64,000 nt of DNA from Nostoc sp. HK-01 (GTDB lineage: Bacteria > Cyanobacteriota > Cyanobacteriia > Cyanobacteriales > Nostocaceae), in assembly GCA_003990705.1 (NCBI GenBank), contig AP018318.1, positions 1,240,001 to 1,304,000 on the forward strand. Reading direction: 5' to 3'. The position numbers and the translations under genes are program-made. Position 1 is the first letter of the stretch; each line of letters begins with the position of its first letter. The notes beneath the pieces were generated by a model. It did no database searches and was not told where the DNA came from. It was given only the letters and a program-made list of their open reading frames with translations. Shown here one piece after another: positions 1 to 64,000 of the stretch.

Positions 1-1
1 C

Positions 2-2686
2 AATATTTTAAGTTTGAGCTTTCCTGAAAATTTAGCACGAGCAGATGTTTCACTTACTCAGGAAAGCTTTTTAGATGTTACTGCTGGTAATGGAGGGAGT
101 ATTGCTATCAATGCTCGAAATATAGGTATTTTGGGAGGAAGTCAGCTAAGAGGTGGCATTGGCTCAGAATTGGGTAACGTCGACAGCCAAGCAGGAGATG
201 TGACACTTAATGCTACAGATGCTATCAGATTTGATAGAGGTGATGCCTTCAGTGACGTGGAAGAAGGAGCAGTAGGCAACGGTGGCAACATTCGCATTAC
301 CGCAAACTCACTCTCTGTCACTAATGGCGCACAACTGTTTGCCAGCAGTGCTGGGCAAGGCAATGCAGGTAATGTGATTATTAATGCCCAGCAGGTCTTG
401 TTTGATGGTACAGATGATGAAGGTTCTCTTAGTGGTGCCTTCAGTGACGTGGAAGAGGGGGCAGTAGGCAACGGTGGCAACATTCGCATTACGGCAAACT
501 CACTATCTATCACTAATGGCGCGCAACTGATCACGAGTAGTGCTGGACAAGGAAATGCCGGAAATGTGATTATTGATGCCCAGCAGGTCTTGTTTGATGG
601 TACACTTACTGAAGGTTCTGGCAGTAGTGTTTTCAGTAACGTGGAAGAGGGAGCAGTAGGCAACGGTGGCAACATTCGCATTACGGCAAACTCACTATCT
701 ATCACTAATGGCGCGCAACTGATCACGAGTAGTGCTGGACAAGGAAATGCCGGAAATGTGATTATTGATGCCCAGCAGGTCTTGTTTGATGGTACAGATA
801 CTGAAGGTTCTGGCAGTGGTGCTTTCAGTAACGTGCGAGAGAGGGCAGTAGGCAGCGGTGGTAACATCAGCATCACCGCAGATTCACTCGCTCTCACCAA
901 TGGCGCTCAAATCAACGCTTCCACTCGTGGGCAAGGAAGAGCAGGCAATGTGATTATCGATGCTGGTGAGGTTTCATTTGATAGAGGTTCTATCTTTAGT
1001 TCAGTAGAACAGACAGCAGTGGGCGATGGTGGGAACATTCGCATCAACGCAAACTCACTCGCCCTCACCAATGGCGCTCGAATCAACGCTTTCACCCGTG
1101 GGCAAGGAAGAGCCGGCAATGTGATTATCGATGCTGGTGAGGTTTCATTTGATAGAAGTTTTATCTTCAGTACAGTAGAACAGACAGCAGTGGGCGATGG
1201 TGGGAACATTAGCATCACCGCAAACTCACTCGCCCTTACCAATGGCGCTCAAATCAATGCTTCCACCCGTGGGCAAGGAAGAGCCGGTAATGTGATTATC
1301 GATGCCCGACAAATCTTATTTGATGGTACAAGCACTAATGGTAACATACCTAGTGCTGTTTTCAGCTCAGTAGCACAAACAGCAGTGGGTGATGGTGGCG
1401 ATATTCGCATTAGCACAAATTCACTCTCTGTCACTAATGGCGCTCAATTTAGTGCTACAAGCTTTGGTCAAGGAAATGCAGGTAATATTCAAATTACAGC
1501 TTTTGATAACATCACTGTTTCTGGAACTAGTTCTATTAGCGGACGTTCCAGTGCATTATTTACATATAGTAATTCCACAGGCAAAGGTGGTGATATCGTC
1601 ATCAATGCTCCTTTATTTCTCCTCTCTGATAATGCTGTGTTAGATGCACGAACCAGAAGTGATGGCGATAGTGGCAATATTACAATTAATGCAAATATCG
1701 CTGAAATTATCAATGGAGGTCAAATACTCAGTACGACATCTGGTAGGGGAAATGCAGGTAAAATAACAGTCAATGCTACAGAAAGAGCCATTATTAATGG
1801 CAGTGATGCAAGTTTCGATGAGCGAGTTGCCCGATTTGGTACAAGAGTTGCTAATGTTGATGCTGCTAGTGGTTTGTTTGTCCGGTCTGATGGTTTAGGC
1901 AGTGCTGGGGATATCGAAGTTAACTCACCTTTTGTACTGTTAGATAATGGCGGCAGATTCGTTGCTGAATCTAGGTCTGTGAATGGTGGTGATATTTCCG
2001 TGAATGCTGGAAATGCACTATTACTACGTCGTGGTAGTCAAATCTCTACGACTGCTGGTACAGCACAAGCTGGTGGTAATGGAGGCAATATCAATATCAA
2101 TGCAGGTTTTGTCATTGCTTTGCCACAAGAGAACAGCAACATTACAGCTAATGCTTTTTCCGGTACAGGTGGTCAAGTCCAAATTAACACTCAGGGTATT
2201 TTTGGTATCGAACCTCGCCTGAATGAAAGTATTAATAGCAGTGATATTACTGCCAGTTCTACAACGGGAATTAATGGCGACATTATTATCACCACACCTA
2301 ATGTTGACCCCACTCAGGGTTTAACTAACTTACCAGCAGATACAGTCAATACAGCAAGCTTGATTGATTCTGCTTGTTCTGCCTCTGATGATAAAACAGG
2401 CTCTCAATTTACTGTGACTGGCCGTGGTGGTTTACCTGCAAGTCCTGACGACGTTCTAAGTGGTGATGCAGTGTGGTCTGATACACGCTTAACTGTGGCA
2501 GGAAAACCATACAATGGTTCAGTAAGTCGTGTTACTACACATCAAAAGTCTTCTAATGCTATTTCTATTGTCCCTGCTACTGGTTGGGTGTTCAATAATA
2601 AAGGAGAAGTGACACTGGTTAGTCAAGTGGCTCAAGTAGATGCTTACAACGTTGGTTCTAATCACGTTGCTTGCGGTAAACCTTAG
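2..2686 (+). CDS. Filamentous-haemagglutinin-like secreted protein, 5' truncated by window edge
   Basis: The frame is open from the first bases of the window, so only the C-terminal ~895 residues are seen and the true start lies outside. The protein is rich in Gly, Asn, Ser and Thr with repeated G-N-GG-NI-I-A-S-L turns, the look of a right-handed beta-helix adhesin of the two-partner (FhaB/ShlA-like) secretion type. Seven units of about 57-64 residues, each beginning V-G-x-GG-x-I, run from about nt 271 to 1500. The C-terminus holds DSACS and VTGRGGLPASPDD, a tail typical of cyanobacterial haemagglutinin-family proteins. The signal peptide and TPS secretion domain would lie upstream. Probable role: cell-surface or released adhesin. 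Its FhaC-type transporter is not in the window. Family call is firm; function is inferred. Confidence 0.85.
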   Translation, partial: NILSLSFPENLARADVSLTQESFLDVTAGNGGSIAINARNIGILGGSQLRGGIGSELGNVDSQAGDVTLNATDAIRFDRGDAFSDVEEGAVGNGGNIRITANSLSVTNGAQLFASSAGQGNAGNVIINAQQVLFDGTDDEGSLSGAFSDVEEGAVGNGGNIRITANSLSITNGAQLITSSAGQGNAGNVIIDAQQVLFDGTLTEGSGSSVFSNVEEGAVGNGGNIRITANSLSITNGAQLITSSAGQGNAGNVIIDAQQVLFDGTDTEGSGSGAFSNVRERAVGSGGNISITADSLALTNGAQINASTRGQGRAGNVIIDAGEVSFDRGSIFSSVEQTAVGDGGNIRINANSLALTNGARINAFTRGQGRAGNVIIDAGEVSFDRSFIFSTVEQTAVGDGGNISITANSLALTNGAQINASTRGQGRAGNVIIDARQILFDGTSTNGNIPSAVFSSVAQTAVGDGGDIRISTNSLSVTNGAQFSATSFGQGNAGNIQITAFDNITVSGTSSISGRSSALFTYSNSTGKGGDIVINAPLFLLSDNAVLDARTRSDGDSGNITINANIAEIINGGQILSTTSGRGNAGKITVNATERAIINGSDASFDERVARFGTRVANVDAASGLFVRSDGLGSAGDIEVNSPFVLLDNGGRFVAESRSVNGGDISVNAGNALLLRRGSQISTTAGTAQAGGNGGNININAGFVIALPQENSNITANAFSGTGGQVQINTQGIFGIEPRLNESINSSDITASSTTGINGDIIITTPNVDPTQGLTNLPADTVNTASLIDSACSASDDKTGSQFTVTGRGGLPASPDDVLSGDAVWSDTRLTVAGKPYNGSVSRVTTHQKSSNAISIVPATGWVFNNKGEVTLVSQVAQVDAYNVGSNHVACGKP
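271..1500 (+). repeat. Intragenic tandem repeats of the haemagglutinin (seven units, 64- and 57-aa)
   Basis: Units of about 192 or 171 nt in frame. The copies starting near 449 and 641 lie exactly 192 nt apart and differ at a single position over about 155 nt. The neighbouring units are clearly more diverged. This points to a recent duplication or gene conversion inside the array. Confidence 0.85.
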
Positions 2687-2763
2687 TATTGCTGGACACC
2701 ATAATTTCTCAGAGCGCTCATCATAATAGTCTGTCTCATTATTTCAGTTGTTGGAGGTGGTCA

Positions 2764-2794
2764 GATCCCCGACTTCTTTGAGAAGTCGGGGATC
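2764..2794. terminator. Perfect 14-bp hairpin after the haemagglutinin gene
   Basis: Arms GATCCCCGACTTCT and AGAAGTCGGGGATC around a 3-nt loop, 78 nt after the stop. No T-run follows. Near-identical hairpins lie at 19466-19494 and 44911-44941, each just after a gene, so this is a dispersed repeat that may also terminate transcription. Confidence 0.6.
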
Positions 2795-2833
2795 TAGCAG
2801 CCCAGTAAAATAAATCTGACATACCAATAGGTA

Positions 2834-2862
2834 TAAAAAACCCCCGAATTTATTCAGGGGCT
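2834..2862 (-). terminator. Rho-independent terminator of the nadK/ndh cluster
   Basis: Read on the minus strand: CCCCTGAAT, short loop, ATTCGGGGG, then TTTTTT. It lies about 85 nt beyond the nadK stop, the expected place for the end of the gltA-ndh-nadK transcript. Confidence 0.75.
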
Positions 2863-2945
2863 AGAAGTTTAAAAAATTACTAACTCAATGCAATTACCTG
2901 TGATCAAACTCTGAGAGTTACACCCAGACTACTTGGGAGTGTCAA

Positions 2946-3866
2946 TCAATTACGATGATTGTTACTGTAGCGAACCCTTGTACCTGCCCAGAGTAACTTC
3001 TCGCGCAGTGTTTGATAATAGGAATTGTTTTCTCGTAAAACAATAAATTTAGCTCGACAGTCAGCCATCCGCACATCAACGCGATGTCCTGGCCAAATTG
3101 AAGTAGACAATACACCATCCATCCACAATTTGGTACTCAAATCATAATCGCCCAACGGCCAAATACTTACCACCACTCCAGGCGGTAATACCAGGGGACG
3201 GCTAGAAAGGCTCATGGGACAAATGGGAGTAATGGTGACGGCTTCCATACCATCGTGCATGATGGGGCCACTTGCCGAAACTGTGTAACCAGTGGAACCT
3301 GTAGGAGTAGAAATAATCAACCCGTCTCCCACATATTGATCGACTACTTCACCATCAATTTCCATTTCTAGAATAGAGGTGATCATGCGATCGGCAGAAG
3401 CGGGTTTGACACAAAATTCATTTAATGAAAGGTAGCGTTCAGTTACTGGTTCTAAGTTTGTGCGATGACCTTCATACACTGCGGCTTGCAGCATCATCCG
3501 CCGTTGGATAGCATAGCGATCTTCAAACAACCGATCCCAAACCTTTTCCGTATCTTGAAATTCATCTACAGACTCGGTTAAAAAGCCCAGATGACCGCCC
3601 ACATTCACACCGAGAATGGGGATACCAGCTGGGGCTAAATGTCTGGCACTAGTTAAAACAGTACCATCACCACCGAGTACCAAAGCCATATCAATTGGTT
3701 GCCCAGAAGATGCCAAAAACACCGGGTAAGGGTTATCTTTTGGCCCGCTTGGCCCCATTAATACATGGCAATCGCGATTTTCTAGTTGCTTGGCACAAAT
3801 TTCTGCCCAGCGTTTACTTTGAGAATCTCGCGCCTTATAAGCAATGATTACCTGCTTGAGTTGCAC
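2946..3866 (-). CDS. nadK: NAD kinase
   Basis: Phosphorylates NAD to NADP with ATP or polyphosphate in the cytoplasm. The 306-aa product is the normal family length. It shows GGDGT at residues 65-69, a conserved NE near 149-150 and DGLIISTPTGSTGY near 181-194, all signatures of the NadK/PpnK fold. The start (MQLKQVIIAYK) lies 6 nt after the ndhE stop, so the two are very probably co-transcribed and perhaps translationally coupled. Cyanobacteria usually carry two NAD kinases; which this one is cannot be told here. Its place at the end of an NDH-1 cluster fits a role in NAD(P)H balance (inference). Confidence 0.95.
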   Translation of the reverse strand: MQLKQVIIAYKARDSQSKRWAEICAKQLENRDCHVLMGPSGPKDNPYPVFLASSGQPIDMALVLGGDGTVLTSARHLAPAGIPILGVNVGGHLGFLTESVDEFQDTEKVWDRLFEDRYAIQRRMMLQAAVYEGHRTNLEPVTERYLSLNEFCVKPASADRMITSILEMEIDGEVVDQYVGDGLIISTPTGSTGYTVSASGPIMHDGMEAVTITPICPMSLSSRPLVLPPGVVVSIWPLGDYDLSTKLWMDGVLSTSIWPGHRVDVRMADCRAKFIVLRENNSYYQTLREKLLWAGTRVRYSNNHRN

Positions 3867-3872
3867 GCAAAA

Positions 3873-4178
3873 TTACCACTTCAGGAGATTAAACTGCTCC
3901 ATATCGACGGTATCGCGGTTGCGATAAATGGCCAAAACGATCGCCAAACCTACCGCCGCTTCAGCAGCAGCCACAGTAATGACAAATACGGTAAACACTT
4001 GGCCTTTAATTAATGTTGAGTCAAGAAAGTTGGAAAATGCCATTAAATTCAAATTAACAGCATTTAGCAGTAACTCAATTGACATCAGCACCCGTACAGC
4101 ATTACGACTGGTAATTAAACCATAAATGCCGATACAAAACAAAGCGGCAGCTAGTAATAAAAAGTACTGAAGTTGCAT
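3873..4178 (-). CDS. ndhE: NAD(P)H-quinone oxidoreductase subunit 4L (NdhE)
   Basis: Small membrane subunit (NuoK family) of NDH-1, the thylakoid complex used for respiration, cyclic electron flow and CO2 uptake. The start is the ATG at 4176-4178 ([14 protein letters not shown]), giving 101 aa, the usual length. A longer reading from 4253 only translates the STRR array upstream. Three hydrophobic helices are visible, with a conserved Glu in [13 protein letters not shown]. Follows ndhG after a 170-nt gap filled with repeats and precedes nadK by 6 nt. Confidence 0.96.
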
Positions 4179-4204
4179 GAATCCTAGTATTCCTTCTCTA
4201 ATAT

Positions 4205-4349
4205 GCTGAACAAGGCAAAAGGTAAAAGGCAAAAGTAAAAAGTTAAAAGGCAAAATAAAGAAAAAGAAAATGGTTTATTCGCAAGAGTTTATCGCAGTCT
4301 CACCCATATCTTTTTACTTTTTACTTTTTACTTTTCACTTTTTACTTTC
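4205..4349. repeat. Two heptanucleotide STRR arrays between ndhG and ndhE
   Basis: About 4213-4260 holds AAAGGCA/AAAGGTA/AAAGTTA-type heptamers. About 4311-4349 holds TTTTTAC heptamers, one changed to TTTTCAC. The two arrays are partly complementary and could pair in the transcript. Confidence 0.75.
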
Positions 4350-4948
4350 TAGTCTTGAGTTTCTCGACCTGCTGACACCAATTCTCTGGGGCGTTCTGGC
4401 AAAGTCAGAATAGTGGAAGGTGTCACTTGATCTGGCAGATACTCACGACGTGCCAAAATAATTGCTCCTACCATTGCCATCAGCAACAAAATAGAAGCTA
4501 GTTCAAAAGGTAATAGAAAGTCGGTGAAGAAATGCTCACCAATCAAAATTATTGAACTTTCGCCAGCCACAGGAGTAGTTGAGTATGCCCAAGGTGTTGC
4601 CAAAACCATTGCGCTCAACAGTCCAAACAGCCCAATGCTGACTAAACCTGTGAGTACTTTTCGCACTCCAGCACTAGGAAATGGTGCAAAATCTTGGCGC
4701 TTGTTGACCAACATAATGGCAAACAAAATTAATACGTTGACCGCCCCAACATAAATCAGCACTTGGGCTGCGGCTACAAAGTCAGCATTCAGTAGCAAAT
4801 ACATTCCCGCTATGCTGATAAATACGCCTCCCAGCATAAAAGCAGAATAAACAATGCTGGAAGACAGCACTACGCTCAGTGCTGCACCAATCATCATTAC
4901 AGCTAATATGCCAAACGAAACAATCTGTACACCTTCCGCTAGATTCAC
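4349..4948 (-). CDS. ndhG: NAD(P)H-quinone oxidoreductase subunit 6 (NdhG)
   Basis: Membrane subunit of NDH-1, NuoJ family, 199 aa, normal length. Five hydrophobic helices can be traced; GVFISIAGMYLLLNADFVAA and QVLIYVGAVNVLILFAIML are the conserved NuoJ core. The start MNLAEGVQIVSFG is chosen because it leads straight into the first helix. Lies 113 nt after ndhI; the gap is mostly TCAATGG repeats. Confidence 0.96.
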   Translation of the reverse strand: MNLAEGVQIVSFGILAVMMIGAALSVVLSSSIVYSAFMLGGVFISIAGMYLLLNADFVAAAQVLIYVGAVNVLILFAIMLVNKRQDFAPFPSAGVRKVLTGLVSIGLFGLLSAMVLATPWAYSTTPVAGESSIILIGEHFFTDFLLPFELASILLLMAMVGAIILARREYLPDQVTPSTILTLPERPRELVSAGRETQD

Positions 4949-4962
4949 TTTTTTTGTCCTCG

Positions 4963-5058
4963 GTCAATGGTCAATGGTCAATGGTCAATGGTCAATGGTC
5001 AATGGTCAAGGGTCAAAGTAATACAGACAATTGACTCTGGACTTTTGACTATTGACTA
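4963..5058. repeat. STRR array of TCAATGG heptamers between ndhI and ndhG
   Basis: Six consecutive TCAATGG-type units at about 4965-5009, followed by a degenerate inverted copy (TTGACTATTGAC) near 5045-5056 that could fold back on the array. Confidence 0.8.
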
Positions 5059-5061
5059 ATC

Positions 5062-5637
5062 TCATTTTTCTACAAGGTCTTCAGGACGTGCGCCAGCACG
5101 AGGTGCATCTGCTGGTAAATCGTGGGGTTCAAGTACACCTTTGGGGAGATAAACGAGTTCGCGTAGTGGTGTCACCATTGGGTCATCAGTGACTTTGTAA
5201 GGTAGACGACCTAGAGCCACGCTGTCATAGTTCAAGTCATGGCGATCGTAGGTGGAAAGTTCGTATTCTTCTGTCATGGATAGACAGTTGGTGGGGCAGT
5301 ATTCCACACAGTTACCACAAAAGATACAAACCCCAAAGTCGATACTGTAGTGTTTGAGCTTTTTCTTTTTGCTACCTTTGTCAAATTCCCAATCAACTAC
5401 AGGTAAGTTAATGGGACATACACGCACACACACTTCGCAGGCGATACATTTATCAAATTCATAGTGAATCCTACCGCGAAACCGTTCTCCAGGAATCAGT
5501 TTTTCGTAAGGGTACTGTACGGTAATTGGTCGCCGGCGCATGTGATCGAAGGTGACGGATAGCCCTTCACCGATGTAACGACCGGCTTGTATTGCTTCTT
5601 TGCCGTAATCAACAACTTGCTTCAGGAACTTTAGCAT
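5062..5637 (-). CDS. ndhI: NAD(P)H-quinone oxidoreductase subunit I (NdhI)
   Basis: Peripheral-arm iron-sulfur subunit of NDH-1 that passes electrons toward quinone. The 191-aa product has two 4Fe-4S motifs: C64/C67/C70/C74 ([12 protein letters not shown]) and C104/C107/C110/C114 ([12 protein letters not shown]). The charged C-terminal tail after about residue 165 is common in cyanobacterial NdhI. Sits between ndhA and ndhG in the conserved ndhAIGE order. Confidence 0.97.
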
Positions 5638-5659
5638 TGTGTTTCACTCTCTCTTTATT

Positions 5660-5731
5660 TGTTATTGGTCAATGGTCAAAAGTCCATAGTCAAAAGCAAT
5701 TGACTCTTGACAATTAACTCTTGACAATTGA
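5660..5731. repeat. STRR-like repeats between ndhA and ndhI
   Basis: Alternating direct and inverted TCAATGG / TTGACTC / CAATTGAC words fill the gap; ATAGTCAA and TTGACTAT near its ends can pair. Confidence 0.6.
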
Positions 5732-6850
5732 CTATCCACCAAAGGCGACGGGAAAAGCTAATTTCAGGGCGGCGGTTAATAAGAGATTAACCAAACCCAC
5801 TGGTAACAAAAACTTCCATCCCAAATCTAAGAGTTGGTCAATGCGTACCCGTGGTACTGTCCAGCGCAACAGGATGGCGATAAACACTAATAAGTAGGCT
5901 TTGATTACGGTCATTGTAATTCCCAAACCCGCTGTGACTACTTGTAATACGGGATTAGCTTCACTAATGCCTAGTAAACTAGCGATGGTGTTCAGGGGAA
6001 TAGGAAAATCCCAACCGCCTAAATATAAAACTGATACCAGTAAGGCAGAAAGCACCAGGTTAACGTAAGAACTGAGATAGAACAGAGCAAATTTCATGCC
6101 TGAGTACTCAGTTTGATAACCTGCTACTAGTTCTTCTTCCGCTTCTGGTAAGTCGAAGGGTAAGCGTTCGCATTCTGCTAAAGCTGCAATCCAAAAGATG
6201 AGAAAGCCAACTGGTTGTCGCCAGATATTCCAGCCAAGGATGCCGTAACCAGATTGCTGATTGACGATATCAATTGTGCTGAGGCTGTTAGACATCATAG
6301 CGATCGCTAGTACACTCAAAGCCAGGGGAATTTCATAGCTAATTGACTGCGCTGCTGCCCGTAACCCTCCTAGGAGAGAGTATTTGTTATTGGATGCGTA
6401 GCCAGCCATTAACAAGCCTATTGGCTGAATGCTGGACAAGGCAATCCACAAAAAGACCCCCATACTCACGTCTGTAATGACAAGATTCTGTCCAAAAGGC
6501 ACAATTAAATAAGACAGAAATACTGGCAATACAACAATGATTGGGCCAAGAGTAAACAACCAAGGGTCAGCTTTACCTGGTACAATGTCCTCTTTAAACA
6601 CCAGCTTTAAACCATCTGCGACCGGAGCCAGTAAGCCAAAAGCCCCAATAAATTCAGGGCCGATACGCTGTTGTGCTGCTGCTGAAATCTTCCGTTCCAG
6701 CCATACACACACCAATACACCTACTGTTGCCCCAATCAGCATCAGGATCATTGGCAGCGGCATCCAAAGTGCTTTGGCCGTGCCTGCTGGTAGTCCTAAA
6801 TCCATCACGGATTTAATAAACGTTCCTTGAAGGTCAATTCCTGAGTTCAT
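5732..6850 (-). CDS. ndhA: NAD(P)H-quinone oxidoreductase subunit 1 (NdhA)
   Basis: NuoH-family membrane subunit lining the quinone-binding cavity of NDH-1. Full family length at 372 aa with about eight hydrophobic helices. The diagnostic loop [20 protein letters not shown] is intact, as is [17 protein letters not shown] near the N-terminus. First ndh gene after gltA; 94 nt before ndhI, a gap holding GTCAATGG/TTGACTA-type repeats. Confidence 0.97.
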
Positions 6851-7298
6851 GTTTCCGCTCTTTAAGTCAGTTGAAGTGTGAAGTGTGAAGTATGAAGTAT
6901 GAAGTATGAAGTATGAAGTATTTTATACTTCAATCTTTAGCCTTCAGCCTTCAGCCTTTCTGAGATGACTCCTGATTGAAGATTTGTTGCTATATTCCCA
7001 TGCCTAGTATATCGTTGCATGGTTTTCAGTCCCTGTAGCTATACAAGAACTTCTGCTTATAGGTAGGATTGAGATTCGCTATGGGGTTAGTAATAAGCAA
7101 GGGGACTGGGAGCAGGGGGCAAGGGGGAATTTCACCTTGTTTTCCCAGTCCCCCAGCACAAGCAAGCATCAAAAAACTGCCGCTTCCATGCTGGCAACGG
7201 TTATTTGCTGCTTATAGGATTTCTGATTCCCTGAATTGGGGGTTGATGCTGATATTTTTAGTTGCAGGTAGGTGCTATTCTAACGGTTAAGCTGCCAG
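6851..7298. other. 448-nt gltA-ndhA intergenic region with STRR and long-loop inverted repeat
   Basis: About 6870-6920 holds GAAGTGT/GAAGTAT heptamers ending in a small GAAGTAT-TTT-ATACTTC hairpin. GGGGACTGGGA at 7101-7111 and TCCCAGTCCCC at 7143-7153 form an 11-bp inverted repeat around a G-rich loop. The open frame at 7069-7290 on the plus strand only reads through this repeat and is not considered a gene. A promoter for ndhA may lie here, but none could be assigned. Confidence 0.6.
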
Positions 7299-8435
7299 TT
7301 AACGTTGTTCAAGCGGTGTATAAGGAGCTTCGTGTTTACCGTTGTAGACTTGGGTAGGACGGAAAATCCGGTTTTCTGCTAGTTGTTCTTTCCAGTGAGC
7401 TAACCAACCAGCCACACGGGCGATCGCAAATATTGGTGTAAACAAATCTGTGGGAATCCCCATCTTTCTATACACCAAACCAGAGTAAAAGTCAACATTA
7501 GGATAAATCCCTTTGTGACCAAGTTTCTCCTCAACTACCCGTTCCATTTCTTGGGCAATGTCGTAGTATTTATCCCCGCCAAACTTGTCAAATAATTGCT
7601 CTGCAAGGTCTTGTAAAATGATGGCGCGTGGGTCTTTAACTTTGTAGACGCGATGCCCAAAGCCCATCAATTTTTGTTTGTTTTGCAGGCGCTCTTCAAC
7701 ATAGGGACGAACGTTTTCTACCGAGCCGATTTCTTCCAACATCTGAATTACTTCTTCGTTGGCTCCTCCGTGCAGCGGGCCACCCAAGGTTCCCACAGCA
7801 CTAGCAACTACAGCATAAGGGTCAGTTAAGGTAGAGGCTGTTACTCTAGCACTAAAAGTCGAAGCATTCATTGTATGCTCAACGTGCAGAATTAAGCAGA
7901 TGTCAAAGATTTTTGCCGCCAAAGCATCCGGTTCTTTCTCGTTGAGCATGTAGAGAAAATTGGCGGAATAATCTAGATCATCACGCGGCTTTACGGGGTC
8001 ATTACCCTTACGCATCAACTGGAATGCTGCCACCATTGTGGGGATAGTTGCTATCAAGCGCACAACTGAATCCCGAATGTAGGCGGGGTTATGTAAATCT
8101 CGCAGAGAATAAAATAAGCCTAAAGCTGCCGCCGAGGCTTGCAAAGCATCCATTGGATGACCACTTTCCGGGAAGCATTTCATCATGTCCCGAATGCGGT
8201 ATTTAATCCGCCTGTGGAAGCGAACTTCTTCCTCAAATGCTTGGAGTTCTTCTTTACTTGGCAATTCACCCCAGATGAGGAGATAAGCAGTTTCGAGAAA
8301 GGTACTTTTGGCTGCTAATTCCTCAATCCGAATGCCACGATATTCTAGTATTCCCTTCTGCCCATCTACGTAACTGATACTCGATTGAGCTGCGGGAATG
8401 CCTTCTAAACCAGGCTTGTATTCACACACCATCAT
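7299..8435 (-). CDS. gltA: Citrate synthase
   Basis: Condenses oxaloacetate and acetyl-CoA to citrate at the entry of the TCA branch that feeds 2-oxoglutarate to nitrogen assimilation. The 378-aa, bacterial type II-like product has the catalytic His in GGPLHGGAN, the second His in GFGHRVYKVKDPRA and the Asp in YPNVDFYSG. Two adjacent Met codons make the start uncertain by one residue. Upstream of ndhA on the same strand, a linkage well known in cyanobacteria. Confidence 0.96.
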   Translation of the reverse strand: MMVCEYKPGLEGIPAAQSSISYVDGQKGILEYRGIRIEELAAKSTFLETAYLLIWGELPSKEELQAFEEEVRFHRRIKYRIRDMMKCFPESGHPMDALQASAAALGLFYSLRDLHNPAYIRDSVVRLIATIPTMVAAFQLMRKGNDPVKPRDDLDYSANFLYMLNEKEPDALAAKIFDICLILHVEHTMNASTFSARVTASTLTDPYAVVASAVGTLGGPLHGGANEEVIQMLEEIGSVENVRPYVEERLQNKQKLMGFGHRVYKVKDPRAIILQDLAEQLFDKFGGDKYYDIAQEMERVVEEKLGHKGIYPNVDFYSGLVYRKMGIPTDLFTPIFAIARVAGWLAHWKEQLAENRIFRPTQVYNGKHEAPYTPLEQR

Positions 8436-8547
8436 GGCAACACCATTTACTTTGTGAAATATTCGATCACGCTAACTTACCAGAAATTATTTTTGCCATA
8501 ACAGTAGTCGTTCTCACAACAATTCTTCGAGAAGAATTGAAAAACTG

Positions 8548-9042
8548 TTATAGCAAGTATTTGGGGGGTGTCAACCAGAACATTTGACTACGACCCACAA
8601 CAGAGTCTGCTTCTGGTAGTTTTACTCCGATCATACCTGCTTTTTTCAGGACTAAACAGCCTTTGATTTCTCCCCAAAGGAGAATTTCTGCCCAACTACT
8701 CAAATCAGGCTCATGTCCTACCAAGGCAAGTTGGGTATTTGGGGCATAATTTTTCGGTTCTAACCAGTAACTCAACCAACTGGAAAGATGACCGCCAGGT
8801 GCAAGATGAGTAGATTCTTCTAAGTGCGAACTCAGTCCGGTGGCGATGAGAATTTCTGCCGTTTGGCGGGCGCGGGTTAAAGGGCTGGTGACAATCAAAT
8901 CAAATTTAAAATTCAGGTGAAGGAGACGCTGGGCAACTTTCTCGGTTTTTTGCCTTCCTTCTTTGGTGAGTTCTCTTTCCTCATCTTTAATACCCACTTC
9001 CCTCTCTTGCGCGATGCCATGTCGAATCAGATACAGTTCCAC
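8548..9042 (-). CDS. sixA: Phosphohistidine phosphatase SixA-like
   Basis: Histidine-phosphatase (phosphoglycerate-mutase) superfamily protein of 164 aa. The catalytic LIRHG motif is at residues 5-9 with His8 as nucleophile. TSPLTRARQTAEIL and the second catalytic His in LVGHEPDLSSW are in place. Bacterial SixA removes phosphate from phosphohistidine in relay proteins; the target in cyanobacteria is unknown. Stands alone 112 nt upstream of gltA's start region, same strand. Confidence 0.88.
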   Translation of the reverse strand: MELYLIRHGIAQEREVGIKDEERELTKEGRQKTEKVAQRLLHLNFKFDLIVTSPLTRARQTAEILIATGLSSHLEESTHLAPGGHLSSWLSYWLEPKNYAPNTQLALVGHEPDLSSWAEILLWGEIKGCLVLKKAGMIGVKLPEADSVVGRSQMFWLTPPKYLL

Positions 9043-9182
9043 AATAATAGCCCTGAGTGGTGAGTTAGGATTTACGCCTGATGTTATTTAAGATATCCTA
9101 ATTATTCTTGAATACTACCAGTGCATCTCATTAGCTATCTTGCCAGAACGGACAGCAATGAGCGATCGCACTACAAAATTTC

Positions 9183-10397
9183 TCACCATATACACTGCTC
9201 AAATCTCTGTTTCAAAAACTGTTTGTTGGGGTGGTATATTTCATCTTGTGGAACTTGTAGTTTTTTGCCCTCAAGTGTTCTATATTCAGTTTTTTGTAAA
9301 GTAGGGTGAATATAAACCTTCAGCGTTTCTGGATCAATAGTAATAAGATTTAAGTCAAATAAGGTATGCAAATCTGCACGTAATAACAAACCATTTGATG
9401 GCTCATTATTTTCTGTTTCAATATAAGGAATTATATGAGCAGCTTCGAGTGCTGCCTCAGCATCAAAATTTGTAATTGCACACTTACGAGAATAAGCTTC
9501 TAGCAAGGACTGACGAAACTTTTGTTGTCCTTGTCTTCTAGCGATTGAGACAGTAATTTTTTCGCAAGCATCAGCATCACTTTTAAAAGTGAAGAAATTT
9601 GATTTATCAAGTTCTTCTCTAGCACTTGTTAGTTCATGAGTACTTAAAGATGGTTTTTTAGGCGGTGGAGGTACTGGTGTATCTGGTGGAGTTATTTTAT
9701 CTCTCCTGCTCAAAATTGATTCACAATTCTTGATTTTGTTAATTGCTTTGGTATAGTTTGGAACAATTTTTAAAGCTGAATAATATTCTTCAATTGCAGC
9801 TTGATATTCCTTGTTATTCCTGAGATATTCACCTTGATCAAAAAATATATCAACAAGTCTACGACCTCGTTTATGCCTTTGTTGTACTAGTGAATGTTCT
9901 TCCCATACTGAATCAAGAACGGCAGCAGCTTTTTCATCAAATCTACAACCACTTCCTCCAAAATTAAAATTTACTCCTTTAAACTCAGACATTTTCTTTA
10001 AATCTTTTTGTTCCAAAGGAACATTGAAATCTACTATTGAATCAATTTGAATATAAACAGAAAAACAACCATTATCATATACATCTAGATATGCTTCACT
10101 TAAGTCTGAATATTTTCTGTCTAGACGCTTCAATTGATCATCTTTTGGCGCTGCTATCACATGACCAGCAGCAATAAACCCACTAGGATAATTACCAATA
10201 TTACCGCTTGTTTTAAAATAGGCTCTATCTCCCACTTTTATAAATTTAGAATTGCCACAACTCCAAAATGTCCTATAGTAGTCTTTGTCCTCGGCAAATT
10301 TCAACTTGATTTTTTCTGGTAAGTTTTTATTTGGAATTATTTCTTTTTCAGTATAGTAGTCAGCTTCAGGGTTGCACAGAAAAATTATAGTTGCCAT
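9183..10397 (-). CDS. EVE/PUA-like domain plus TPR plus HNH endonuclease (candidate modification-dependent restriction enzyme)
   Basis: 404 aa. Residues 1-125 resemble an EVE/PUA-like modified-base reader: an aromatic near FWSCG, FIKVGDRAYFKTSG and GFIAAGHVIAAP. About 195-230 is a single TPR-like helix pair (AAIEEYYSALKIVPNY), then a Pro-rich linker (PPDTPVPPPP). Residues ~285-385 form an HNH domain of the HNH_2 type: KFRQSLLEAYSRKCAI, AAHIIPY and NGLLLRADLHTLFDL. Such reader-HNH fusions are known modification-dependent endonucleases that cut DNA with modified cytosine. There is no methyltransferase beside it, as expected for that class. Codon use is AT-rich compared with the neighbours, which hints at transfer. 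Substrate is inferred, not shown. Confidence 0.75.
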   Translation of the reverse strand: MATIIFLCNPEADYYTEKEIIPNKNLPEKIKLKFAEDKDYYRTFWSCGNSKFIKVGDRAYFKTSGNIGNYPSGFIAAGHVIAAPKDDQLKRLDRKYSDLSEAYLDVYDNGCFSVYIQIDSIVDFNVPLEQKDLKKMSEFKGVNFNFGGSGCRFDEKAAAVLDSVWEEHSLVQQRHKRGRRLVDIFFDQGEYLRNNKEYQAAIEEYYSALKIVPNYTKAINKIKNCESILSRRDKITPPDTPVPPPPKKPSLSTHELTSAREELDKSNFFTFKSDADACEKITVSIARRQGQQKFRQSLLEAYSRKCAITNFDAEAALEAAHIIPYIETENNEPSNGLLLRADLHTLFDLNLITIDPETLKVYIHPTLQKTEYRTLEGKKLQVPQDEIYHPNKQFLKQRFEQCIW

Positions 10398-10843
10398 AAG
10401 AGATACAACTTACTAATTATGACAATCATAATGTTAGCTATCAAATATACTAACTATAAGCCGTATATTCACCATAATTTTCACGTAACCTCATCTTGCT
10501 GCTTGAGTAATTCCACAACTCTTTGCGCCTTTACGCCTTTGCGTGAGACTTAAAATTTTTGACTTCTAATCTTCATACAAGCATTATTATGTAAGTAGAA
10601 CGGTGCAAATAAACCGAACTATATTACGAAAAGTAAAGTGGCTTAAAAACCTCTTCCCTCCTGACTTCTGCCTTCTGCCTCCTGCCTTGTCATAACGACA
10701 ATTTTTAACATCGACCTACTTATACCTATAATTCACAAATTTAGGTTTATATAGTAAATAAACAGCCAAGAAATAAATTTCTGGCTGCCAATTTAAATTC
10801 AGTGAAACTTTTACTCTCTATCTTTTGCCTTCAATTGCCAGAT
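10398..10843. other. 446-nt intergenic region, AT-rich, one STRR-like stretch
   Basis: Around 10655-10692 runs of CTGCCTT/CTCCTGC-type words resemble a degenerate STRR. Apart from the hairpin at 10763-10787, nothing gene-like was seen. Confidence 0.5.
10763..10787 (-). terminator. Probable terminator of the DHH phosphoesterase gene
   Basis: CAGCCA-GAAAT paired with ATTTC-TGGCTG (one bulged A), 57 nt past the minus-strand stop and followed on that strand by a T-rich stretch. Confidence 0.5.
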
Positions 10844-12139
10844 TTACTCTGACTGAATCGGGTTATCTTTCGGATTAACTAACCTTAGTAATTTCTGCTT
10901 AATCTGAGCGTCAAAAACTTCCCATTTCATCTTGGCATAAGCAGGATTTTCGTTACTACCTGAGAGAAAACCCATTGGAATTTCAAAACCACCAGCGCTG
11001 GTTCTACCACCGCCAAAAAAGCGTCCGGTGCTGTCTTGACCAAAGGCTTCTTTGATGAATTCATCGGGGTCGAGGGTGAGTTTGGTGGTTCTGAGAGAAC
11101 CGATAACTACTTCTAGTTCGTCGTCTTCATCGTGAACAATACCGTAAACTACTGCGGTGTGGACGTTTTCTTCTGTGACTAAGAAATCAGCTGCTTGGGG
11201 AATAGCATCGCGGTCATCGTAGCGCAGATAACCAACACCAGCAATGGAAAAGTTATTCTGTACTATACGATTTTTGAGCGATCGCTCAATTACATCCATC
11301 ACCCGCTTTGAACGGTTCGCTTGAAGAATCGCGTTCAATAATTGAGCGTCATAAAATCGACTCAGGTAAGCAGCCGCCATAAAATCTTCTTCTTGCGCTT
11401 GCATCAGTCGATTTGTATCCGATCGCAAGCCGTGCATCAAGGCTGTGGCACATTTAACGTGGTGGCTAATGCTGCTGTCTAAAGCCAGTAACCCAGATTG
11501 TAGATACTGGGTAAAAATCGTTGCTGTTGCTCGTACATAAGGACGGACATCGACAAACTCTGATTTGAGTTCTGTCTGTAAGCTGTGATGGTCAACCACT
11601 GCTATTAAGGGCATTCCAGCCTGTTGTACTGGGGTTAATAACTGACTGGTGGTTCCTTGATTGTCAATTAATACAAAGCCTTGATAACAAGACAAATCTT
11701 TGGATTTAACATTTTGTGGTGTCCAACGCTGGGCTGGTAAATTTGTCAGCTTGACTAAGGCGATATTCTCTTGATGGCTCAAAGTCCCAGCGTAAACAAT
11801 TTCACATTTAATGTCGTATTGTTGAGCGATTAGCTGGTAAGCCCAAGCACATGAAAGCGCATCAGGGTCAGGAAAATCTTGCAAAATGATTAGCTGGCGC
11901 TCATGTCTATGGGCTAATAGGGTCTTTTGCAGTTCCTCGGCTTTTTGAAAAGTTAAGGAATTGTTACGTTGACCGAGATAAACACTCACTCCATCGCTTG
12001 TAGAGGCTGGCAAGGATGGCCGATTCAGTGGTAGTTCAACGACTTCTTGGTCTACCTCAGCATCCTCTGGACTCGGCTCTGTGGTCAATGAAAAACTCTC
12101 TGACTGCTTCAAGGAAGAATTTAGTTGCATAGAAAACAT
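10844..12139 (-). CDS. DHH-family phosphoesterase (NrnA/RecJ-like)
   Basis: 431 aa. DHH-domain metal ligands are visible in ILQDFPDPDALSCAWAY and in IAVVDHHSLQ, and the C-terminal DHHA1 nucleotide-binding part in GGGRTSAGGFEIPMGF. Members cleave short oligoribonucleotides, pAp or cyclic dinucleotide-derived pNpN. An N-terminal extension of about 75 residues, acidic and Ser-rich, precedes the domain. The start may be the second Met (MQLNSSLK). No neighbour suggests the substrate. Confidence 0.85.
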   Translation of the reverse strand: MFSMQLNSSLKQSESFSLTTEPSPEDAEVDQEVVELPLNRPSLPASTSDGVSVYLGQRNNSLTFQKAEELQKTLLAHRHERQLIILQDFPDPDALSCAWAYQLIAQQYDIKCEIVYAGTLSHQENIALVKLTNLPAQRWTPQNVKSKDLSCYQGFVLIDNQGTTSQLLTPVQQAGMPLIAVVDHHSLQTELKSEFVDVRPYVRATATIFTQYLQSGLLALDSSISHHVKCATALMHGLRSDTNRLMQAQEEDFMAAAYLSRFYDAQLLNAILQANRSKRVMDVIERSLKNRIVQNNFSIAGVGYLRYDDRDAIPQAADFLVTEENVHTAVVYGIVHDEDDELEVVIGSLRTTKLTLDPDEFIKEAFGQDSTGRFFGGGRTSAGGFEIPMGFLSGSNENPAYAKMKWEVFDAQIKQKLLRLVNPKDNPIQSE

Positions 12140-12653
12140 CTTTGTTAAGTGTGAGGCCTTATTGATTGAGAAAGTTACAACCAGGGTTTTACTGATTTAG
12201 CCACACATCTTGATCTTCGCAAAAATATAGAAACCTGGGGATACGTATCTTGGTGTATTTTTTGTCAAGATAACTAGGCAAAATTTTCTCAACTTCTACC
12301 CAATTACATATAGCGGCAGAAAATCAATGTTTCGGGTTTATGGTCAAACTTTAATTTTTATTGTCGCTAGACCATTCTCTGAGTTAGAGAGAATTTTTTG
12401 AGCAAGTCTAGATTTTTTAAGTTTATGGGTATATAGTAGGAGACTGTTGAATTATTTAGGTAGATGCCAGCACACTACTTTAACAGCTACTGTTGGGCTA
12501 TCCCCAGAAGCAACTGCAATTCTTTCTTAGAATGCAACACCAGTGGTAGTAGTATGTTAGCACCTAACCTATCATTGTCCCTAATCAGACAAAACCGCCA
12601 CACTTGACAACAGATTGTTGTGGCTATGTCAAGCTAGAGTGAAATTATTAGTG
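12140..12653. other. 514-nt intergenic region, no gene seen
   Basis: Should hold the promoter of the DHH gene. Near 12598-12626 GCCACA...TGTGGC with an inner CAACA/TGTTG forms an irregular hairpin that could terminate the HNH gene. Nothing else was recognised. Confidence 0.45.
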
Positions 12654-13151
12654 TCAAAGACCTATCACATATTTTTGCCACTCTTGATGCAGACCACTTT
12701 TAAGATGCTTACTAACCTCAAAATAGAGGCTACTGTAAGGTTGGCGGGGTAAATGACGTAGGAGCATGTGTGCTTCTTGAGGTGTGCGATTGCCTTTTTT
12801 CACATTGCAACGGACACAAGCCGTAACTATGTTTTCCCAGCTATCGCCGCCACCACGCGATCGCGGTATGACATGATCTAAAGTCAATTCGTCCCCTGTA
12901 TAGCCACAATATTGACAAGTGTGTCCGTCGCGGTGCAGAAGGTTTCGACGAGTCAAAGGCATCTCTTTATAGGGAACACGCACATAATGGCGTAAGCGAA
13001 TCACCGTTGGCAACGGGAAACCCGCGTAAAGTAACCTGCCATTGTGTTCGACTCGTTCTGCCTTGCCTTTGATTAACAAAACCGCAGCGCGTCGCCAGCT
13101 AGTAATATTGAGCGGTTCGTAAGAGGCGTTTAAGACTAAAACCTTACCCAT
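12654..13151 (-). CDS. HNH endonuclease family protein (conserved cyanobacterial type)
   Basis: 165 aa. A zinc-binding HNH domain occupies about 75-130: CQYCG, LDHVIPRSRGGGDSWENIV and CVRCNVKKG. The N-terminal part (VLVLNASYEPLNITSWRRA) is the conserved lead of a small HNH protein found in most cyanobacteria and many other bacteria, and it is not tied to a restriction locus here. The biological substrate is unknown. Single gene, minus strand. Confidence 0.88.
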   Translation of the reverse strand: MGKVLVLNASYEPLNITSWRRAAVLLIKGKAERVEHNGRLLYAGFPLPTVIRLRHYVRVPYKEMPLTRRNLLHRDGHTCQYCGYTGDELTLDHVIPRSRGGGDSWENIVTACVRCNVKKGNRTPQEAHMLLRHLPRQPYSSLYFEVSKHLKSGLHQEWQKYVIGL

Positions 13152-13534
13152 TGATTAAAGCTCAAGGTATTAGTTTTACATATATTAACACGATTCTCTT
13201 CTCCTTGGGAGATGAGAATAAATTATACTTCCGGAATAATTAAATAATTGTTGTATTCAATCAGAAATTTTTGACTAAACATCTTAATCGTTAGTTCTCA
13301 CTGCACAATTACGATGAGATAAAGCCAGGGATACCTTAATTTGGCGCTAAATCTGAAGTAAAAAGAAATACTTGTAAATTTTTATTAACTGTAGTTGAAA
13401 GTATTTTTCAATACCCAATTCCTTTTGAGAAAAAGTTTTCAATCAACACGGAAGTAGCTTAAATGAGTATGAATATCTAAAAATGAATACATAATTGTGA
13501 AAGTTTATTGGTGGTGTGATAGGAGAACAGAAAT
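13152..13534. other. 383-nt divergent intergenic region between the HNH gene and alr
   Basis: AT-rich; must carry promoters in both directions. No motif stood out by eye. A ribosome-binding AGGAG lies at 13521-13525, just before alr. Confidence 0.45.
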
Positions 13535-14722
13535 ATGCTAAGTCGTGATCAAGTGACTAGTGTTACATCTCATCAACAGTGCGACACTTATGCGTGGTTT
13601 TCCCAGCGTGCTTGGGTAGAAATTGATTTAGATGCGTTGTCGCACAATGTACAGCAACTAAAGCAGTTGTTATCACCACGTACTCAGTTGATGGCGGTAG
13701 TCAAAGCTGATGCTTATGGACACGGAGCAGTCACAGTCGCGCAAACAGCATTACAATCGGGAGCTAGTTGGTTAGGAGTCGCCACTGTTCCAGAGGGGAT
13801 TCAATTACGGGAAGCGGGAATACAAGCGCCAATATTGATTTTAGGCGCAACCCAAACACCAGAGCAAATTCATGCGATCGCTCATTGGAAACTCCAGCCA
13901 ACATTATGCAGTCCCAAACAAGCTTTAATTTTTTCCAATATTTTAGAAGCAATTAACTACGGTTCCCCTGTACCTGTACATATTAAATTGGATACGGGAA
14001 TGTCGCGATTAGGGACGAATTGGCAAGAAGCGGCCGAGTTTGTGCAGTTAGTCGAACGCTTACCGCATTTGACAATTGCGAGTGTTTATTCCCACTTAGC
14101 CACTGCTGATAGTCCTGATCCAGCAATTATGGCAGAACAGCATAGCAGATTTAAAACTGCGATCGCCCAAATTCAAAAAATCGGCATCAAAATTCCGAGC
14201 TTGCACTTAGCAAACACAGCCGCCACTCTCGCAGATTCCCAACTGCACTACGATATGGTAAGAGTGGGTTTAGGCGTTTACGGTCTTGCTCCTGCACCCC
14301 ATTTAAAACAAAAAATTCACTTAAAACCTGTGTTACAGGTAAAAGCGCGAATCACTCAAGTCAAAACTATCGCCGCTGGTACTGGTGTTAGCTACGGCCA
14401 TCAATTTGTAGCTGACAGAGAAATGCGTATTGCTGTTGTGGCTATTGGCTACGCTGATGGTATCCCACGCAACCTTTCTAATAAGATGCAGGTATTGTTG
14501 CGCGGTCAGCGAGTACCTCAAATTGGCGCAATTACAATGGATCAATTGATGATCGATATCAGTATGATTCCTGAGATTCAAGAAGGGGAAATTGTTACTT
14601 TATTAGGCGACCAAGGAAAAGAACAAATCACTGCTGATGATTGGGCTGCACAATTAAATACGATTTCTTGGGAAATTTTGTGTGGGTTCAAGCATCGCCT
14701 ACCGCGTGTGGGAGTTATCTAG
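13535..14722 (+). CDS. alr: Alanine racemase
   Basis: PLP enzyme that makes D-alanine for peptidoglycan. 395 aa. The PLP lysine is K57 in VVKADAYGHG; substrate-side motifs DTGMSRLG, YSHLATADS, VSYGHQFVA and AITMDQLMIDIS are all present. About 25 residues at the N-terminus precede the conserved RAWVEIDLDAL. The ATG at 13535 follows AGGAG by about 9 nt. Single gene; tRNA-Leu follows about 110 nt downstream. Confidence 0.96.
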   Translation: MLSRDQVTSVTSHQQCDTYAWFSQRAWVEIDLDALSHNVQQLKQLLSPRTQLMAVVKADAYGHGAVTVAQTALQSGASWLGVATVPEGIQLREAGIQAPILILGATQTPEQIHAIAHWKLQPTLCSPKQALIFSNILEAINYGSPVPVHIKLDTGMSRLGTNWQEAAEFVQLVERLPHLTIASVYSHLATADSPDPAIMAEQHSRFKTAIAQIQKIGIKIPSLHLANTAATLADSQLHYDMVRVGLGVYGLAPAPHLKQKIHLKPVLQVKARITQVKTIAAGTGVSYGHQFVADREMRIAVVAIGYADGIPRNLSNKMQVLLRGQRVPQIGAITMDQLMIDISMIPEIQEGEIVTLLGDQGKEQITADDWAAQLNTISWEILCGFKHRLPRVGVI

Positions 14723-14832
14723 TAGTCTTGGAAATGTATGAGGGTGAAGTGTACATAATTAATTATTTAAACTTCATCCTTTTAGTGTTTATATTCCTGG
14801 AAGAATATGCTATGCTAGGATAGTTGACTGAT

Positions 14833-14914
14833 GCGGATGTGGCGGAATTGGCAGACGCGCTAGATTTAGGTTCTAGTTCCGAGAGGAGTGAAGGTTCAAG
14901 TCCTTTCATCCGCA
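14833..14914 (+). tRNA. tRNA-Leu (anticodon TAG)
   Basis: Acceptor arms GCGGATG and CATCCGC pair over 7 bp with A as discriminator. The anticodon stem CTAGA/TCTAG closes the loop TTTAGGT, giving anticodon TAG (reads CUA). A long variable arm, as in class II tRNAs, and the T-arm GGTTCAAGTCC follow. The terminal CCA is not encoded. Confidence 0.96.
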
Positions 14915-15286
14915 CTAAGTGTAAAAAAGCTATAAATTAAAGGTTTCAGAGTTCTCATGGACAGTGACACATTATCTGTCATCGGTGACAGATTGTTGTT
15001 GTTGTGGCAGAGAATTAATCTGCCATAGCTCCATGAATGGACATTGATTATATACTGTTTGGCGTATTTTTGCTGGATTTATACTGATCCAGGACTGTTT
15101 GTTTCAGCGGAGAATTTCGTAAGTTGGCGCGATCGCCTCAATTTATCTAGCCAACTATCTGTCTACAGATTGTCTTAAATTCAGATGTGCCGAACTGATG
15201 GGGATAAAAACTTTTTTGGGCTTTATGGTGTTCGTGGAATAGCGATCGCTGTTGTCTACAGTGAACAGTAGCGGCAAAGGTCGTAA
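14915..15286. other. Region between tRNA-Leu and a kinase relic, with a possible structured RNA
   Basis: No open gene. A multi-branched fold can be drawn at 14955-15036: outer stem TCATGGA/TCCATGA, hairpins CTGTCA-TCGG-TGACAG and TGGCAGA...TCTGCCA. Beyond 15040 nothing is recognised until the histidine-kinase tail relic. Confidence 0.4.
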
Positions 15287-15418
15287 GTGCATCAACTTGG
15301 AGAATTATACAAGGGTACAATTGAAGCAACCAGTGGCAAAGTTGAAAAAAGCGCAACATTTAGAGTTAAATTGCCTTTGATAACTGGTGCCGAATTCAAA
15401 AATACCTTGCAAGGGTAG
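15287..15418 (+). pseudogene. Histidine-kinase C-terminal tail remnant
   Basis: One frame (stop at 15416-15418) reads GELYKGTIEATSGKVEKSA then TFRVKLPL, matching the last strand-helix of a HATPase domain (compare ELHGGTIEA...GKGATFTVKLPL). Nothing upstream continues it: a stop occurs at 15284-15286. It is a decayed piece of a kinase gene lying directly before, and overlapping the longest open frame of, the large hybrid kinase. Confidence 0.6.
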
Positions 15419-15431
15419 AGCAAGCAGTGTC

Positions 15432-18400
15432 ATGCCAGGACAAGAGCCACAAAAGTTTACACTCAAGGACGTTTTGATTACCGAGGAGTTATTCAAACGC
15501 GCTCCCCGTAACCCTGACTGGCCCTCACTGAACAAGGCAGTGGAATCGGTAGCAAGGCAGATGGCAGCTAACTCACCTACTCTGCTCCAAAGCATAGTTG
15601 ATATGGCACTCGATTTATGCAGTGCTGGAAGCGCAGGCATTAATTTACTAGAGACAACTGCCAATGGGGAAGAAGTTTTTCACACTCATTTGTTAGCAGG
15701 AGCATTAGCACAGTACGAAAATGGCACTACAAAGCGTAGCTTGAGCTTCTGTGGTGTCTGTGTTGATTGCGGTAGTCCTCAACTTTTGTCCCATCCTGAA
15801 CGGTATGTTACTTCTTTACAGGCAGGCAACACGCCCATTGTAGAAGCGTTAGTGTTACCTCTAATTGCCGATAATCATACCATTGGCACAATCTGGGTAA
15901 TGTCGCACGATATTTCTCGGCATTTTGATTCCCAAGATGTACGGGTAATGACTCTTTTGGCAGACTTTACTACTGCTGCCCTCTTGAAGGAGCGCCAAAC
16001 GCAAGAATTACAGGCGGCGAATGCGGCTAAGACAGCCCAAATTGTGGAATGCAAACTAACAGAAGAAAGTTTGCGCGCTTTGATCTCGAATCTGCCTGGT
16101 GGAGCGGTGTTTGTCGTTGACCAAAATTTGCGCTATCTAGTTGCCGAAGGCGAAGCATTAGCGATCGCCGGATTCCAAAGAGAAGATTTCGTTGGACGCA
16201 CAATTTTCGAGGTACTACCCTCTGAATTAGCCACGTATTACGAGCCGAGGTACCGTCAAGCTCTGGCAGGTGAGGGGTTTGAACACGAACACAATGCCCA
16301 CGATCGCAGTTATATTTCACGCTTAACGCCACTTCGGGCTGAAAATGGGGAAATTTATGCTGTGCTTGCAATTTCTTATGATATTACGGAACGCAAACGC
16401 GCTGAAGTGGCGTTGCGTGAGAGTGAAGCACGATTTCGCGCCTTTGTGACGGCAAGCTCAAACATGGTGTATCGCATGAGTGCCGATTGGCACCAGATGC
16501 GGAACCTCGAAGGGAAGAAGATCCTCGTCAACACCGAGACACCAAGCCAGAACTGGATTGAAACCTATATTCCTCTAGCAGAGCAGTCGCGCGTGTGGGC
16601 GGCAATTGAAGCAGCCATCCAAAGGAAGAGTAAGTTTGAGTTAGAACATCAAGTGATTCAACAAGACGGAACGATCGGCTGGGTCTTCTCGCGTGCCATT
16701 CCAATGCTCGATGATCGGGGAGACATCATCGAATGGTTTGGCGCTGGCAGTGATATCACCGCTCGTAAGCAGACCGAAGCAGCCTTACGCGAGTCGGAAG
16801 CCAAATATCGATCGCTGTTTGAGTCGATCAACGATGCCTTCGCACTGCTCAAAGTGCTGTATGACGATGACAATCAACCCATCGATTGTCGCTTCTTAGA
16901 AGTCAGCCCCTCATTTGAGATTCAAACCGGATTGCCCCAGGCTCAAGGCAAAACCCTGAGAGAACTCATCCCGTCTGTGGAGTCAGGTTGGTTTGAGTAC
17001 TACCACCAGGCGCTGGTCACGAACGCCCTGGTTCACTTTGAGATGTACCAGAGCTATCTCAATATCTGGTTTGAAGTCGATGTGTTGCCTTACGGCAATC
17101 CCCAAGATCGGCAAGTGGTGATCGTTTTTCAGAACATCAACGATCGCAAACAGGCTGAAGCCGAACGACTGCAACTGATTCAAGAACAATCTGCCCGTGA
17201 ACAAGAACGCCAACGCGCCGAATCGCTGGCAGAACTCGATCGCACTAAAACCACGTTTTTTAGCAATGTTTCTCACGAATTTCGCACACCGCTAACGTTG
17301 ATACTGGCTCCGGTGCAAGATGCCTTGAGCGATTGGGTTAATCCCTTGCCTGAAGTACAACGCGCACGATTGAAACTTGTACATCGCAACACGCTGAGAC
17401 TGCTGAAGCTAGTTAATACCCTACTTGACTTCTCCCGTATTGAAGCCGGACGGATGGAAGCAGTTTATGAACCAACCGAGTTGGCAATGTACACAACCGA
17501 GTTAGCCAGTGTATTTCGTTCCGCCATTGAACAAGCTGGGCTGCGGCTAGTAGTCGATTGTCCACCTTTAGCTGAGTCTGTATATGTAGACCGCCAAATG
17601 TGGGAGAAAATTGTTCTCAACTTGCTTTCCAATGCCTTTAAGTTTACCTTTGAGGGTGAAATTGCCGTTAGGCTGCATTTAGCTGATGATCATCATGTAA
17701 CGCTACAGGTACAAGATACAGGTGTAGGGATTGAGCCAGAACAACTGCCCTATATTATGAAACGGTTTTATCAAGTGTGCGCGGCAAAAGCCAGAACACA
17801 TGAAGGTTCGGGAATTGGTCTAGCTTTAGTACATGAATTAATTAAACTGCATGGTGGAACTTTAGATGTAACCAGCACTCCAGAAGTGGGTAGCTGTTTC
17901 ACCGTCACCATTCCACTAGGCACAGCACACCTGCCAAATGTTAGCGTAGCAGGGGGCGATCGCATCCAAGCCACACGCACCCTAGCATCAACAGCACTCG
18001 GTGCAATTCAAGAAGCAGAACGGTGGATACCCAAAGAGAGCGTAGGGAGAAGAGAAGCGGGAAAAATTGGGAAGACAGACTCCAAAACCAATTTGGGGAA
18101 CTCCGAAACCAATTTGGGGAACTCCGAAACTAATTTGAGGAACTCCGAAATCAATTTGGAGAACTCCGAAACCAATTTGGAGAACTCCGAAATCAATTTG
18201 AGGAACTCCGAAACCAATTTGGGGAACTCCGAAACTAATTTGAGGAACTCCGAAATCAATTTGGAGAACTCCGAAACCAATTTGGAGAACTCCGAAATCA
18301 ATTTGAGGAACTCCGAAATCAATTTGGGGAACTCCGAAATCAATTTGGGGAACTCCGAAACTAAAACTTCTCTCCCTTTTCTATCCCGTGTTCTTATCGT

Positions 18401-19454
18401 TGATGACAACGCTGATATGCGCGATTACCTCACAAGGATATTAAGCAAATATGTTGAGGTGGAAGCGGTGGCTGATGGGGTGGCTGCACTAGCGGCGGTG
18501 AATAAGCGAGTGCCGGATCTGGTTCTTTCTGATGTGATGATGCCAGAATTAGACGGCTTCGGGTTATTGAAAGCATTGCGGGCTAATGCGCGAACAAAAG
18601 AAATACCCGTAATTCTACTTTCTGCCCGTGCTGGCGAAGAATCTATAGTTGAAGGACTCCTGGCTGGGGCTGACGATTACCTAATTAAACCCTTTTCTGC
18701 CAATGAACTTGTGACTCGTGTCAATGCTTATTTGCAAATGGCAAATAGGCGATCGCAAGCACTCCACCAAGAAAGAACAATTAACCGCCGCAAAGATGAA
18801 GTACTATCAACAGTTTCTCACGAACTGAATACCCCCTTAGTTGCTATCCTTGGTTGGACGCGATTACTGCAAAGCAACCCGCCCAACCCAGCTATGCTTG
18901 CCAAAGCTTTAGAGACAATTGAGCGCAATGCCACTTTGCAAGCGAAACTCGTTGAAGATTTACTCGACATCTCGCGCATCACAGTGGGGAAAATCCACCT
19001 CAATTTAGAGCCAGTCCAACTACAAGGAATCATTGACAATGCGATCGCTTCATTACGGCAAGCGTTAGAAACCAAAGAAATTCGCTGGGAATGTACACTT
19101 GAGCGTTTACCAGTGACAGTCTCTGGCGACCCACAGCGTTTACAACAAGTTATCTTAAATTTACTGAGCAATGCTGTCAAATTTACTCCCAATGGTGGCA
19201 GGATTGAACTTTCTCTAGCAAGGGATGAAAACTTTGCCCAGCTTAGAATCAGTGACACTGGCTGCGGTATAGATGCGGAGTTTATTCCATACATTTTTGA
19301 CACATTTCGTCAAGCCACCAGCACAAAAAAAGGACTAGGATTAGGACTAGCGATCGCTCGTAGCTTTGTCGAACTCCACGGTGGTACAATTGCGGCTCAC
19401 AGCCTTGGTATTGGGCAGGGTACGACTTTTATTGTGAAGTTACCGTTGATATAG
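15432..19454 (+). CDS. Hybrid sensor histidine kinase: GAF-PAS-PAS-PAS-HisKA-HATPase-REC-HisKA-HATPase
   Basis: About 1340 aa from the ATG at 15432; a GTG at 15387 is in frame but lies inside the upstream kinase relic, so the ATG is preferred. Order: GAF ~35-190, PAS ~215-330, PAS ~335-455, PAS ~460-580, HisKA with H615 in SNVSHEFRTPL, HATPase ending in GSCFTVTIPL, a repeat linker at ~890-973, receiver with D1034 in VLSDVMMPELDG, second HisKA with H1130 in STVSHELNTPL, second HATPase ending TFIVKLPL. No membrane segment, so a cytoplasmic sensor. Two complete transmitter modules flanking one receiver is unusual. Its signal and target are unknown; a CheB-like gene converges on its end. Confidence 0.92.
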   Translation: MPGQEPQKFTLKDVLITEELFKRAPRNPDWPSLNKAVESVARQMAANSPTLLQSIVDMALDLCSAGSAGINLLETTANGEEVFHTHLLAGALAQYENGTTKRSLSFCGVCVDCGSPQLLSHPERYVTSLQAGNTPIVEALVLPLIADNHTIGTIWVMSHDISRHFDSQDVRVMTLLADFTTAALLKERQTQELQAANAAKTAQIVECKLTEESLRALISNLPGGAVFVVDQNLRYLVAEGEALAIAGFQREDFVGRTIFEVLPSELATYYEPRYRQALAGEGFEHEHNAHDRSYISRLTPLRAENGEIYAVLAISYDITERKRAEVALRESEARFRAFVTASSNMVYRMSADWHQMRNLEGKKILVNTETPSQNWIETYIPLAEQSRVWAAIEAAIQRKSKFELEHQVIQQDGTIGWVFSRAIPMLDDRGDIIEWFGAGSDITARKQTEAALRESEAKYRSLFESINDAFALLKVLYDDDNQPIDCRFLEVSPSFEIQTGLPQAQGKTLRELIPSVESGWFEYYHQALVTNALVHFEMYQSYLNIWFEVDVLPYGNPQDRQVVIVFQNINDRKQAEAERLQLIQEQSAREQERQRAESLAELDRTKTTFFSNVSHEFRTPLTLILAPVQDALSDWVNPLPEVQRARLKLVHRNTLRLLKLVNTLLDFSRIEAGRMEAVYEPTELAMYTTELASVFRSAIEQAGLRLVVDCPPLAESVYVDRQMWEKIVLNLLSNAFKFTFEGEIAVRLHLADDHHVTLQVQDTGVGIEPEQLPYIMKRFYQVCAAKARTHEGSGIGLALVHELIKLHGGTLDVTSTPEVGSCFTVTIPLGTAHLPNVSVAGGDRIQATRTLASTALGAIQEAERWIPKESVGRREAGKIGKTDSKTNLGNSETNLGNSETNLRNSEINLENSETNLENSEINLRNSETNLGNSETNLRNSEINLENSETNLENSEINLRNSEINLGNSEINLGNSETKTSLPFLSRVLIVDDNADMRDYLTRILSKYVEVEAVADGVAALAAVNKRVPDLVLSDVMMPELDGFGLLKALRANARTKEIPVILLSARAGEESIVEGLLAGADDYLIKPFSANELVTRVNAYLQMANRRSQALHQERTINRRKDEVLSTVSHELNTPLVAILGWTRLLQSNPPNPAMLAKALETIERNATLQAKLVEDLLDISRITVGKIHLNLEPVQLQGIIDNAIASLRQALETKEIRWECTLERLPVTVSGDPQRLQQVILNLLSNAVKFTPNGGRIELSLARDENFAQLRISDTGCGIDAEFIPYIFDTFRQATSTKKGLGLGLAIARSFVELHGGTIAAHSLGIGQGTTFIVKLPLI
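18078..18371 (+). repeat. Nested 21-bp tandem repeat inside the hybrid kinase
   Basis: Twelve full 21-bp units (18099-18350) encode NSE(T/I)NL(G/R/E), with a degenerate unit at each end. Units 2-6 and 7-11 are the same 105-bp block twice, so the array grew by duplicating a five-unit block. It lies in the linker between the first HATPase and the receiver, and its number stays in frame whatever the copy count. Confidence 0.93.
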
Positions 19455-19465
19455 CCAGTCCCTAA

Positions 19466-19494
19466 ATCCCCGACTTCTTGAAGAAGTCGGGGAT
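19466..19494. terminator. Hairpin between convergent kinase and CheB genes
   Basis: ATCCCCGACTTCT and AGAAGTCGGGGAT pair around a 3-nt loop, between the two gene ends. Same family as the hairpin at 2764-2794. Likely bidirectional terminator or dispersed repeat. Confidence 0.55.
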
Positions 19495-19507
19495 CTGAAA
19501 TACCATA

Positions 19508-20626
19508 TCAAACATTTTGAGTTTGAAATATTTCGATCAGATTGCCAGTATGACGAGCGTGCATATCAAGGAGCTTCATCTCCCACGGCAAAAATCGGCG
19601 AGGTTGACGAAAATAAGTAGACAAAACACCAAGCAAATCGCCACTATTACTAGTTAGTGGAGTAGATTGGACAGCACGATATCCCATAGCCTTGGCGATC
19701 GCGCGGTGAGAACTGAACATAGGATGGATATCGATATCTTCAACAATTATCGACTCTCCGGCACGCACAGCACTCATACAGGGTGAATTATCACTAATAT
19801 TAACTGTTCTCAACTCAGAAAATGAGCTTGCTGCAAAGCCGCGTTGAACTGCTAGTTCAAGTGTGCATGATTGTTGCTTGAACAGATGAATTTGTCCCAT
19901 ATCGGTGCGATACATCGCTATTGCTCTATCAAGTAGACTGGACAACGCATCTTTGAGCATGGGTGATATTGGCGGCTTTGTGCCTAATGGTAAGGTATAA
20001 TTGCTCAGTATTTGGGATAAAGAACAGCCCTCACATACCAAACGCACCAATAAAGGGGCGATTTCTTCACAAGGTAAAACTCGGTCTACGCAACTAGTGG
20101 CGATCGCCGCTTGAGGCATTCCATCAGCGACACAACTGGCTTGATCTTGAGCCAGAACAATACCACCCATATTAGATACTTCCTGCACTCCATCTGCACC
20201 ACCTTTGCCTGTGCCAGTCAGCACAACTACTACGGCACGTTCTGCATAACTTTTAGCTACCGACTCAAAAAAATTATTTACACCGTGATGCCAACCATGT
20301 TTGCTTGCTTGCTGTGCCAGAGTGATTGTACCGTTGGCATGAACGACAAAGTAATGTCTCGGTGGACAAACATAAACCACACCTGCCGTTAGTTGTTCTC
20401 CACCATAGGCCCAGCGTACCTTGAGATTGGTTTGTAACTGTAATACTTGTGCTAAAACGTTACTATCAAAGGGATTCAAATGCTGTAGGCACAAAATAGG
20501 AACTGGAAAGTTGCTAGGCAACCCTGAAAGAACCTTGCGAATTGCGATCACTCCTCCAGCAGAAGCCGCGATCGCCACAATCCCAATGTTTGATTTCCTA
20601 TGGTGTTGGTCGCTAGACATCTTCAA
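19508..20626 (-). CDS. CheB-type methylesterase domain fused to GAF domain
   Basis: 372 aa. Residues ~14-190 are a CheB catalytic domain without a receiver: S22 in IAASAGGV and H49 in CLQHLNPF are in the positions of the catalytic Ser and His. The usual Asp of LTGMGxDG is replaced: here LTGTGKGGADG has Gly at residue 142, with an Asp three positions later. Residues ~205-368 are a GAF domain (VQRGFAASSF, SIIVEDIDIHPMF, QSTPLTSNSGDLLGVLST). CheB-like proteins outside chemotaxis are common next to multi-PAS kinases in cyanobacteria. Possibly a non-catalytic or altered enzyme. Confidence 0.85.
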   Translation of the reverse strand: MKMSSDQHHRKSNIGIVAIAASAGGVIAIRKVLSGLPSNFPVPILCLQHLNPFDSNVLAQVLQLQTNLKVRWAYGGEQLTAGVVYVCPPRHYFVVHANGTITLAQQASKHGWHHGVNNFFESVAKSYAERAVVVVLTGTGKGGADGVQEVSNMGGIVLAQDQASCVADGMPQAAIATSCVDRVLPCEEIAPLLVRLVCEGCSLSQILSNYTLPLGTKPPISPMLKDALSSLLDRAIAMYRTDMGQIHLFKQQSCTLELAVQRGFAASSFSELRTVNISDNSPCMSAVRAGESIIVEDIDIHPMFSSHRAIAKAMGYRAVQSTPLTSNSGDLLGVLSTYFRQPRRFLPWEMKLLDMHARHTGNLIEIFQTQNV

Positions 20627-20669
20627 ATACGATGTAATAATTATTAATTAAGTAAAAACTGGATAAAAA

Positions 20670-20963
20670 TTAAATTTCCTTCTCCTGTGCGTTTGTAGAT
20701 AAGTTTAATAAGCTTTGAGCTTGAGCTTTGACTTGCTGCATTTTTTCTTTAGCAAGATTTGCTTCGTCCCTAGCAAGTCTTGCTCTCTCTTTTGCCTGTT
20801 GGGTTATTTTAGTAATTTGTTTTGCTTCCTTTAAAGCCTGTATAGCTTCTTTTCGATCTAAATCAACTTCACAGGCAAGCTGTTGAATTTTATGTGTTAA
20901 CTCCTGTAGAGACATTTTTACCTGTTTTTGGCTCTCCAAATATTTAATAGTTGTATCTAACAT
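20670..20963 (-). CDS. Coiled-coil hypothetical protein
   Basis: About 97 aa from the ATG at 20961-20963 (MLDTTIKYLESQ); ATG at 20915 (MSLQELTHK), preceded by AGG, is an alternative. A continuous charged helix rich in Lys, Glu, Ala and Gln (about residues 15-85) predicts a coiled coil. No known domain recognised. The longer reading to 21059 is not supported. Its upstream region abuts the left end of the IS630 element, so its promoter may have been displaced. Confidence 0.5.
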   Translation of the reverse strand: MLDTTIKYLESQKQVKMSLQELTHKIQQLACEVDLDRKEAIQALKEAKQITKITQQAKERARLARDEANLAKEKMQQVKAQAQSLLNLSTNAQEKEI

Positions 20964-21181
20964 TAAAAAAGTAAAATCATTTAAATAAAAAGGAATTAAA
21001 AGAACGTACCCATGCTCCGCAAAGCTTGGCGTAGAGTGTTGGGCTTGCTCCCCCTGCATTCTACCCCCTTCCCTTCTACCTCTTCGGTGAAGGATATGTT
21101 CTGATCATACCAAGTTGCAGTCAGATGTAGTAGTCTAAAAAAAGAGATGACGAGAACAAAGGCAGAGTCTGACGGGTGCAT

Positions 21182-21682
21182 ATGGCTCAAGTAACGCAAG
21201 CAGTACCCCATCTAGATTTAGAGACGGTAAAACAAAGAGTAAAGTTGGCGCAATCGCATTGGGAAAGGCAAAAATGGCTAGTGATATACAATGCGAGCGC
21301 AGATCCAAGAACAGCAGCCGAGATAGCTGTACACGTAGGGGTATCAAAAGGGTTTGTCAGAAAAGTAATTCAACAATACAACCGCAAGGGAGAAGCTGGA
21401 TTATCAGCGTCAGGGAAAGGCGGTAGACATAATTGCTATCTAAGCTGGGAGCAAGAAAAAGAACTGATAGATTCTTTTAAAGAAAAGGCACGCAGTGGTC
21501 AAGTGGCAACAGCAATGCAAATAAAACTTGCGTATGAAAAGAAATGTGGTTTTACTGTGCATAAAACTACAATTTATCGCCTATTAGAACGGCATCAGTG
21601 GCGCAAAATTATCCCAAGACCAACTCATCCCAAAAAAGACCCAAATTCTGTTGATGAATTTAAAAAAACTTTCCTCAACTAG
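21182..21682 (+). CDS. IS630 transposase, N-terminal frame (HTH)
   Basis: Encodes the DNA-binding half: helix-turn-helix region TAAEIAVHVGVSKGFVRKVI and the linker SASGKGGRHNCYLS, plus a second HTH-like part (FTVHKTTIYRLLERHQWRK). Start taken at ATG 21182; GTG 21176 is also in frame. The frame stops at 21682, just after a run of seven A (21662-21668) from which the catalytic frame can be reached by a -1 shift. Confidence 0.85.
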   Translation: MAQVTQAVPHLDLETVKQRVKLAQSHWERQKWLVIYNASADPRTAAEIAVHVGVSKGFVRKVIQQYNRKGEAGLSASGKGGRHNCYLSWEQEKELIDSFKEKARSGQVATAMQIKLAYEKKCGFTVHKTTIYRLLERHQWRKIIPRPTHPKKDPNSVDEFKKTFLN

Positions 21683-22254
21683 TAGAAAAAATTAATCAAA
21701 CAAGAGACCCATCTGATACTAGACCTGTAGTATTAATGGCAGGAGATGAAGGCAGGTTTGGTCGGATTGGAGAAGTTAGGGCTTGTTGGTGTCCCCAAGG
21801 TATACGCCCAACTGTGCCAAAACAACAAGTCAGGCAGTATATTTATGCTTACGCCGCAGTTGCACCCGAATTAGGCAAAATGACTTGCTTAACTTTGCCT
21901 TATGCTAATACTAAAATGATGAATTTATTTTTATCACAAATTTCCCAAGAATTTGCTGATTATTTTGTAATTTTACAGTTAGATAAAGCATCTTGGCATC
22001 GTTCTAATGCTTTAAATGTTCCTGAAAATATTCGTTTAATTTTTCAACCTGCTCATAGCCCAGAATTAATGCCGGTTGAACACATCTGGGAAGACATTCG
22101 AGAAAAACACTTTTATAATCAAGTCTTTCCTACTTTAGACCACGTTGAGGACGTACTATGCCAGGGTTTAATCGACCTTTGTTCTGATAGCGATCGCCTG
22201 CGTTCTTTAACTTTTTTTCCTCATCTCAGAATACTACCTCTGAACGCAACTTAG
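21664..22254 (+). CDS. IS630 transposase, catalytic frame (DDE)
   Basis: Open from 21664 and reached by -1 slippage at the A7 run; an ATG at 21736 could also start it. Catalytic acids: D in LMAGDEGRFGRIG, D in FVILQLDKASWHRS and E in SPELMPVEHIWEDIREK. The stop codon lies inside the right terminal inverted repeat. With the upstream frame it makes a full-length transposase of about 355 residues, so the element could be active. Confidence 0.85.
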   Translation, partial: KNFPQLVEKINQTRDPSDTRPVVLMAGDEGRFGRIGEVRACWCPQGIRPTVPKQQVRQYIYAYAAVAPELGKMTCLTLPYANTKMMNLFLSQISQEFADYFVILQLDKASWHRSNALNVPENIRLIFQPAHSPELMPVEHIWEDIREKHFYNQVFPTLDHVEDVLCQGLIDLCSDSDRLRSLTFFPHLRILPLNAT

Positions 22255-22389
22255 TATCAGAATTCAGAATAATTCGTCTATCGATCTGTTTGTGTTAAGT
22301 TTATTTTGCCAGTTGTCAACCTTCTATGTGAGATTTAATGCGAACACAAGGATTAATATAAAGTATGAAATAGAAAACAGAAGATAAAG

Positions 22390-23415
22390 CTAAATTCGAT
22401 TTGCCAAATGTGCCACCATTGCGATTAACTCTGTTGGCGGTGCTAGTTTATGTAAATGTGATTGAAAGCCAGCTTCGATTACTTTTGCTTGGTCTTCTGC
22501 AAGATAAGCTGTTAAAGCAGCAATAGGAATTTGATATCCTTTTTCTGTTTCTAATGCTTTGAGTTTGCGAATTAAACTATAGCCATCTTCATCAGGCATT
22601 CTGAGATCACTGATGATGACATCAGGACGCGATCGCTCTAATTCTTGCAAAGCTTCTGCCACGGTTGCAACGGTTGTCACTACAACCCCATGTTGTATAA
22701 GCATTGCTGTAATTAACTCGCGGCTATCGGCTTCATCATCAATGAACAGTACGCGTAAACCATCCAGCCTATTTTGTCTTTCTATAGTTGTACTCAAGCT
22801 AGACATTTGCCCAGTCTGGGCTAATTGTTTGTACTTGGTAATATCATACAGGCATATCTGTAACGCACCTAAAGCCCCCGAAGTTTCTCTCCCAGCTTTC
22901 ACTAAGAGTATTGCATTAAACGCTTGGCGATCGCGCGGACAAATGGAAACTTCAAATTCTTGCACAGACTTTTCATTCAAAGACTGCTTCAGTTTGCTGA
23001 CAAATAATTGATGCTCTTTTTGAGCTACAAAATTGATTAATGATTTACCAATCAGCAAACTAGGAAATACATTTAACAAGGCAGCAGCAGTATAATTTAT
23101 TTCTAAAATAATTCCTTCGGCACTTGTTACCAAAGAAGCATTAGGCGCTAATTTGAACAAATCATGATAAACCTGACATTCTGATATTAAAGTTTCATTT
23201 TGCTGTAGTAATTCTTGTTCTACAGTTTTGATTAATTCTAAATTAGTCTGAATTTCGGCTTTAAGAAATTCCAGATTTTGTATATAAGTGTTGAGAGTTT
23301 TTAAGGCGGAGATAGCCTGTTGCTGTTGTATAGGCGACTGGGTTATATATTGTTCCAGTGCCTCTATTTGCTGTTGAATTCTTTCAAAGAAATAGCTTAA
23401 CTCTTCTTGTCTCAC
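22390..23415 (-). CDS. PAS domain plus receiver domain protein
   Basis: 341 aa. Residues 1-80 are a Gln-rich coiled coil, ~84-195 a PAS domain (FKLAPNASLVTSAEG...LEINYTAAALL), ~220-340 a receiver with acidic pair IDDEADS and phospho-acceptor D270 in VIISDLRMPDEDG, followed by AALTAY and a Lys in HLHKLAPP. There is no kinase or output domain, so it may act as a phosphate sink or adaptor for a nearby kinase. Single gene, 136 nt beyond the IS630 right end. Confidence 0.87.
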   Translation of the reverse strand: MRQEELSYFFERIQQQIEALEQYITQSPIQQQQAISALKTLNTYIQNLEFLKAEIQTNLELIKTVEQELLQQNETLISECQVYHDLFKLAPNASLVTSAEGIILEINYTAAALLNVFPSLLIGKSLINFVAQKEHQLFVSKLKQSLNEKSVQEFEVSICPRDRQAFNAILLVKAGRETSGALGALQICLYDITKYKQLAQTGQMSSLSTTIERQNRLDGLRVLFIDDEADSRELITAMLIQHGVVVTTVATVAEALQELERSRPDVIISDLRMPDEDGYSLIRKLKALETEKGYQIPIAALTAYLAEDQAKVIEAGFQSHLHKLAPPTELIAMVAHLANRI

Positions 23416-23725
23416 AACTATTTTACCTTTTCTGTTACAGGTATATTACTTAACTCAATACTTTTGCTAATTTAAGGGTATGAAGAGAGCAAGCTGATGT
23501 ATTAGAGACGACATTTAATTAGTTACTGTACAATTCTAAAACCTTGTTTATATTTAGAGGAATAACGAACCACAGAGGTTTCAGAGAAATAAAAGTTTAA
23601 CAGATTTAATGAAAAGCAGGGAAGAGCGATCGCAATTCTGACTCACGCGAGACGCATATATTTTGTTCTAGTCACTGTAATCTAAGTACTATATATCAAT
23701 AATCGAGAAAAATGGGAATCTTGCT
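23416..23725. other. 310-nt divergent intergenic region
   Basis: Between the PAS-REC gene (minus) and the TPR gene (plus). No hairpin, repeat or clear promoter box identified. Confidence 0.4.
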
Positions 23726-25351
23726 ATGAGGTACTTATTTATAGTTTGGGTACTCATACTAACTTTCATCTTTTCCAGTGAGGTACTTGCTGAAGCAAAA
23801 CCCTCATATAACCTAATTCCTGGCTTGGGGACTTATCATCATCCAGTTTCAACCCAAAATCTTGAAGCACAAAAGTTTTTTGACCAGGGATTAAATTTAG
23901 TTTACGGCTTTAATCATGATGAAGCGGTGCTTTCTTTTCAACACGCGGCGGAACTTGACCCAAAAATGGCGATGGCTTACTGGGGTATTGCTTTGGCTTT
24001 AGGGCCGAATATCAACGCCATTATCACTACGGAAAAGGAACAAACTGCATATCACGCAATACAACAAGCTTTGACACTGGCAGAAAAAGCGCCAGTTCTA
24101 GAACAAGATTATATTGCGGCTTTAGCAAAGCGTTATGCTGCCAATCCTGATGCAGATTTGCCGCAATTACAAGTGAACTATGCCCAAGCGATGGCAAACC
24201 TCACCCAAAAATATCCTGATGATTTGGATGCAGCCACACTGTTTGCAGAAAGTTTGATGGATTTGCATCCGTGGCAACTTTGGACACATGATGGTCAACC
24301 GCAAGCAGATACAAAAGAAATTGTCGCGGTTTTAGAATCGGTCTTGCAACAAAATCCCAATCATCCGGGGGCAAATCATTACTATATTCATGCGGTGGAA
24401 GCTTCACTACATCCAGAACTTGCCCTCGCCAGTGCGAAACGGTTGGAACATCTTGTTCCCGCCGCTGGACATTTGGTACACATGCCTAGCCATATTTATT
24501 TTCGTGTGGGAGATTATCAAGGGGCAATGCGATCAAATGCACAAGCGATCGCCGAAGATACTGCCTATATCAGTAAAAATAAAATTCAGGGATTTTATGC
24601 CCAAATGTACTTTAGCCACAATGTACATTTTCTCATGGTGGCTAGTAGTATGGCGGGTAGATATCAAGATGCACTCCAAGCTGCTGATACGTTAATTGCC
24701 CACGCCAATTCTCTCGGTTCTCATATACCTATGGTCGAGGGATTTTTGGGCAGTAAAATGCTGATACAAGCCAGGTTTAATGATTGGGAGGCAATTTTAC
24801 ACACTCCACCACCAGAGGCGACTTTACCAACAACCACAGCACTTTGGCATTTTACCCAAGGTTTAGCCCATACAGCTACAGGCAATCTGCAAAGTGCGGC
24901 TGATGAAAGCAGCGCCTTACAAGTTGCAATCCAAAAACTTCCGCCTGGGGTGACTATTGGGTTTACTCCGGCTAATCGTATTCTTTATATCGCGCAAAAA
25001 GTTCTGGAAGGCAAAATTGCCAAAGCTAACCATAACTACGACTCGGCAATTAGATACTTAGAACAAGCAGTAGTAGGGGAAGATGCCCTTGATTATGTAG
25101 AACCCCCAGATTGGTATTTTCCCACCAGAGAAACATTAGGGGGTGTGCTGTTAGCCAAGGGTGATTATGCTACAGCCGAAAAAGTGTTTCGTGCTGATTT
25201 AGAAAAGTATCCCCATAATGGAAGGTCTTTATTTGGTTTGCAAGCAAGTTTACAAGCCCAAGGTAAAGATGATGCAGCCAAATTGACGCAGACTGAATTT
25301 ATCACCGCATGGCAAAACACAGACACGCAGTTAAAAATAGAAAATTTGTAA
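23726..25351 (+). CDS. Exported TPR-repeat protein
   Basis: 541 aa. A Sec signal peptide is visible (hydrophobic ~4-20, then VLAEA). TPR-like helix pairs recur through the mature protein: FDQGLNLVYGFNHDEAVLSF, AMAYWGIALALGPN, LVHMPSHIYFRVGDYQGA, and ETLGGVLLAKGDYATAEKVF near the C-terminus. HNPNHPGANHYYIHAVEAS-type His-rich segments occur in the middle. Similar proteins are annotated only as TPR proteins in many bacteria. Periplasmic location is inferred; partner unknown. ATG at 23726 leads directly into the signal peptide. Confidence 0.85.
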   Translation: MRYLFIVWVLILTFIFSSEVLAEAKPSYNLIPGLGTYHHPVSTQNLEAQKFFDQGLNLVYGFNHDEAVLSFQHAAELDPKMAMAYWGIALALGPNINAIITTEKEQTAYHAIQQALTLAEKAPVLEQDYIAALAKRYAANPDADLPQLQVNYAQAMANLTQKYPDDLDAATLFAESLMDLHPWQLWTHDGQPQADTKEIVAVLESVLQQNPNHPGANHYYIHAVEASLHPELALASAKRLEHLVPAAGHLVHMPSHIYFRVGDYQGAMRSNAQAIAEDTAYISKNKIQGFYAQMYFSHNVHFLMVASSMAGRYQDALQAADTLIAHANSLGSHIPMVEGFLGSKMLIQARFNDWEAILHTPPPEATLPTTTALWHFTQGLAHTATGNLQSAADESSALQVAIQKLPPGVTIGFTPANRILYIAQKVLEGKIAKANHNYDSAIRYLEQAVVGEDALDYVEPPDWYFPTRETLGGVLLAKGDYATAEKVFRADLEKYPHNGRSLFGLQASLQAQGKDDAAKLTQTEFITAWQNTDTQLKIENL

Positions 25352-25357
25352 AAAAGA

Positions 25358-25379
25358 AGTGGGTGCGATCGCACCCACT
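25358..25379. terminator. Perfect palindrome between convergent genes
   Basis: AGTGGGTGCGATCGCACCCACT, only two bases over a 20-bp core, is an 11-bp palindrome centred on a HIP1 site, with A-rich sequence on the left and T-poor on the right. Fits a terminator for the TPR gene or the ftsW gene, or both. Confidence 0.55.
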
Positions 25380-25417
25380 CTAAGATATTCAATAAATAAT
25401 GATGGCGAATCTTGACA

Positions 25418-25452
25418 AGAACCTGTCACCTATCACCTATCACCTATCACCT
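25418..25452. repeat. STRR of CCTATCA heptamers
   Basis: Four tandem CACCTAT-type units directly downstream of the ftsW stop. Confidence 0.7.
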
Positions 25453-26628
25453 TTTATATAACTTTCGCCGCGACGGAGTTCTGCGTAAAGGTACAACTTC
25501 AGCTTCGTTACTTTCTCTGGCTACTCGAATCAACAATGCAGCAGCAACTAAACTGGCAATCATGGAATTACCACCGTAACTAAACATTGGTAAAGGTAAG
25601 CCTGTAGTTGGCAAAGCGCCTGTCGCAACGGCGATATGTAATAAAGATTGTCCAATCATGACAATTGTGACACCGATCGCCACTAAGCGATTAGTGGGAT
25701 TTTTGGCTTTCATCGCCACAATTAATCCTAAAGTGGTAAACACCGCTAACATCAGCAGCAGTGCAATACCCCCCACAAAGCCAAACTCTTCCGCGAAGAC
25801 AGCAAAAATAAAGTCGGTATCTTGAATGGGTAAGAAAAATTGTTTTTGCTGCGAAAATCCATAGCCAGCGCCCCAAGTTTGACCAGAACCGACAGCTAGT
25901 AAACTTTGAACTAACTGATAGCCATCGCCTGTCGCATCTGCCCAGGGGTTGAGAAAAGACATTACCCGCTTGCGCTGATATTCTTTGATGCTAATACTGA
26001 GTACAGCTAATAATACTCCGCCTATTGCTGTTCCGCCCAGATATTTATAAGGTAGTCCAGCGGCTACGGCAATTAACCAAATTGTCATACCGCAAAGTGC
26101 CGTTGTACTCAGGTTAGGCTGGGCAAGAATTCCTAAGAGGACTAAACCAAAAATCCCTATCCAAGTCAAGCGCACTCGCCAAGGTAATTGTTCCCACTGT
26201 CCAAAGAGTCTGGCACTTTGCAACACTAAAAAGGGTTTAATTAATTCTGAAGGTTGAATGGGAATGGGGCCAATAGCTATCCAACGCGCTGCATCAAAAG
26301 CTTTTTTACCCAACCCAGGGACGAGGGTAACGAAAATTAACAGTAAAAACAGTCCTAAAAACCAATGGGATACCCGCAAAATGTTGCGTAACGGCAGATT
26401 CACAATAAAGTTGAAGGCTATTAGCGAAACTAACACCCAGATAATCTGACGTTTGAAGTAATATAATCCGTCACCATGCCGTGCGTCGGCAACTGGGTAA
26501 GATGCTGAATACAGGACAATTAACCCAAAAAATAACCAAATTAAGGTTAACCAGCGCAACAGTCGCGCCTCTACAGCCCAGCTAGTAACGGAATTATCAA
26601 AAATGGGAATCAGTCGAGTTAGATTCAC
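25447..26628 (-). CDS. ftsW: FtsW/RodA/SpoVE-family glycan polymerase
   Basis: SEDS-family peptidoglycan glycosyltransferase of 393 aa with about ten hydrophobic helices. Family motifs: AARWIAIGPIPIQPSELIKP (with the conserved RW and PSE), GDGYQLVQSLLAVGSGQTWG, DTDFIFAVFAEEFGFVGG, and PTTGLPLPMFSYGGNS. Acts in septal (FtsW) or side-wall (RodA) wall synthesis; the division role is the likelier by length and motif but not certain. The basic C-terminal tail (RRTPSRRKLYKR) is cytoplasmic. Next gene upstream on the same strand is a MurG-like glycosyltransferase. Confidence 0.9.
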   Translation of the reverse strand: MNLTRLIPIFDNSVTSWAVEARLLRWLTLIWLFFGLIVLYSASYPVADARHGDGLYYFKRQIIWVLVSLIAFNFIVNLPLRNILRVSHWFLGLFLLLIFVTLVPGLGKKAFDAARWIAIGPIPIQPSELIKPFLVLQSARLFGQWEQLPWRVRLTWIGIFGLVLLGILAQPNLSTTALCGMTIWLIAVAAGLPYKYLGGTAIGGVLLAVLSISIKEYQRKRVMSFLNPWADATGDGYQLVQSLLAVGSGQTWGAGYGFSQQKQFFLPIQDTDFIFAVFAEEFGFVGGIALLLMLAVFTTLGLIVAMKAKNPTNRLVAIGVTIVMIGQSLLHIAVATGALPTTGLPLPMFSYGGNSMIASLVAAALLIRVARESNEAEVVPLRRTPSRRKLYKR

Positions 26629-26639
26629 GATTTAGTACA

Positions 26640-26690
26640 GGTAAAACTTAAAAATTCAGGTATAAACTCATAACTTATAACTTATAACTC
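26640..26690. repeat. STRR of AACTTAT heptamers
   Basis: CATAACTTATAACTTATAAC region, three heptamer-type units just downstream of the MurG-like gene's stop. Confidence 0.55.
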
Positions 26691-27669
26691 AAATATGATG
26701 CACCGCTTGCATTACACCATTAATATAAGTTGAGATGGATGAATTATTTTTTACTTCTACTGTGTCTAAAAGTTTACTGACAGTAGCGATCGCTTCTTGT
26801 ATATTCTGCACTAGGTAAGCTTTTTTAGCTCGTTTTTCTTGGCGATCGTACAAGCGCTCAAAAGCAAACGCTACCAAGGGTACATTTACTGCGGCACATT
26901 CATAAACTGTGTTATATCCTGCACCCCCAACTACAACATCAGCTGCGGCTAAACATTCCATTCCTGGATGATGACTTATCCATAAAGCTTCGGGTACATC
27001 TGCGGGACAATTTGCAGCTAAAATTCTGACTGCACACTGCGGGAAATGTTGCTGTAGGTACAGGGTGAGTTGAGTAAACAAAGATAATTCTGATGCTTTT
27101 CCAGCTGCACAAACAACAATAGTTTTGATATCTGGCTCAACTTTTAAGATACGCGATCGCACACTCATTTTATCTGGCAATTCTCTAGCATTCCGAATCA
27201 ACCAAGGCGCTGTATGCTGGACATTCGCTAAGTCAGCCAAAGGTAAGTCTTCTCCTTCGCCGGGGACAATTACTGCATCATAATTATCTTTGACAAAAGA
27301 CCGCAAATTTTTGGCAGACACATAGTCTGGGTTAATATCTCGATGAATTAAAATCCGGGGTATGGGTTGTAACTGGGGTAATATATCTGCTAACTCACCA
27401 CCCAAACCTCTAGGAAAAGTATCAACAATTAAGCGATCGTAGCGAGTTTTGAGGATAATTTCGCGTACTTGCTGACAAGTTGCAGAAATACCAGCTTTGT
27501 CAGGAATCCAATGGACTGTGCAACCTTCATTATTGATTTGTAATGCGTAGGGACTGTTAGTAATAATTCTAACTTTTCTTTCTTTGGCTGCAATTCTCCC
27601 CAAGGACAAAGCACGATTTAGATGTCCCCAACCACCCCCAAGGGCATAAATTAACCAAGTGTTAGTCAA
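26689..27669 (-). CDS. MurG-like GT-B fold glycosyltransferase
   Basis: 326 aa. N-terminal GGGWGHLNRALSLGR (residues 11-25) matches the Gly-rich loop of MurG/MGDG-synthase-like GT28 enzymes, and VVGGAGYNTVYECAAVNVPLV the C-terminal nucleotide-sugar loop. It is shorter than MurG (~355) and lacks membrane helices. Could be a glycosyltransferase of cell-wall or lipid metabolism; the substrate is not evident. Upstream of ftsW by 60 nt, same strand, so an envelope role is plausible. True MurG of cyanobacteria is usually a separate gene. Confidence 0.75.
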   Translation of the reverse strand: MTNTWLIYALGGGWGHLNRALSLGRIAAKERKVRIITNSPYALQINNEGCTVHWIPDKAGISATCQQVREIILKTRYDRLIVDTFPRGLGGELADILPQLQPIPRILIHRDINPDYVSAKNLRSFVKDNYDAVIVPGEGEDLPLADLANVQHTAPWLIRNARELPDKMSVRSRILKVEPDIKTIVVCAAGKASELSLFTQLTLYLQQHFPQCAVRILAANCPADVPEALWISHHPGMECLAAADVVVGGAGYNTVYECAAVNVPLVAFAFERLYDRQEKRAKKAYLVQNIQEAIATVSKLLDTVEVKNNSSISTYINGVMQAVHHI

Positions 27670-27715
27670 GTCTCAAGTATGAAGTGTGAAGTATGAAGTC
27701 TGAAATTATCCCATC
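27661..27715. repeat. STRR of GAAGTAT/GAAGTGT heptamers
   Basis: About four units just upstream of the MurG-like gene start; same family as near 6880 and 63540. Confidence 0.65.
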
Positions 27716-27779
27716 CGTTATGGTGATGCGGGATGTTTTAAACAATTTTTAACTGTATGCTTTATAGTTTTGTCGTTTC

Positions 27780-28385
27780 TCAACTTGCTCCCATATTAGT
27801 TTCAAAATCACTATCTCTTTCGTTTTCTAAACTTACGGCATCAGCTTCGGTAAAGTCTACATTACCTGTTTCGGGGTCGTAGGAATAATTATCGCGGTCA
27901 TGATAATAACTACTACCCCAATAACGGTAACTACCATATTCGGGATAATAAGCATAATCATCATCATAAAACGCATTACAATCAGGGCAGTTTGTGTTGT
28001 CGGTGCGTCCACAACGGCGTTTAAACAAAAAGCCTACCATGCGATCGCATTCCCAGGCGGGACTGGCAAAGTTGAGGACAATTTCACAACTGCCAATTTG
28101 AATGCGATCGCCATTTTGCAAAATACCATTAGTTAACTGCACACCGTTAACTTTAATTGCATTATTTGGATTTTGGTCAACAATTGTTAACACTTGATTT
28201 TGCCAATCAATTAAAGCATGATAATCTGCAATTAAGTCATCAGCGATGACAATGATAGAAACACTTTGCTCATCAATTTGTTGTGGCATTGTGGAAAACT
28301 GTCTGCCAATAGCCACTGGTGTTGCTAACAATTGTTCTGTGCGATCGCCTGTATTTGGATCTCTCCAAGTTAGGTGTATTTGCAA
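27780..28385 (-). CDS. FHA-domain protein with Cys motif and Tyr-rich tail
   Basis: 201 aa. Residues ~20-110 form an FHA-like phosphothreonine-binding fold: VAIGRQFSTMPQQ at the first loop, then LIADYHALIDWQNQVLTIVDQN and VNGVQLTNGILQNGDRIQIGSCEI. The canonical S-x-x-H is changed to ADYHA. After it come CDR...CGRTDNTNCPDC, a possible metal-binding set, and a Tyr/Asp-rich tail (~137-175). The gene starts 3 nt after the lipoprotein stop, so the two are co-transcribed. Probably a phosphoprotein reader, with the tail as an unusual feature. No kinase lies nearby. Confidence 0.75.
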   Translation of the reverse strand: MQIHLTWRDPNTGDRTEQLLATPVAIGRQFSTMPQQIDEQSVSIIVIADDLIADYHALIDWQNQVLTIVDQNPNNAIKVNGVQLTNGILQNGDRIQIGSCEIVLNFASPAWECDRMVGFLFKRRCGRTDNTNCPDCNAFYDDDYAYYPEYGSYRYWGSSYYHDRDNYSYDPETGNVDFTEADAVSLENERDSDFETNMGAS

Positions 28386-28388
28386 AGT

Positions 28389-29063
28389 CTATTGTCCTCC
28401 TGTTAAATTTACAGCATAAGCCAAAGCCGCCTGCTGTTCGCGGTTGAGAACATCAAAACCAAAGCAAGCAAATGCAATAGGTGTAATACTCGATTTTGTA
28501 TAGAACACTGTTTTGCCTGATGAATTTTTTAAAGCGGTTTTACCTTCTTTAACTTTTACTTGATAAACTAGCTGGTTATTGGGTTTTAAGATTTCCCAGC
28601 CATTATCGTCAGACTTAATTTGATAAACAACTTTTTTACCAGCATCTTCTAGGTTTAAACCACCGTTATTCTGCTTTCTCAGGACATATAACTCTTTATT
28701 TTGTTCAGGATTTTCTAACTTCCAGTAACCTTTGGCTGTCACTACATAACCCAAAGTTTTATCAGCAGCATTCTTAAATTTAACTTTCCCTGATTTATCG
28801 GCTTTAATTCTAACTAATTCTTTTTCTTTCCCATCAACTAACTTAGCTCCATCCGCTTGCTGTTTAAGAGAAAATAAATCTGTACCTCCTTCCGTTTTAA
28901 ACTTAATTTTTTCACTCGAAGTCGCAACATTAGTTGTATTTTCAGCAACAGGAGAACTGTTAACCTGATTTGGCTCTACACTACTTTTATTTGTATTGCT
29001 ACATCCTAAAAGAGCAGTAATCACAAAAAATAAAACTACAACTTTTAAAACTGTGTCTTTCAT
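28389..29063 (-). CDS. Lipoprotein of unknown function
   Basis: 224 aa with an N-terminal signal and lipobox ALLGC (Cys21), followed by an Asn/Ser-rich linker to ~50. The mature part consists of repeated short beta-type segments with Gly-Lys turns (KIKFKTEGG, LVRIKADKSGKVKF, VVYQIKSDDNG, LVYQVKVKEGK), each like a strand-turn-strand repeat. No known domain recognised. Middle gene of a three-gene minus-strand group with a membrane protein and the FHA protein. Confidence 0.7.
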   Translation of the reverse strand: MKDTVLKVVVLFFVITALLGCSNTNKSSVEPNQVNSSPVAENTTNVATSSEKIKFKTEGGTDLFSLKQQADGAKLVDGKEKELVRIKADKSGKVKFKNAADKTLGYVVTAKGYWKLENPEQNKELYVLRKQNNGGLNLEDAGKKVVYQIKSDDNGWEILKPNNQLVYQVKVKEGKTALKNSSGKTVFYTKSSITPIAFACFGFDVLNREQQAALAYAVNLTGGQ

Positions 29064-29138
29064 TTATTTAACTTGTAATAATATATCTAATTTTCTGCAT
29101 CGCTTTCCGTAAAATTAACTAGTCTTTTTTGCATCTAG

Positions 29139-30041
29139 CTATTTAGACAAAGATTTAGCTAAATTTAATACATGATAAAGACTTAAAAACATTGCTGTAA
29201 CTGTTTGATAAATTTCTGCTTGATTATCAGCTACATTAGGGGCAATTCTCACAGCAAGCTGCATAGATTTATCTGTTAATCTTAAGTTTCGTAGATTAGA
29301 TAATTTTGGTAATTTTAATGCCCCATCAATTTCAGATTGCAGAATTTTTATTGCTCCATAACGACGCTGAGAATAGGTAAGATTTAAGTGAATATCTAAG
29401 CCTCCAGATTTAATTTTTGATTTGTATTTGCTTTTTCCACTACTACCGCGCTTCCAGCCATACTGTTTTTTAGATAAAGACGTTGCAGATAATTCAAAGC
29501 GAGTTTTATCTAAAAATGATCCTTGAATACTGATCCATTCATGTTGATAATTATCTATCTTCCAACCAGATTTATGAGGATGTGGTGTTGTCGTTGTTTT
29601 ATATTCATTTTTATGAATTGGTTGAAAAGACAAATTTAACTTAACATTAGTGTTAGCATCCATATCTCTAGATAGCATTTGCAAAATTTTTTGAGCTGCT
29701 TGATAGCGATAATTGATGACATTAATTCTGCCAAATTTTGCCCTAGTTATCAATGCCACAATAAAAGCGATCGCCAAACCCAAAATTGCTACAATCAATA
29801 AAAGAGCTAGACCTCCCAATAATTGGGTATTAGTCAGAGTGATAGAAACAACAATTATCAATCCAATTGCAATAACTATTCCTAAAAAATAATATAGTGC
29901 CTTTTTTCCATATTCCTTTTGTTTGAGTTCTGCTAGGCGATCAATTTCTGCAATTTCTTGCAAGTCAGATATGATTTGAGCAACTGGAGCTTGCGCTCTA
30001 TAAGTCAAGTTTTCTCGGAATTGTTTTAAATCAATAGGCAT
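29139..30041 (-). CDS. Membrane protein of unknown function
   Basis: 300 aa. Two adjacent hydrophobic helices at about 47-66 and 72-96 (ALYYFLGIVIAIGLIIVVSI, LLGGLALLLIVAILGLAIAF) form a hairpin anchor. The rest is soluble, starting with MPIDLKQFRENLTYRAQAPV and containing a basic, Lys/Gly-rich segment (KRGSSGKSKYKSKIKSGG). No family recognised. First of the group with the lipoprotein (75 nt downstream) and FHA protein. Confidence 0.7.
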   Translation of the reverse strand: MPIDLKQFRENLTYRAQAPVAQIISDLQEIAEIDRLAELKQKEYGKKALYYFLGIVIAIGLIIVVSITLTNTQLLGGLALLLIVAILGLAIAFIVALITRAKFGRINVINYRYQAAQKILQMLSRDMDANTNVKLNLSFQPIHKNEYKTTTTPHPHKSGWKIDNYQHEWISIQGSFLDKTRFELSATSLSKKQYGWKRGSSGKSKYKSKIKSGGLDIHLNLTYSQRRYGAIKILQSEIDGALKLPKLSNLRNLRLTDKSMQLAVRIAPNVADNQAEIYQTVTAMFLSLYHVLNLAKSLSK

Positions 30042-30274
30042 ATTCTTGTCACTCCATCCAATTTAATTAAATTTTGTTAAAAATTATAAAATATAAAATA
30101 ATTTCAAAATATTGAAATATATTTTAATAAATTTGGAATTTACTGCGAGTATAGCCAAGCATCAAAATATAGCGATTATATCTGATATTTTAAGTGTTTG
30201 TCAGGTGGATCACTACTATATTCTTGGATAGTTAAAAGGTTAACTAAAAATGCCCAGATGCCATCTATATATTT

Positions 30275-31471
30275 ATGAATCAATCAAAAATAGCATATAT
30301 CTCCTTTGATACTGTACCAGCGCCAAAGGGAGCCGCAATTCATATTGCAGCTTTTTCTAGAGCATTGGCAGCAGCCTTTGATGGCATCCAGTTAGTCACA
30401 GTTTCACCAATATTAGAATGTATAAATGAACAAGAAATTTATCCGCAAGTGATGCAAACAACGTTATCAGCTTGTGGTGATAATTTAATTCAGCGAATTT
30501 TGCACTTTCGTCATGTATTAAGGTTATGGTTGCAAGACAAGCAATTTGAAGTCATACATATCCGTTCAATTTATGAAGGATTTGTTATTGCCCAGAATAA
30601 ACAGAAATATTGTCAAAAGTTAATTTTTGAAGTTAATGGCTTACCTTCTATAGAGTTAAAATATCGTTACCCAAATGTTGTTGATGATCGAGAACTTTTA
30701 CATAAGTTATATACTCAAGAGCAAATTTGTCTAGCAGCCGCAGATTTAATTGTCACACCTAGCGAGGTGACTTCTCAATATTTACAAAATCGTGGTGTAC
30801 CAGTTAAGAAAATTCGTGTGATTCCTAATGGTGTGGATTTAGATGTGTTTACCTACTATGAAAAAATAGAAAAATCCCACAATGATTTTCTACAACTCAT
30901 ATATTTTGGTACACTTTCACCGTGGCAAGGTGTAAATTTAGCAATTGAAGCTTTAGGGTTAATTAATCGAGATATTCCAGCTTATTTAACTGTAATTGGA
31001 CAAGCAAGGAATGACCAAATCAAAATTTTCAAACAACTGGCTGTCAAATTAGGAGTTGCCAATAAACTCAATATATTAGAACCACTATCACAGCAAGAAT
31101 TAGTTAAATATATCCACACTGCTGATGCCATTTTGGCACCTTTAAAATCCAACGATCGCAACTTAGTTCAAGGTTGCTGTCCCCTAAAGATTTTAGAAGG
31201 GATGGCGACAGGAACACCTGTAATTGCTAGTGATTTATCAGTAGTCAGAGAACTAGGCGAAGATGGTGTACATTTTTTGTTAGTTAAACCAAGTTCAGCT
31301 AAAGCCATTAAAGATGCCGTGTTGCGTTTACCAAATCAACCAGAATTAATCAGCCAAATAGCAACCAATGCCAGAAATAGAATAGAAAAACATTACACTT
31401 GGAAGCGTGCAGGTGAAACCTTAATTGCGGCTTATACAGAATTAGGCATTAAACGCTCAATCACAGCTTGA
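30275..31471 (+). CDS. Glycosyltransferase family 4 (plus strand)
   Basis: 398 aa, GT-B fold. N-terminal FDTVPAPKGAAIHIAAFSRAL is the acceptor-side Gly-rich loop; RVIPNGVDLDVF and the donor-site PLKILEGMATGTPVIASDLS carry the conserved EX7E-type acids of GT4 enzymes. Such enzymes build exopolysaccharide, lipopolysaccharide or other glycans using nucleotide sugars. The last 40 bases overlap the end of the opposite-strand glycosyltransferase. Confidence 0.88.
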   Translation: MNQSKIAYISFDTVPAPKGAAIHIAAFSRALAAAFDGIQLVTVSPILECINEQEIYPQVMQTTLSACGDNLIQRILHFRHVLRLWLQDKQFEVIHIRSIYEGFVIAQNKQKYCQKLIFEVNGLPSIELKYRYPNVVDDRELLHKLYTQEQICLAAADLIVTPSEVTSQYLQNRGVPVKKIRVIPNGVDLDVFTYYEKIEKSHNDFLQLIYFGTLSPWQGVNLAIEALGLINRDIPAYLTVIGQARNDQIKIFKQLAVKLGVANKLNILEPLSQQELVKYIHTADAILAPLKSNDRNLVQGCCPLKILEGMATGTPVIASDLSVVRELGEDGVHFLLVKPSSAKAIKDAVLRLPNQPELISQIATNARNRIEKHYTWKRAGETLIAAYTELGIKRSITA

Positions 31472-32595
31472 AGTCGCTGCTGTTCTTGAGCGATAGAATA
31501 TTCTTGGAGAATGCGATCGCGTGCAGCTTGAGTAATTTGAGATTTTATTGTGCTGGGCATTGCCAAACATTCTAAGACAGCTTCACCTAACTTATGCAGT
31601 TGTGATCGCGGCATCATAAAACCATTCTCACTATGTATAATCACTTCAGGAATACCCCCCGCATCACTAGCAATACAGCAACAACCACAAGCCATTGCTT
31701 CTAATAGTGCATTTGGCATTCCCTCCCACAGTGAAGGCTGAAGATAAACATCACACAACCGCAAATGTGCCGCAACTGCTGGAGTATCAGGTAAATGTCC
31801 CGTCACAATAATCCGTTGGGCATTTTCTGGCTGCTGCGTAGCATAAAATTGCAGCACAGATTCCTGATTAGCTCGCACTTCACCGATAATCAATAAACAA
31901 GCAGAACGCTGATTTCTGACTGTTGTCAAAGCATTCAACAAAAACTGCTGTCCTTTCTTCTCCCGTAATTCTCCACAAAACCCCAGTACTACCTCCTCTG
32001 GCGCAATTCCTAAAGATTCCCTGCTAATTTCACCTATCACCTGCTGAGGCGCAAAAATTTCTGTGTCTACCGCGTTTTTCAATACCAATACATCATCTCT
32101 ACCACTCAATAACCTAATTTTGCCAGCCATATCAGCACTCACAGCCGTAATTACCTGAGTGTGTTGTAGCGTCCATTGCAGGCGGGAAAAATCTCCAGGG
32201 GGAAACATTTCTTTATCAATATCATTACCACGGGCGCTGACAGTGCTGGCTATTCCTTGCAGCCCCGCAAACCAAGTAGCCAAAAAACCGCTAGGAAACA
32301 AATAATGTCCCCATACTCCATCATACTGATGAGAAGAGTGCAACCATTCCAGTACATTCAAAGTATGGGGCATAGTCATATCCCAGTGACGGTATAGCCC
32401 AATTCGATAAACACGCAACTTAGTATCTACATTTTCCGGTGGTAAAACTTCCCCTGGTTGTAGATAACGACTCCATGTCACCACATCAACTTCTATACCC
32501 AACTGACAAAGTGTAGCTACTAGCCGTGTCCCACTCCGCGCCAAACCCCCCAAATCTGGGGCAAATCTTTCTGTAATAAAAAGCAACCGTTTCAT
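31432..32595 (-). CDS. Glycosyltransferase family 4 (minus strand)
   Basis: 387 aa, GT-B fold. Acceptor-side FITERFAPDLGGLARSGTRL, hinge LGFCGELREKKGQQFLLNAL and donor loop NALLEAMACGCCCIASDAGG with the conserved Glu pair. Similar in kind to the plus-strand gene, but sequence motifs differ, so not a recent duplicate. The 3' ends overlap by 40 nt. Confidence 0.88.
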   Translation of the reverse strand: MKRLLFITERFAPDLGGLARSGTRLVATLCQLGIEVDVVTWSRYLQPGEVLPPENVDTKLRVYRIGLYRHWDMTMPHTLNVLEWLHSSHQYDGVWGHYLFPSGFLATWFAGLQGIASTVSARGNDIDKEMFPPGDFSRLQWTLQHTQVITAVSADMAGKIRLLSGRDDVLVLKNAVDTEIFAPQQVIGEISRESLGIAPEEVVLGFCGELREKKGQQFLLNALTTVRNQRSACLLIIGEVRANQESVLQFYATQQPENAQRIIVTGHLPDTPAVAAHLRLCDVYLQPSLWEGMPNALLEAMACGCCCIASDAGGIPEVIIHSENGFMMPRSQLHKLGEAVLECLAMPSTIKSQITQAARDRILQEYSIAQEQQRLQAVIERLMPNSV

Positions 32596-32767
32596 AAAAA
32601 TTCTGCGTATCTTCTGCGTTTTAATAGTCCAAATCTCTCACAGCACAAAAAAGTGCATAAATTTCTAATGTGCATAAATTTCTTTAATTTTCTGATTTTG
32701 TGGCATAAATTTATTGAATGTGGGCGATAGATATTACAACATCGTCCTGAACACTAGGTAGGAAATT

Positions 32768-33736
32768 ATGGCTCAAACCACCCATAGAGTAGATGATTTA
32801 GGTATCAAATTACCCATTACTCAAGCAGCTTGTAAATTTGCCCAACAATTTGCCAATCAACAACCTAACCCCGTCAAAGCAGAACAAGTGCGATTAAATA
32901 CATTAGCTATATGGGTGGTAAATGACTATTTACAAATGATGGAAATTCCCACTAACCTTAGTGTTGGCGATAGTTGGAACCCAGTTATGCAGTTGTGTAG
33001 CAACGTAGCCGACCTAGAAATTACCTCAATTGGTCGTCTGGAGTGTCGCCCGATAAAACTAGACGAACAGACATGTTTAATGCCCCCAGAAACTTGGGAA
33101 GACCGGGTAGGTTATGTGGTAGTACAAGTAGATGAATCATTGCAAGAAGCAAATTTATTAGGTTTTATTCAGAGTGTAAATAGTGAATTTCTACCTTTGC
33201 ATCAACTGCAACCTCTAGAAAAATTAATTGACCGTATTGCACATTTAAAAACTTCTCCAGTTCAAACGCTAGTAAATTTAAGCCAGTGGTTAGTCGGTCA
33301 AGTAGATGCTGCTTGGCAAACAGTGGAATCCTTACGAGAATTGTTAGAATCTAAACCTAATTATGCTTTTCGTGGTAGTGTAACTACGGAAGAATCATCA
33401 ACTCATCAGCCGCCAGCACCCACCAAACGAGCAAAACTGATTGATTTGGGTATCCAAATAGCTAATCAACCCTTGATGCTAATTGTGGAAATCAGCCCAG
33501 AACCAGAGATGAAAACTAGTATTCGTTTGCAATTACACCCCACAGGTAATCAAGTATATTTACCAGAAGGAGTCAAACTCACAGTATTGGATGAGTCAGG
33601 TGAGATATTTTTGGAAGCCCAAGCCAGAAGTGCAGATAATTACATTCAATTACAATTTCGAGGTGAAATTCAAGAAAAATTTATTGTGGCAATTTCTTTA
33701 GATGATATGAGTATTAGAGAACATTTTATTATTTGA
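32768..33736 (+). CDS. DUF1822 family protein
   Basis: 322 aa, soluble, no signal peptide. The N-terminal half (ACKFAQQFANQQP...RLNTLAIWVVNDYL, and LECRPI) matches the cyanobacterial DUF1822 family, often found beside CHAT and CHASE2 proteins. The C-terminal part (LIDLGIQIANQPLMLIVEIS, LHPTGNQVYLPEGVKLTVLDE) is beta-rich. AGGTAGG precedes the ATG by about 8 nt. First gene of the operon with the CHAT-CHASE2 gene (about 118 nt on) and DUF928. No activity is known. Confidence 0.8.
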   Translation: MAQTTHRVDDLGIKLPITQAACKFAQQFANQQPNPVKAEQVRLNTLAIWVVNDYLQMMEIPTNLSVGDSWNPVMQLCSNVADLEITSIGRLECRPIKLDEQTCLMPPETWEDRVGYVVVQVDESLQEANLLGFIQSVNSEFLPLHQLQPLEKLIDRIAHLKTSPVQTLVNLSQWLVGQVDAAWQTVESLRELLESKPNYAFRGSVTTEESSTHQPPAPTKRAKLIDLGIQIANQPLMLIVEISPEPEMKTSIRLQLHPTGNQVYLPEGVKLTVLDESGEIFLEAQARSADNYIQLQFRGEIQEKFIVAISLDDMSIREHFII

Positions 33737-33854
33737 AAATCGCTCACCAACCAGGCAGAAAACAAAAATCAAAAGCCTTGATGTCTGACTCTGGTGTTAT
33801 CTATAAAAATCCATCTAAGATTCAAAATCTCAAATCTAAAATTTTTTGTCGGTC

Positions 33855-36071
33855 ATGGCTAAGTTAGTGGTTTTGAAATTCGGAGACGCTAGTTTCAACC
33901 AAGGGTTTGCTGTTACACTTCAGATTGGTGAAGAAAGCGATCGCCCAACAACAGAAATCACTGGTAGATTACCACCATGCCCAGAAATGCCGCTTTACTA
34001 CACCCGCTGGCAATCAAGTTATCGCCAAATTGGTAATAGTTATCGGTTGGATGCTGAGAAAATTCAAGTCACGAATGTTTCCATCACCCAAAGTTGTCAA
34101 GATTTAGCACACGTTTTACAGGCACGTTTTAATACTTGGTTACGCACCGAAGAGTTTCGCCCTTTAAGAGAAAAATGGTTAGAGAAACTACTACCAACAG
34201 ATGAAGTAAGAGTAATTTTGCAAACAGATAATAGTCAATTGCAGAGATTACCTTGGCATCTGTGGGAATTACTCGATCGCTATCCCAAAGCAGAAATTGC
34301 GATCGCCTCACACACCTATGAACACATATTTCAGCCTCGTACCCACAACTCAAAAGTCAAAATTTTAGCCGTTGTTGGTGATAGTCAAGGAATTGACACC
34401 CAGGCTGATTTAGCTATTTTGCAACAGTGTAAGAATGCCGAACTCACCTTTTTAGTAGAACCACAGCGTCAACAATTAACCGATTATCTATGGGGAGAAA
34501 ATTGGGATATTTTATTTTTTGCTGGACACAGTTCCAGTCAGGAAAATGATGTCACCGGGCGGATTTATTTAAACAAAACTGATAGCCTCAATATGAGCGA
34601 GTTAAGATATGCCCTCAAGCAAGCCATTGAACGCGGTTTGCATCTGGCAATTTTTAACTCCTGTGATGGTTTGGGACTCGCGCGAGAATTAGCCGATCTC
34701 CAGATTCCCCAAATGGTAATTATGCGCGAACCTGTACCCGACCAGGTAGCCCAAGAATTTTTAAAATATTTTTTAACTAGTTATGCTGAGGGAGAAACTT
34801 TATATCAAGCAGTCCGTCAAGCACGGGAACGCTTACAAGGTTTAGAAGATAAATTTCCCTGTGCGACATGGCTACCAGTAATTTGTCAAAATCTAGCCCA
34901 GATACCCCTGAATTGGCAAGAACTCACACCTCCCCTTACGCCAGCCGTTGAGATTTTACCCGCACACCCCAAATTGAAATGGAAATTAGGTTTATTTTCG
35001 AGTTTGGCGATGACAGGTGTAATTTTGGGACTGCGGTTTTTGGGAGTCTTCCAAGGTGCAGAACTGCAAGCATTCGACTCTATGATGCGATCACGTCTTG
35101 ATGAAGGCCCTGATCAACGACTATTAATTATCACCATTGATGATGCTGATTTAGTTCACCAACGCCGTAACGGTGAAGTTTTAAAAGGAACTTCTCTGTC
35201 TGATAAATCACTCAATGCCTTACTGATAAAATTACAAGAATACAAACCGCGAGCGATCGGTTTAGATATTTATCGTGATTTTTCTGCCGAACTGCCAGAC
35301 TTGGCTAAAAGGCTGCAAAAAACTGATAATTTGATAGGTGTGTGTAAAGGTAGTGATTCAACAGTCATGACCAAAGGCATTGAACCACCACCAGAAATTC
35401 CCAAAGAACGGCAAGGTTTCAGCGACTTCCTTCACGATACTGATGGAGTTGTGCGTCGTCATCTGATGTTTTTCACCCCAGAAACAGCATCTTTATGTTC
35501 CGCTGACTATGCTTTTAGTACACAATTAGCCTTTCGTTATCTTTTACCCTTGGGAATTTCACCAAAATTTACCCCCCAAGGGAATTTACAGTTAGGTAAG
35601 ACTGTTTTTCCTCGGCTATCATCTCGCAGTGGCGGTTATCAAGGCATTGATGCCAATAGCGGGCAAACCTTACTCAACTACCGCGCTTCTCAGAAGATTG
35701 CAGAAACAGTCACACTCACCCAAATTTTATCTAGTCCGATGAACCCTAATGCCATCAAAGACCGGATTATTTTGATTGGGGTGACAGCTAGAGGTGATTT
35801 TCCTGACTACTGGGCGACACCATTCGGTAGCAGATTAGAAGTGCAAATGCCAGGAGTCATGGTACAAGCACAAATGATCAGCCAAATTATTAGTGCCGTT
35901 TTGGATAAACGACCTTTGCTGACAGTTTGGCCCTTTGGGTGGGAAATATTGTGGATTTGGGGTTGGTCTATGGTAGGAGGATTGTTAGTTTGGCAGTGGC
36001 GACGGCTACCCTTGTTGGCATTAGCATTGGGTATCACTTCTGGCATACTTTATTTAGGCGTTGCTGAATAA
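33855..36071 (+). CDS. CHAT-CHASE2 membrane protein, C-terminus disrupted by IS1
   Basis: 738 aa from the ATG at 33855 (TTG 33846 also in frame). Residues ~150-355 are a CHAT caspase-like protease domain with catalytic His225 in LFFAGHSSS and Cys270 in AIFNSCDG, both intact. A TM helix at ~376-396 precedes a CHASE2 sensor domain (~397-670; begins LQAFDSMMRSRLDEGPDQRL, then IITIDDADL). Two C-terminal TM helices follow (~686-715, ~719-736). The IS1 element cuts the second of these, and four chance residues (GVAE) end the frame. The missing ~44 residues, including the expected third helix, are readable at 36819-36953. Probably a membrane sensor-protease made non-native by the insertion. Confidence 0.85.
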   Translation: MAKLVVLKFGDASFNQGFAVTLQIGEESDRPTTEITGRLPPCPEMPLYYTRWQSSYRQIGNSYRLDAEKIQVTNVSITQSCQDLAHVLQARFNTWLRTEEFRPLREKWLEKLLPTDEVRVILQTDNSQLQRLPWHLWELLDRYPKAEIAIASHTYEHIFQPRTHNSKVKILAVVGDSQGIDTQADLAILQQCKNAELTFLVEPQRQQLTDYLWGENWDILFFAGHSSSQENDVTGRIYLNKTDSLNMSELRYALKQAIERGLHLAIFNSCDGLGLARELADLQIPQMVIMREPVPDQVAQEFLKYFLTSYAEGETLYQAVRQARERLQGLEDKFPCATWLPVICQNLAQIPLNWQELTPPLTPAVEILPAHPKLKWKLGLFSSLAMTGVILGLRFLGVFQGAELQAFDSMMRSRLDEGPDQRLLIITIDDADLVHQRRNGEVLKGTSLSDKSLNALLIKLQEYKPRAIGLDIYRDFSAELPDLAKRLQKTDNLIGVCKGSDSTVMTKGIEPPPEIPKERQGFSDFLHDTDGVVRRHLMFFTPETASLCSADYAFSTQLAFRYLLPLGISPKFTPQGNLQLGKTVFPRLSSRSGGYQGIDANSGQTLLNYRASQKIAETVTLTQILSSPMNPNAIKDRIILIGVTARGDFPDYWATPFGSRLEVQMPGVMVQAQMISQIISAVLDKRPLLTVWPFGWEILWIWGWSMVGGLLVWQWRRLPLLALALGITSGILYLGVAE
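36049..36056. repeat. Left target-site duplication of the IS1 element (TTTATTTA)
   Basis: Eight bases repeated exactly at 36811-36818 on the other side of the IS1 element. Confidence 0.9.
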
Positions 36072-36085
36072 AGGGATGAATTAAT

Positions 36086-36427
36086 TTATATAGGTACAAT
36101 TTGATACTTCAAATAATGAAGTAATAATTTAATTGAGTGTCTCAGCATTTGTTCTGATTTGGAATAGCATAAAGTTTTTCTGTGAAGGCGTGCAAGATAA
36201 TGACGTAATCGGGTATTTTCATTTTCTACTCGCGTCATATATGTTTTACTCACAATTTGGTCTCCATCTGGTATAAAACTGGGGTAAACTTTCCAGCCAT
36301 CGGTCACATAAAAATAGCTTTCCCACTGTTTCACAATTTCCCATAATGGCTCGAATGTTTCCGCACTATGGTCTCCTAAGACCCAGGCTAAAATACCTTG
36401 AGTAAAGTGATTTACTGCTGTCCACAA
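36086..36427 (-). CDS. IS1 transposase, catalytic frame (InsB)
   Basis: Encodes WTAVNHFTQGILAWVLGDHS and YFYVTDGWKVYPSFIP, with acids in the positions expected for the IS1 DDE-type enzyme. On its own it would begin at a TTG. A -1 shift at a run of eight A in the coding strand (36438-36445) joins it to the upstream frame as ...KKNKIWLWTAV..., the usual IS1 fusion. Confidence 0.85.
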   Translation of the reverse strand: MWTAVNHFTQGILAWVLGDHSAETFEPLWEIVKQWESYFYVTDGWKVYPSFIPDGDQIVSKTYMTRVENENTRLRHYLARLHRKTLCYSKSEQMLRHSIKLLLHYLKYQIVPI

Positions 36428-36771
36428 CCAGATTTTGTTTTTTTTGAACCTATGAATGTCTCTAATTCATCTAGTTCTCCAACTTCTGGTACAGCATCTT
36501 CTTGGGGTACGTCTGGCAGCTTTTCTCCTCTTTGTTTTACCCAAGAGATTATAGTAGTATGATGTACACCTTTAACACGTTCAATCCCACGAAAACCCAT
36601 CCCATTAAGATACATTTTTAAACATTCTTGTTTAAGTTCCTCTGAGTATCCTTTTGGCGGATCGTACACATCAATAAATTGGCGATCGCAGTTAGTACAG
36701 ATGTGATTTTGTTTACCTCTCCGTTTTCCATTCTTTCTAATTTCCGTAGACTCACAGTATGGACATTGCAC
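36412..36771 (-). CDS. IS1 transposase, N-terminal frame (InsA)
   Basis: 119 aa. Zinc-finger start CPYCESTEIRKNG...CTNC, then a helix-turn-helix (GMGFRGIERVKGVHHTTIISW). Stops 16 nt into the overlap with the catalytic frame, after the A8 slippage run. Both frames intact, so the element may be active. Confidence 0.87.
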   Translation of the reverse strand: MQCPYCESTEIRKNGKRRGKQNHICTNCDRQFIDVYDPPKGYSEELKQECLKMYLNGMGFRGIERVKGVHHTTIISWVKQRGEKLPDVPQEDAVPEVGELDELETFIGSKKTKSGCGQQ

Positions 36772-36810
36772 AGTAGATTACCTCAATTCATCCCTCTATT
36801 ATGCAACGCC

Positions 36811-36953
36811 TTTATTTACTGTGTCTTAGTCTATTAATCTGCGGTATATGGGTGCCTTTTGTCCCTTCAGCTTTATTGCTAATAGGGACAGCAAGTGCGA
36901 TTTCTATACAAAACTGCACATCAGACTTTTGGCAAAAATTGAACCATAAATAA
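36811..36953 (+). pseudogene. Displaced 3' end of the CHAT-CHASE2 gene
   Basis: After the second TSD copy (36811-36818), the frame from 36819 reads CLSLLICGIWVPFVPSALLL then IGTASAISIQNC and ends with TAA at 36951-36953. Joined to residue ~734 of the upstream part it supplies the third transmembrane helix and a short tail. It has no start of its own, so it is a cut-off gene fragment. Confidence 0.87.
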
Positions 36954-37027
36954 TTAATTGTCAGAAACATCAGTTTAAGCAGATAAAATTAACTGTTTCA
37001 GCCACACACAACTGGAGTTTACAACTG

Positions 37028-37801
37028 ATGAGACTATTATTCGGATTAACTCTAAGCTACTTAGGTTTTTTAACTAGTCAAACCCTGGTACTAGCAACAC
37101 CAATACCAATGGCTAGTCATAATCTGAAAACTTTATCTCAACAAGTGAATTTCAATCCACCTAAACCACCCGCAGATCCACCGCCTGGGGGTAGAGTTTT
37201 GGGTGGCGCAAAACGCGGTTCTTGTCCCCAAGTCAAACAAGATTTGACTGCTTTAGTACCCTTTACTCAAGAACCACCGTCAGTTACAAATGTTTGGTCA
37301 TTAACTACATCAGCACATCCCACATTTTGGTTCTATGTGCCATATTCCCAAACAGCAAATCTTCCGGCTATGTTTGTGCTGCAAGATCAACAATCCAAGG
37401 ACTTGTATAAACAACCTATAGCTTTGCCAAATCATCCAGGAATCATCAGTGTTTCTCTACCTGCTAATACTCCTGGGTTAGCTGTTAATCAACAATACCG
37501 TTGGTTTTTGACTTTTGCTTGCGAGACACAAGAAGACTCACCTCCTATTTACGTTGAAGGAGTAATCCAACGAGTTAAACTCAGTCGAGAAATTACCCAA
37601 GAACTACAAACAGCTACACCTTTACAACAGTTTGCCATCTATGCCCAAAATGGTATTTGGCACGAAGCAATCACAACACTAGCAAAACTCAGACAAGAAC
37701 ATCCTCAAGATCCAGCCCTGAAAACACAATGGCAAAATTTGTTAGCCAGCATCCGTTTAGGTAATGTTGCAACAGAACCAATCTTGTCAGATAAACATTA
37801 A
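37028..37801 (+). CDS. DUF928 family secreted protein
   Basis: 257 aa with a Sec signal peptide (helix ~3-20, cleavage after LATP or near). Mature part: PPPGGRVLGGAKRGSC, then LTALVP, PTFWFYVPY, YRWFLTFAC, all typical of the cyanobacterial DUF928 family. Two Cys suggest a disulfide. Third gene of the DUF1822 / CHAT-CHASE2 operon, 74 nt after the broken 3' end. The IS1 insertion probably reduces its expression. Function unknown; a periplasmic partner of the CHASE2 sensor is a guess. Confidence 0.82.
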   Translation: MRLLFGLTLSYLGFLTSQTLVLATPIPMASHNLKTLSQQVNFNPPKPPADPPPGGRVLGGAKRGSCPQVKQDLTALVPFTQEPPSVTNVWSLTTSAHPTFWFYVPYSQTANLPAMFVLQDQQSKDLYKQPIALPNHPGIISVSLPANTPGLAVNQQYRWFLTFACETQEDSPPIYVEGVIQRVKLSREITQELQTATPLQQFAIYAQNGIWHEAITTLAKLRQEHPQDPALKTQWQNLLASIRLGNVATEPILSDKH

Positions 37802-37813
37802 AACAAGGGTGTG

Positions 37814-37919
37814 AGTGCAGAGTGCAGAGAAGCAGAGAAAGTATTTAAGTACTCCCCACTCAGCGAGAAGTTGCGTGCGCGGGTTTCCCGCGTTGAGCAA
37901 ACTTCGGTGACTCTGCACT
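37814..37919. repeat. Long-loop inverted repeat between convergent genes
   Basis: AGTGCAGAGT (37814-37823) and ACTCTGCACT (37910-37919) flank about 86 nt holding a GCGGG-TTT-CCCGC hairpin. Lies between the DUF928 and G3E GTPase stops, so it may terminate both. Confidence 0.55.
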
Positions 37920-37921
37920 TT

Positions 37922-38893
37922 TTACGCCAGACAAGCCAAAAAATCTTGCTTGAGTTTGGCTTCATCTAAATTCCGCCCGATAAAAACTAATTCGTTTTTG
38001 CGGGTTTCGCTTGGTTTCCAAGGGCGATCTGGTCTACCGTCAAATATCATGTGTACCCCTTGAAAAACAAAGCGATTGTCTTCTCCAGCAATATTTAAAA
38101 TCCCTTTCATCCGAAAAATATCGGTGCCTTGAGTACGCAATAATTCACTCATCCAAGCGTGTAATTTTTCCCCATCCAGCGCTCCTTGGGCGACTAAAGC
38201 CACAGAATAAACGCTTTCATCATGTACGTGAGCATCTTCGCCTAAGAAATTGGGATCAATTTCTAAAGCGCGGTTAAGGTCGAAGGCTTGCACACCCAAT
38301 AACGCATCCATTGATAATTCTGAGTTACGGGTGCGATAAATTTTGGCGATCGCATTCATTCCCCGAATCCGCTTTTCTAATTCTGCTAGTTCTTCTGGTG
38401 CAACTAAATCAGTTTTATTAAGTAAAATAACGTCGGCAAACGCAATTTGTTCTTGGGCTTCATCTGCTTCCCAGTGTTGCCAAATATGCTTGGCATCGAC
38501 CACCGTCACCACTGCATCTAGCGACAGTTGATTTTGCATATCTTCATCGACGAAGAATGTCTGAATTACTGGTGCAGGATCAGCTAAACCCGTAGTTTCA
38601 ATTACTAAATGGTCAAACTTATCACGTCGCTTCATCAAATTACCGATGATGCGAATTAAGTCGCCGCGGACTGTACAACAAATACAGCCGTTATTCATTT
38701 CAAAAATTTCTTCATCGGCATCAATAACTAATTGATTATCAATGCCTACTTCCCCAAATTCATTCACAATCACTGCAACTTTTTTGCCGTGTTCGTAAGT
38801 GAGAATGTGATTGAGTAAAGTTGTTTTACCTGCTCCCAAGTAGCCAGTTAAAACAGTCACGGGAACTGAATTTGTCATTCCATCAGCCACCAT
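37922..38893 (-). CDS. G3E (CobW/ZNG-like) GTPase, metal chaperone family
   Basis: 323 aa. Walker A in GYLGAGKTTLLNH, metal-binding CICC motif in NNGCICCTVRGD, switch ETTGLADPAPV and NKTD (LLNKTDLVA). C-terminal CobW_C domain from ~205 (VYSVALVAQGALDGEKLHAWM). These proteins deliver metals, mainly zinc or cobalt, to client enzymes. A His-containing stretch (EDAHVHDES) near 212-220 could bind metal. Start may be the second Met (MTNSVPVTVL). No zinc-responsive site recognised. Confidence 0.9.
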   Translation of the reverse strand: MVADGMTNSVPVTVLTGYLGAGKTTLLNHILTYEHGKKVAVIVNEFGEVGIDNQLVIDADEEIFEMNNGCICCTVRGDLIRIIGNLMKRRDKFDHLVIETTGLADPAPVIQTFFVDEDMQNQLSLDAVVTVVDAKHIWQHWEADEAQEQIAFADVILLNKTDLVAPEELAELEKRIRGMNAIAKIYRTRNSELSMDALLGVQAFDLNRALEIDPNFLGEDAHVHDESVYSVALVAQGALDGEKLHAWMSELLRTQGTDIFRMKGILNIAGEDNRFVFQGVHMIFDGRPDRPWKPSETRKNELVFIGRNLDEAKLKQDFLACLA

Positions 38894-39145
38894 ATCACCA
38901 AAACCTCTGTTCTCGTCTGAATGATAATCTCACCCATGATAAGCGGTTTTGGATTTTTGTGTGAATTTGCAGATAATTCATATTTTTCTGAAATTAACAA
39001 CTACCATAAGTAAGATTTTTCATAAATTTGAACTTTAAGTTTACAAGCATTAAAAACTAGCCAATTGTCTAGATTTAGGCATTTTAATCTCATGGTATAG
39101 TCGCTCTGACCGATGTAAGTATCTGCCTGAAACGAGGAATCTATA

Positions 39146-39892
39146 GTTAACAAAGAATCGAATGGCAAGATTGCATTGATTACTGGCGCAAACAAAGGTC
39201 TGGGATTTGAAATGAGTCGCCAACTTGCCCAGCATGGATTAACAGTTTTGATCGCAGGTCGTAATCTCCAAGCGGCGCAAACAGCAGCAACAACTCTCCA
39301 AAATGAAGGATTATTGGCTGAAGCGATCGCACTTGATGTTAACAACAGTAGCCAAATTCAGACCGCCGTTCAAGAAATTAGCGATCGATTTGGCAAACTT
39401 GATGTTCTCATCAACAATGCAGGGGTAATGTTGGATGGTGAATGGATAGTCAGCAACGCGAGTTCCGTTTCTTTAGACATTATCCGCAAGACCTTCGAGA
39501 CTAACTTTTTTGCCTTAGTCGAAGTGACTCAAGCGTTATTACCTTTGATTTTAAAAAGCCCAAGCGGTCGGATTGTCAATATGGCCAGCATTGAAGCTTC
39601 ACTTACACTTCACGCCGATCCAAACTCGTTTATTTATGATGCCAAACCTTTTGCCTACAATGCTTCCAAAGCGGCAGTTAATTCTTTCACCGTTCACTTA
39701 GCGCATGAGCTACGCAATACACCAGTCAAAGTAAACAGCGCCCATCCCGGTTGGGTAAAAACAGAATTGGGTGGTGAAGGTGCAATGATGGACATTAGCG
39801 AGGGAGCAAAAACGGGTGTTCAGTTAGCAACTCTGCCTGATGATGGGCCAAGTGGAGGCTTTTTCCATTTGGGTGAGCCTGTGCCTTGGTAG
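39146..39892 (+). CDS. Short-chain dehydrogenase/reductase, start uncertain
   Basis: SDR of about 248 aa. TGANKGLG cofactor loop, NNAG (VLINNAGVML), catalytic S...YxxxK (NMASIEAS; FAYNASKAA) are intact. The first strand (KIALITG) lies before the TTG at 39176, so translation must begin further up. The open frame from 39131 has no ATG or GTG: a GAGGA at 39134-39138 stands 8 nt before GTT at 39146. Either an unusual start is used or the start codon was lost by mutation. Substrate not predicted. Confidence 0.72.
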   Translation, partial: VNKESNGKIALITGANKGLGFEMSRQLAQHGLTVLIAGRNLQAAQTAATTLQNEGLLAEAIALDVNNSSQIQTAVQEISDRFGKLDVLINNAGVMLDGEWIVSNASSVSLDIIRKTFETNFFALVEVTQALLPLILKSPSGRIVNMASIEASLTLHADPNSFIYDAKPFAYNASKAAVNSFTVHLAHELRNTPVKVNSAHPGWVKTELGGEGAMMDISEGAKTGVQLATLPDDGPSGGFFHLGEPVPW

Positions 39893-39965
39893 TTTTGTTA
39901 CTAAAATGCGATCGCTCATTAACATATATCAAGCTAACATCAGGTGTAGTCAAATCATGGCAACT

Positions 39966-40592
39966 TTACCTACCACCTCTCAATATTTGTTCAGCTGTTA
40001 GTTTTAAATCTGGGAAAGTAGGAGAGACGATGATCTGATTGCCTCGAAATTGCTCAATTTCATACTCCCCATTCACTAGCGTACAAAGAGAGAGTGTGGG
40101 TTGTTTGGGCTTACCAATATGTCTAGTACCACCATTACCTGCGTAGTCTGCAATCCAATATTCGGGAATGCCTAAAACCGCGTAGTCTTCAACCTTACGG
40201 GCATAATCATTTTGCCAGTTGCTACTAACAACTTCCGCTACGAATTTAATCGAACTGCCCAGAGTTAAGATAGACTGGTCAGGCCAAAGCAGTTCTTTGG
40301 TAAGTTCATCTCGATCAACGACTGCAACATCAGGTCGAAATGCGGTCATCCCCATATTAGAAGGTCGCAATAGTCCCCGCTGAAGGACAAACCAAGGTAA
40401 ACCTATTCTATCGATTTGGACACAAATCTTTGCAGTAATAAAGGCTGCAACTTCTTCATGCGGCCCCGTTGGTTCCAAGTCGAACACCTCTCCATCAATC
40501 AGTTCATAGTGGTTATCGCCATTATAAAAGGCGAGAAACTCATCAAAACTGAGTGGTTTTTGTTGTATTGGTTGGTTGATTGCAATGGACAT
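39966..40592 (-). CDS. Uma2-family (DUF820) protein, copy 1
   Basis: 208 aa. PD-(D/E)xK nuclease-like fold: LSFDEFLAF, YELIDGEVFDLEPTG, FRPDVAVVDRDE, FVAEVVSSNW and DYAVLGIPEYWIADY. Uma2 proteins are greatly expanded in cyanobacteria, with no proven function. Divergent from another Uma2 gene (copy 2) across a 182-nt gap. Confidence 0.88.
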   Translation of the reverse strand: MSIAINQPIQQKPLSFDEFLAFYNGDNHYELIDGEVFDLEPTGPHEEVAAFITAKICVQIDRIGLPWFVLQRGLLRPSNMGMTAFRPDVAVVDRDELTKELLWPDQSILTLGSSIKFVAEVVSSNWQNDYARKVEDYAVLGIPEYWIADYAGNGGTRHIGKPKQPTLSLCTLVNGEYEIEQFRGNQIIVSPTFPDLKLTAEQILRGGR

Positions 40593-40651
40593 AGCTCAAC
40601 TTACCCCAATTGATGCTTTTAGTCTACCAAGGCGATCGCATTACTGCCCTC

Positions 40652-40765
40652 TTAATCACCAAATTCTTCTCTAAAGGTTTGATAGACAGTATCAGAGTTG
40701 AGTGCTTTGGCAGCCAATTCATGAGCGTTTAGATTAGAGATAATATTTCCATAATTCAGTAACTC
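40652..40765 (-). pseudogene. Short open frame without start, possible gene relic
   Basis: A minus-strand frame of 37 codons ends in NSDTVYQTFREEFGD but has no ATG/GTG. The sequence is protein-like and may be the decayed end of a small gene beside the Uma2 pair. Not recognised. Confidence 0.25.
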
Positions 40766-40774
40766 TCAAAAGCT

Positions 40775-41395
40775 ATGAATCAAGCCAGACCCAAGTTAGT
40801 AACCTTTGAGGAATTCATCGATCGCCTATCTGAAAATTCCGGGGTACGCTACGAATTACATAATGGAAGTATTGTTGAAATGGCACAACCAGTAGGAGAC
40901 CATGAGGAAGTCAAGGGTTTTTTGACAATCAAGATTAGTGCTGCAATTGAAAGATTAGAACTTCCCTATTTTCTCCCTAACCAAGCTATAGTTAGACCTC
41001 TGGAAAAAGATTCTGGTTATTTTCCCGATGTGTTGGTGCTAAATCGGGCAAATCTGACAAATGAACCATTATGGAAAAAAGCATCTACCATCAGTTTAGA
41101 TGCTTCGATACCTTTGGTAATTGAGGCGGTATCAACTAACTGGCGGGACGATTACTACTTAAAATTTGCTGATTACGAAGAGATGGGTATCCCCGAATAT
41201 TGGATTATCGACTATGCAGCGTTGGGTGGGCGTAATTTTATCGGGAATCCTAAACAACCGACAATCTCTGTCTGTAACTTAGTTGATGGAGAATATCAAA
41301 TCAGTAAGTTTCGAGATAGCGATCGCATTATCTCCCAAACTTTCCCGGAATTGAATCTCACCCCAACCCAAATTTTTCAAGCAGGTTTGGCATAG
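40775..41395 (+). CDS. Uma2-family (DUF820) protein, copy 2
   Basis: 206 aa. Same core as copy 1: VTFEEFIDRLSENSGVRYEL, YFPDVLVLNRANL, LVIEAVSTNWRDDYYLKFAD, MGIPEYWIIDYAALGGR. The two are head to head and clearly related but diverged. Function unknown. Confidence 0.88.
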   Translation: MNQARPKLVTFEEFIDRLSENSGVRYELHNGSIVEMAQPVGDHEEVKGFLTIKISAAIERLELPYFLPNQAIVRPLEKDSGYFPDVLVLNRANLTNEPLWKKASTISLDASIPLVIEAVSTNWRDDYYLKFADYEEMGIPEYWIIDYAALGGRNFIGNPKQPTISVCNLVDGEYQISKFRDSDRIISQTFPELNLTPTQIFQAGLA

Positions 41396-41451
41396 ATTTC
41401 ATAGTCAAGCTTGAAGTATTCTCTATACCTCTCTCACCTGTCCCCTGTAAC

Positions 41452-42747
41452 CTATAGTCTCTCACCTACTCTACGCCGGATTTTGTGCCAAATTAACCCA
41501 GCCACAATCAATCCTAAACCAACTTGCCAGATAGCAGACTCTACCCAAAAAGCTAGAAATAAACAAGATAACAGACCCATCCAGCCTACCCATATCGGAT
41601 ACAGTCTCTCCGATGCAGTCAGTTTGAGAGAAGCTAAGTTGGTAATTGCGTAATAAATTAAAACACTAAAGGCGCTAAACGACCAAGTAGTTTTGACATT
41701 ACCTAAAAATACTAAAAGTGCGATCGCAATTCCCACCACAATCACAGCCCAGTATGGGGAATTCTGTTCGCGGTTGAGTCTAGCTAAAAATTTGGGCGCA
41801 TCGGCACGGCGACCCATCGCTAATAAAACGCGCGACAAGCCCAAAATCAAGTTCAACAGTACACCCAACATTGCGGTCATTGCACCAACCGCCAACACCA
41901 AAGCTACACTAGAACCCGCCACATTACGGGCGACAACTTCTAGCGGTGCTGCGTTGCTTTGTCCTGTAGCATCACTTAAAAAATCTGCGCCTACAGCCCC
42001 AATACCAACAGTTGCAACAACTATATATAACAGCATTGTCAGCAGCAAACAGAGAATCATCGCTTTGGGAATTGTTTCCCTCGGAGAATGGGCTTCTTCT
42101 CCCATTGTGGCAATACGCCCGTAACCAGTGTAAGCCACAAACATCAACGCGCTGGCGTGAAGTATCGCCCCTGGAGAACTAGTGAAAAAGGGTGTCAAGT
42201 TTGCCATACCCACCGTTGCTGCACGCGGTAGACAAACCAGTACAAATAAACCTAATGACACCAATGTTACTGAAACAATGACTGTATTGGCAGCATTAGA
42301 CCGTCTAATCCCGGTTAATACAATTCCTGTCATCACAACTACTGCTAACACAGCCACAGGTACAAGCCAACTGTTATTCCACCCTAAAATATTCAGGAAG
42401 TAACCAGCAAAACCTAAAGCAGCTGTAGCAGCAGAAGCAATTTTCGCTACCAAAAACATCCAACCTGCGGTAAAGCCAAAAGCCGGAGTCAGATATTTAT
42501 AACCATATTCATAAGTTCCACCACTAACTGCATGATTAGCAGCTAACTGGGCGCTATTCAAACCATTACAAGTGGCAACAATTGCCCCAATTACCACCGC
42601 GAGAATTACTGCTGGCCCAGCTATCCCCACCGCAATTCCAATACTGACAAATACACCCGTTCCGACAATCGAACCCAGCCCCATCAGAGTTGCACCAAAA
42701 ACGCCTAACTCGCGTTTGAGTTGGGTTGGTGAATTGCTAACGGACAT
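41452..42747 (-). CDS. APC-family amino-acid permease
   Basis: 431 aa with about 12 hydrophobic helices. The N-terminal GLGSIVGTGVFVSIGIAVG and the following AGPAVILAVVIGAI are the substrate-site unwound helix of APC transporters; GRIATMGEEAHSPRETIPKA is the conserved loop. A final basic tail (HKIRRRVGERL). Substrate probably an amino acid. Single gene. Confidence 0.87.
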   Translation of the reverse strand: MSVSNSPTQLKRELGVFGATLMGLGSIVGTGVFVSIGIAVGIAGPAVILAVVIGAIVATCNGLNSAQLAANHAVSGGTYEYGYKYLTPAFGFTAGWMFLVAKIASAATAALGFAGYFLNILGWNNSWLVPVAVLAVVVMTGIVLTGIRRSNAANTVIVSVTLVSLGLFVLVCLPRAATVGMANLTPFFTSSPGAILHASALMFVAYTGYGRIATMGEEAHSPRETIPKAMILCLLLTMLLYIVVATVGIGAVGADFLSDATGQSNAAPLEVVARNVAGSSVALVLAVGAMTAMLGVLLNLILGLSRVLLAMGRRADAPKFLARLNREQNSPYWAVIVVGIAIALLVFLGNVKTTWSFSAFSVLIYYAITNLASLKLTASERLYPIWVGWMGLLSCLFLAFWVESAIWQVGLGLIVAGLIWHKIRRRVGERL

Positions 42748-43099
42748 CTTTCATATCTCCTGATTTAGAAAATTAGAGATGTAGCACTCATTGCTGAGGA
42801 TACCACTACAGAAATACAGTAGAAACAAGAAATTTCGCCATGTTTTGATACGTAAAAAAGTCTATTTTGTAAAAAATACATAAAAATAATGCGTTTTTGT
42901 AATTAGTATTATTGGCCGAATGTATTTGTCTTGATACACTCAAAAACTTACCAAGGAAATGCTTATGGGCTTTTAAACTATTTTTATTCAATCAAAAATA
43001 ATCAACTTTATTGTATAAAATGATACTATAAACTATAGTATTTAGACTTACAGTAATGTTACTAAAGGTTTTTAGTAACATTACTGTAAGTCTAAATAA
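42748..43099. other. 352-nt divergent region between permease and porin genes
   Basis: AT-rich; carries promoters for the two divergent genes and ends with the 26-bp inverted repeat at 43041-43096. No other element recognised. Confidence 0.5.
43041..43096 (+). promoter_or_regulatory. Perfect 26-bp inverted repeat in the porin leader
   Basis: Arms at 43041-43066 and 43071-43096 are exact reverse complements (TTTAGACTTACAG... / ...CTGTAAGTCTAAA) around the loop GGTT. The right arm ends three bases before the ATG at 43100. In RNA it would hide any ribosome-binding site; in DNA it could form a cruciform. Confidence 0.93.
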
Positions 43100-44879
43100 A
43101 TGTCTGATACTCTGCGTAATTCATTGGGGATAGCATCAATAGTTATAGGGTTGAATGCGATCGCGGCAACAACTGTATCTGCCAATCCGACAATCCAAAG
43201 CAATGTAATTTCTGAGACCAATAGTGCAGACTCGGAAAACGAGATTCAAGGTCAAGTAACATCCGTATCGCAACTGACAGATGTGCAACCTACAGATTGG
43301 GCATTCCAGGCATTGCAATCATTAGTTGAACGTTATGGTTGTATTGCAGGCTACCCAAATAGCACCTATCGCGGCAATCGCGCCCTGACTCGTTATGAAT
43401 TTGCCGCAGGTTTGAATGCTTGTTTGAATCGAGTTAATGAATTGATTGCCAGTAGTACAGCAGACTTAGTAACTAAAGAAGACTTAGCAACTTTACAAAA
43501 ACTACAAAAAGATTTTGCTGAGACTTTGACAGAAGTGAGAGGCAGAGTTGATGCCTTAGAAAATCGCACCGCTATTTTAGAAAGTCAGCAATTTTCCACC
43601 ACCACTAAATTCAATGGAGAAGTAATTTTTAGTGTGGGAGGGGTGTTTGGTGAAGATAGAGCCATAGACTCTGACCGTTGGCGCAGAATTGAAAGTGGAG
43701 TGAGTACGTACGTACGTACGTACGAGAGCAGCTGAATATGCAGCCTCTGGAGGTCGGCGGTTGCAAGATAATACAATATTTAGCGATCGCATCCGTCTTA
43801 ACTTAGTTACCAGCTTCACAGGTAAAGACCAACTGTTAACCCGTTTAGAAGCAAATAACACCGTATTTTTTAACAATGCCGTTACGGGTACAAACATGAC
43901 CCGCCTTTCTTGGGATGGAGATACAAATAATGAATTTTTGATTGGGAAATTATTGTATCGCTTTCCCGTAGGTGAGAAACTCAACGTTATTGTTGATGCG
44001 ATTGGGGGGGAATTTTACGACAACTTCAACAACTTTAACCCCTTGTTAGCATCAATTCCCTTGGGTTCTATTTCTCGCGCCAGTCGTTTTTCTCCGATTT
44101 ACCGCGCCAGTAACAGTGGTTCTGGGGTTAATTTTGGTACAGGCGTGAGTGTTAACTACAAACTCAGCGACCAGATTACTTTCTCTGGTGGTTATCTTGC
44201 CAGAAGAGCCAATGATCCAACAGAGGGAAGAGGTTTATTTGATGGTAGTTATGGCGCATTAGCACAATTAGCATTTCAACCAAACAAAAACCTGGCATTA
44301 GGATTTACCTACGCCCATTCCTACTTTAGTGGTTCTAATAATGATGTCGCAGTTTCCGGGTTGTATGGTGGTGCTTTTGCAGATCAACCCTTTGGCGCAG
44401 GCCCTGGAAGTACAGCCACAAATCCCCGTGGAATCGCCACTTCTGCCAATTACTATAGTTTTCAAACCAGCTATCGTGTCAACTCAAAATTTGTCTTGTC
44501 TGGTTGGGTGGGGTATACTCAAGCGATCGCTGAAACTACATTTTTACCTAATGTCAATCGTGGCGATAAAGCCGATATCTGGAATTGGGCAGTGACTTTT
44601 GCTTTCCCAGACTTGGGTAAAAAAGGTAACTTAGGTGGGATTATCTTCGGTCAACCGCCAAAAGTTACAGAGAATGACTTTGGTGAAAATGTGCGGACTG
44701 CTACTAGCGCCCGTCGAGAAGACTCTGATACCTCCTACCGTTTAGAAGCATTGTATCGCTACCAAGTTAATGACAATATCTCCATTACACCCGGACTGCT
44801 GGTAATTTTTAACCCCGAACATAACAGCAACAACGATACAATTTACACTGGCATCATTCGGACTACATTCCGATTTTAG
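43100..44879 (+). pseudogene. SLH/OprB-type carbohydrate or iron porin, out of frame at a tetranucleotide repeat
   Basis: Two frames form one gene. The first (43100-43735) has a signal peptide, an SLH domain at ~55-105 (TDWAFQALQSLVERYGCIAG) and a coiled coil (TLQKLQKDFAETLTEVRGRV). The second (open from 43704, to 44879) holds the beta-barrel (DRIRLNLVTSFTGKDQL...), ending in the porin-like final IIRTTFRF. The break is exactly at (GTAC)5 (43704-43723). With four copies, or with seven, the two parts read as one. The current state gives a truncated product. Could be a pseudogene or a phase-variable outer-membrane porin. Hairpin terminator at 44911 follows. Confidence 0.87.
43704..43723 (+). repeat. 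(GTAC)5 tetranucleotide repeat at the porin frameshift
   Basis: Five tandem GTAC units. The preceding SLH/coiled-coil frame and the following barrel frame are out of register by one base; loss of one unit restores the frame. Confidence 0.95.
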
Positions 44880-44910
44880 TAGTCCGCCACACCAACTATC
44901 TCAGCTCATA

Positions 44911-44941
44911 GATACCCGACTTTTTCAAAAAGTCGGGTATC
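44911..44941. terminator. Hairpin after the porin gene
   Basis: GATACCCGACTTTTT and AAAAAGTCGGGTATC pair over 15 bp around a single C. A variant of the hairpins at 2764 and 19466. Confidence 0.6.
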
Positions 44942-45007
44942 TGAACACCTGCAACCTGTCAAATTAAATTCCTCCTCGTTATGGGGAATCGAATATGTTC
45001 TCGCATC

Positions 45008-45601
45008 TCAAGGATTAAGTATTGTAGTTAAAGATAAGATAAATCCTGGTAATACATCTTCACCAGACAACGTAGGTGCTTGTTCAACAGCAAAATTAAT
45101 CACTTCAACTTCAACACCAGGACGATAAATTTCTACTAAAGGTGTAATAGGGTCAATCAACCAACCCAAATTTGCACCATTATCTTGATATTCTTGCATT
45201 TTCGCCCGCAGTTTTTTGAGAGAATCAGTTTGAGAGCGTAATTCAATTACAAAATCAGGGCAGATTGGTGGAAAGCGTCGCCGTTGGTCAGAGGTTAGTA
45301 CATCCCAGCGTTCTTGCTTCACCCAAGAAACATCCGGTGAACGATAAGCACCATTTGGTAAGCGAAATTCCGTGGAGGAATCAAAAACTTTTCCTAACTT
45401 GGCTTGACGATTCCATAAGGTCAATTCGGTTGTGAGTTCAGAATTTTGGATGCCACTTTCGCCGCCAGTTGGGGGCATAATTATCAATTCTCCTTCGGCG
45501 GTGAGTTCGATACGCCATTCATCATTGGCTAGGCATATTTGATAAAACTGCTCGTCTGTCAAACCTACGGCTGGTGGTATGTTGAGGGTGAGAGGTTCCA
45601 T
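45008..45601 (-). CDS. Uma2-family (DUF820) protein, copy 3
   Basis: About 197 aa from the ATG at 45599-45601 (MEPLTLNIPPAVGLTDEQFY); an in-frame ATG at 45703 overlaps the divergent gene and is less likely. LELTAEGELIIMPPTGGESG-type region, YRSPDVSWV, PDFVIELRSQTDSL and MQEYQDNGANLGWLIDP carry the conserved acids. More distant from copies 1 and 2. Divergent from a small membrane protein gene. Confidence 0.87.
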   Translation of the reverse strand: MEPLTLNIPPAVGLTDEQFYQICLANDEWRIELTAEGELIIMPPTGGESGIQNSELTTELTLWNRQAKLGKVFDSSTEFRLPNGAYRSPDVSWVKQERWDVLTSDQRRRFPPICPDFVIELRSQTDSLKKLRAKMQEYQDNGANLGWLIDPITPLVEIYRPGVEVEVINFAVEQAPTLSGEDVLPGFILSLTTILNP

Positions 45602-45702
45602 CGGGATTTTGCCAATCAGATTAATTTTATTATCAGCGATCGCATCTTTCCCAAGTGTAGTGTCAGGCGATCGCAAATCATCTAACTCACATAAATCAAA
45701 CA

Positions 45703-46068
45703 ATGGTTACATTAGTTGTCATTATTAACATCCTTATTTCCCTACTGCTGTTCTACATAGCTTGGCAAATCTGGAAACTGAAGCAACGAATAGCATTCAT
45801 AACCGATAGGTTAACTTTCTATGAAAAATGTAGCCAGACTCTGCTGTCTCAAACACCCCAAAATCTTGATATTAGCCAGCAAAGTCTCCGCAACCTCCGC
45901 CTAAATAACCAATCTCTACAATTTAAAATTCAGCAAGTGCGCCAAATTGTGAGTCTGCTACTTTTAGGACAGCGACTAGGTAAACGCTATATTCGTCAAT
46001 CCAATTCTTTCTGGCTAAGAAAAACAGTCACCAAAACTGGAATAAACAATAGCAACATTTCTAGTTGA
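45703..46068 (+). CDS. Small membrane-anchored hypothetical protein
   Basis: 121 aa with one N-terminal helix (VTLVVIINILISLLLFYIAW) followed by a basic, helical, Gln/Leu-rich cytoplasmic part (SLRNLRLNNQSLQFKIQQV, LLLLGQRLGKRYIRQ). Not recognised as a named family. Probably co-transcribed with the YtxH-like gene. Confidence 0.6.
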   Translation: MVTLVVIINILISLLLFYIAWQIWKLKQRIAFITDRLTFYEKCSQTLLSQTPQNLDISQQSLRNLRLNNQSLQFKIQQVRQIVSLLLLGQRLGKRYIRQSNSFWLRKTVTKTGINNSNISS

Positions 46069-46163
46069 TAAATTGTCACGATAAATTAACTCGATAAAAT
46101 CATTCTGGTTATACAAGGGGAAACAACCCACCTAAAATGGGTGTAAGGAGAGAAACAATTCAA

Positions 46164-46514
46164 ATGTCTAATAACCGTTCTGGAGTCTTTATTGGCGGTA
46201 TGATGCTAGGAGCAACTATCGGTGCTTTAACTGGTTTGCTAATTGCTCCTCGCACAGGACGCGAAACGCGTAAACTTTTGAAAAAATCTGCTGATGCCAT
46301 CCCAGAATTAGCAGAAGATTTATCAACAAGTGTGCAAATTCAGGCAGATCGTCTTTCTGCCAACGCATTACGTAACTGGGATGAAACTTTAGATAGACTA
46401 AAGGAAGCGATCGCCGCTGGTATAGATGCTAGTCAGCGCGAAAGTCAAGTCTTGCATCGGCAAACAACTGAAGAAGACTCAGATTCGCTTCCCCAGCCTT
46501 TGGAACGCTCGTAG
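46164..46514 (+). CDS. YtxH-like membrane protein
   Basis: 116 aa. The start is the ATG at 46164, 13 nt after AAGGAG. One N-terminal helix with Gly (SGVFIGGMMLGATIGALTGLLIAPRTGRETR) is the YtxH signature; the following part is charged and helical. Possible envelope-stress or cell-wall association by analogy. Followed by the DUF948-like gene. Confidence 0.82.
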   Translation: MSNNRSGVFIGGMMLGATIGALTGLLIAPRTGRETRKLLKKSADAIPELAEDLSTSVQIQADRLSANALRNWDETLDRLKEAIAAGIDASQRESQVLHRQTTEEDSDSLPQPLERS

Positions 46515-46525
46515 ATAGCATAACC

Positions 46526-47062
46526 GTGATTGACCCCATATTTTGGTTGGGACTGTCCCTACTCTTAGTCGCCGCTAGTCTAACTGCTGTTTTAGTGGCG
46601 GCTATACCCGCTTTACAAGAAGTAGCACGCGCCGCCCGCAGTGCGGAAAAGTTTTTTGACACCCTTTCGCGGGAGTTACCACCTACTTTAACTTCCATCC
46701 GCACCACTGGTATCGAAATCACTGACTTAACCAATGATGTTAGTGAAGGTGTCAAAAGCGCTGGTCAAGTCGTTAAACAAGTTGACCAAGGTATTGATGG
46801 TGCAAAAAAACAAGCCCAAAATCTTCAAGTCGGTACTCGCAGCCTAGTTGTTGGGATGAAAACTGCTTGGAAGACATTTACTCGGCAAAAATCATCTAAA
46901 CGTACAGTAGAACGGTTGCCCATTAATGACAAGCAACAGCTAACATTACGAGAACGAGAAGCCATCAGGCAGGAAAATCGCCGCACCAAAGCCGAAGCTT
47001 ACCGTTCTAATCATGCTTCTAATTGGGATAGCAATTCTGAAGATGAAGACTATATTTCTTAA
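46526..47062 (+). CDS. DUF948-like membrane protein
   Basis: 178 aa beginning at GTG 46526. One N-terminal helix (FWLGLSLLLVAASLTAVLVA), then a helical region with repeated T/D spacing (TGIEITDLTNDVSEGVKSAG). C-terminus is basic then acidic. Pairs with the YtxH-like gene 11 nt upstream, a common arrangement. Function unknown. Confidence 0.75.
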   Translation: MIDPIFWLGLSLLLVAASLTAVLVAAIPALQEVARAARSAEKFFDTLSRELPPTLTSIRTTGIEITDLTNDVSEGVKSAGQVVKQVDQGIDGAKKQAQNLQVGTRSLVVGMKTAWKTFTRQKSSKRTVERLPINDKQQLTLREREAIRQENRRTKAEAYRSNHASNWDSNSEDEDYIS

Positions 47063-47225
47063 GTTTATCAGTCAGAATTTAGTAAGAATTAAAGTCTGAC
47101 TAGCTGACAAATAAATGGGTTTAAGACACAACACTACATATTCGATTTAGTTGTCTAAAATTGGTGATGTGTCTGAATCCCAGAATAACTAATTGATTCT
47201 GAATTCTTAATTTATAGACTATTCA

Positions 47226-47573
47226 TTAGTTTTGAGAGTCTGTTGTCACTGTTGTGGAATTACTTTGAGCCAAGATGTGATCGTTCTGCCCTTGTCCATT
47301 CGTTTCAGTCGCGGTAAATGTTCTGGTATTAATTGTCATTGGCTCTTTGTCTTCCCTATTTTGTCCTGGAGAAGGCAACCAATATGCTAATACGCTAGTC
47401 ACCCCGCCCCAGTAAAGTGCAGTATTTTGATCGTTACTTGGTTTGGAAACCAACTGCACAATACATAGCCCTAATACAACAGCACTAAAGACCACTTGTA
47501 CACCAAATCTCCAAGCATTTTGATCAAAATTTTGTCTTAATTGATTTCTGCTTGTATTAGATGAATCTGCCAT
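47226..47573 (-). CDS. Small membrane hypothetical protein
   Basis: 115 aa with two hydrophobic helices (~19-40 FGVQVVFSAVVLGLCIVQLV, ~50-66) and a polar Thr/Gln-rich C-terminal tail. Not recognised. Single gene. Confidence 0.6.
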   Translation of the reverse strand: MADSSNTSRNQLRQNFDQNAWRFGVQVVFSAVVLGLCIVQLVSKPSNDQNTALYWGGVTSVLAYWLPSPGQNREDKEPMTINTRTFTATETNGQGQNDHILAQSNSTTVTTDSQN

Positions 47574-47749
47574 GATATAAGACCCTCAAAAGATAAATTT
47601 CACCTTTGGTAAGCTTTAACACTACTTGTTAGTAGGAAGTTTTTTTAACAACTATATTTGTTTCTTACAAGTCTGTGTAAGTGGGTTTCGGAAAAGTTAA
47701 AGATCAACTTTTGCTTACCGTTAGGAAAAGATGAAATTAGTCTAGGAGA

Positions 47750-48328
47750 TTATTGGCGATTGATACGATTCATTAGCCAAAGTGACCCAACCAATCCAGC
47801 AAAGTGGGCTGAAACAGTATTAGTGTTTGCCTGAACTACAAGCATATCAAGACCGCTAATAATCCGAGTTGGGTCAAAAAATTGCGTAGTGATGGCTTGG
47901 GGAGATATTGACCTGGCAACTAGTGTACCAACGATCGCCTGCGCCCCTAAAAGTGTGACTAATGTGCCAATTAAATTGATCCACAGGCCTAAACGTAATA
48001 CCTGTAAGGTTTCGCTTTTACGTGGGCGGTTACTAGGGTTGGAAGATTGCAGTTGTCTACCAATTCTGGTGTAACGGAAAGCTAAATAGATACCCGCACC
48101 CAAAATAATTAATCCACAAACCGCTAAAAAGACCCCAAAGCCAGTTCCCGGATTATTACTAGGGCTACCTGCTCTTTGGGAAAAAATCGCAAATAGCAGG
48201 ACAATTATGCTGGAAACCACACCTAATACTAACTGAATCCAAAAGCTAATCCAACCTGTGAGCCGGAATGTTTGGGCGATCGCCCGAAGAGTAGCAGAAG
48301 ATGATGGAGCATCGGAATTTTGTGACAT
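47750..48328 (-). CDS. DUF3611 family membrane protein
   Basis: 192 aa from the ATG at 48326-48328 (MSQNSDAPSSS); an in-frame Met four codons earlier is possible. Four hydrophobic helices; LRAIAQTFRLTGWISFWIQLVL matches the cyanobacterial/plastid DUF3611 family. Function unknown. Confidence 0.82.
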   Translation of the reverse strand: MSQNSDAPSSSATLRAIAQTFRLTGWISFWIQLVLGVVSSIIVLLFAIFSQRAGSPSNNPGTGFGVFLAVCGLIILGAGIYLAFRYTRIGRQLQSSNPSNRPRKSETLQVLRLGLWINLIGTLVTLLGAQAIVGTLVARSISPQAITTQFFDPTRIISGLDMLVVQANTNTVSAHFAGLVGSLWLMNRINRQ

Positions 48329-48340
48329 ACTAATCACCAA

Positions 48341-48788
48341 TGAGCTAGGTGCTTGCTAGATTTACTATCACACTTACCAGATGACCTATGAGTATCTCAA
48401 GTAGAACTGAGAAACAAAGTGTTTAATAAGCTTTACAGACAAAATGGCATTTTACTTGTAAAATTTCTTCGATGGCATTTTATGCTTATGCAGTTCTAAT
48501 CGGCTCGGCATCATTTGACACCGATACAGTGGCTACGCCTCTGTCTTTATTGCTCCTCACCACACTGCCTAGAGCTTAAATAGGAGGGTAAGTCTTACGC
48601 TCCTTAGAATTTCGCTTGTATCCCATGACTTTATCTGCGTGGGGCATATTTGTTTGACATTTTTACGTTGACGCTTTGACCATCCTGCCTCAGTGTATCT
48701 GTATTTTTTATTACGTAAGTAATAGTGCATACTGAACACAAGGATTATAAATCCCACCCTAAGGCATTTTTTTAGCCATTCACCAACC
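48341..48788. other. 448-nt region upstream of the PadR gene
   Basis: An open minus-strand frame at 48569-48790 (73 codons) is not credible: no RBS and no recognisable domain. Could hold IS debris, but none was proved. Contains the PadR promoter. Confidence 0.35.
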
Positions 48789-49136
48789 ATGAAACTTGAG
48801 GATATATATCAATTCTTTGAAAATCCTCCGCCAACTTACCTCTGTCAGGAACTAGCTATTTGTTACATACTGTCTGTTTTACGGCAAGGTGAATCCTACG
48901 GAACCGAGTTAATTCAACGTTTAGAAACTGAATATCCAACCTATCGGCTTTCAGATACCGTACTGTATAGTGCGATTAAGTTTCTAGAAGACGAAAGGGC
49001 TATTAATGGGTATTGGAAGAAACTCGAAGGACGAGGAAGACCTAGGCGAATGTACCAAGTTTCTCCAGAATGGCAAGTTCAAGCGCAGGATTTAACGCGT
49101 CTTTGGCAAGAGTACATCAACGGGAGGACAAATTAA
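48789..49136 (+). CDS. PadR-family transcription regulator
   Basis: 115 aa. Winged-helix core: AICYILSVLRQGESYGTELI, LSDTVLYSAIKFLEDERAI and the beta wing GRGRPRRMYQVS. The C-terminal helix is short (class PadR-s2). Overlaps or lies close to the cofactor-assembly gene (53 nt upstream), so the two may be co-regulated. Target not known. Confidence 0.87.
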   Translation: MKLEDIYQFFENPPPTYLCQELAICYILSVLRQGESYGTELIQRLETEYPTYRLSDTVLYSAIKFLEDERAINGYWKKLEGRGRPRRMYQVSPEWQVQAQDLTRLWQEYINGRTN

Positions 49137-49188
49137 CTAATAATTAATAATGAATAAATCTCCTCCATTCACACAGTAACAATCAGTT

Positions 49189-49722
49189 ATGGATACTGCT
49201 ATTCTGCCATCTACGTTGCTGCTCACCTTATTGTTATCAGTTGGGCTATTTTTCTTTATTCGTGCTGCAACTAAAGACCGCACAAAAACTGCACAACTGG
49301 TATCTGAGCAAGACGAAGCTGTATTAATGCCTCAATTACAGGATTATTTCCGTTCGCGGTCTTACCGAGTGGCAGCGGTAGACCGAGATAAAAATCAAGT
49401 TATTTTTGAGGGTTTTGTCCAACCCAGCTTATTTTTAGCAATTTTTTTGACGCTACTGGCAACAGTAGGTTTAATTTGTTTATCCTTTGTTTTATCACTG
49501 CTGTTTCCTAACATCAGCAGTTATTTTCTAGGAATAGTGCTGTTATCACCGTTGAGTGGCGTGTTCTATTGGAAAAAAGCAGGAAGAACTGAGAAGGTGT
49601 TGCTTCATCTGCAAAAAGCTAATCAAGGCGAACCAAGCTCCCCCAGTAAGATTACTGTAACTGCCCATCGAGATGAACTGATTGAGTTACAGAAAGCACT
49701 CAACTTAAAGCTGAGTGATTAA
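49189..49722 (+). CDS. Cofactor assembly of complex C subunit B (CCB1-like)
   Basis: 177 aa. One N-terminal TM helix, a conserved polar region with DEAVLMPQLQDYFRSRSYRV, then two hydrophobic helices (PSLFLAIFLTLLATVGLICL, SFVLSLLFPNISSYFLGIVL) and a basic tail. Matches the DUF3529/CCB1 type that attaches haem ci to cytochrome b6. Family call from memory, not searched. Confidence 0.65.
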   Translation: MDTAILPSTLLLTLLLSVGLFFFIRAATKDRTKTAQLVSEQDEAVLMPQLQDYFRSRSYRVAAVDRDKNQVIFEGFVQPSLFLAIFLTLLATVGLICLSFVLSLLFPNISSYFLGIVLLSPLSGVFYWKKAGRTEKVLLHLQKANQGEPSSPSKITVTAHRDELIELQKALNLKLSD

Positions 49723-50136
49723 ATTTGAGTTTTTTTACATTTCCTCTAGTGATGAGCGAGAGGAAATAAACAATAGGGAGTAGGAAAGAGGATTGTTGTG
49801 ATGTAAATTTTCTCTATAACGAACTGCTGTAGAGAAAAAGGTATCTTGTAACCTAGCCTGCAAAAGGAAAGCGCATTGCGACTCTCACTTTTGAACGCTC
49901 TGTATCACTCTTTCTAACTCCCTGATGAATATTACATTGATAATTCAACTCACACAAACCTATACGGCTTGATGAGAGTTGTTTGTCCAACCGCCTGGAC
50001 TACCCTACCCTTTACCCTCTACTGGCAAATCAGACCCAAATTTAAAAAAAATTGAAAATTTTGCATAAACTGATCAACTTTGCCAGTTAAATGAATATTC
50101 AGAACACATTCAGCACGTAAGATAACCACTTAAAGT
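49723..50136. other. 414-nt intergenic region, no gene seen
   Basis: Between the convergent CCB1-like and DUF3155 genes. CTCTCG and similar words near 49745-49765 (CCTCTAGTGATGAGCGAGAGG) form a weak hairpin. No other structure recognised. Confidence 0.4.
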
Positions 50137-50475
50137 TCAGCGAGCAGCTAATGCCACAGTTTCTGAACCAGCCGGAGCTTCTAATGTTCGTAGGCTGGGG
50201 AACAAGAAATGGTTTTCTTCTACGTATTGAGCGCCAAACAGACCCTTTTCTGCCCAGAAATATCTGTCTGTTGTGTGTTCATTTCGCTTTACGAGTAGCA
50301 GAGCTGGTGGCAAGATCCCTTCAGCTTGAATGAATTTTCTTGCTGCTGTCACAGGTTTTTCTTCGCCGCTTTCGATGCTATATTGAGGCACATGCTCTAA
50401 AATCCGCCGTCCTTCCTGGCGACGACGACTCTTCCTTTTCCGTCTCCTTGCCAACCTATTTTCCTCCTCTTTCAA
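50137..50475 (-). CDS. DUF3155 family protein
   Basis: 112 aa. A strongly basic N-terminus (NRLARRRKRKSRRRQEGRRI) followed by LEHVPQYSIESGEEKPVTAA is the DUF3155 signature, seen only in cyanobacteria. Predicted RNA or DNA binding by charge only. Function unknown. Confidence 0.78.
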   Translation of the reverse strand: MKEEENRLARRRKRKSRRRQEGRRILEHVPQYSIESGEEKPVTAARKFIQAEGILPPALLLVKRNEHTTDRYFWAEKGLFGAQYVEENHFLFPSLRTLEAPAGSETVALAAR

Positions 50476-50737
50476 GCTATTAGATTGTAGTGATAGCTAC
50501 AAAATCCGTCGTAATTATAAAAGTTCTAGTTCAAAAAATCAATAGTTTATAAACTTTTGATACAACAAAAATAATTTTTTTGAAGACAAATAAATCACAA
50601 AACTAGTAAAGTACAGGATTTCTTTATCTATACCATTATTTAAACAGCTTTAGTGAAGCTTGATGAAAACAGAGTTAGAATCAAGCTGATTCTTGAAAAT
50701 TCCCTCAAAACCTGTGATCCTAAGCAAGAAATGAAAA

Positions 50738-52090
50738 ATGTTAATGTCTGCTAGTTCAGATTTTGTGGCTTTATGCCGAGAACAAATTGCATTGTTAGCC
50801 CAAGGGTTGGGAGCCTCTTTAAGTGTGGTTTATTTAACACAAGAATTGGTAGAAGCTCCAACAACTGAGGCGAAACTGATTCCTGTAGTGGTTTATCCAG
50901 AAACAGCAGGATTACCACCAGGAGAGGAGAATACTGAGGTAAAAGCACGCAAACAATTACAAATTAGTAATATTTTGCTACTGCCCAAACAACAAAAACG
51001 GTTATTGACAGCAGCTACAGAATCTCCGACTGCATCACCAGAGGTCGAAACCACGGATACTGAACAGCCAGATTTTCAAGAAGAGTATTTGCTGAGTGGA
51101 CACCAAATTGTTCGACCCCTGGTTCATGAGGGTGTCATGATGGGATTACTGGTGACTTGTAGAGAAGACCGAGCTTGGAATCAACAAGAACAAAGTACTA
51201 TTAAAAAGATAGTTCAGACTTTGGCGATCGCTTGTGTTTTAGATCAGCGTCGAGCATGGTTGCAACAACAGTTACATCAACAACAAGTTCTCCAAGAACA
51301 GCAGCGAGATTTATTAGATAATTTATTACACCAATTTCGCAATCCTTTGACCGCATTGCGGACTTTTGGCAAATTGCTATTTAAAAGACTGCGTCCAGGT
51401 GATCCTAACCGAGACGTGGGAGCGAATATTGTGAGAGAAAGCGATCGCCTGCAAGAATTATTGCAACAATTTGAGCAGGTTATTGACTGGACAGAATTAG
51501 ATTTAGCACCACTGGCATTACCTGAAAATGAAGTATTTGTGGAAGCTACTGTCCAAACAGAACCCAAACCGATTTTATTATTACCAGGCACAGGAGAAAA
51601 AGCAACTGATTGCTCTTTAGCTGATTTATTAGCACCATTATTACTATCAGCAAAAGCGATCGCTCAAGAACGCCATCTCAAATTAAAAACAGAAATTCCC
51701 AAAAACTTACCCTTAGTGCGTGCCAATATTAAAGCTTTACAAGAAGTCTTAAGCAATATCATTGATAATGCTTTGAAATATACCCCCAAAGGCGGCAAAA
51801 TTTTCATCCAAGTAGGGCAAGAAAGAGAAAATTTTATCGGTATTGCTATTAGTGATACTGGGCCGGGAATTCCCCAAGAAGACATAACACATTTGGGCGA
51901 AAGACATTACCGGGGTGTACAAGCACAAACAGAAATTCCCGGTACAGGATTAGGATTAGCGATCGCTAAACAATTAATTGAGCAAATGCAAGGTGAAATA
52001 GAAATTTTCAGCCCAGCAATTAATTCTGCGATCACATCCCCCGATACACCGGGAACTACGTTTATTATTTGGTTGCCAATTAGTCAATAG
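50738..52090 (+). CDS. GAF-type sensor histidine kinase
   Basis: 450 aa, no membrane helix. An N-terminal GAF-like region (1-170) is interrupted by a low-complexity insert (~85-115, ATESPTASPEVETTDTEQ). HisKA has the His in LLHQFRNPLTALRTFGK; HATPase shows N box (EVLSNIIDNALKYTPKGG), DTGPGIP and GTGLGLAIAKQLIEQM. The H-box form HQFRNPL instead of HELRTPL recalls Hik2/chloroplast-sensor-kinase-type proteins; that assignment is a guess. Convergent with the SLH gene. Confidence 0.88.
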   Translation: MLMSASSDFVALCREQIALLAQGLGASLSVVYLTQELVEAPTTEAKLIPVVVYPETAGLPPGEENTEVKARKQLQISNILLLPKQQKRLLTAATESPTASPEVETTDTEQPDFQEEYLLSGHQIVRPLVHEGVMMGLLVTCREDRAWNQQEQSTIKKIVQTLAIACVLDQRRAWLQQQLHQQQVLQEQQRDLLDNLLHQFRNPLTALRTFGKLLFKRLRPGDPNRDVGANIVRESDRLQELLQQFEQVIDWTELDLAPLALPENEVFVEATVQTEPKPILLLPGTGEKATDCSLADLLAPLLLSAKAIAQERHLKLKTEIPKNLPLVRANIKALQEVLSNIIDNALKYTPKGGKIFIQVGQERENFIGIAISDTGPGIPQEDITHLGERHYRGVQAQTEIPGTGLGLAIAKQLIEQMQGEIEIFSPAINSAITSPDTPGTTFIIWLPISQ

Positions 52091-52146
52091 TCAAGAGTCA
52101 ATGGTCAATGGTCAAAAAGTTCATTTTTACTATTGACTCTTGACTA
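52088..52146. terminator. STRR-derived inverted repeat between convergent genes
   Basis: TAGTCAAGAGTCAAT at 52088-52102 is the reverse complement of the 15 nt at 52132-52146; the loop contains TCAATGGTCAATGG heptamers. It begins at the kinase stop codon and ends 5 nt before the SLH gene stop, so it could terminate both. Confidence 0.65.
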
Positions 52147-52150
52147 ACAA

Positions 52151-53392
52151 CTATCTAACTGAGACCAACAAATTTTGATTGACGGTCATTTGTAAATCGG
52201 TGTCGGGGTTAATAGCAATTAAGTCAACACTGTTGCGACCGAAGAATAAACCAATTAAGCCACCAATGGCCGCACCACCGAGAACTTCTTCTGTAGCGAT
52301 CGCGCGATCGCCTGTCACCGCAGATACCGCTGCCGCCGCCCCAGCGCCTAATACAGTATTGGTAATAATCGCTCTAGTACTAGTGCCTTTGTTAACTGTT
52401 TCTGTTTTTGTAATCACATCAGAAGTAGCGGCAATTTGATACTCTTGACCTGTAGTTAACACCAGTTTTTGAGCAACAAATTGGGAACCACCCTTTGCCG
52501 GCTTGAGTTGACCAACAACTTGACTACCAGCGGGGATGACTACAGTACCATCTTGGGTGACAACATTTTGCTCAACAGTCAGGGTTAAAGGTGCAGTTTC
52601 ATCCTTTGTTACCAGAATTTTCTTAGCTTGATCGTACTTCACGGGAATCACAGTCCCTTGGGGAATTGTGATCGATACAGGTGTTGGTGTAGTGGTTTGA
52701 GTTGCGACTATATAAGGTGAATTAATCGCCGAAGCTTGATTAGAACTCACTAACGCTTGGTAAATAAAAGCTGCTACTTGGGCGCGTGTTGCAGTTGCAG
52801 TGGGATTGAGGAACTTAACATTAGGATAGTTCACAACAATTTGCTTTTCAGTTGCCGCTGCGATCGGACTACGGGCATAACTAGCAATCCCAGAAGCATC
52901 GTTGAAGTATTGCAGAGTGCTTTCAACATTGCTATTAGCACTATATTCCAAACCGTTAGCCAGGGAAACTAAAACCTGTTGACGGGGAATAGCTTGGTTA
53001 GGCTCAAAGCGGTTTCCAGGATATCCAGAGAGGAAACCAATGGTATAAGCTTGCTGAATGGCGCTAGATGCCCAGTAATTGCTGGGTACATCCACAAAGC
53101 TGATTGACTGACGTTGCGGTGCTTTTTGGAAAGCTTTGTTAACCATCGCCGCAAATTGAGCGCGTGTTACCGCTTCTTCTGGACGGAAACTGCCATCAGG
53201 AAACCCGGCAATTACACCCCGCTGGGACAATTCTTGAATAAACTGTGCAGCCCAGTAATTAGATGAAACATCTGTAAAAGTGGTTTGAGCAAAAGAGGGT
53301 GTAGCTGTCATAAAGGGGGCTACAGCACCAGCAGTGATGCTCAAAGCCATAAGTGCAGCAGTTTTAGATTGCCAACCAGTTAAATTAGACAT
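52151..53392 (-). CDS. SLH-domain surface protein
   Basis: 413 aa from the ATG at 53390-53392. Signal peptide (~10-35, ending PSFAQ). Three SLH domains at ~40-90, ~100-150 and ~160-215 (FTDVSSNYWAAQFI...; FVDVPSNYWASSAI...; FNDASGIASYARSP...) for cell-wall binding. A C-terminal domain ~235-413 (TIPQGTVIPVKYDQAKK, IPAGSQVVGQL, ITNTVLGAGAAAAVSAVTG) is shared with the paralogue at 54954. Confidence 0.88.
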   Translation of the reverse strand: MSNLTGWQSKTAALMALSITAGAVAPFMTATPSFAQTTFTDVSSNYWAAQFIQELSQRGVIAGFPDGSFRPEEAVTRAQFAAMVNKAFQKAPQRQSISFVDVPSNYWASSAIQQAYTIGFLSGYPGNRFEPNQAIPRQQVLVSLANGLEYSANSNVESTLQYFNDASGIASYARSPIAAATEKQIVVNYPNVKFLNPTATATRAQVAAFIYQALVSSNQASAINSPYIVATQTTTPTPVSITIPQGTVIPVKYDQAKKILVTKDETAPLTLTVEQNVVTQDGTVVIPAGSQVVGQLKPAKGGSQFVAQKLVLTTGQEYQIAATSDVITKTETVNKGTSTRAIITNTVLGAGAAAAVSAVTGDRAIATEEVLGGAAIGGLIGLFFGRNSVDLIAINPDTDLQMTVNQNLLVSVR

Positions 53393-53521
53393 TAATTTTA
53401 CTCCAAACATTTATTTATTTCCTGTTAATTACTTAGACAAAAATCCAACAATAAGGTTTCCAAAATCTTCGTTTTTTTTGAGTAAATAAACTTGCTTTAA
53501 TACCAAAGATATATATTTAAA

Positions 53522-53569
53522 AAATAGGTAATAGGGAATAGTTGATAAGCTATTCCCTATTACCTATTT
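53522..53569. terminator. Perfect 20-bp inverted repeat upstream of the SLH gene
   Basis: Arms at 53522-53541 and 53550-53569, each containing AATAGGTAATAGGGAATAG or its complement, with an 8-nt loop. It lies between the PEP-CTERM terminator and the SLH gene; it may end read-through or be a repeat insertion. Confidence 0.6.
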
Positions 53570-53774
53570 CATTGGATTTTATATCTACTAAACCTAAAAT
53601 AATATGTACAATTAGCTGAATATTTCAGCAGACGATATAGAGATAAAATAGTTGCAATAACTTGATAAAAAGAAAGTAAATTCTGATGGGTGTGATTAAA
53701 TTCATCAAAATACTCTCAGTCATTTATTGTAGATACATCCTGCGAAGTCTATAATTTTAACCATATTTTCCACT

Positions 53775-53810
53775 AAAAAACTGCTATGCAAGTTTCTACA
53801 CATAGCAGTT
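53775..53810 (-). terminator. Rho-independent terminator of the PEP-CTERM gene
   Basis: On the minus strand AACTGCTATG, 12-nt loop, CATAGCAGTT, then TTTT, starting 25 nt beyond the stop. Confidence 0.75.
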
Positions 53811-53834
53811 ATAAAATAAGACTTGAAAAGAAAT

Positions 53835-54521
53835 TTATGCCTTCACTGCTACTTTCTTTTGTTGACGCTTTAAAAGTGAAGTAGTTCCGAAAGCACCTAT
53901 TGCTAATACACCTAACATAGCACTGGGTTCTGGAACACTCTGCGCTAGTCTATAGGCGTGGTTATCTGTTTCAAAAGCAATACCATTTGAACGCATCACA
54001 ACACGATCAAATTTTTCGCCTGCTTCACCTACAAGATTGACAAACATATTAGCTTGACCGCTAGTCCAGCTACCATCAGCTACTGCACCTGGTACATCTG
54101 AGCCACTAAAAGTCTTTAACAACTGATTACCGCTATAGATGTCAATGTAGTTGTAGCTATCTAATGAACCTGCATAAAAACCGAAGTAATCAACAGCTTC
54201 TTTGAAATTAATATTGACAAAACCACTATCACCTGCAACACCACTACCTGATGGAGCAATTGTGAGAAACTTAGTAGTATCTCCATAGGGTGAAGCATAT
54301 TGACCCCCTACACTACCCTGAACAATGTTAGTAGTGACATTAGAGTAAGTAGCAAATCCATTTGGGTCATTTGCTGTACCATCATCAAAGGTGACAGTTT
54401 TAGCATCAGAGTAGCTAGAGAACATCCCACCACTTACTACCATAGTTACGGCACTAGCTGGATTAGCACTCGCTACAATAACAGTTGTTCCTAGTAAAGC
54501 AAGAGATAAATTTTTCAGCAT
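53835..54521 (-). CDS. PEP-CTERM sorting-domain protein
   Basis: 228 aa. Signal peptide (~1-24, ASAV). C-terminal sorting signal: SVPEPSAMLGVLAIGAFGTT, then a basic end (KRQQKK). The middle is beta-rich with GFYAGSLDSYNYIDIYSG, as in many secreted PEP-CTERM proteins. Processed by an exosortase elsewhere. Likely exported and linked to extracellular matrix. Flanked by two genes of a shared C-terminal domain. Confidence 0.88.
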   Translation of the reverse strand: MLKNLSLALLGTTVIVASANPASAVTMVVSGGMFSSYSDAKTVTFDDGTANDPNGFATYSNVTTNIVQGSVGGQYASPYGDTTKFLTIAPSGSGVAGDSGFVNINFKEAVDYFGFYAGSLDSYNYIDIYSGNQLLKTFSGSDVPGAVADGSWTSGQANMFVNLVGEAGEKFDRVVMRSNGIAFETDNHAYRLAQSVPEPSAMLGVLAIGAFGTTSLLKRQQKKVAVKA

Positions 54522-54953
54522 TTTCGTTAAATTATTGAAGATATATGGAAATTAGCAATCATGAGTGATTTCCAACCAACTGATTACAGTTAGCTGTTTC
54601 TACATCTGCACTTATACAGGAGATGGAAAGATAACTTATTAAGTCCTATCTGTCACAGTAGGAAGGAAGAAGCAAGTTTCTCTAGATGCCTGATACTCTT
54701 ATCTTGATTTTTTTTACTAGATATAGACACCGTAGATACACTAAATTTGCTTTAAAGAATGAATGAAGCGGATTTTCGACTTTAACAAGCAGCAAATATT
54801 CAGCATGTACCTTGAATATTAAATAAGACGAGATAGAGATCAAATAGTTGCATTAATATTAAATTTTGTATCTATAAAAATGAAGCGATCGCACACTATA
54901 TTGAAAGAGGCGATCGCTGATTAAGCTGATTGAGTTCACGACTGAAATATCAG
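54522..54953. other. 432-nt upstream region of the PEP-CTERM gene
   Basis: AT-rich with two HIP1-like sites near 54886 and 54912. Nothing gene-like found. Confidence 0.4.
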
Positions 54954-55661
54954 TTAATAATTAGTAGTGTTTCGGGATATTACTAAATTGCTTGTCAGTG
55001 TGATGTCTAAATCTTCTTCTGGTCTGAGAACAAAGACATCAGCTTGCTTTTTCCGCAACAGCACACTGGCTAAAGCACCCGCTGCACCACCAGCCACAGG
55101 TTCTAATACTTCTATCTTTCTGTTACCAGTCAGCAGTGAAATTACAGTAGCAGCACCAGCACCAATAGCTGCATCTGTTAAAATTTGACCAGTATCAGCG
55201 CCTTTGGTAATTTTTTCAGTTTCGGTGATTGTCCGAGAATTAGCATTAATTGGTAGTCTCCGACCAGAGGGGAAGACTAATTCTGACGCGACAAACCTTA
55301 CACCCTTGCTATTGTCATTATTTCTGTTGCTGGAGGAATTTCTGCCATATAAATCGACAGGTTCTAATCTACCGACAACTTCCGTTCTGGCGGGAATTAA
55401 GACATTTCTATTTCTATCGATAATGTCATTAGCTATTCTTAGCTTCAGAGACATACTTTCGCCTGGGGTGACAACGACTTTTTCTTTTTCGTAAGTCACA
55501 GGCAAAGTTACATTAGCAGGAATTGTAGTTGAGCGTGATTGACCAAGATTATATTGTGCTTGGGCAGGAGCTACAGCAATTATAGGAGCGATCGCGCCTG
55601 TAGTTAGTGCCATTGCCATGAATGCAGCTGCTCCAGATTTGAGGCGATAAAGGTGTGTCAT
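54954..55661 (-). CDS. Exported protein, paralogue of the SLH protein's C-terminal domain
   Basis: 235 aa. Signal peptide (ending PAQAQ). The mature protein aligns over its length with residues ~235-413 of the SLH protein at 52151: TIPANVTLPVTYEKEK / IPARTEVVGRLEP / ILTDAAIGAGAATVISLLTG / LDITLTSNLVIS. It lacks SLH domains, so wall anchoring is lost or provided by a partner. No named family recognised; a distant resemblance to TrbI/VirB10-type beta proteins was noticed but not proved. Confidence 0.75.
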   Translation of the reverse strand: MTHLYRLKSGAAAFMAMALTTGAIAPIIAVAPAQAQYNLGQSRSTTIPANVTLPVTYEKEKVVVTPGESMSLKLRIANDIIDRNRNVLIPARTEVVGRLEPVDLYGRNSSSNRNNDNSKGVRFVASELVFPSGRRLPINANSRTITETEKITKGADTGQILTDAAIGAGAATVISLLTGNRKIEVLEPVAGGAAGALASVLLRKKQADVFVLRPEEDLDITLTSNLVISRNTTNY

Positions 55662-56074
55662 AACAAAATTTACTTTGATGTGTGTGACTTGTGTGATGAC
55701 GAGTGGTTACTGAGATTGTTTCTGACTAGCTAGAGAACTATCTCTAGGCATATACCGTAGTCAGGCTGATTGGATGACGCGGAGTATCTGCTATTGTTCC
55801 ACAAAATATTACACTGCTGAAATGCTTCGCTAAATCAAGAGTTATATACCTTTAATTGACGCGAACTTACCGCCTTTGTTCCACCAAAATTTTGTTTTAT
55901 CAAAATAGGATGTAGAATCCAGAATTTAATTCATAATTTTGCTTACTGACGCATAAATTTTTTGTCTAAACAATCTATGTATTTACACCAACTATAGAAG
56001 GTAAAACAATAGGCATTATTTCGTTGCCAAATTCTTGTGAAAACAGTTAAAACAAAATAGCTACTTCTATATTT
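55662..56074. other. 413-nt divergent intergenic region
   Basis: Between the exported protein (minus) and the methyltransferase (plus). Promoters in both directions expected; none assigned. Confidence 0.4.
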
Positions 56075-56734
56075 ATGGGGCAGTATATGCAAGTAACAAA
56101 GATAATTGATACCTACGATCAGGGCGCAGTAGATTATGAGCAGATTATGTTGCGTTACTGGCATATTGATCGTCAACCACTGATTGATTCTTTACAGCTT
56201 AAACCTGGGCAAACTGTGCTTGATGCTGCTGTTGGCACAGGACTTAATCTTCCCGCATACCCTGAAGAAGTCAGTGTTGTAGGTGTAGATTTATCTGAGA
56301 AAATGATGGATGAAGCCCAGAAAAAGCGTGTATCCGCAGATATAACTTTTAAAGTATCTGATTTGCTAAATTTGGATTTTCCTGATAATACTTTTGATGC
56401 TGCTGCATCAGGATTTACTCTTTGTGTTGTTACCGATCCTGTACGCGCTCTGGATGAGATTTTACGCGTTACTAAACCTGGTGCATATATCGCCATTTTG
56501 GATTACTGTAAATCACGAGACCCAGAGATTCAGAAGTGGCAAGAATTAATATTTGATGCAGCTTTAGAAATTGGGTTTCCTACTGGCAAAATTAAGTGGA
56601 ATGCGTTGATGGATTACGATAAATTAATTTACAACAATCAGTTGCCAATTGAAGTACTACGAGACGAACGCATAGAAAGTCAAAACCCATTTTTATGCGG
56701 TTGCCAATTATTACTACGAAATTTGAAGGGTTAA
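56075..56734 (+). CDS. Class I SAM-dependent methyltransferase
   Basis: 219 aa. SAM-binding motif I in VLDAAVGTGLNLPAY, motif post-I in VVGVDLSEKMMDEA, and FDAAASGFTLCVV (motif II region). UbiE/Coq5-like class, substrate not evident. Start at 56075 or at MQVTK four codons later. Confidence 0.85.
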   Translation: MGQYMQVTKIIDTYDQGAVDYEQIMLRYWHIDRQPLIDSLQLKPGQTVLDAAVGTGLNLPAYPEEVSVVGVDLSEKMMDEAQKKRVSADITFKVSDLLNLDFPDNTFDAAASGFTLCVVTDPVRALDEILRVTKPGAYIAILDYCKSRDPEIQKWQELIFDAALEIGFPTGKIKWNALMDYDKLIYNNQLPIEVLRDERIESQNPFLCGCQLLLRNLKG

Positions 56735-56829
56735 GTACTATTTTAGCGGAAACAATTTAGTAGGATGTTTTAGGCGCAGATTGGGAGCTAATTCATCACA
56801 ACAACTATATACAAGCGCCTAACTCACCA

Positions 56830-57012
56830 TCATAATTTGGCTACAAAAAAATCTGTTTCAGATTTACATGGAATTGGTATCAGAGCCTCATTTTTGTACT
56901 TTTTGTAATTTTGAGATGGTAGCTTTTCATAAACTAAAAAGCTAACACATAAAACAACTGGAATACCAACAATAACTAAAGTACACTTCCAAGCAAAAAA
57001 TATGATTCTCAT
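56830..57012 (-). CDS. Small membrane protein, hypothetical
   Basis: 60 aa with one hydrophobic helix (CTLVIVGIPVVLCVSFLVY) and a polar C-terminus. Protein-like, but no family recognised. Lies 18 nt downstream of another small minus-strand frame (57031-57204), so they may form a small operon. Confidence 0.4.
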   Translation of the reverse strand: MRIIFFAWKCTLVIVGIPVVLCVSFLVYEKLPSQNYKKYKNEALIPIPCKSETDFFVAKL

Positions 57013-57030
57013 GTTGACTAACTCATCAAA

Positions 57031-57204
57031 CTAGGAAGCAATTATTCTAAGCACAACTTTTTTAAATAACTCTCTACGGAATTCAGCAAAATCTTCGATA
57101 AACTCACTCATTTTTCTTCGCAAAGCTACCAATTCATCAACTACAATATTGTGATGCTTAAGAGGCGAACTAAATTGCAAAGTTATTTTTTGAAAATTAG
57201 TCAC
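57031..57204 (-). CDS. Small hypothetical protein, charged helix
   Basis: 57 codons from GTG at 57202-57204. Reads TNFQKITLQFSSPLKHHN then VVDELVALRRKMSEFIEDFA, ending in FRRELFKKVVLRIIAS. The amphipathic, charged helical half resembles real protein rather than shadow. No RBS and no family seen. Precedes the 60-aa membrane protein. Confidence 0.4.
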   Translation of the reverse strand: MTNFQKITLQFSSPLKHHNIVVDELVALRRKMSEFIEDFAEFRRELFKKVVLRIIAS

Positions 57205-57485
57205 GATGAATACACCACTGAAACTGCTCTACTTATGAAGCCCAAAACTCCCAAGCAGATCGCTACTTCGACGAAAATTTTTCAGGGGTTATAAAATCAA
57301 GTTGAATTTTTCTCCCAAGATGAGCAAAATAATTTGCCCAGCGGGAAAAACTTGCTCATAATATTGTTAATTTTCGTAAAATTACTGACTTTAGGACTAG
57401 AATCCTGATATCTACCTAGCTAAACTATCTAGAGTGCATCTGTACTGCTCGTTCATCAAATCCTAGATGTGGCGCTATTGCCTTA

Positions 57486-60400
57486 ATGATTCCAGTACAA
57501 CTTATCCTCAAAAACTTCCTTAGTTACCGTGATGCTACTTTAGATTTTCGTGGTTTGCATACGGCTTGTATTTGTGGTTCTAATGGCGCAGGTAAATCGT
57601 CTCTGCTCGAAGCGATTACATGGGCAATTTGGGGTGAAAGTCGAGCTTCAACTGAAGATGATGTCATCCATGCTGGGGCGAAAGAAGTCCGCGTTGATTT
57701 CACATTCCACATTAACCAGCAAAAGTATCGAGTGATTCGCACACGAATTCGCGGTGCAACTAGTGTTTTAGAATTTCAAATTGAAACACCTTCTGGGTTT
57801 CGTCCACTCACTGGTAAAGGAGTACGGGCAACCCAGGATTTGATTTTAGAACATATCAAGCTCGATTACGATACTTTTATTAATTCCGCTTATTTGCGTC
57901 AAGGCCGTGCTGATGAATTCATGCTGAAGCGCCCGACAGAACGCAAGGAAATTTTAGCAGAGTTGTTAAAACTGACGCAGTATGATGACTTGGAAGAACG
58001 AGCCAAAGAATCTTCCCGCCAATTTAAAGCCAGAGCAGAAGAATTAGAACGTTCTTTGGAATCGATTAAAACCCAACTGCAACAGCGAGAATTTACAGCA
58101 GCACAAAGAGCAGAATTAGAAGCCGAACTGAATCAGCTACAACAGGTACAAGCTTTTGAGAATATTCAATTACAAAGTTTGCAAGTTGTTCAGCATCAGC
58201 GGCAAAATTGGGAACAACAACTCAGCTTTGTGAGGCAACAATACCAAAATTTAACCCAAGATTGCGATCGCCTCCACCAAGAACAATCATCCGTTAAAAC
58301 CCAGCTGGCAGATTTGACGGCTACTTTAAATCAAGAAGCAGAAATTAAAAACGGTTACGCCCATTACCAAAGCTTACAATCTCAAGAAGAAGCTTTTGCA
58401 GCTAAGTTTGAGCAACACACCCGCGCCACAGCACTGCGTCAACAAAAGCAGCAGCAACTAACTGGGCAAATTCATGATATTGAAAGAAAACTGCAACAAG
58501 CACAAGCGCAACTTGAAGCGTTAGCCCAGCAAGAACAAGAAATTCAGCAAACTCTGAGTAAATCAGGCGAAGTTGAGGCGGCTTTAGGACAACTCAGCGC
58601 CGCGCGTCGCCGGGTGGTTCAGTTGGATGAATTGCAAATGCAAGTTTTGCCTTTATTACAACAGCGCCAAAGTTTGCAAAGTCACTTAGATAGAATTCAA
58701 GCTAGTTTAGTCGCCAGGTTAGAACAAATACAAGCCACAGAAAATCAACTGCAACGCTCCTCACAACGCTACCCCGAACTGCAACAAGCCGTGATGGCTG
58801 TAGCAATGCAGATTGAACAAATGGAGAAAGATAAAGTTTATTTGCAACGCATCCAAGAAAAAGGCCAGGAAAGAAGACACTTTATTGAAAGACTGCAAGC
58901 ACAGCAACGCGAATATGAAAGGTTATTGGGTGAATTAGATCAAAAACTCCAAATGTTGCGTAATCCAGACGCAATTTGTCCTTTGTGCGAACGTCCTTTA
59001 GATGAACATCACTGGAATCGAGTCGCAGATAAAACCAAAGCTGAATACAAAGACACAGAGGAACAATTGTGGGTATTTCGGGAACAGATGGCTTGTACAG
59101 ATCGAGAAATTCAAGTACTCAGGCAGAAATATCGAGAAGTATCCCAAAATCTATCACCTTATGACTCTTTGCGAGAACAGCGCGGACAATTAGCCGCCCA
59201 ACTGGAATCAACAAGCGATGCTGAAGAACAGTTAAACCAACTAACACAAGAAAGACAACATTTAGAGCGATCGCTCCAAATTGGTGATTATGCCCACGAT
59301 AAACAACAAGAACTACGACAATTAGACGAATATCTGCAACAATTAAATTACAATGAGCAAGACCATGCCTTAGCGCGGAGTGAAGTTGAAAGATGGCGCT
59401 GGGCGGAAATTAAACAAGGGCAAATTAAGGATGCACTGAAACGCCAAACACACCTAGCAGCCCGCAAACCAGAATTACAAGCGGCGATCGCCCAATTACA
59501 AATTAGAATTCAGCAAGAGCAAACTGATTCTGACTGCGCCCAACAAATTGCAGCGCTTGAGCGTCAAATTGCTGAAATTGGTTACAGTTCAGAGCAACAC
59601 AATAATTTACGTCAAGCAGTCCGCCAAGGTCAAGCTTGGCAGTTACGCTATCAACAATTGTTATCAGCCCAACAGCAATATCCCCAACTGCAAGGGAGAT
59701 TACAAGAACTAGAAGCGGCGAAAACTACTCGGTTGAACGAGCGACAAAAACTCGCCAGCCAAATTGATGAAATTGTTCAACAACTAGCCCAGTCTGCCAA
59801 CCCCATTGAGCAAATTCAAGCTTTAGAACAGCAGTTAGCTATCCGCAGACGACAACTTGATGAACAAATTGCCAAGTTGGGGCGTTTGGAACAACTCGCC
59901 CATCAACTAGAAACTTTGCAAGTGCAGTACGAAGAACAACAACAACAGCTGCAAGCTTGCAAGAAACAATACCGGGTTTACCACGAGTTAGCCCTGGCAT
60001 TTGGTAAAAATGGTATCCAAGCTTTAATGATTGAAAACGTCTTGCCGCAGCTGGAAGCAGAGACAAATCAATTGTTATCACGATTGAGTGCAAATCAGTT
60101 ACATGTGCAATTTATTACTCAAAAAGCAGGTAGAAGTGGTAAATCTACCAAGAAGAATGCCAAGCTGATAGACACCTTAGACATTTTAATTGCCGATGCT
60201 AAGGGAACCCGCGCTTATGAGACTTACTCTGGTGGCGAAGCCTTTAGAATTAACTTTGCCATCCGGTTAGCAATGGCGAAATTATTAGCCCAACGGGCGG
60301 GGGCGGCGTTGCAATTGTTAATTATAGATGAAGGCTTTGGGACACAAGATGCGGAAGGATGCGATCGCTTGATTGCAGCCATAAATGCGATCGCCTCTGA

Positions 60401-60512
60401 TTTCGCCTGCATCCTCACAGTTACCCACATGCCCCACCTCAAAGAAGCCTTTCAAGCCAGAATTGAAGTGCATAAAACTCAACAAGGTTCACAGGTACAG
60501 TTATTGGTTTAA
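57486..60512 (+). CDS. sbcC: SbcC/Rad50-type exonuclease subunit
   Basis: 1008 aa, an SMC-like ATPase that with SbcD (Mre11) opens and trims DNA ends and hairpins. Walker A at GSNGAGKSS (~33-41). Long Gln/Glu-rich coiled coil from ~170 to 900, interrupted by the zinc hook CPLC (Cys498-Cys501). ABC signature ETYSGGEAFRINFAIRLAMA, Walker B LQLLIIDEGFGTQD, and a final VTHMPHLK. sbcD is not adjacent in the window. Starts with MIPVQLILKNF. Confidence 0.93.
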   Translation: MIPVQLILKNFLSYRDATLDFRGLHTACICGSNGAGKSSLLEAITWAIWGESRASTEDDVIHAGAKEVRVDFTFHINQQKYRVIRTRIRGATSVLEFQIETPSGFRPLTGKGVRATQDLILEHIKLDYDTFINSAYLRQGRADEFMLKRPTERKEILAELLKLTQYDDLEERAKESSRQFKARAEELERSLESIKTQLQQREFTAAQRAELEAELNQLQQVQAFENIQLQSLQVVQHQRQNWEQQLSFVRQQYQNLTQDCDRLHQEQSSVKTQLADLTATLNQEAEIKNGYAHYQSLQSQEEAFAAKFEQHTRATALRQQKQQQLTGQIHDIERKLQQAQAQLEALAQQEQEIQQTLSKSGEVEAALGQLSAARRRVVQLDELQMQVLPLLQQRQSLQSHLDRIQASLVARLEQIQATENQLQRSSQRYPELQQAVMAVAMQIEQMEKDKVYLQRIQEKGQERRHFIERLQAQQREYERLLGELDQKLQMLRNPDAICPLCERPLDEHHWNRVADKTKAEYKDTEEQLWVFREQMACTDREIQVLRQKYREVSQNLSPYDSLREQRGQLAAQLESTSDAEEQLNQLTQERQHLERSLQIGDYAHDKQQELRQLDEYLQQLNYNEQDHALARSEVERWRWAEIKQGQIKDALKRQTHLAARKPELQAAIAQLQIRIQQEQTDSDCAQQIAALERQIAEIGYSSEQHNNLRQAVRQGQAWQLRYQQLLSAQQQYPQLQGRLQELEAAKTTRLNERQKLASQIDEIVQQLAQSANPIEQIQALEQQLAIRRRQLDEQIAKLGRLEQLAHQLETLQVQYEEQQQQLQACKKQYRVYHELALAFGKNGIQALMIENVLPQLEAETNQLLSRLSANQLHVQFITQKAGRSGKSTKKNAKLIDTLDILIADAKGTRAYETYSGGEAFRINFAIRLAMAKLLAQRAGAALQLLIIDEGFGTQDAEGCDRLIAAINAIASDFACILTVTHMPHLKEAFQARIEVHKTQQGSQVQLLV

Positions 60513-61149
60513 AAACATTTGAGTGCTTATTTCACCAATATTATTTGGCGTTGCATAAATGCGGGATGAATTGAGACTTTTATACAAAGCAGAATATTGA
60601 TTCTTTGCGTATTTGCGCCTACTCTGCGAGAACGGCTTCGCCGAATGCACGAGATAAAAATCATCCCACTAATCAGCAACGCCGATTATTTAACACGGAT
60701 TTCTATACTCAAAATATCTGGGAATTTAACTTTTAAACGCAGAGAATCGCTGAGGTAAATGCAAAGGCACACAGAGTTTTTATTCAGGTATTTACCATTA
60801 AATGATTAGCTCATGATTTTCTATCAAAAGTAATATTTCTTTAATAAGATTATCTTTTATCAACCAACTTCTATAGTGAATTTTTGGCGTTTGTCATAAA
60901 TGGTTTAAAAAAACCTTAAAACTAGCGAGTCATCTTGGTTACATCTGCTAGTCTCTCAAGCAGGAGATAGTCGGGAATTATTTATCACTCACTAAAAATT
61001 TTCCCACCAGCGATCGCAACAACAAAGCACAAGTTTTTCCTGATTGGCGCTGGGAATAATTTGTCGTGAGTATGATGGCCGTTACTGCATAGACAACTAC
61101 ACTAGCTTACTGAACAAAGGCAAAATCCTGTTGTATACGGAAATTTGAT
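60513..61149. other. 637-nt region between sbcC and phosphoketolase, with MITE
   Basis: Contains the IS1-related MITE at 60547-60683. The rest is AT-rich; around 60735-60780 lie degenerate words (ACGCAGAGAATCGCTGAGG) common in Nostoc intergenic regions. The promoter of the phosphoketolase gene must be in the last 200 nt; not assigned. Confidence 0.5.
60547..60683. mobile_element. IS1-related MITE, 137 bp
   Basis: Starts GGCGTTGC and ends GCAACGCC, with GGGATGA at the same distance inside each end, as in the IS1 element at 36057-36810. Flanked by 8-nt direct repeats TATTATTT (60539-60546) and GATTATTT (60684-60691), one mismatch. No open frame. A non-autonomous element probably moved by the IS1-type transposase. 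Confidence 0.75.
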
Positions 61150-63531
61150 ATGACTTTAGCAATCTCCCCACAAACAAAGCCTTTAACAGACGAAGAATTG
61201 CATAAAATCAACGCTTACTGGCGGGCGGCAAACTATTTGTCAGTAGGGCAAATATATTTACTCGACAATCCACTGCTAAAAGAACCACTCAAAATAGAAC
61301 ATGTTAAACCCCGACTTTTAGGTCACTGGGGAACTACACCAGGGCTAAATTTTATCTATGTTCACCTCAACCGCATCATCAAAAAATATGATACGGACAT
61401 GATTTATATTGCCGGGCCTGGTCATGGTGGCCCTGGTTTAGTCGCTAATACCTACCTAGAAGGAACTTACAGCGAATATTACCCCAACATTTCCCAGGAT
61501 GCTGAAGGGATGAAGCAGCTATTCAAACAGTTCTCTTTTCCTGGTGGGATTCCTAGCCACGTCGCCCCAGAAACCCCTGGTTCAATTCACGAAGGTGGCG
61601 AGTTGGGTTATGCCCTAGTTCACGCTTACGGTGCTGCTTTTGACAATCCTGATTTGATTGTGGCAGCGGTTGTGGGTGATGGTGAAGCTGAAACTGGGGC
61701 TTTAGCTGCAAGTTGGCATTCCAATAAATTTCTTAACCCAGTCAATGATGGGGCAGTTTTGCCGATTCTGCACCTCAATGGGTATAAAATTGCTAACCCA
61801 ACAGTGTTATCACGGTTAAGCGATGCAGAAGTAGAAAGTTTATTTGTGGGCTATGGTTACAAACCTTACTTCGTTGAAGGTTCTGATCCCACAGACGTGC
61901 ATCAGCAGATGGCAGCTACATTAGATACAGTCATTTCCGAAATTCAAAACATCCAAAGAGAAGCCCGCATACATGGATTTAAAGAACGTCCGCGCTGGCC
62001 GATGATTGTGTTGCGTACCCCCAAAGGCTGGACAGGGCCAAAAGAAGTTGATGGTAAGAAAACCGAAGATTTTTGGCGATCGCATCAAGTCCCCTTTGGA
62101 GCGATCGCGCAACAGCCAGAACATCTAAAATTACTCGAAGACTGGATGAAGAGTTACAAGCCCGAAGAACTCTTCGACACTAACGGCAAACTCATCCCCG
62201 AACTCGCCCAATTAGCCCCCACAGGTCTGCGACGGATGGGCGACAATCCCCACGCCAACGGCGGTATCTTGTTGCGTGACCTGAAAATGCCCAAATTCCA
62301 AGATTATGCCGTCAATGTTACTCAACCCGGCAAAATCGAAGCAGAAGCCACCAGAGTCACAGGCCAATTTCTGCGGGATGTGATGAAACTCAACATGGAA
62401 AGCCGGAACTTCCGCGTTTTTGGCCCTGATGAAACAGCATCCAATCGCTTAGATGCGTTGTTTGAAGTCACAGATAGAACTTGGGTTTCTAAAATTCTGC
62501 CCGAAGATGAACACCTCTCACCCAACGGTCGGGTGATGGAAATTCTCAGCGAAACCAATTGTCAAGGTTGGTTAGAAGGTTATCTTCTCACAGGTCGTCA
62601 CGGGTTCTTCTCCTGCTACGAAGCATTCATCCACATCATTGACTCCATGTTCAACCAGCACGCCAAATGGTTGAAAACCACCCGTCATATTTCCTGGCGT
62701 AGACCGATCGCTTCTCTAAATTATTTACTCACCTCTCATGTTTGGCGGCAAGACCACAACGGTTTCTCTCACCAAGACCCTGGTTTTATCGACCATGTAG
62801 TCAACAAAAAATCAGAAGTCATTCGCGTCTATCTTCCCCCCGATGCCAACACCTTACTGTCCGTCACCGACCACTGCTTAAGAAGCCGTAACTACGTCAA
62901 CGTCATCATCGCCGGCAAACAACCAGCCTTGCAGTATCTTGATATAGATGCAGCCATTAAACACTGCACCAAAGGCATTGGTATTTGGGAATGGGCGAGT
63001 AGCGACCAAGGAAGTGAACCAGATGTAGTCATGGCTTGTGCGGGTGATGTGCCTACCTTAGAAACCTTGGCTGCGGTGGATATGCTGCGTCAGTACTTCC
63101 CCGACTTAAAAGTTAGGGTGGTTAACGTCGTAGATTTGATGACATTACAGCCAAAAAGTGAGCATCCTCACGGTTTGAGTCCCAAAGACTTCGATACAAT
63201 TTTCACAACTGATAAACCAGTTATCTTCGCTTTTCATGGCTATCCCTGGTTAATCCATCGGTTGACCTATCGCCATACCAATCATCAAAACCTCCATGTG
63301 CGTGGCTACAAGGAAGAAGGAACGACCACAACTCCCTTTGACATGGTGGTTCTCAATGACCTCGATCGCTATCATTTAGTTATGGATGTCATTGATCGCG
63401 TGCCACAACTAGGTTCCAAAGCAGCATACATCAAACAACGCCTACAAGATAAGCTGATCGAACACAAGCACTACATTTCCCAACACGGCGAAGACCTACC
63501 CGAAGTTCGCCACTGGCAGTGGCCGTATTAA
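61150..63531 (+). CDS. xfp: Phosphoketolase (Xfp)
   Basis: TPP enzyme cleaving xylulose-5-P or fructose-6-P to acetyl-P and an aldose phosphate. 793 aa, full length. Conserved: [33 protein letters not shown], the TPP motif [10 protein letters not shown]...[20 protein letters not shown] and [10 protein letters not shown]. Bypasses part of glycolysis. Followed about 195 nt on by gap, a linkage seen elsewhere in cyanobacteria. Confidence 0.96.
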
Positions 63532-63539
63532 ATTCTGAA

Positions 63540-63576
63540 GTATGAAGTATGAAGTGTGAAATTTCATACTTCATAC
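63540..63576. terminator. STRR-derived hairpin after phosphoketolase
   Basis: GTATGAAGTATGAA and TTCATACTTCATAC (14 bp) pair around 9 nt, starting 9 nt past the stop. The heptamer GAAGTAT is the same as in the gltA-ndhA gap. Confidence 0.65.
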
Positions 63577-63726
63577 TTTCCTGAAACCTTAAAAGATGTC
63601 TAGCAAAATCAATTTAGGTGTCTAAGACTGTCACGATCAACTCAGTCAGACCAAAATTAACCCAGCTAAATGCAGCGTTGAAACTAAGAACAGACCTGGG
63701 TTGTTCTCAAATTAGGAGGTTGAACT

Positions 63727-64000
63727 TTGACGAAGTTGAAAGTTGGTATTAATGGATTTGGTCGTATTGGTCGGCTAGTGCTGCGTGCTGGCATTTATAA
63801 CCCTAACATTGAGTTTGTCGGCATTAACGACTTAGTACCACCAGATAACCTGGCTTATCTGTTGAAATACGATTCCACTCACGGTCAGTTTAAAGGCAAG
63901 GTGGAAGCCAAGGAAGACGGCATTGTCATTGATGAACATTTTATTCCTTGCGTGTCTGTGAGAAATCCTGCCGAATTACCTTGGGGTAAATTAGGCGTAG
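63727..64000 (+). CDS. gap: Glyceraldehyde-3-phosphate dehydrogenase, type I (3' cut by window)
   Basis: Starts at TTG 63727, which follows a strong AGGAGG (63714-63719) by 7 nt and is the only start after the in-frame stop at 63721. About 91 codons are seen: [18 protein letters not shown] (Rossmann NAD-binding loop), [20 protein letters not shown] and [15 protein letters not shown]. The catalytic Cys and the cofactor-deciding region lie beyond the window. Position beside xfp suggests a glycolytic (Gap1-like) enzyme. Confidence 0.93.

Follow-up and report, generated by a model that had tools for sequence, protein, structure and literature searches.

We use "the window" for the whole 64,000-nucleotide stretch of Nostoc sp. 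HK-01 DNA that was analyzed, and positions are counted from its first letter. The window harbors a gene for an SLH/OprB porin that is divided between two reading frames, and the change of frame coincides with a tetranucleotide array of five perfect GTAC units (43704-43723) plus 1 further matching base, or 5.25 copies. An earlier note on this DNA had placed the switch between the two porin halves exactly on (GTAC)5, and the position of the repeat and the extent of both frames confirm this. The note had also described the barrel frame as open up to the repeat. Going upstream, the first stop in this frame comes at 43701-43703; from there the frame is open across (GTAC)5 to 44879, so this too was correct. 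The upstream and barrel frames overlap across the repeat. The features of the locus, with strand in brackets, are as follows.

43039..43098 (+): perfect inverted repeat of 28 bp, a 4-base spacer separating its arms (43039-43066, 43071-43098); strain-specific in the set compared
43100..43735 (+): upstream porin frame with the N-terminus, SLH domain, coiled coil and first barrel strand; 211 aa
43704..43723 (+): (GTAC)5 array, site of the frame change; the two nearest alleles carry GTAC once
43722..44879 (+): downstream (barrel) porin frame, OprB positions 57-372; open back to 43704
43543..45091 (no strand): recombined block whose limits, set by informative sites, are approximate; G001/G010 type, in flanks nearer G002/G007

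The upstream piece matched the Pfam SLH family with a score of 29.7 (gathering cut-off 20.8) and positions 1-66 of OprB with a score of 40.1 (cut-off 22.9), while the downstream piece matched OprB positions 57-372 with a score of 155.2 (cut-off 22.9). In an intact relative, L003, which is one protein of 587 aa, the OprB match runs unbroken from 1 to 372 (score 197.5) and SLH scores 28.6. The porin is an OprB (PF04966) protein with an SLH domain, both Pfam families lying above their gathering scores.

L003 was modeled with AlphaFold2 together with 27 relatives, which takes in 28 of the 32 named-genome loci; L016, L019, L020 and L024 were left out for being short, broken or close to the end of a contig. 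The model had a mean pLDDT of 70.6 and a pTM of 0.63, and its barrel has 16 strands. A PDB search with this model placed 4gey, the OprB of Pseudomonas putida, first, with a TM-score of 0.43 by query (0.57 by target). The GTAC codons correspond to residue 202, in the loop that joins strand 1 (168-184) to strand 2 (221-233), and the block pLDDT there is 66-77. Because the N-terminus is taken as periplasmic, the predicted topology would place these codons in extracellular loop L1. In its Pfam SLH and OprB domains, its 16 predicted strands and its best solved match, 4gey, the porin resembles the cyanobacterial SLH/OprB porins (Slr1841 and Slr1908 type; Anabaena Alr0834, Alr2231 and others). It differs from its same-genus relatives at this place, which are intact, in being split into two frames.

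Relatives of the porin and origin of the repeat

Of the 10 other same-genus genomes, 6 (G001, G002, G006, G007, G009 and G010) have an orthologue that covers most of the porin gene, at 79-95% DNA identity and with the G009 match in two pieces. All six orthologues are a single open frame of 574-587 aa. The two nearest alleles, G001 and G010, have one GTAC at the tract site and are exactly 16 bp shorter there, and G002, G006, G007 and G009 have a different, shorter loop in place of the tract. The earlier note had supposed that the number of GTAC units sets the reading frame, and the alleles bear this out, those with one unit forming a single frame and the five-unit allele being split. It had also looked to orthologues for the repeat, counting its lack against a switch; the array proved to be missing in all six.

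Not even a tandem GTAC pair was present in any of these six or in any of the 32 loci found in named genomes, so the tract is not kept at this place in relatives. We scanned for simple repeats around the loop in 63 regions, 47 of which could be anchored and 16 of which lacked an anchor (the window is counted twice, as are some strains), and found tandem GTAC in the window alone. As to other repeats in these regions, L027 has (AACG)3, and L004, L178, L179 and L180 have a run of CCA on the upstream side of the loop. Since the six same-genus orthologues are intact without the array and the nearest two carry one GTAC, these alignments indicate that (GTAC)5 is a strain-specific expansion and not an inherited contingency tract.

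A porin search of 208 genomes of the family gave, among the matches listed, 46 at 66% identity or more, and 3 of these 46 (the window, G169 and G064) were without an in-frame N-terminal half. In G169 the N-terminal frame is lost by one TAA, and in G064, which is L019 of Anabaena sp. UHCC 0187, an insert of ~22 bp breaks the porin shortly past the same loop. Neither has a GTAC tract, which suggests that this porin type is also lost through unrelated lesions. Two further incomplete matches were listed, G039 (from residue 88) and a second copy in G001 (to residue 572).

Some of these loci showed features of their own. The ~22 bp frame-breaking insert of L019 (from NZ_VILB01000003.1), at about 2970-3010 of that locus, sits within a GCGATCGC (HIP1-like) site, and we take it to resemble the small dispersed repeats of Nostocaceae. 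The second G001 porin (L048, G001:C1:3619741-3621432) matches to residue 572 and then continues into unrelated C-terminal sequence, probably because of a frameshift near its end. At 1172-1933 of L024, from Dendronalium phyllosphericum CENA369, the second barrel part stands alone (254 aa) after unrelated sequence.

Rarity of the repeat and a palindrome at the start codon

We scanned 2,002,000 bases of the same genome for repeats (the window and 100 further stretches, 27% of 7.52 Mb, with 5,000 bases masked). Period-4 arrays that reach 3 copies numbered 45 in this 2.0 Mb. Of these, 44 had 3.0-3.75 copies and the remaining one was (GTAC)5, with 5.25. There was no second tetranucleotide array of 4 or more copies in this 27% of the genome. 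In 10 Mb simulated from an order-4 Markov model of the window, 190 arrays had at least 3 copies, 1 had at least 4 and 0 had at least 5. One genome among 217 of the family had (GTAC)4 or longer, as did one among 388 of the class, with 24 genomes common to both sets; over all 581 distinct cyanobacterial genomes the sole match was the porin locus itself. (GTAC)5 is more than a chance word.

Heptamer tracts, known in Nostoc, were commoner in the same 2.0 Mb, with 39 at 3 or more copies, 11 of which had 4 or more. They reach ~8 copies by TRF (for example at 4962-5016 and 6872-6921 of the window) and form the common repeat class in this sample of the genome. The GGGGAYT heptamers of Nostoc, a repeat of another kind, were judged unlikely to have a role in phase variation by the authors who described them (PMC4692102, in the portion of the text available).

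As single-stranded DNA, the (GTAC)5 hairpin is weak (z -2.0), and 7 of 200 shuffles were equally good. In the same 2.0 Mb three short words were depleted, as under restriction avoidance: GGTACC was seen 62 times vs 295 expected, GGCC 1,423 vs 3,812, and CGTACG 29 vs 66. We also considered a gain of GTAC through cutting at CGTACG, fill-in and re-joining, which is speculation only, and set it aside; the context of the one-unit state is AGTACG, which differs from CGTACG.

The start-site palindrome is a new, second strain-specific change beyond the repeat that had been noted earlier. Its 28-bp inverted repeat stops one base short of the ATG at 43100. The 2.0 Mb holds 15 perfect palindromes with arms of 18 or more and spacers up to 12, and none is longer than this one. 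The leader as RNA folds at -37.7 kcal/mol (z -8.8), and a 28-bp stem at the start codon would probably lower translation initiation. Allowing up to 3 mismatches, we found no match to the palindrome in the 10 same-genus genomes. A mobile repeat family at this site was rejected as a candidate, the own genome having no second copy bar a weak 24-base match (E 0.12). We found neither a sigma-70-like promoter nor a terminator in the leader.

The orthologous leaders carry imperfect versions of the inverted repeat. A pairing core, CAGTRAT...ATTACTG, is common to six aligned leaders including that of the window, and covariation is slight, with 1 of 19 predicted pairs altered on both sides. CTGGA, present in the five other aligned leaders, has become CTGTA in the window; the G006 leader is a different sequence without CTGGA, so that 5 of the 6 orthologous leaders carry this motif. 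Relative to the G002 leader (L039), and assuming an L039-like ancestor, the arms of the window are homogenised, with 28 of 30 in-register pairs vs 17 of 30, and the spacer is inverted, as the reverse complement of L039 fits better (score 43) than the forward sequence (35). Homogenised arms with an inverted spacer are described as a template-switch signature in the accessible text of PMC8604942 (also PMC8794818), and the start-site palindrome shows both against the assumed ancestral state. The likeness to quasipalindrome template-switch mutations (PMC8604942, same text) covers the palindrome; for (GTAC)5 we infer slippage at a self-complementary unit. The chance of the top palindrome falling within 700 bp of the array is ~0.0007 (1,400/2,002,000), a figure to be read with caution, as the feature was picked once it had been noticed.

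Selection and exchange between lineages

We calculated dN/dS against the two nearest alleles and obtained 0.041 and 0.070 for the barrel and 0.20 and 0.22 for the N part. Codon changes private to the window barrel numbered 23 synonymous and 3 nonsynonymous, similar to those of intact relatives (15/2 and 13/4), and the barrel frame shows no further decay. These counts point to purifying selection on the barrel up to recent times, and to a gene that worked over most of this branch; because its private changes are like those of intact relatives, the break itself would be recent (or reversible). The bound on its age is loose, since part of the history of the barrel would belong to the donor of a recombined block. 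As to the marks of a pseudogene, selection on the barrel is not relaxed, yet the second strain-specific change sits at the start codon.

We examined 244 informative sites around the gene. Those at ~43543-45091 were almost all of the G001/G010 type, those from 45122 on and at 41600-42200 were mostly of the G002/G007 type, and there was a further G001/G010-like patch at ~42200-42500. The window barrel is 93-98% identical to the G001/G010 types and 80-92% to the G007/G002 types. A region of ~5 kb lying ~4 kb downstream of the porin is 93% identical to G002, 92% to G007 and 87-91% (in pieces) to G001/G010. The block-wise switch of site type therefore points to exchange between lineages, in which the coiled-coil end, loop L1, the barrel and some downstream DNA were swapped in one direction or the other.

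Inactivation, switching or error

We consider it probable that this SLH/OprB porin, one of about ten in the genome, was recently and possibly revertibly inactivated by the strain-specific GTAC expansion. A single GTAC in the loop L1 codons would have grown to five units, a gain of 16 bp that puts the porin out of frame, and the extra units may have arisen by replication slippage or template misalignment at the self-complementary unit. Growth to five units was probably not a single event and would have passed through four units, which are in frame; this would suit an unstable tract. The product would be the 211-aa SLH/coiled-coil fragment, lacking a pore; the start-codon palindrome, as a second product of replication error, would probably lower translation as well, and the tract could slip back into frame. 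In favor of inactivation, the nearest intact alleles stand at one unit and the array is absent elsewhere in the genomes searched. Against it, a reversible switch would equally leave purifying selection up to the present sequence, the tract is at the published repeat cut-off (PMC5953494, available portion), and a Haemophilus pentanucleotide repeat of four units switches at a high rate (PMC2651432, likewise from the available portion).

The earlier note had proposed a candidate phase-variable locus. A true phase-variable porin would switch by (GTAC)n slippage, on at n = 1, 4 or 7 and otherwise off, with the sequenced clone off and with on states that differ by four residues in the length of loop L1. 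Part of this proposal stood, as the unit is non-triplet, the protein is a surface porin, and both halves are otherwise open and seem to have been under recent purifying selection. The five units in this outer-membrane protein just reach the cut-off of 5 or more units for phase-variable tetranucleotides in a PhasomeIt study of Neisseria (PMC5953494, in the text available). The tract also falls in a predicted extracellular loop of variable length, and the barrel appears to have been swapped between lineages, as may happen to surfaces under diversifying pressure. What did not stand was the expectation of a retained repeat, which is lacking in the six same-genus orthologues and the 32 named loci. 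There is also no second tetranucleotide tract of 4 or more copies in 27% of the genome, where heptamer tracts do occur, and the other strain-specific change, at the start site, is also expected to lower expression, something that switching by a repeat alone would not lead one to expect. On balance we regard a true switch as unlikely. We are likewise doubtful that the gene is a newly born contingency locus, in which the tract would toggle both the porin and the length of loop L1 while the barrel recombines and the start region has been template-switched.

Compared with the tetra- and pentanucleotide phase variation of Haemophilus and Neisseria, the locus is alike in that its coding sequence, for an outer-membrane protein, contains a frame-shifting repeat of 5 units, the cut-off number (PMC5953494, portion available). 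It is unlike those systems in that the tract is missing in relatives, is the sole tetranucleotide tract of 4 or more copies in 27% of the genome, is known from one sequence, and lies ~600 bp into the gene; repeats are depleted mid-gene and enriched near the N-terminus, according to the accessible part of PMC4692102. The earlier note knew of no described switch of a cyanobacterial SLH/OprB porin, and our literature search, which covered titles and the openings of abstracts, mostly of papers available without subscription, agreed with it, finding no case of repeat-driven phase variation of a cyanobacterial outer-membrane protein. A further search in the same literature found no paper on cyanophage resistance through a porin frameshift in cyanobacteria. 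PMC4085013 was rejected as a precedent for GTAC phase variation, the term match having come from primer sequences.

A sequencing or assembly error at the tract, with the gene of the strain really intact, would agree with the five-unit state being known from one assembly alone. It is improbable in our judgment, given how well the surrounding sequence matches its relatives. In 164 kb of the genome (5,000 bases masked), 40 of 41 ORFs matched to G002 were full and the porin alone was split; of 47 ORFs matched to G001, 44 were full, 1 was partial, which is unexplained, and 2 were split, namely the porin and one with a frameshift in G001 itself, so that the porin was again the only split belonging to the genome under study. 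These counts take in matches of at least 75%, and the 71 of 112 ORFs (G002) and 67 of 114 (G001) that had no such match are uninformative. The assembly comprises 8 contigs and is 99.98% complete. A general assembly error is unlikely, and we counted out an error-rich assembly as unlikely on the near-complete ORF matches to both genomes. Indel errors, moreover, do not typically add four perfect units cleanly. We give hardly any credence to programmed ribosomal frameshifting at the repeat as a source of full-length porin; the conservation of the barrel frame and its overlap with the upstream frame across the repeat are as such a mechanism would have it, but the six same-genus orthologues do without any shift, and by eye we recognized no slippery motif at the site.

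If the copy number varies in culture, the locus would be an example of a cyanobacterium switching an outer-membrane protein by means of a repeat. If it is constant, the locus would still show a repeat tract soon after it arose, near relatives having kept the one-unit state, and a single gene with two strain-specific signatures of replication error ~600 bp apart.

Under the favored reading of a recent inactivation, loss of this porin may be tolerated because other porins remain, a PF04966 search of the genome having found nine other OprB porins with open frames. Porins control the entry of nutrients and metals, so losing one may affect the physiology studied in the cultured strain. In Synechocystis, 5 of 6 SLH/OprB genes could be disrupted without a growth defect and slr1841 is called essential, while full deletion of slr1908 failed in another study cited there (PMC8707739, accessible text). 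In Anabaena PCC 7120, seven OprB-type porin genes were singly mutated, mostly with metal or salt phenotypes (PMC9705863, part of the text), and sequence variation has been reported in the porin genes of an Antarctic cyanobacterium (PMC9716671, from an excerpt), in a paper whose main text nowhere uses the term phase variation. In the genome analyzed here, a further porin survives as a remnant at G000:C1:2132144-2132299 (L096), where an OprB fragment is interrupted by a TGA in frame.
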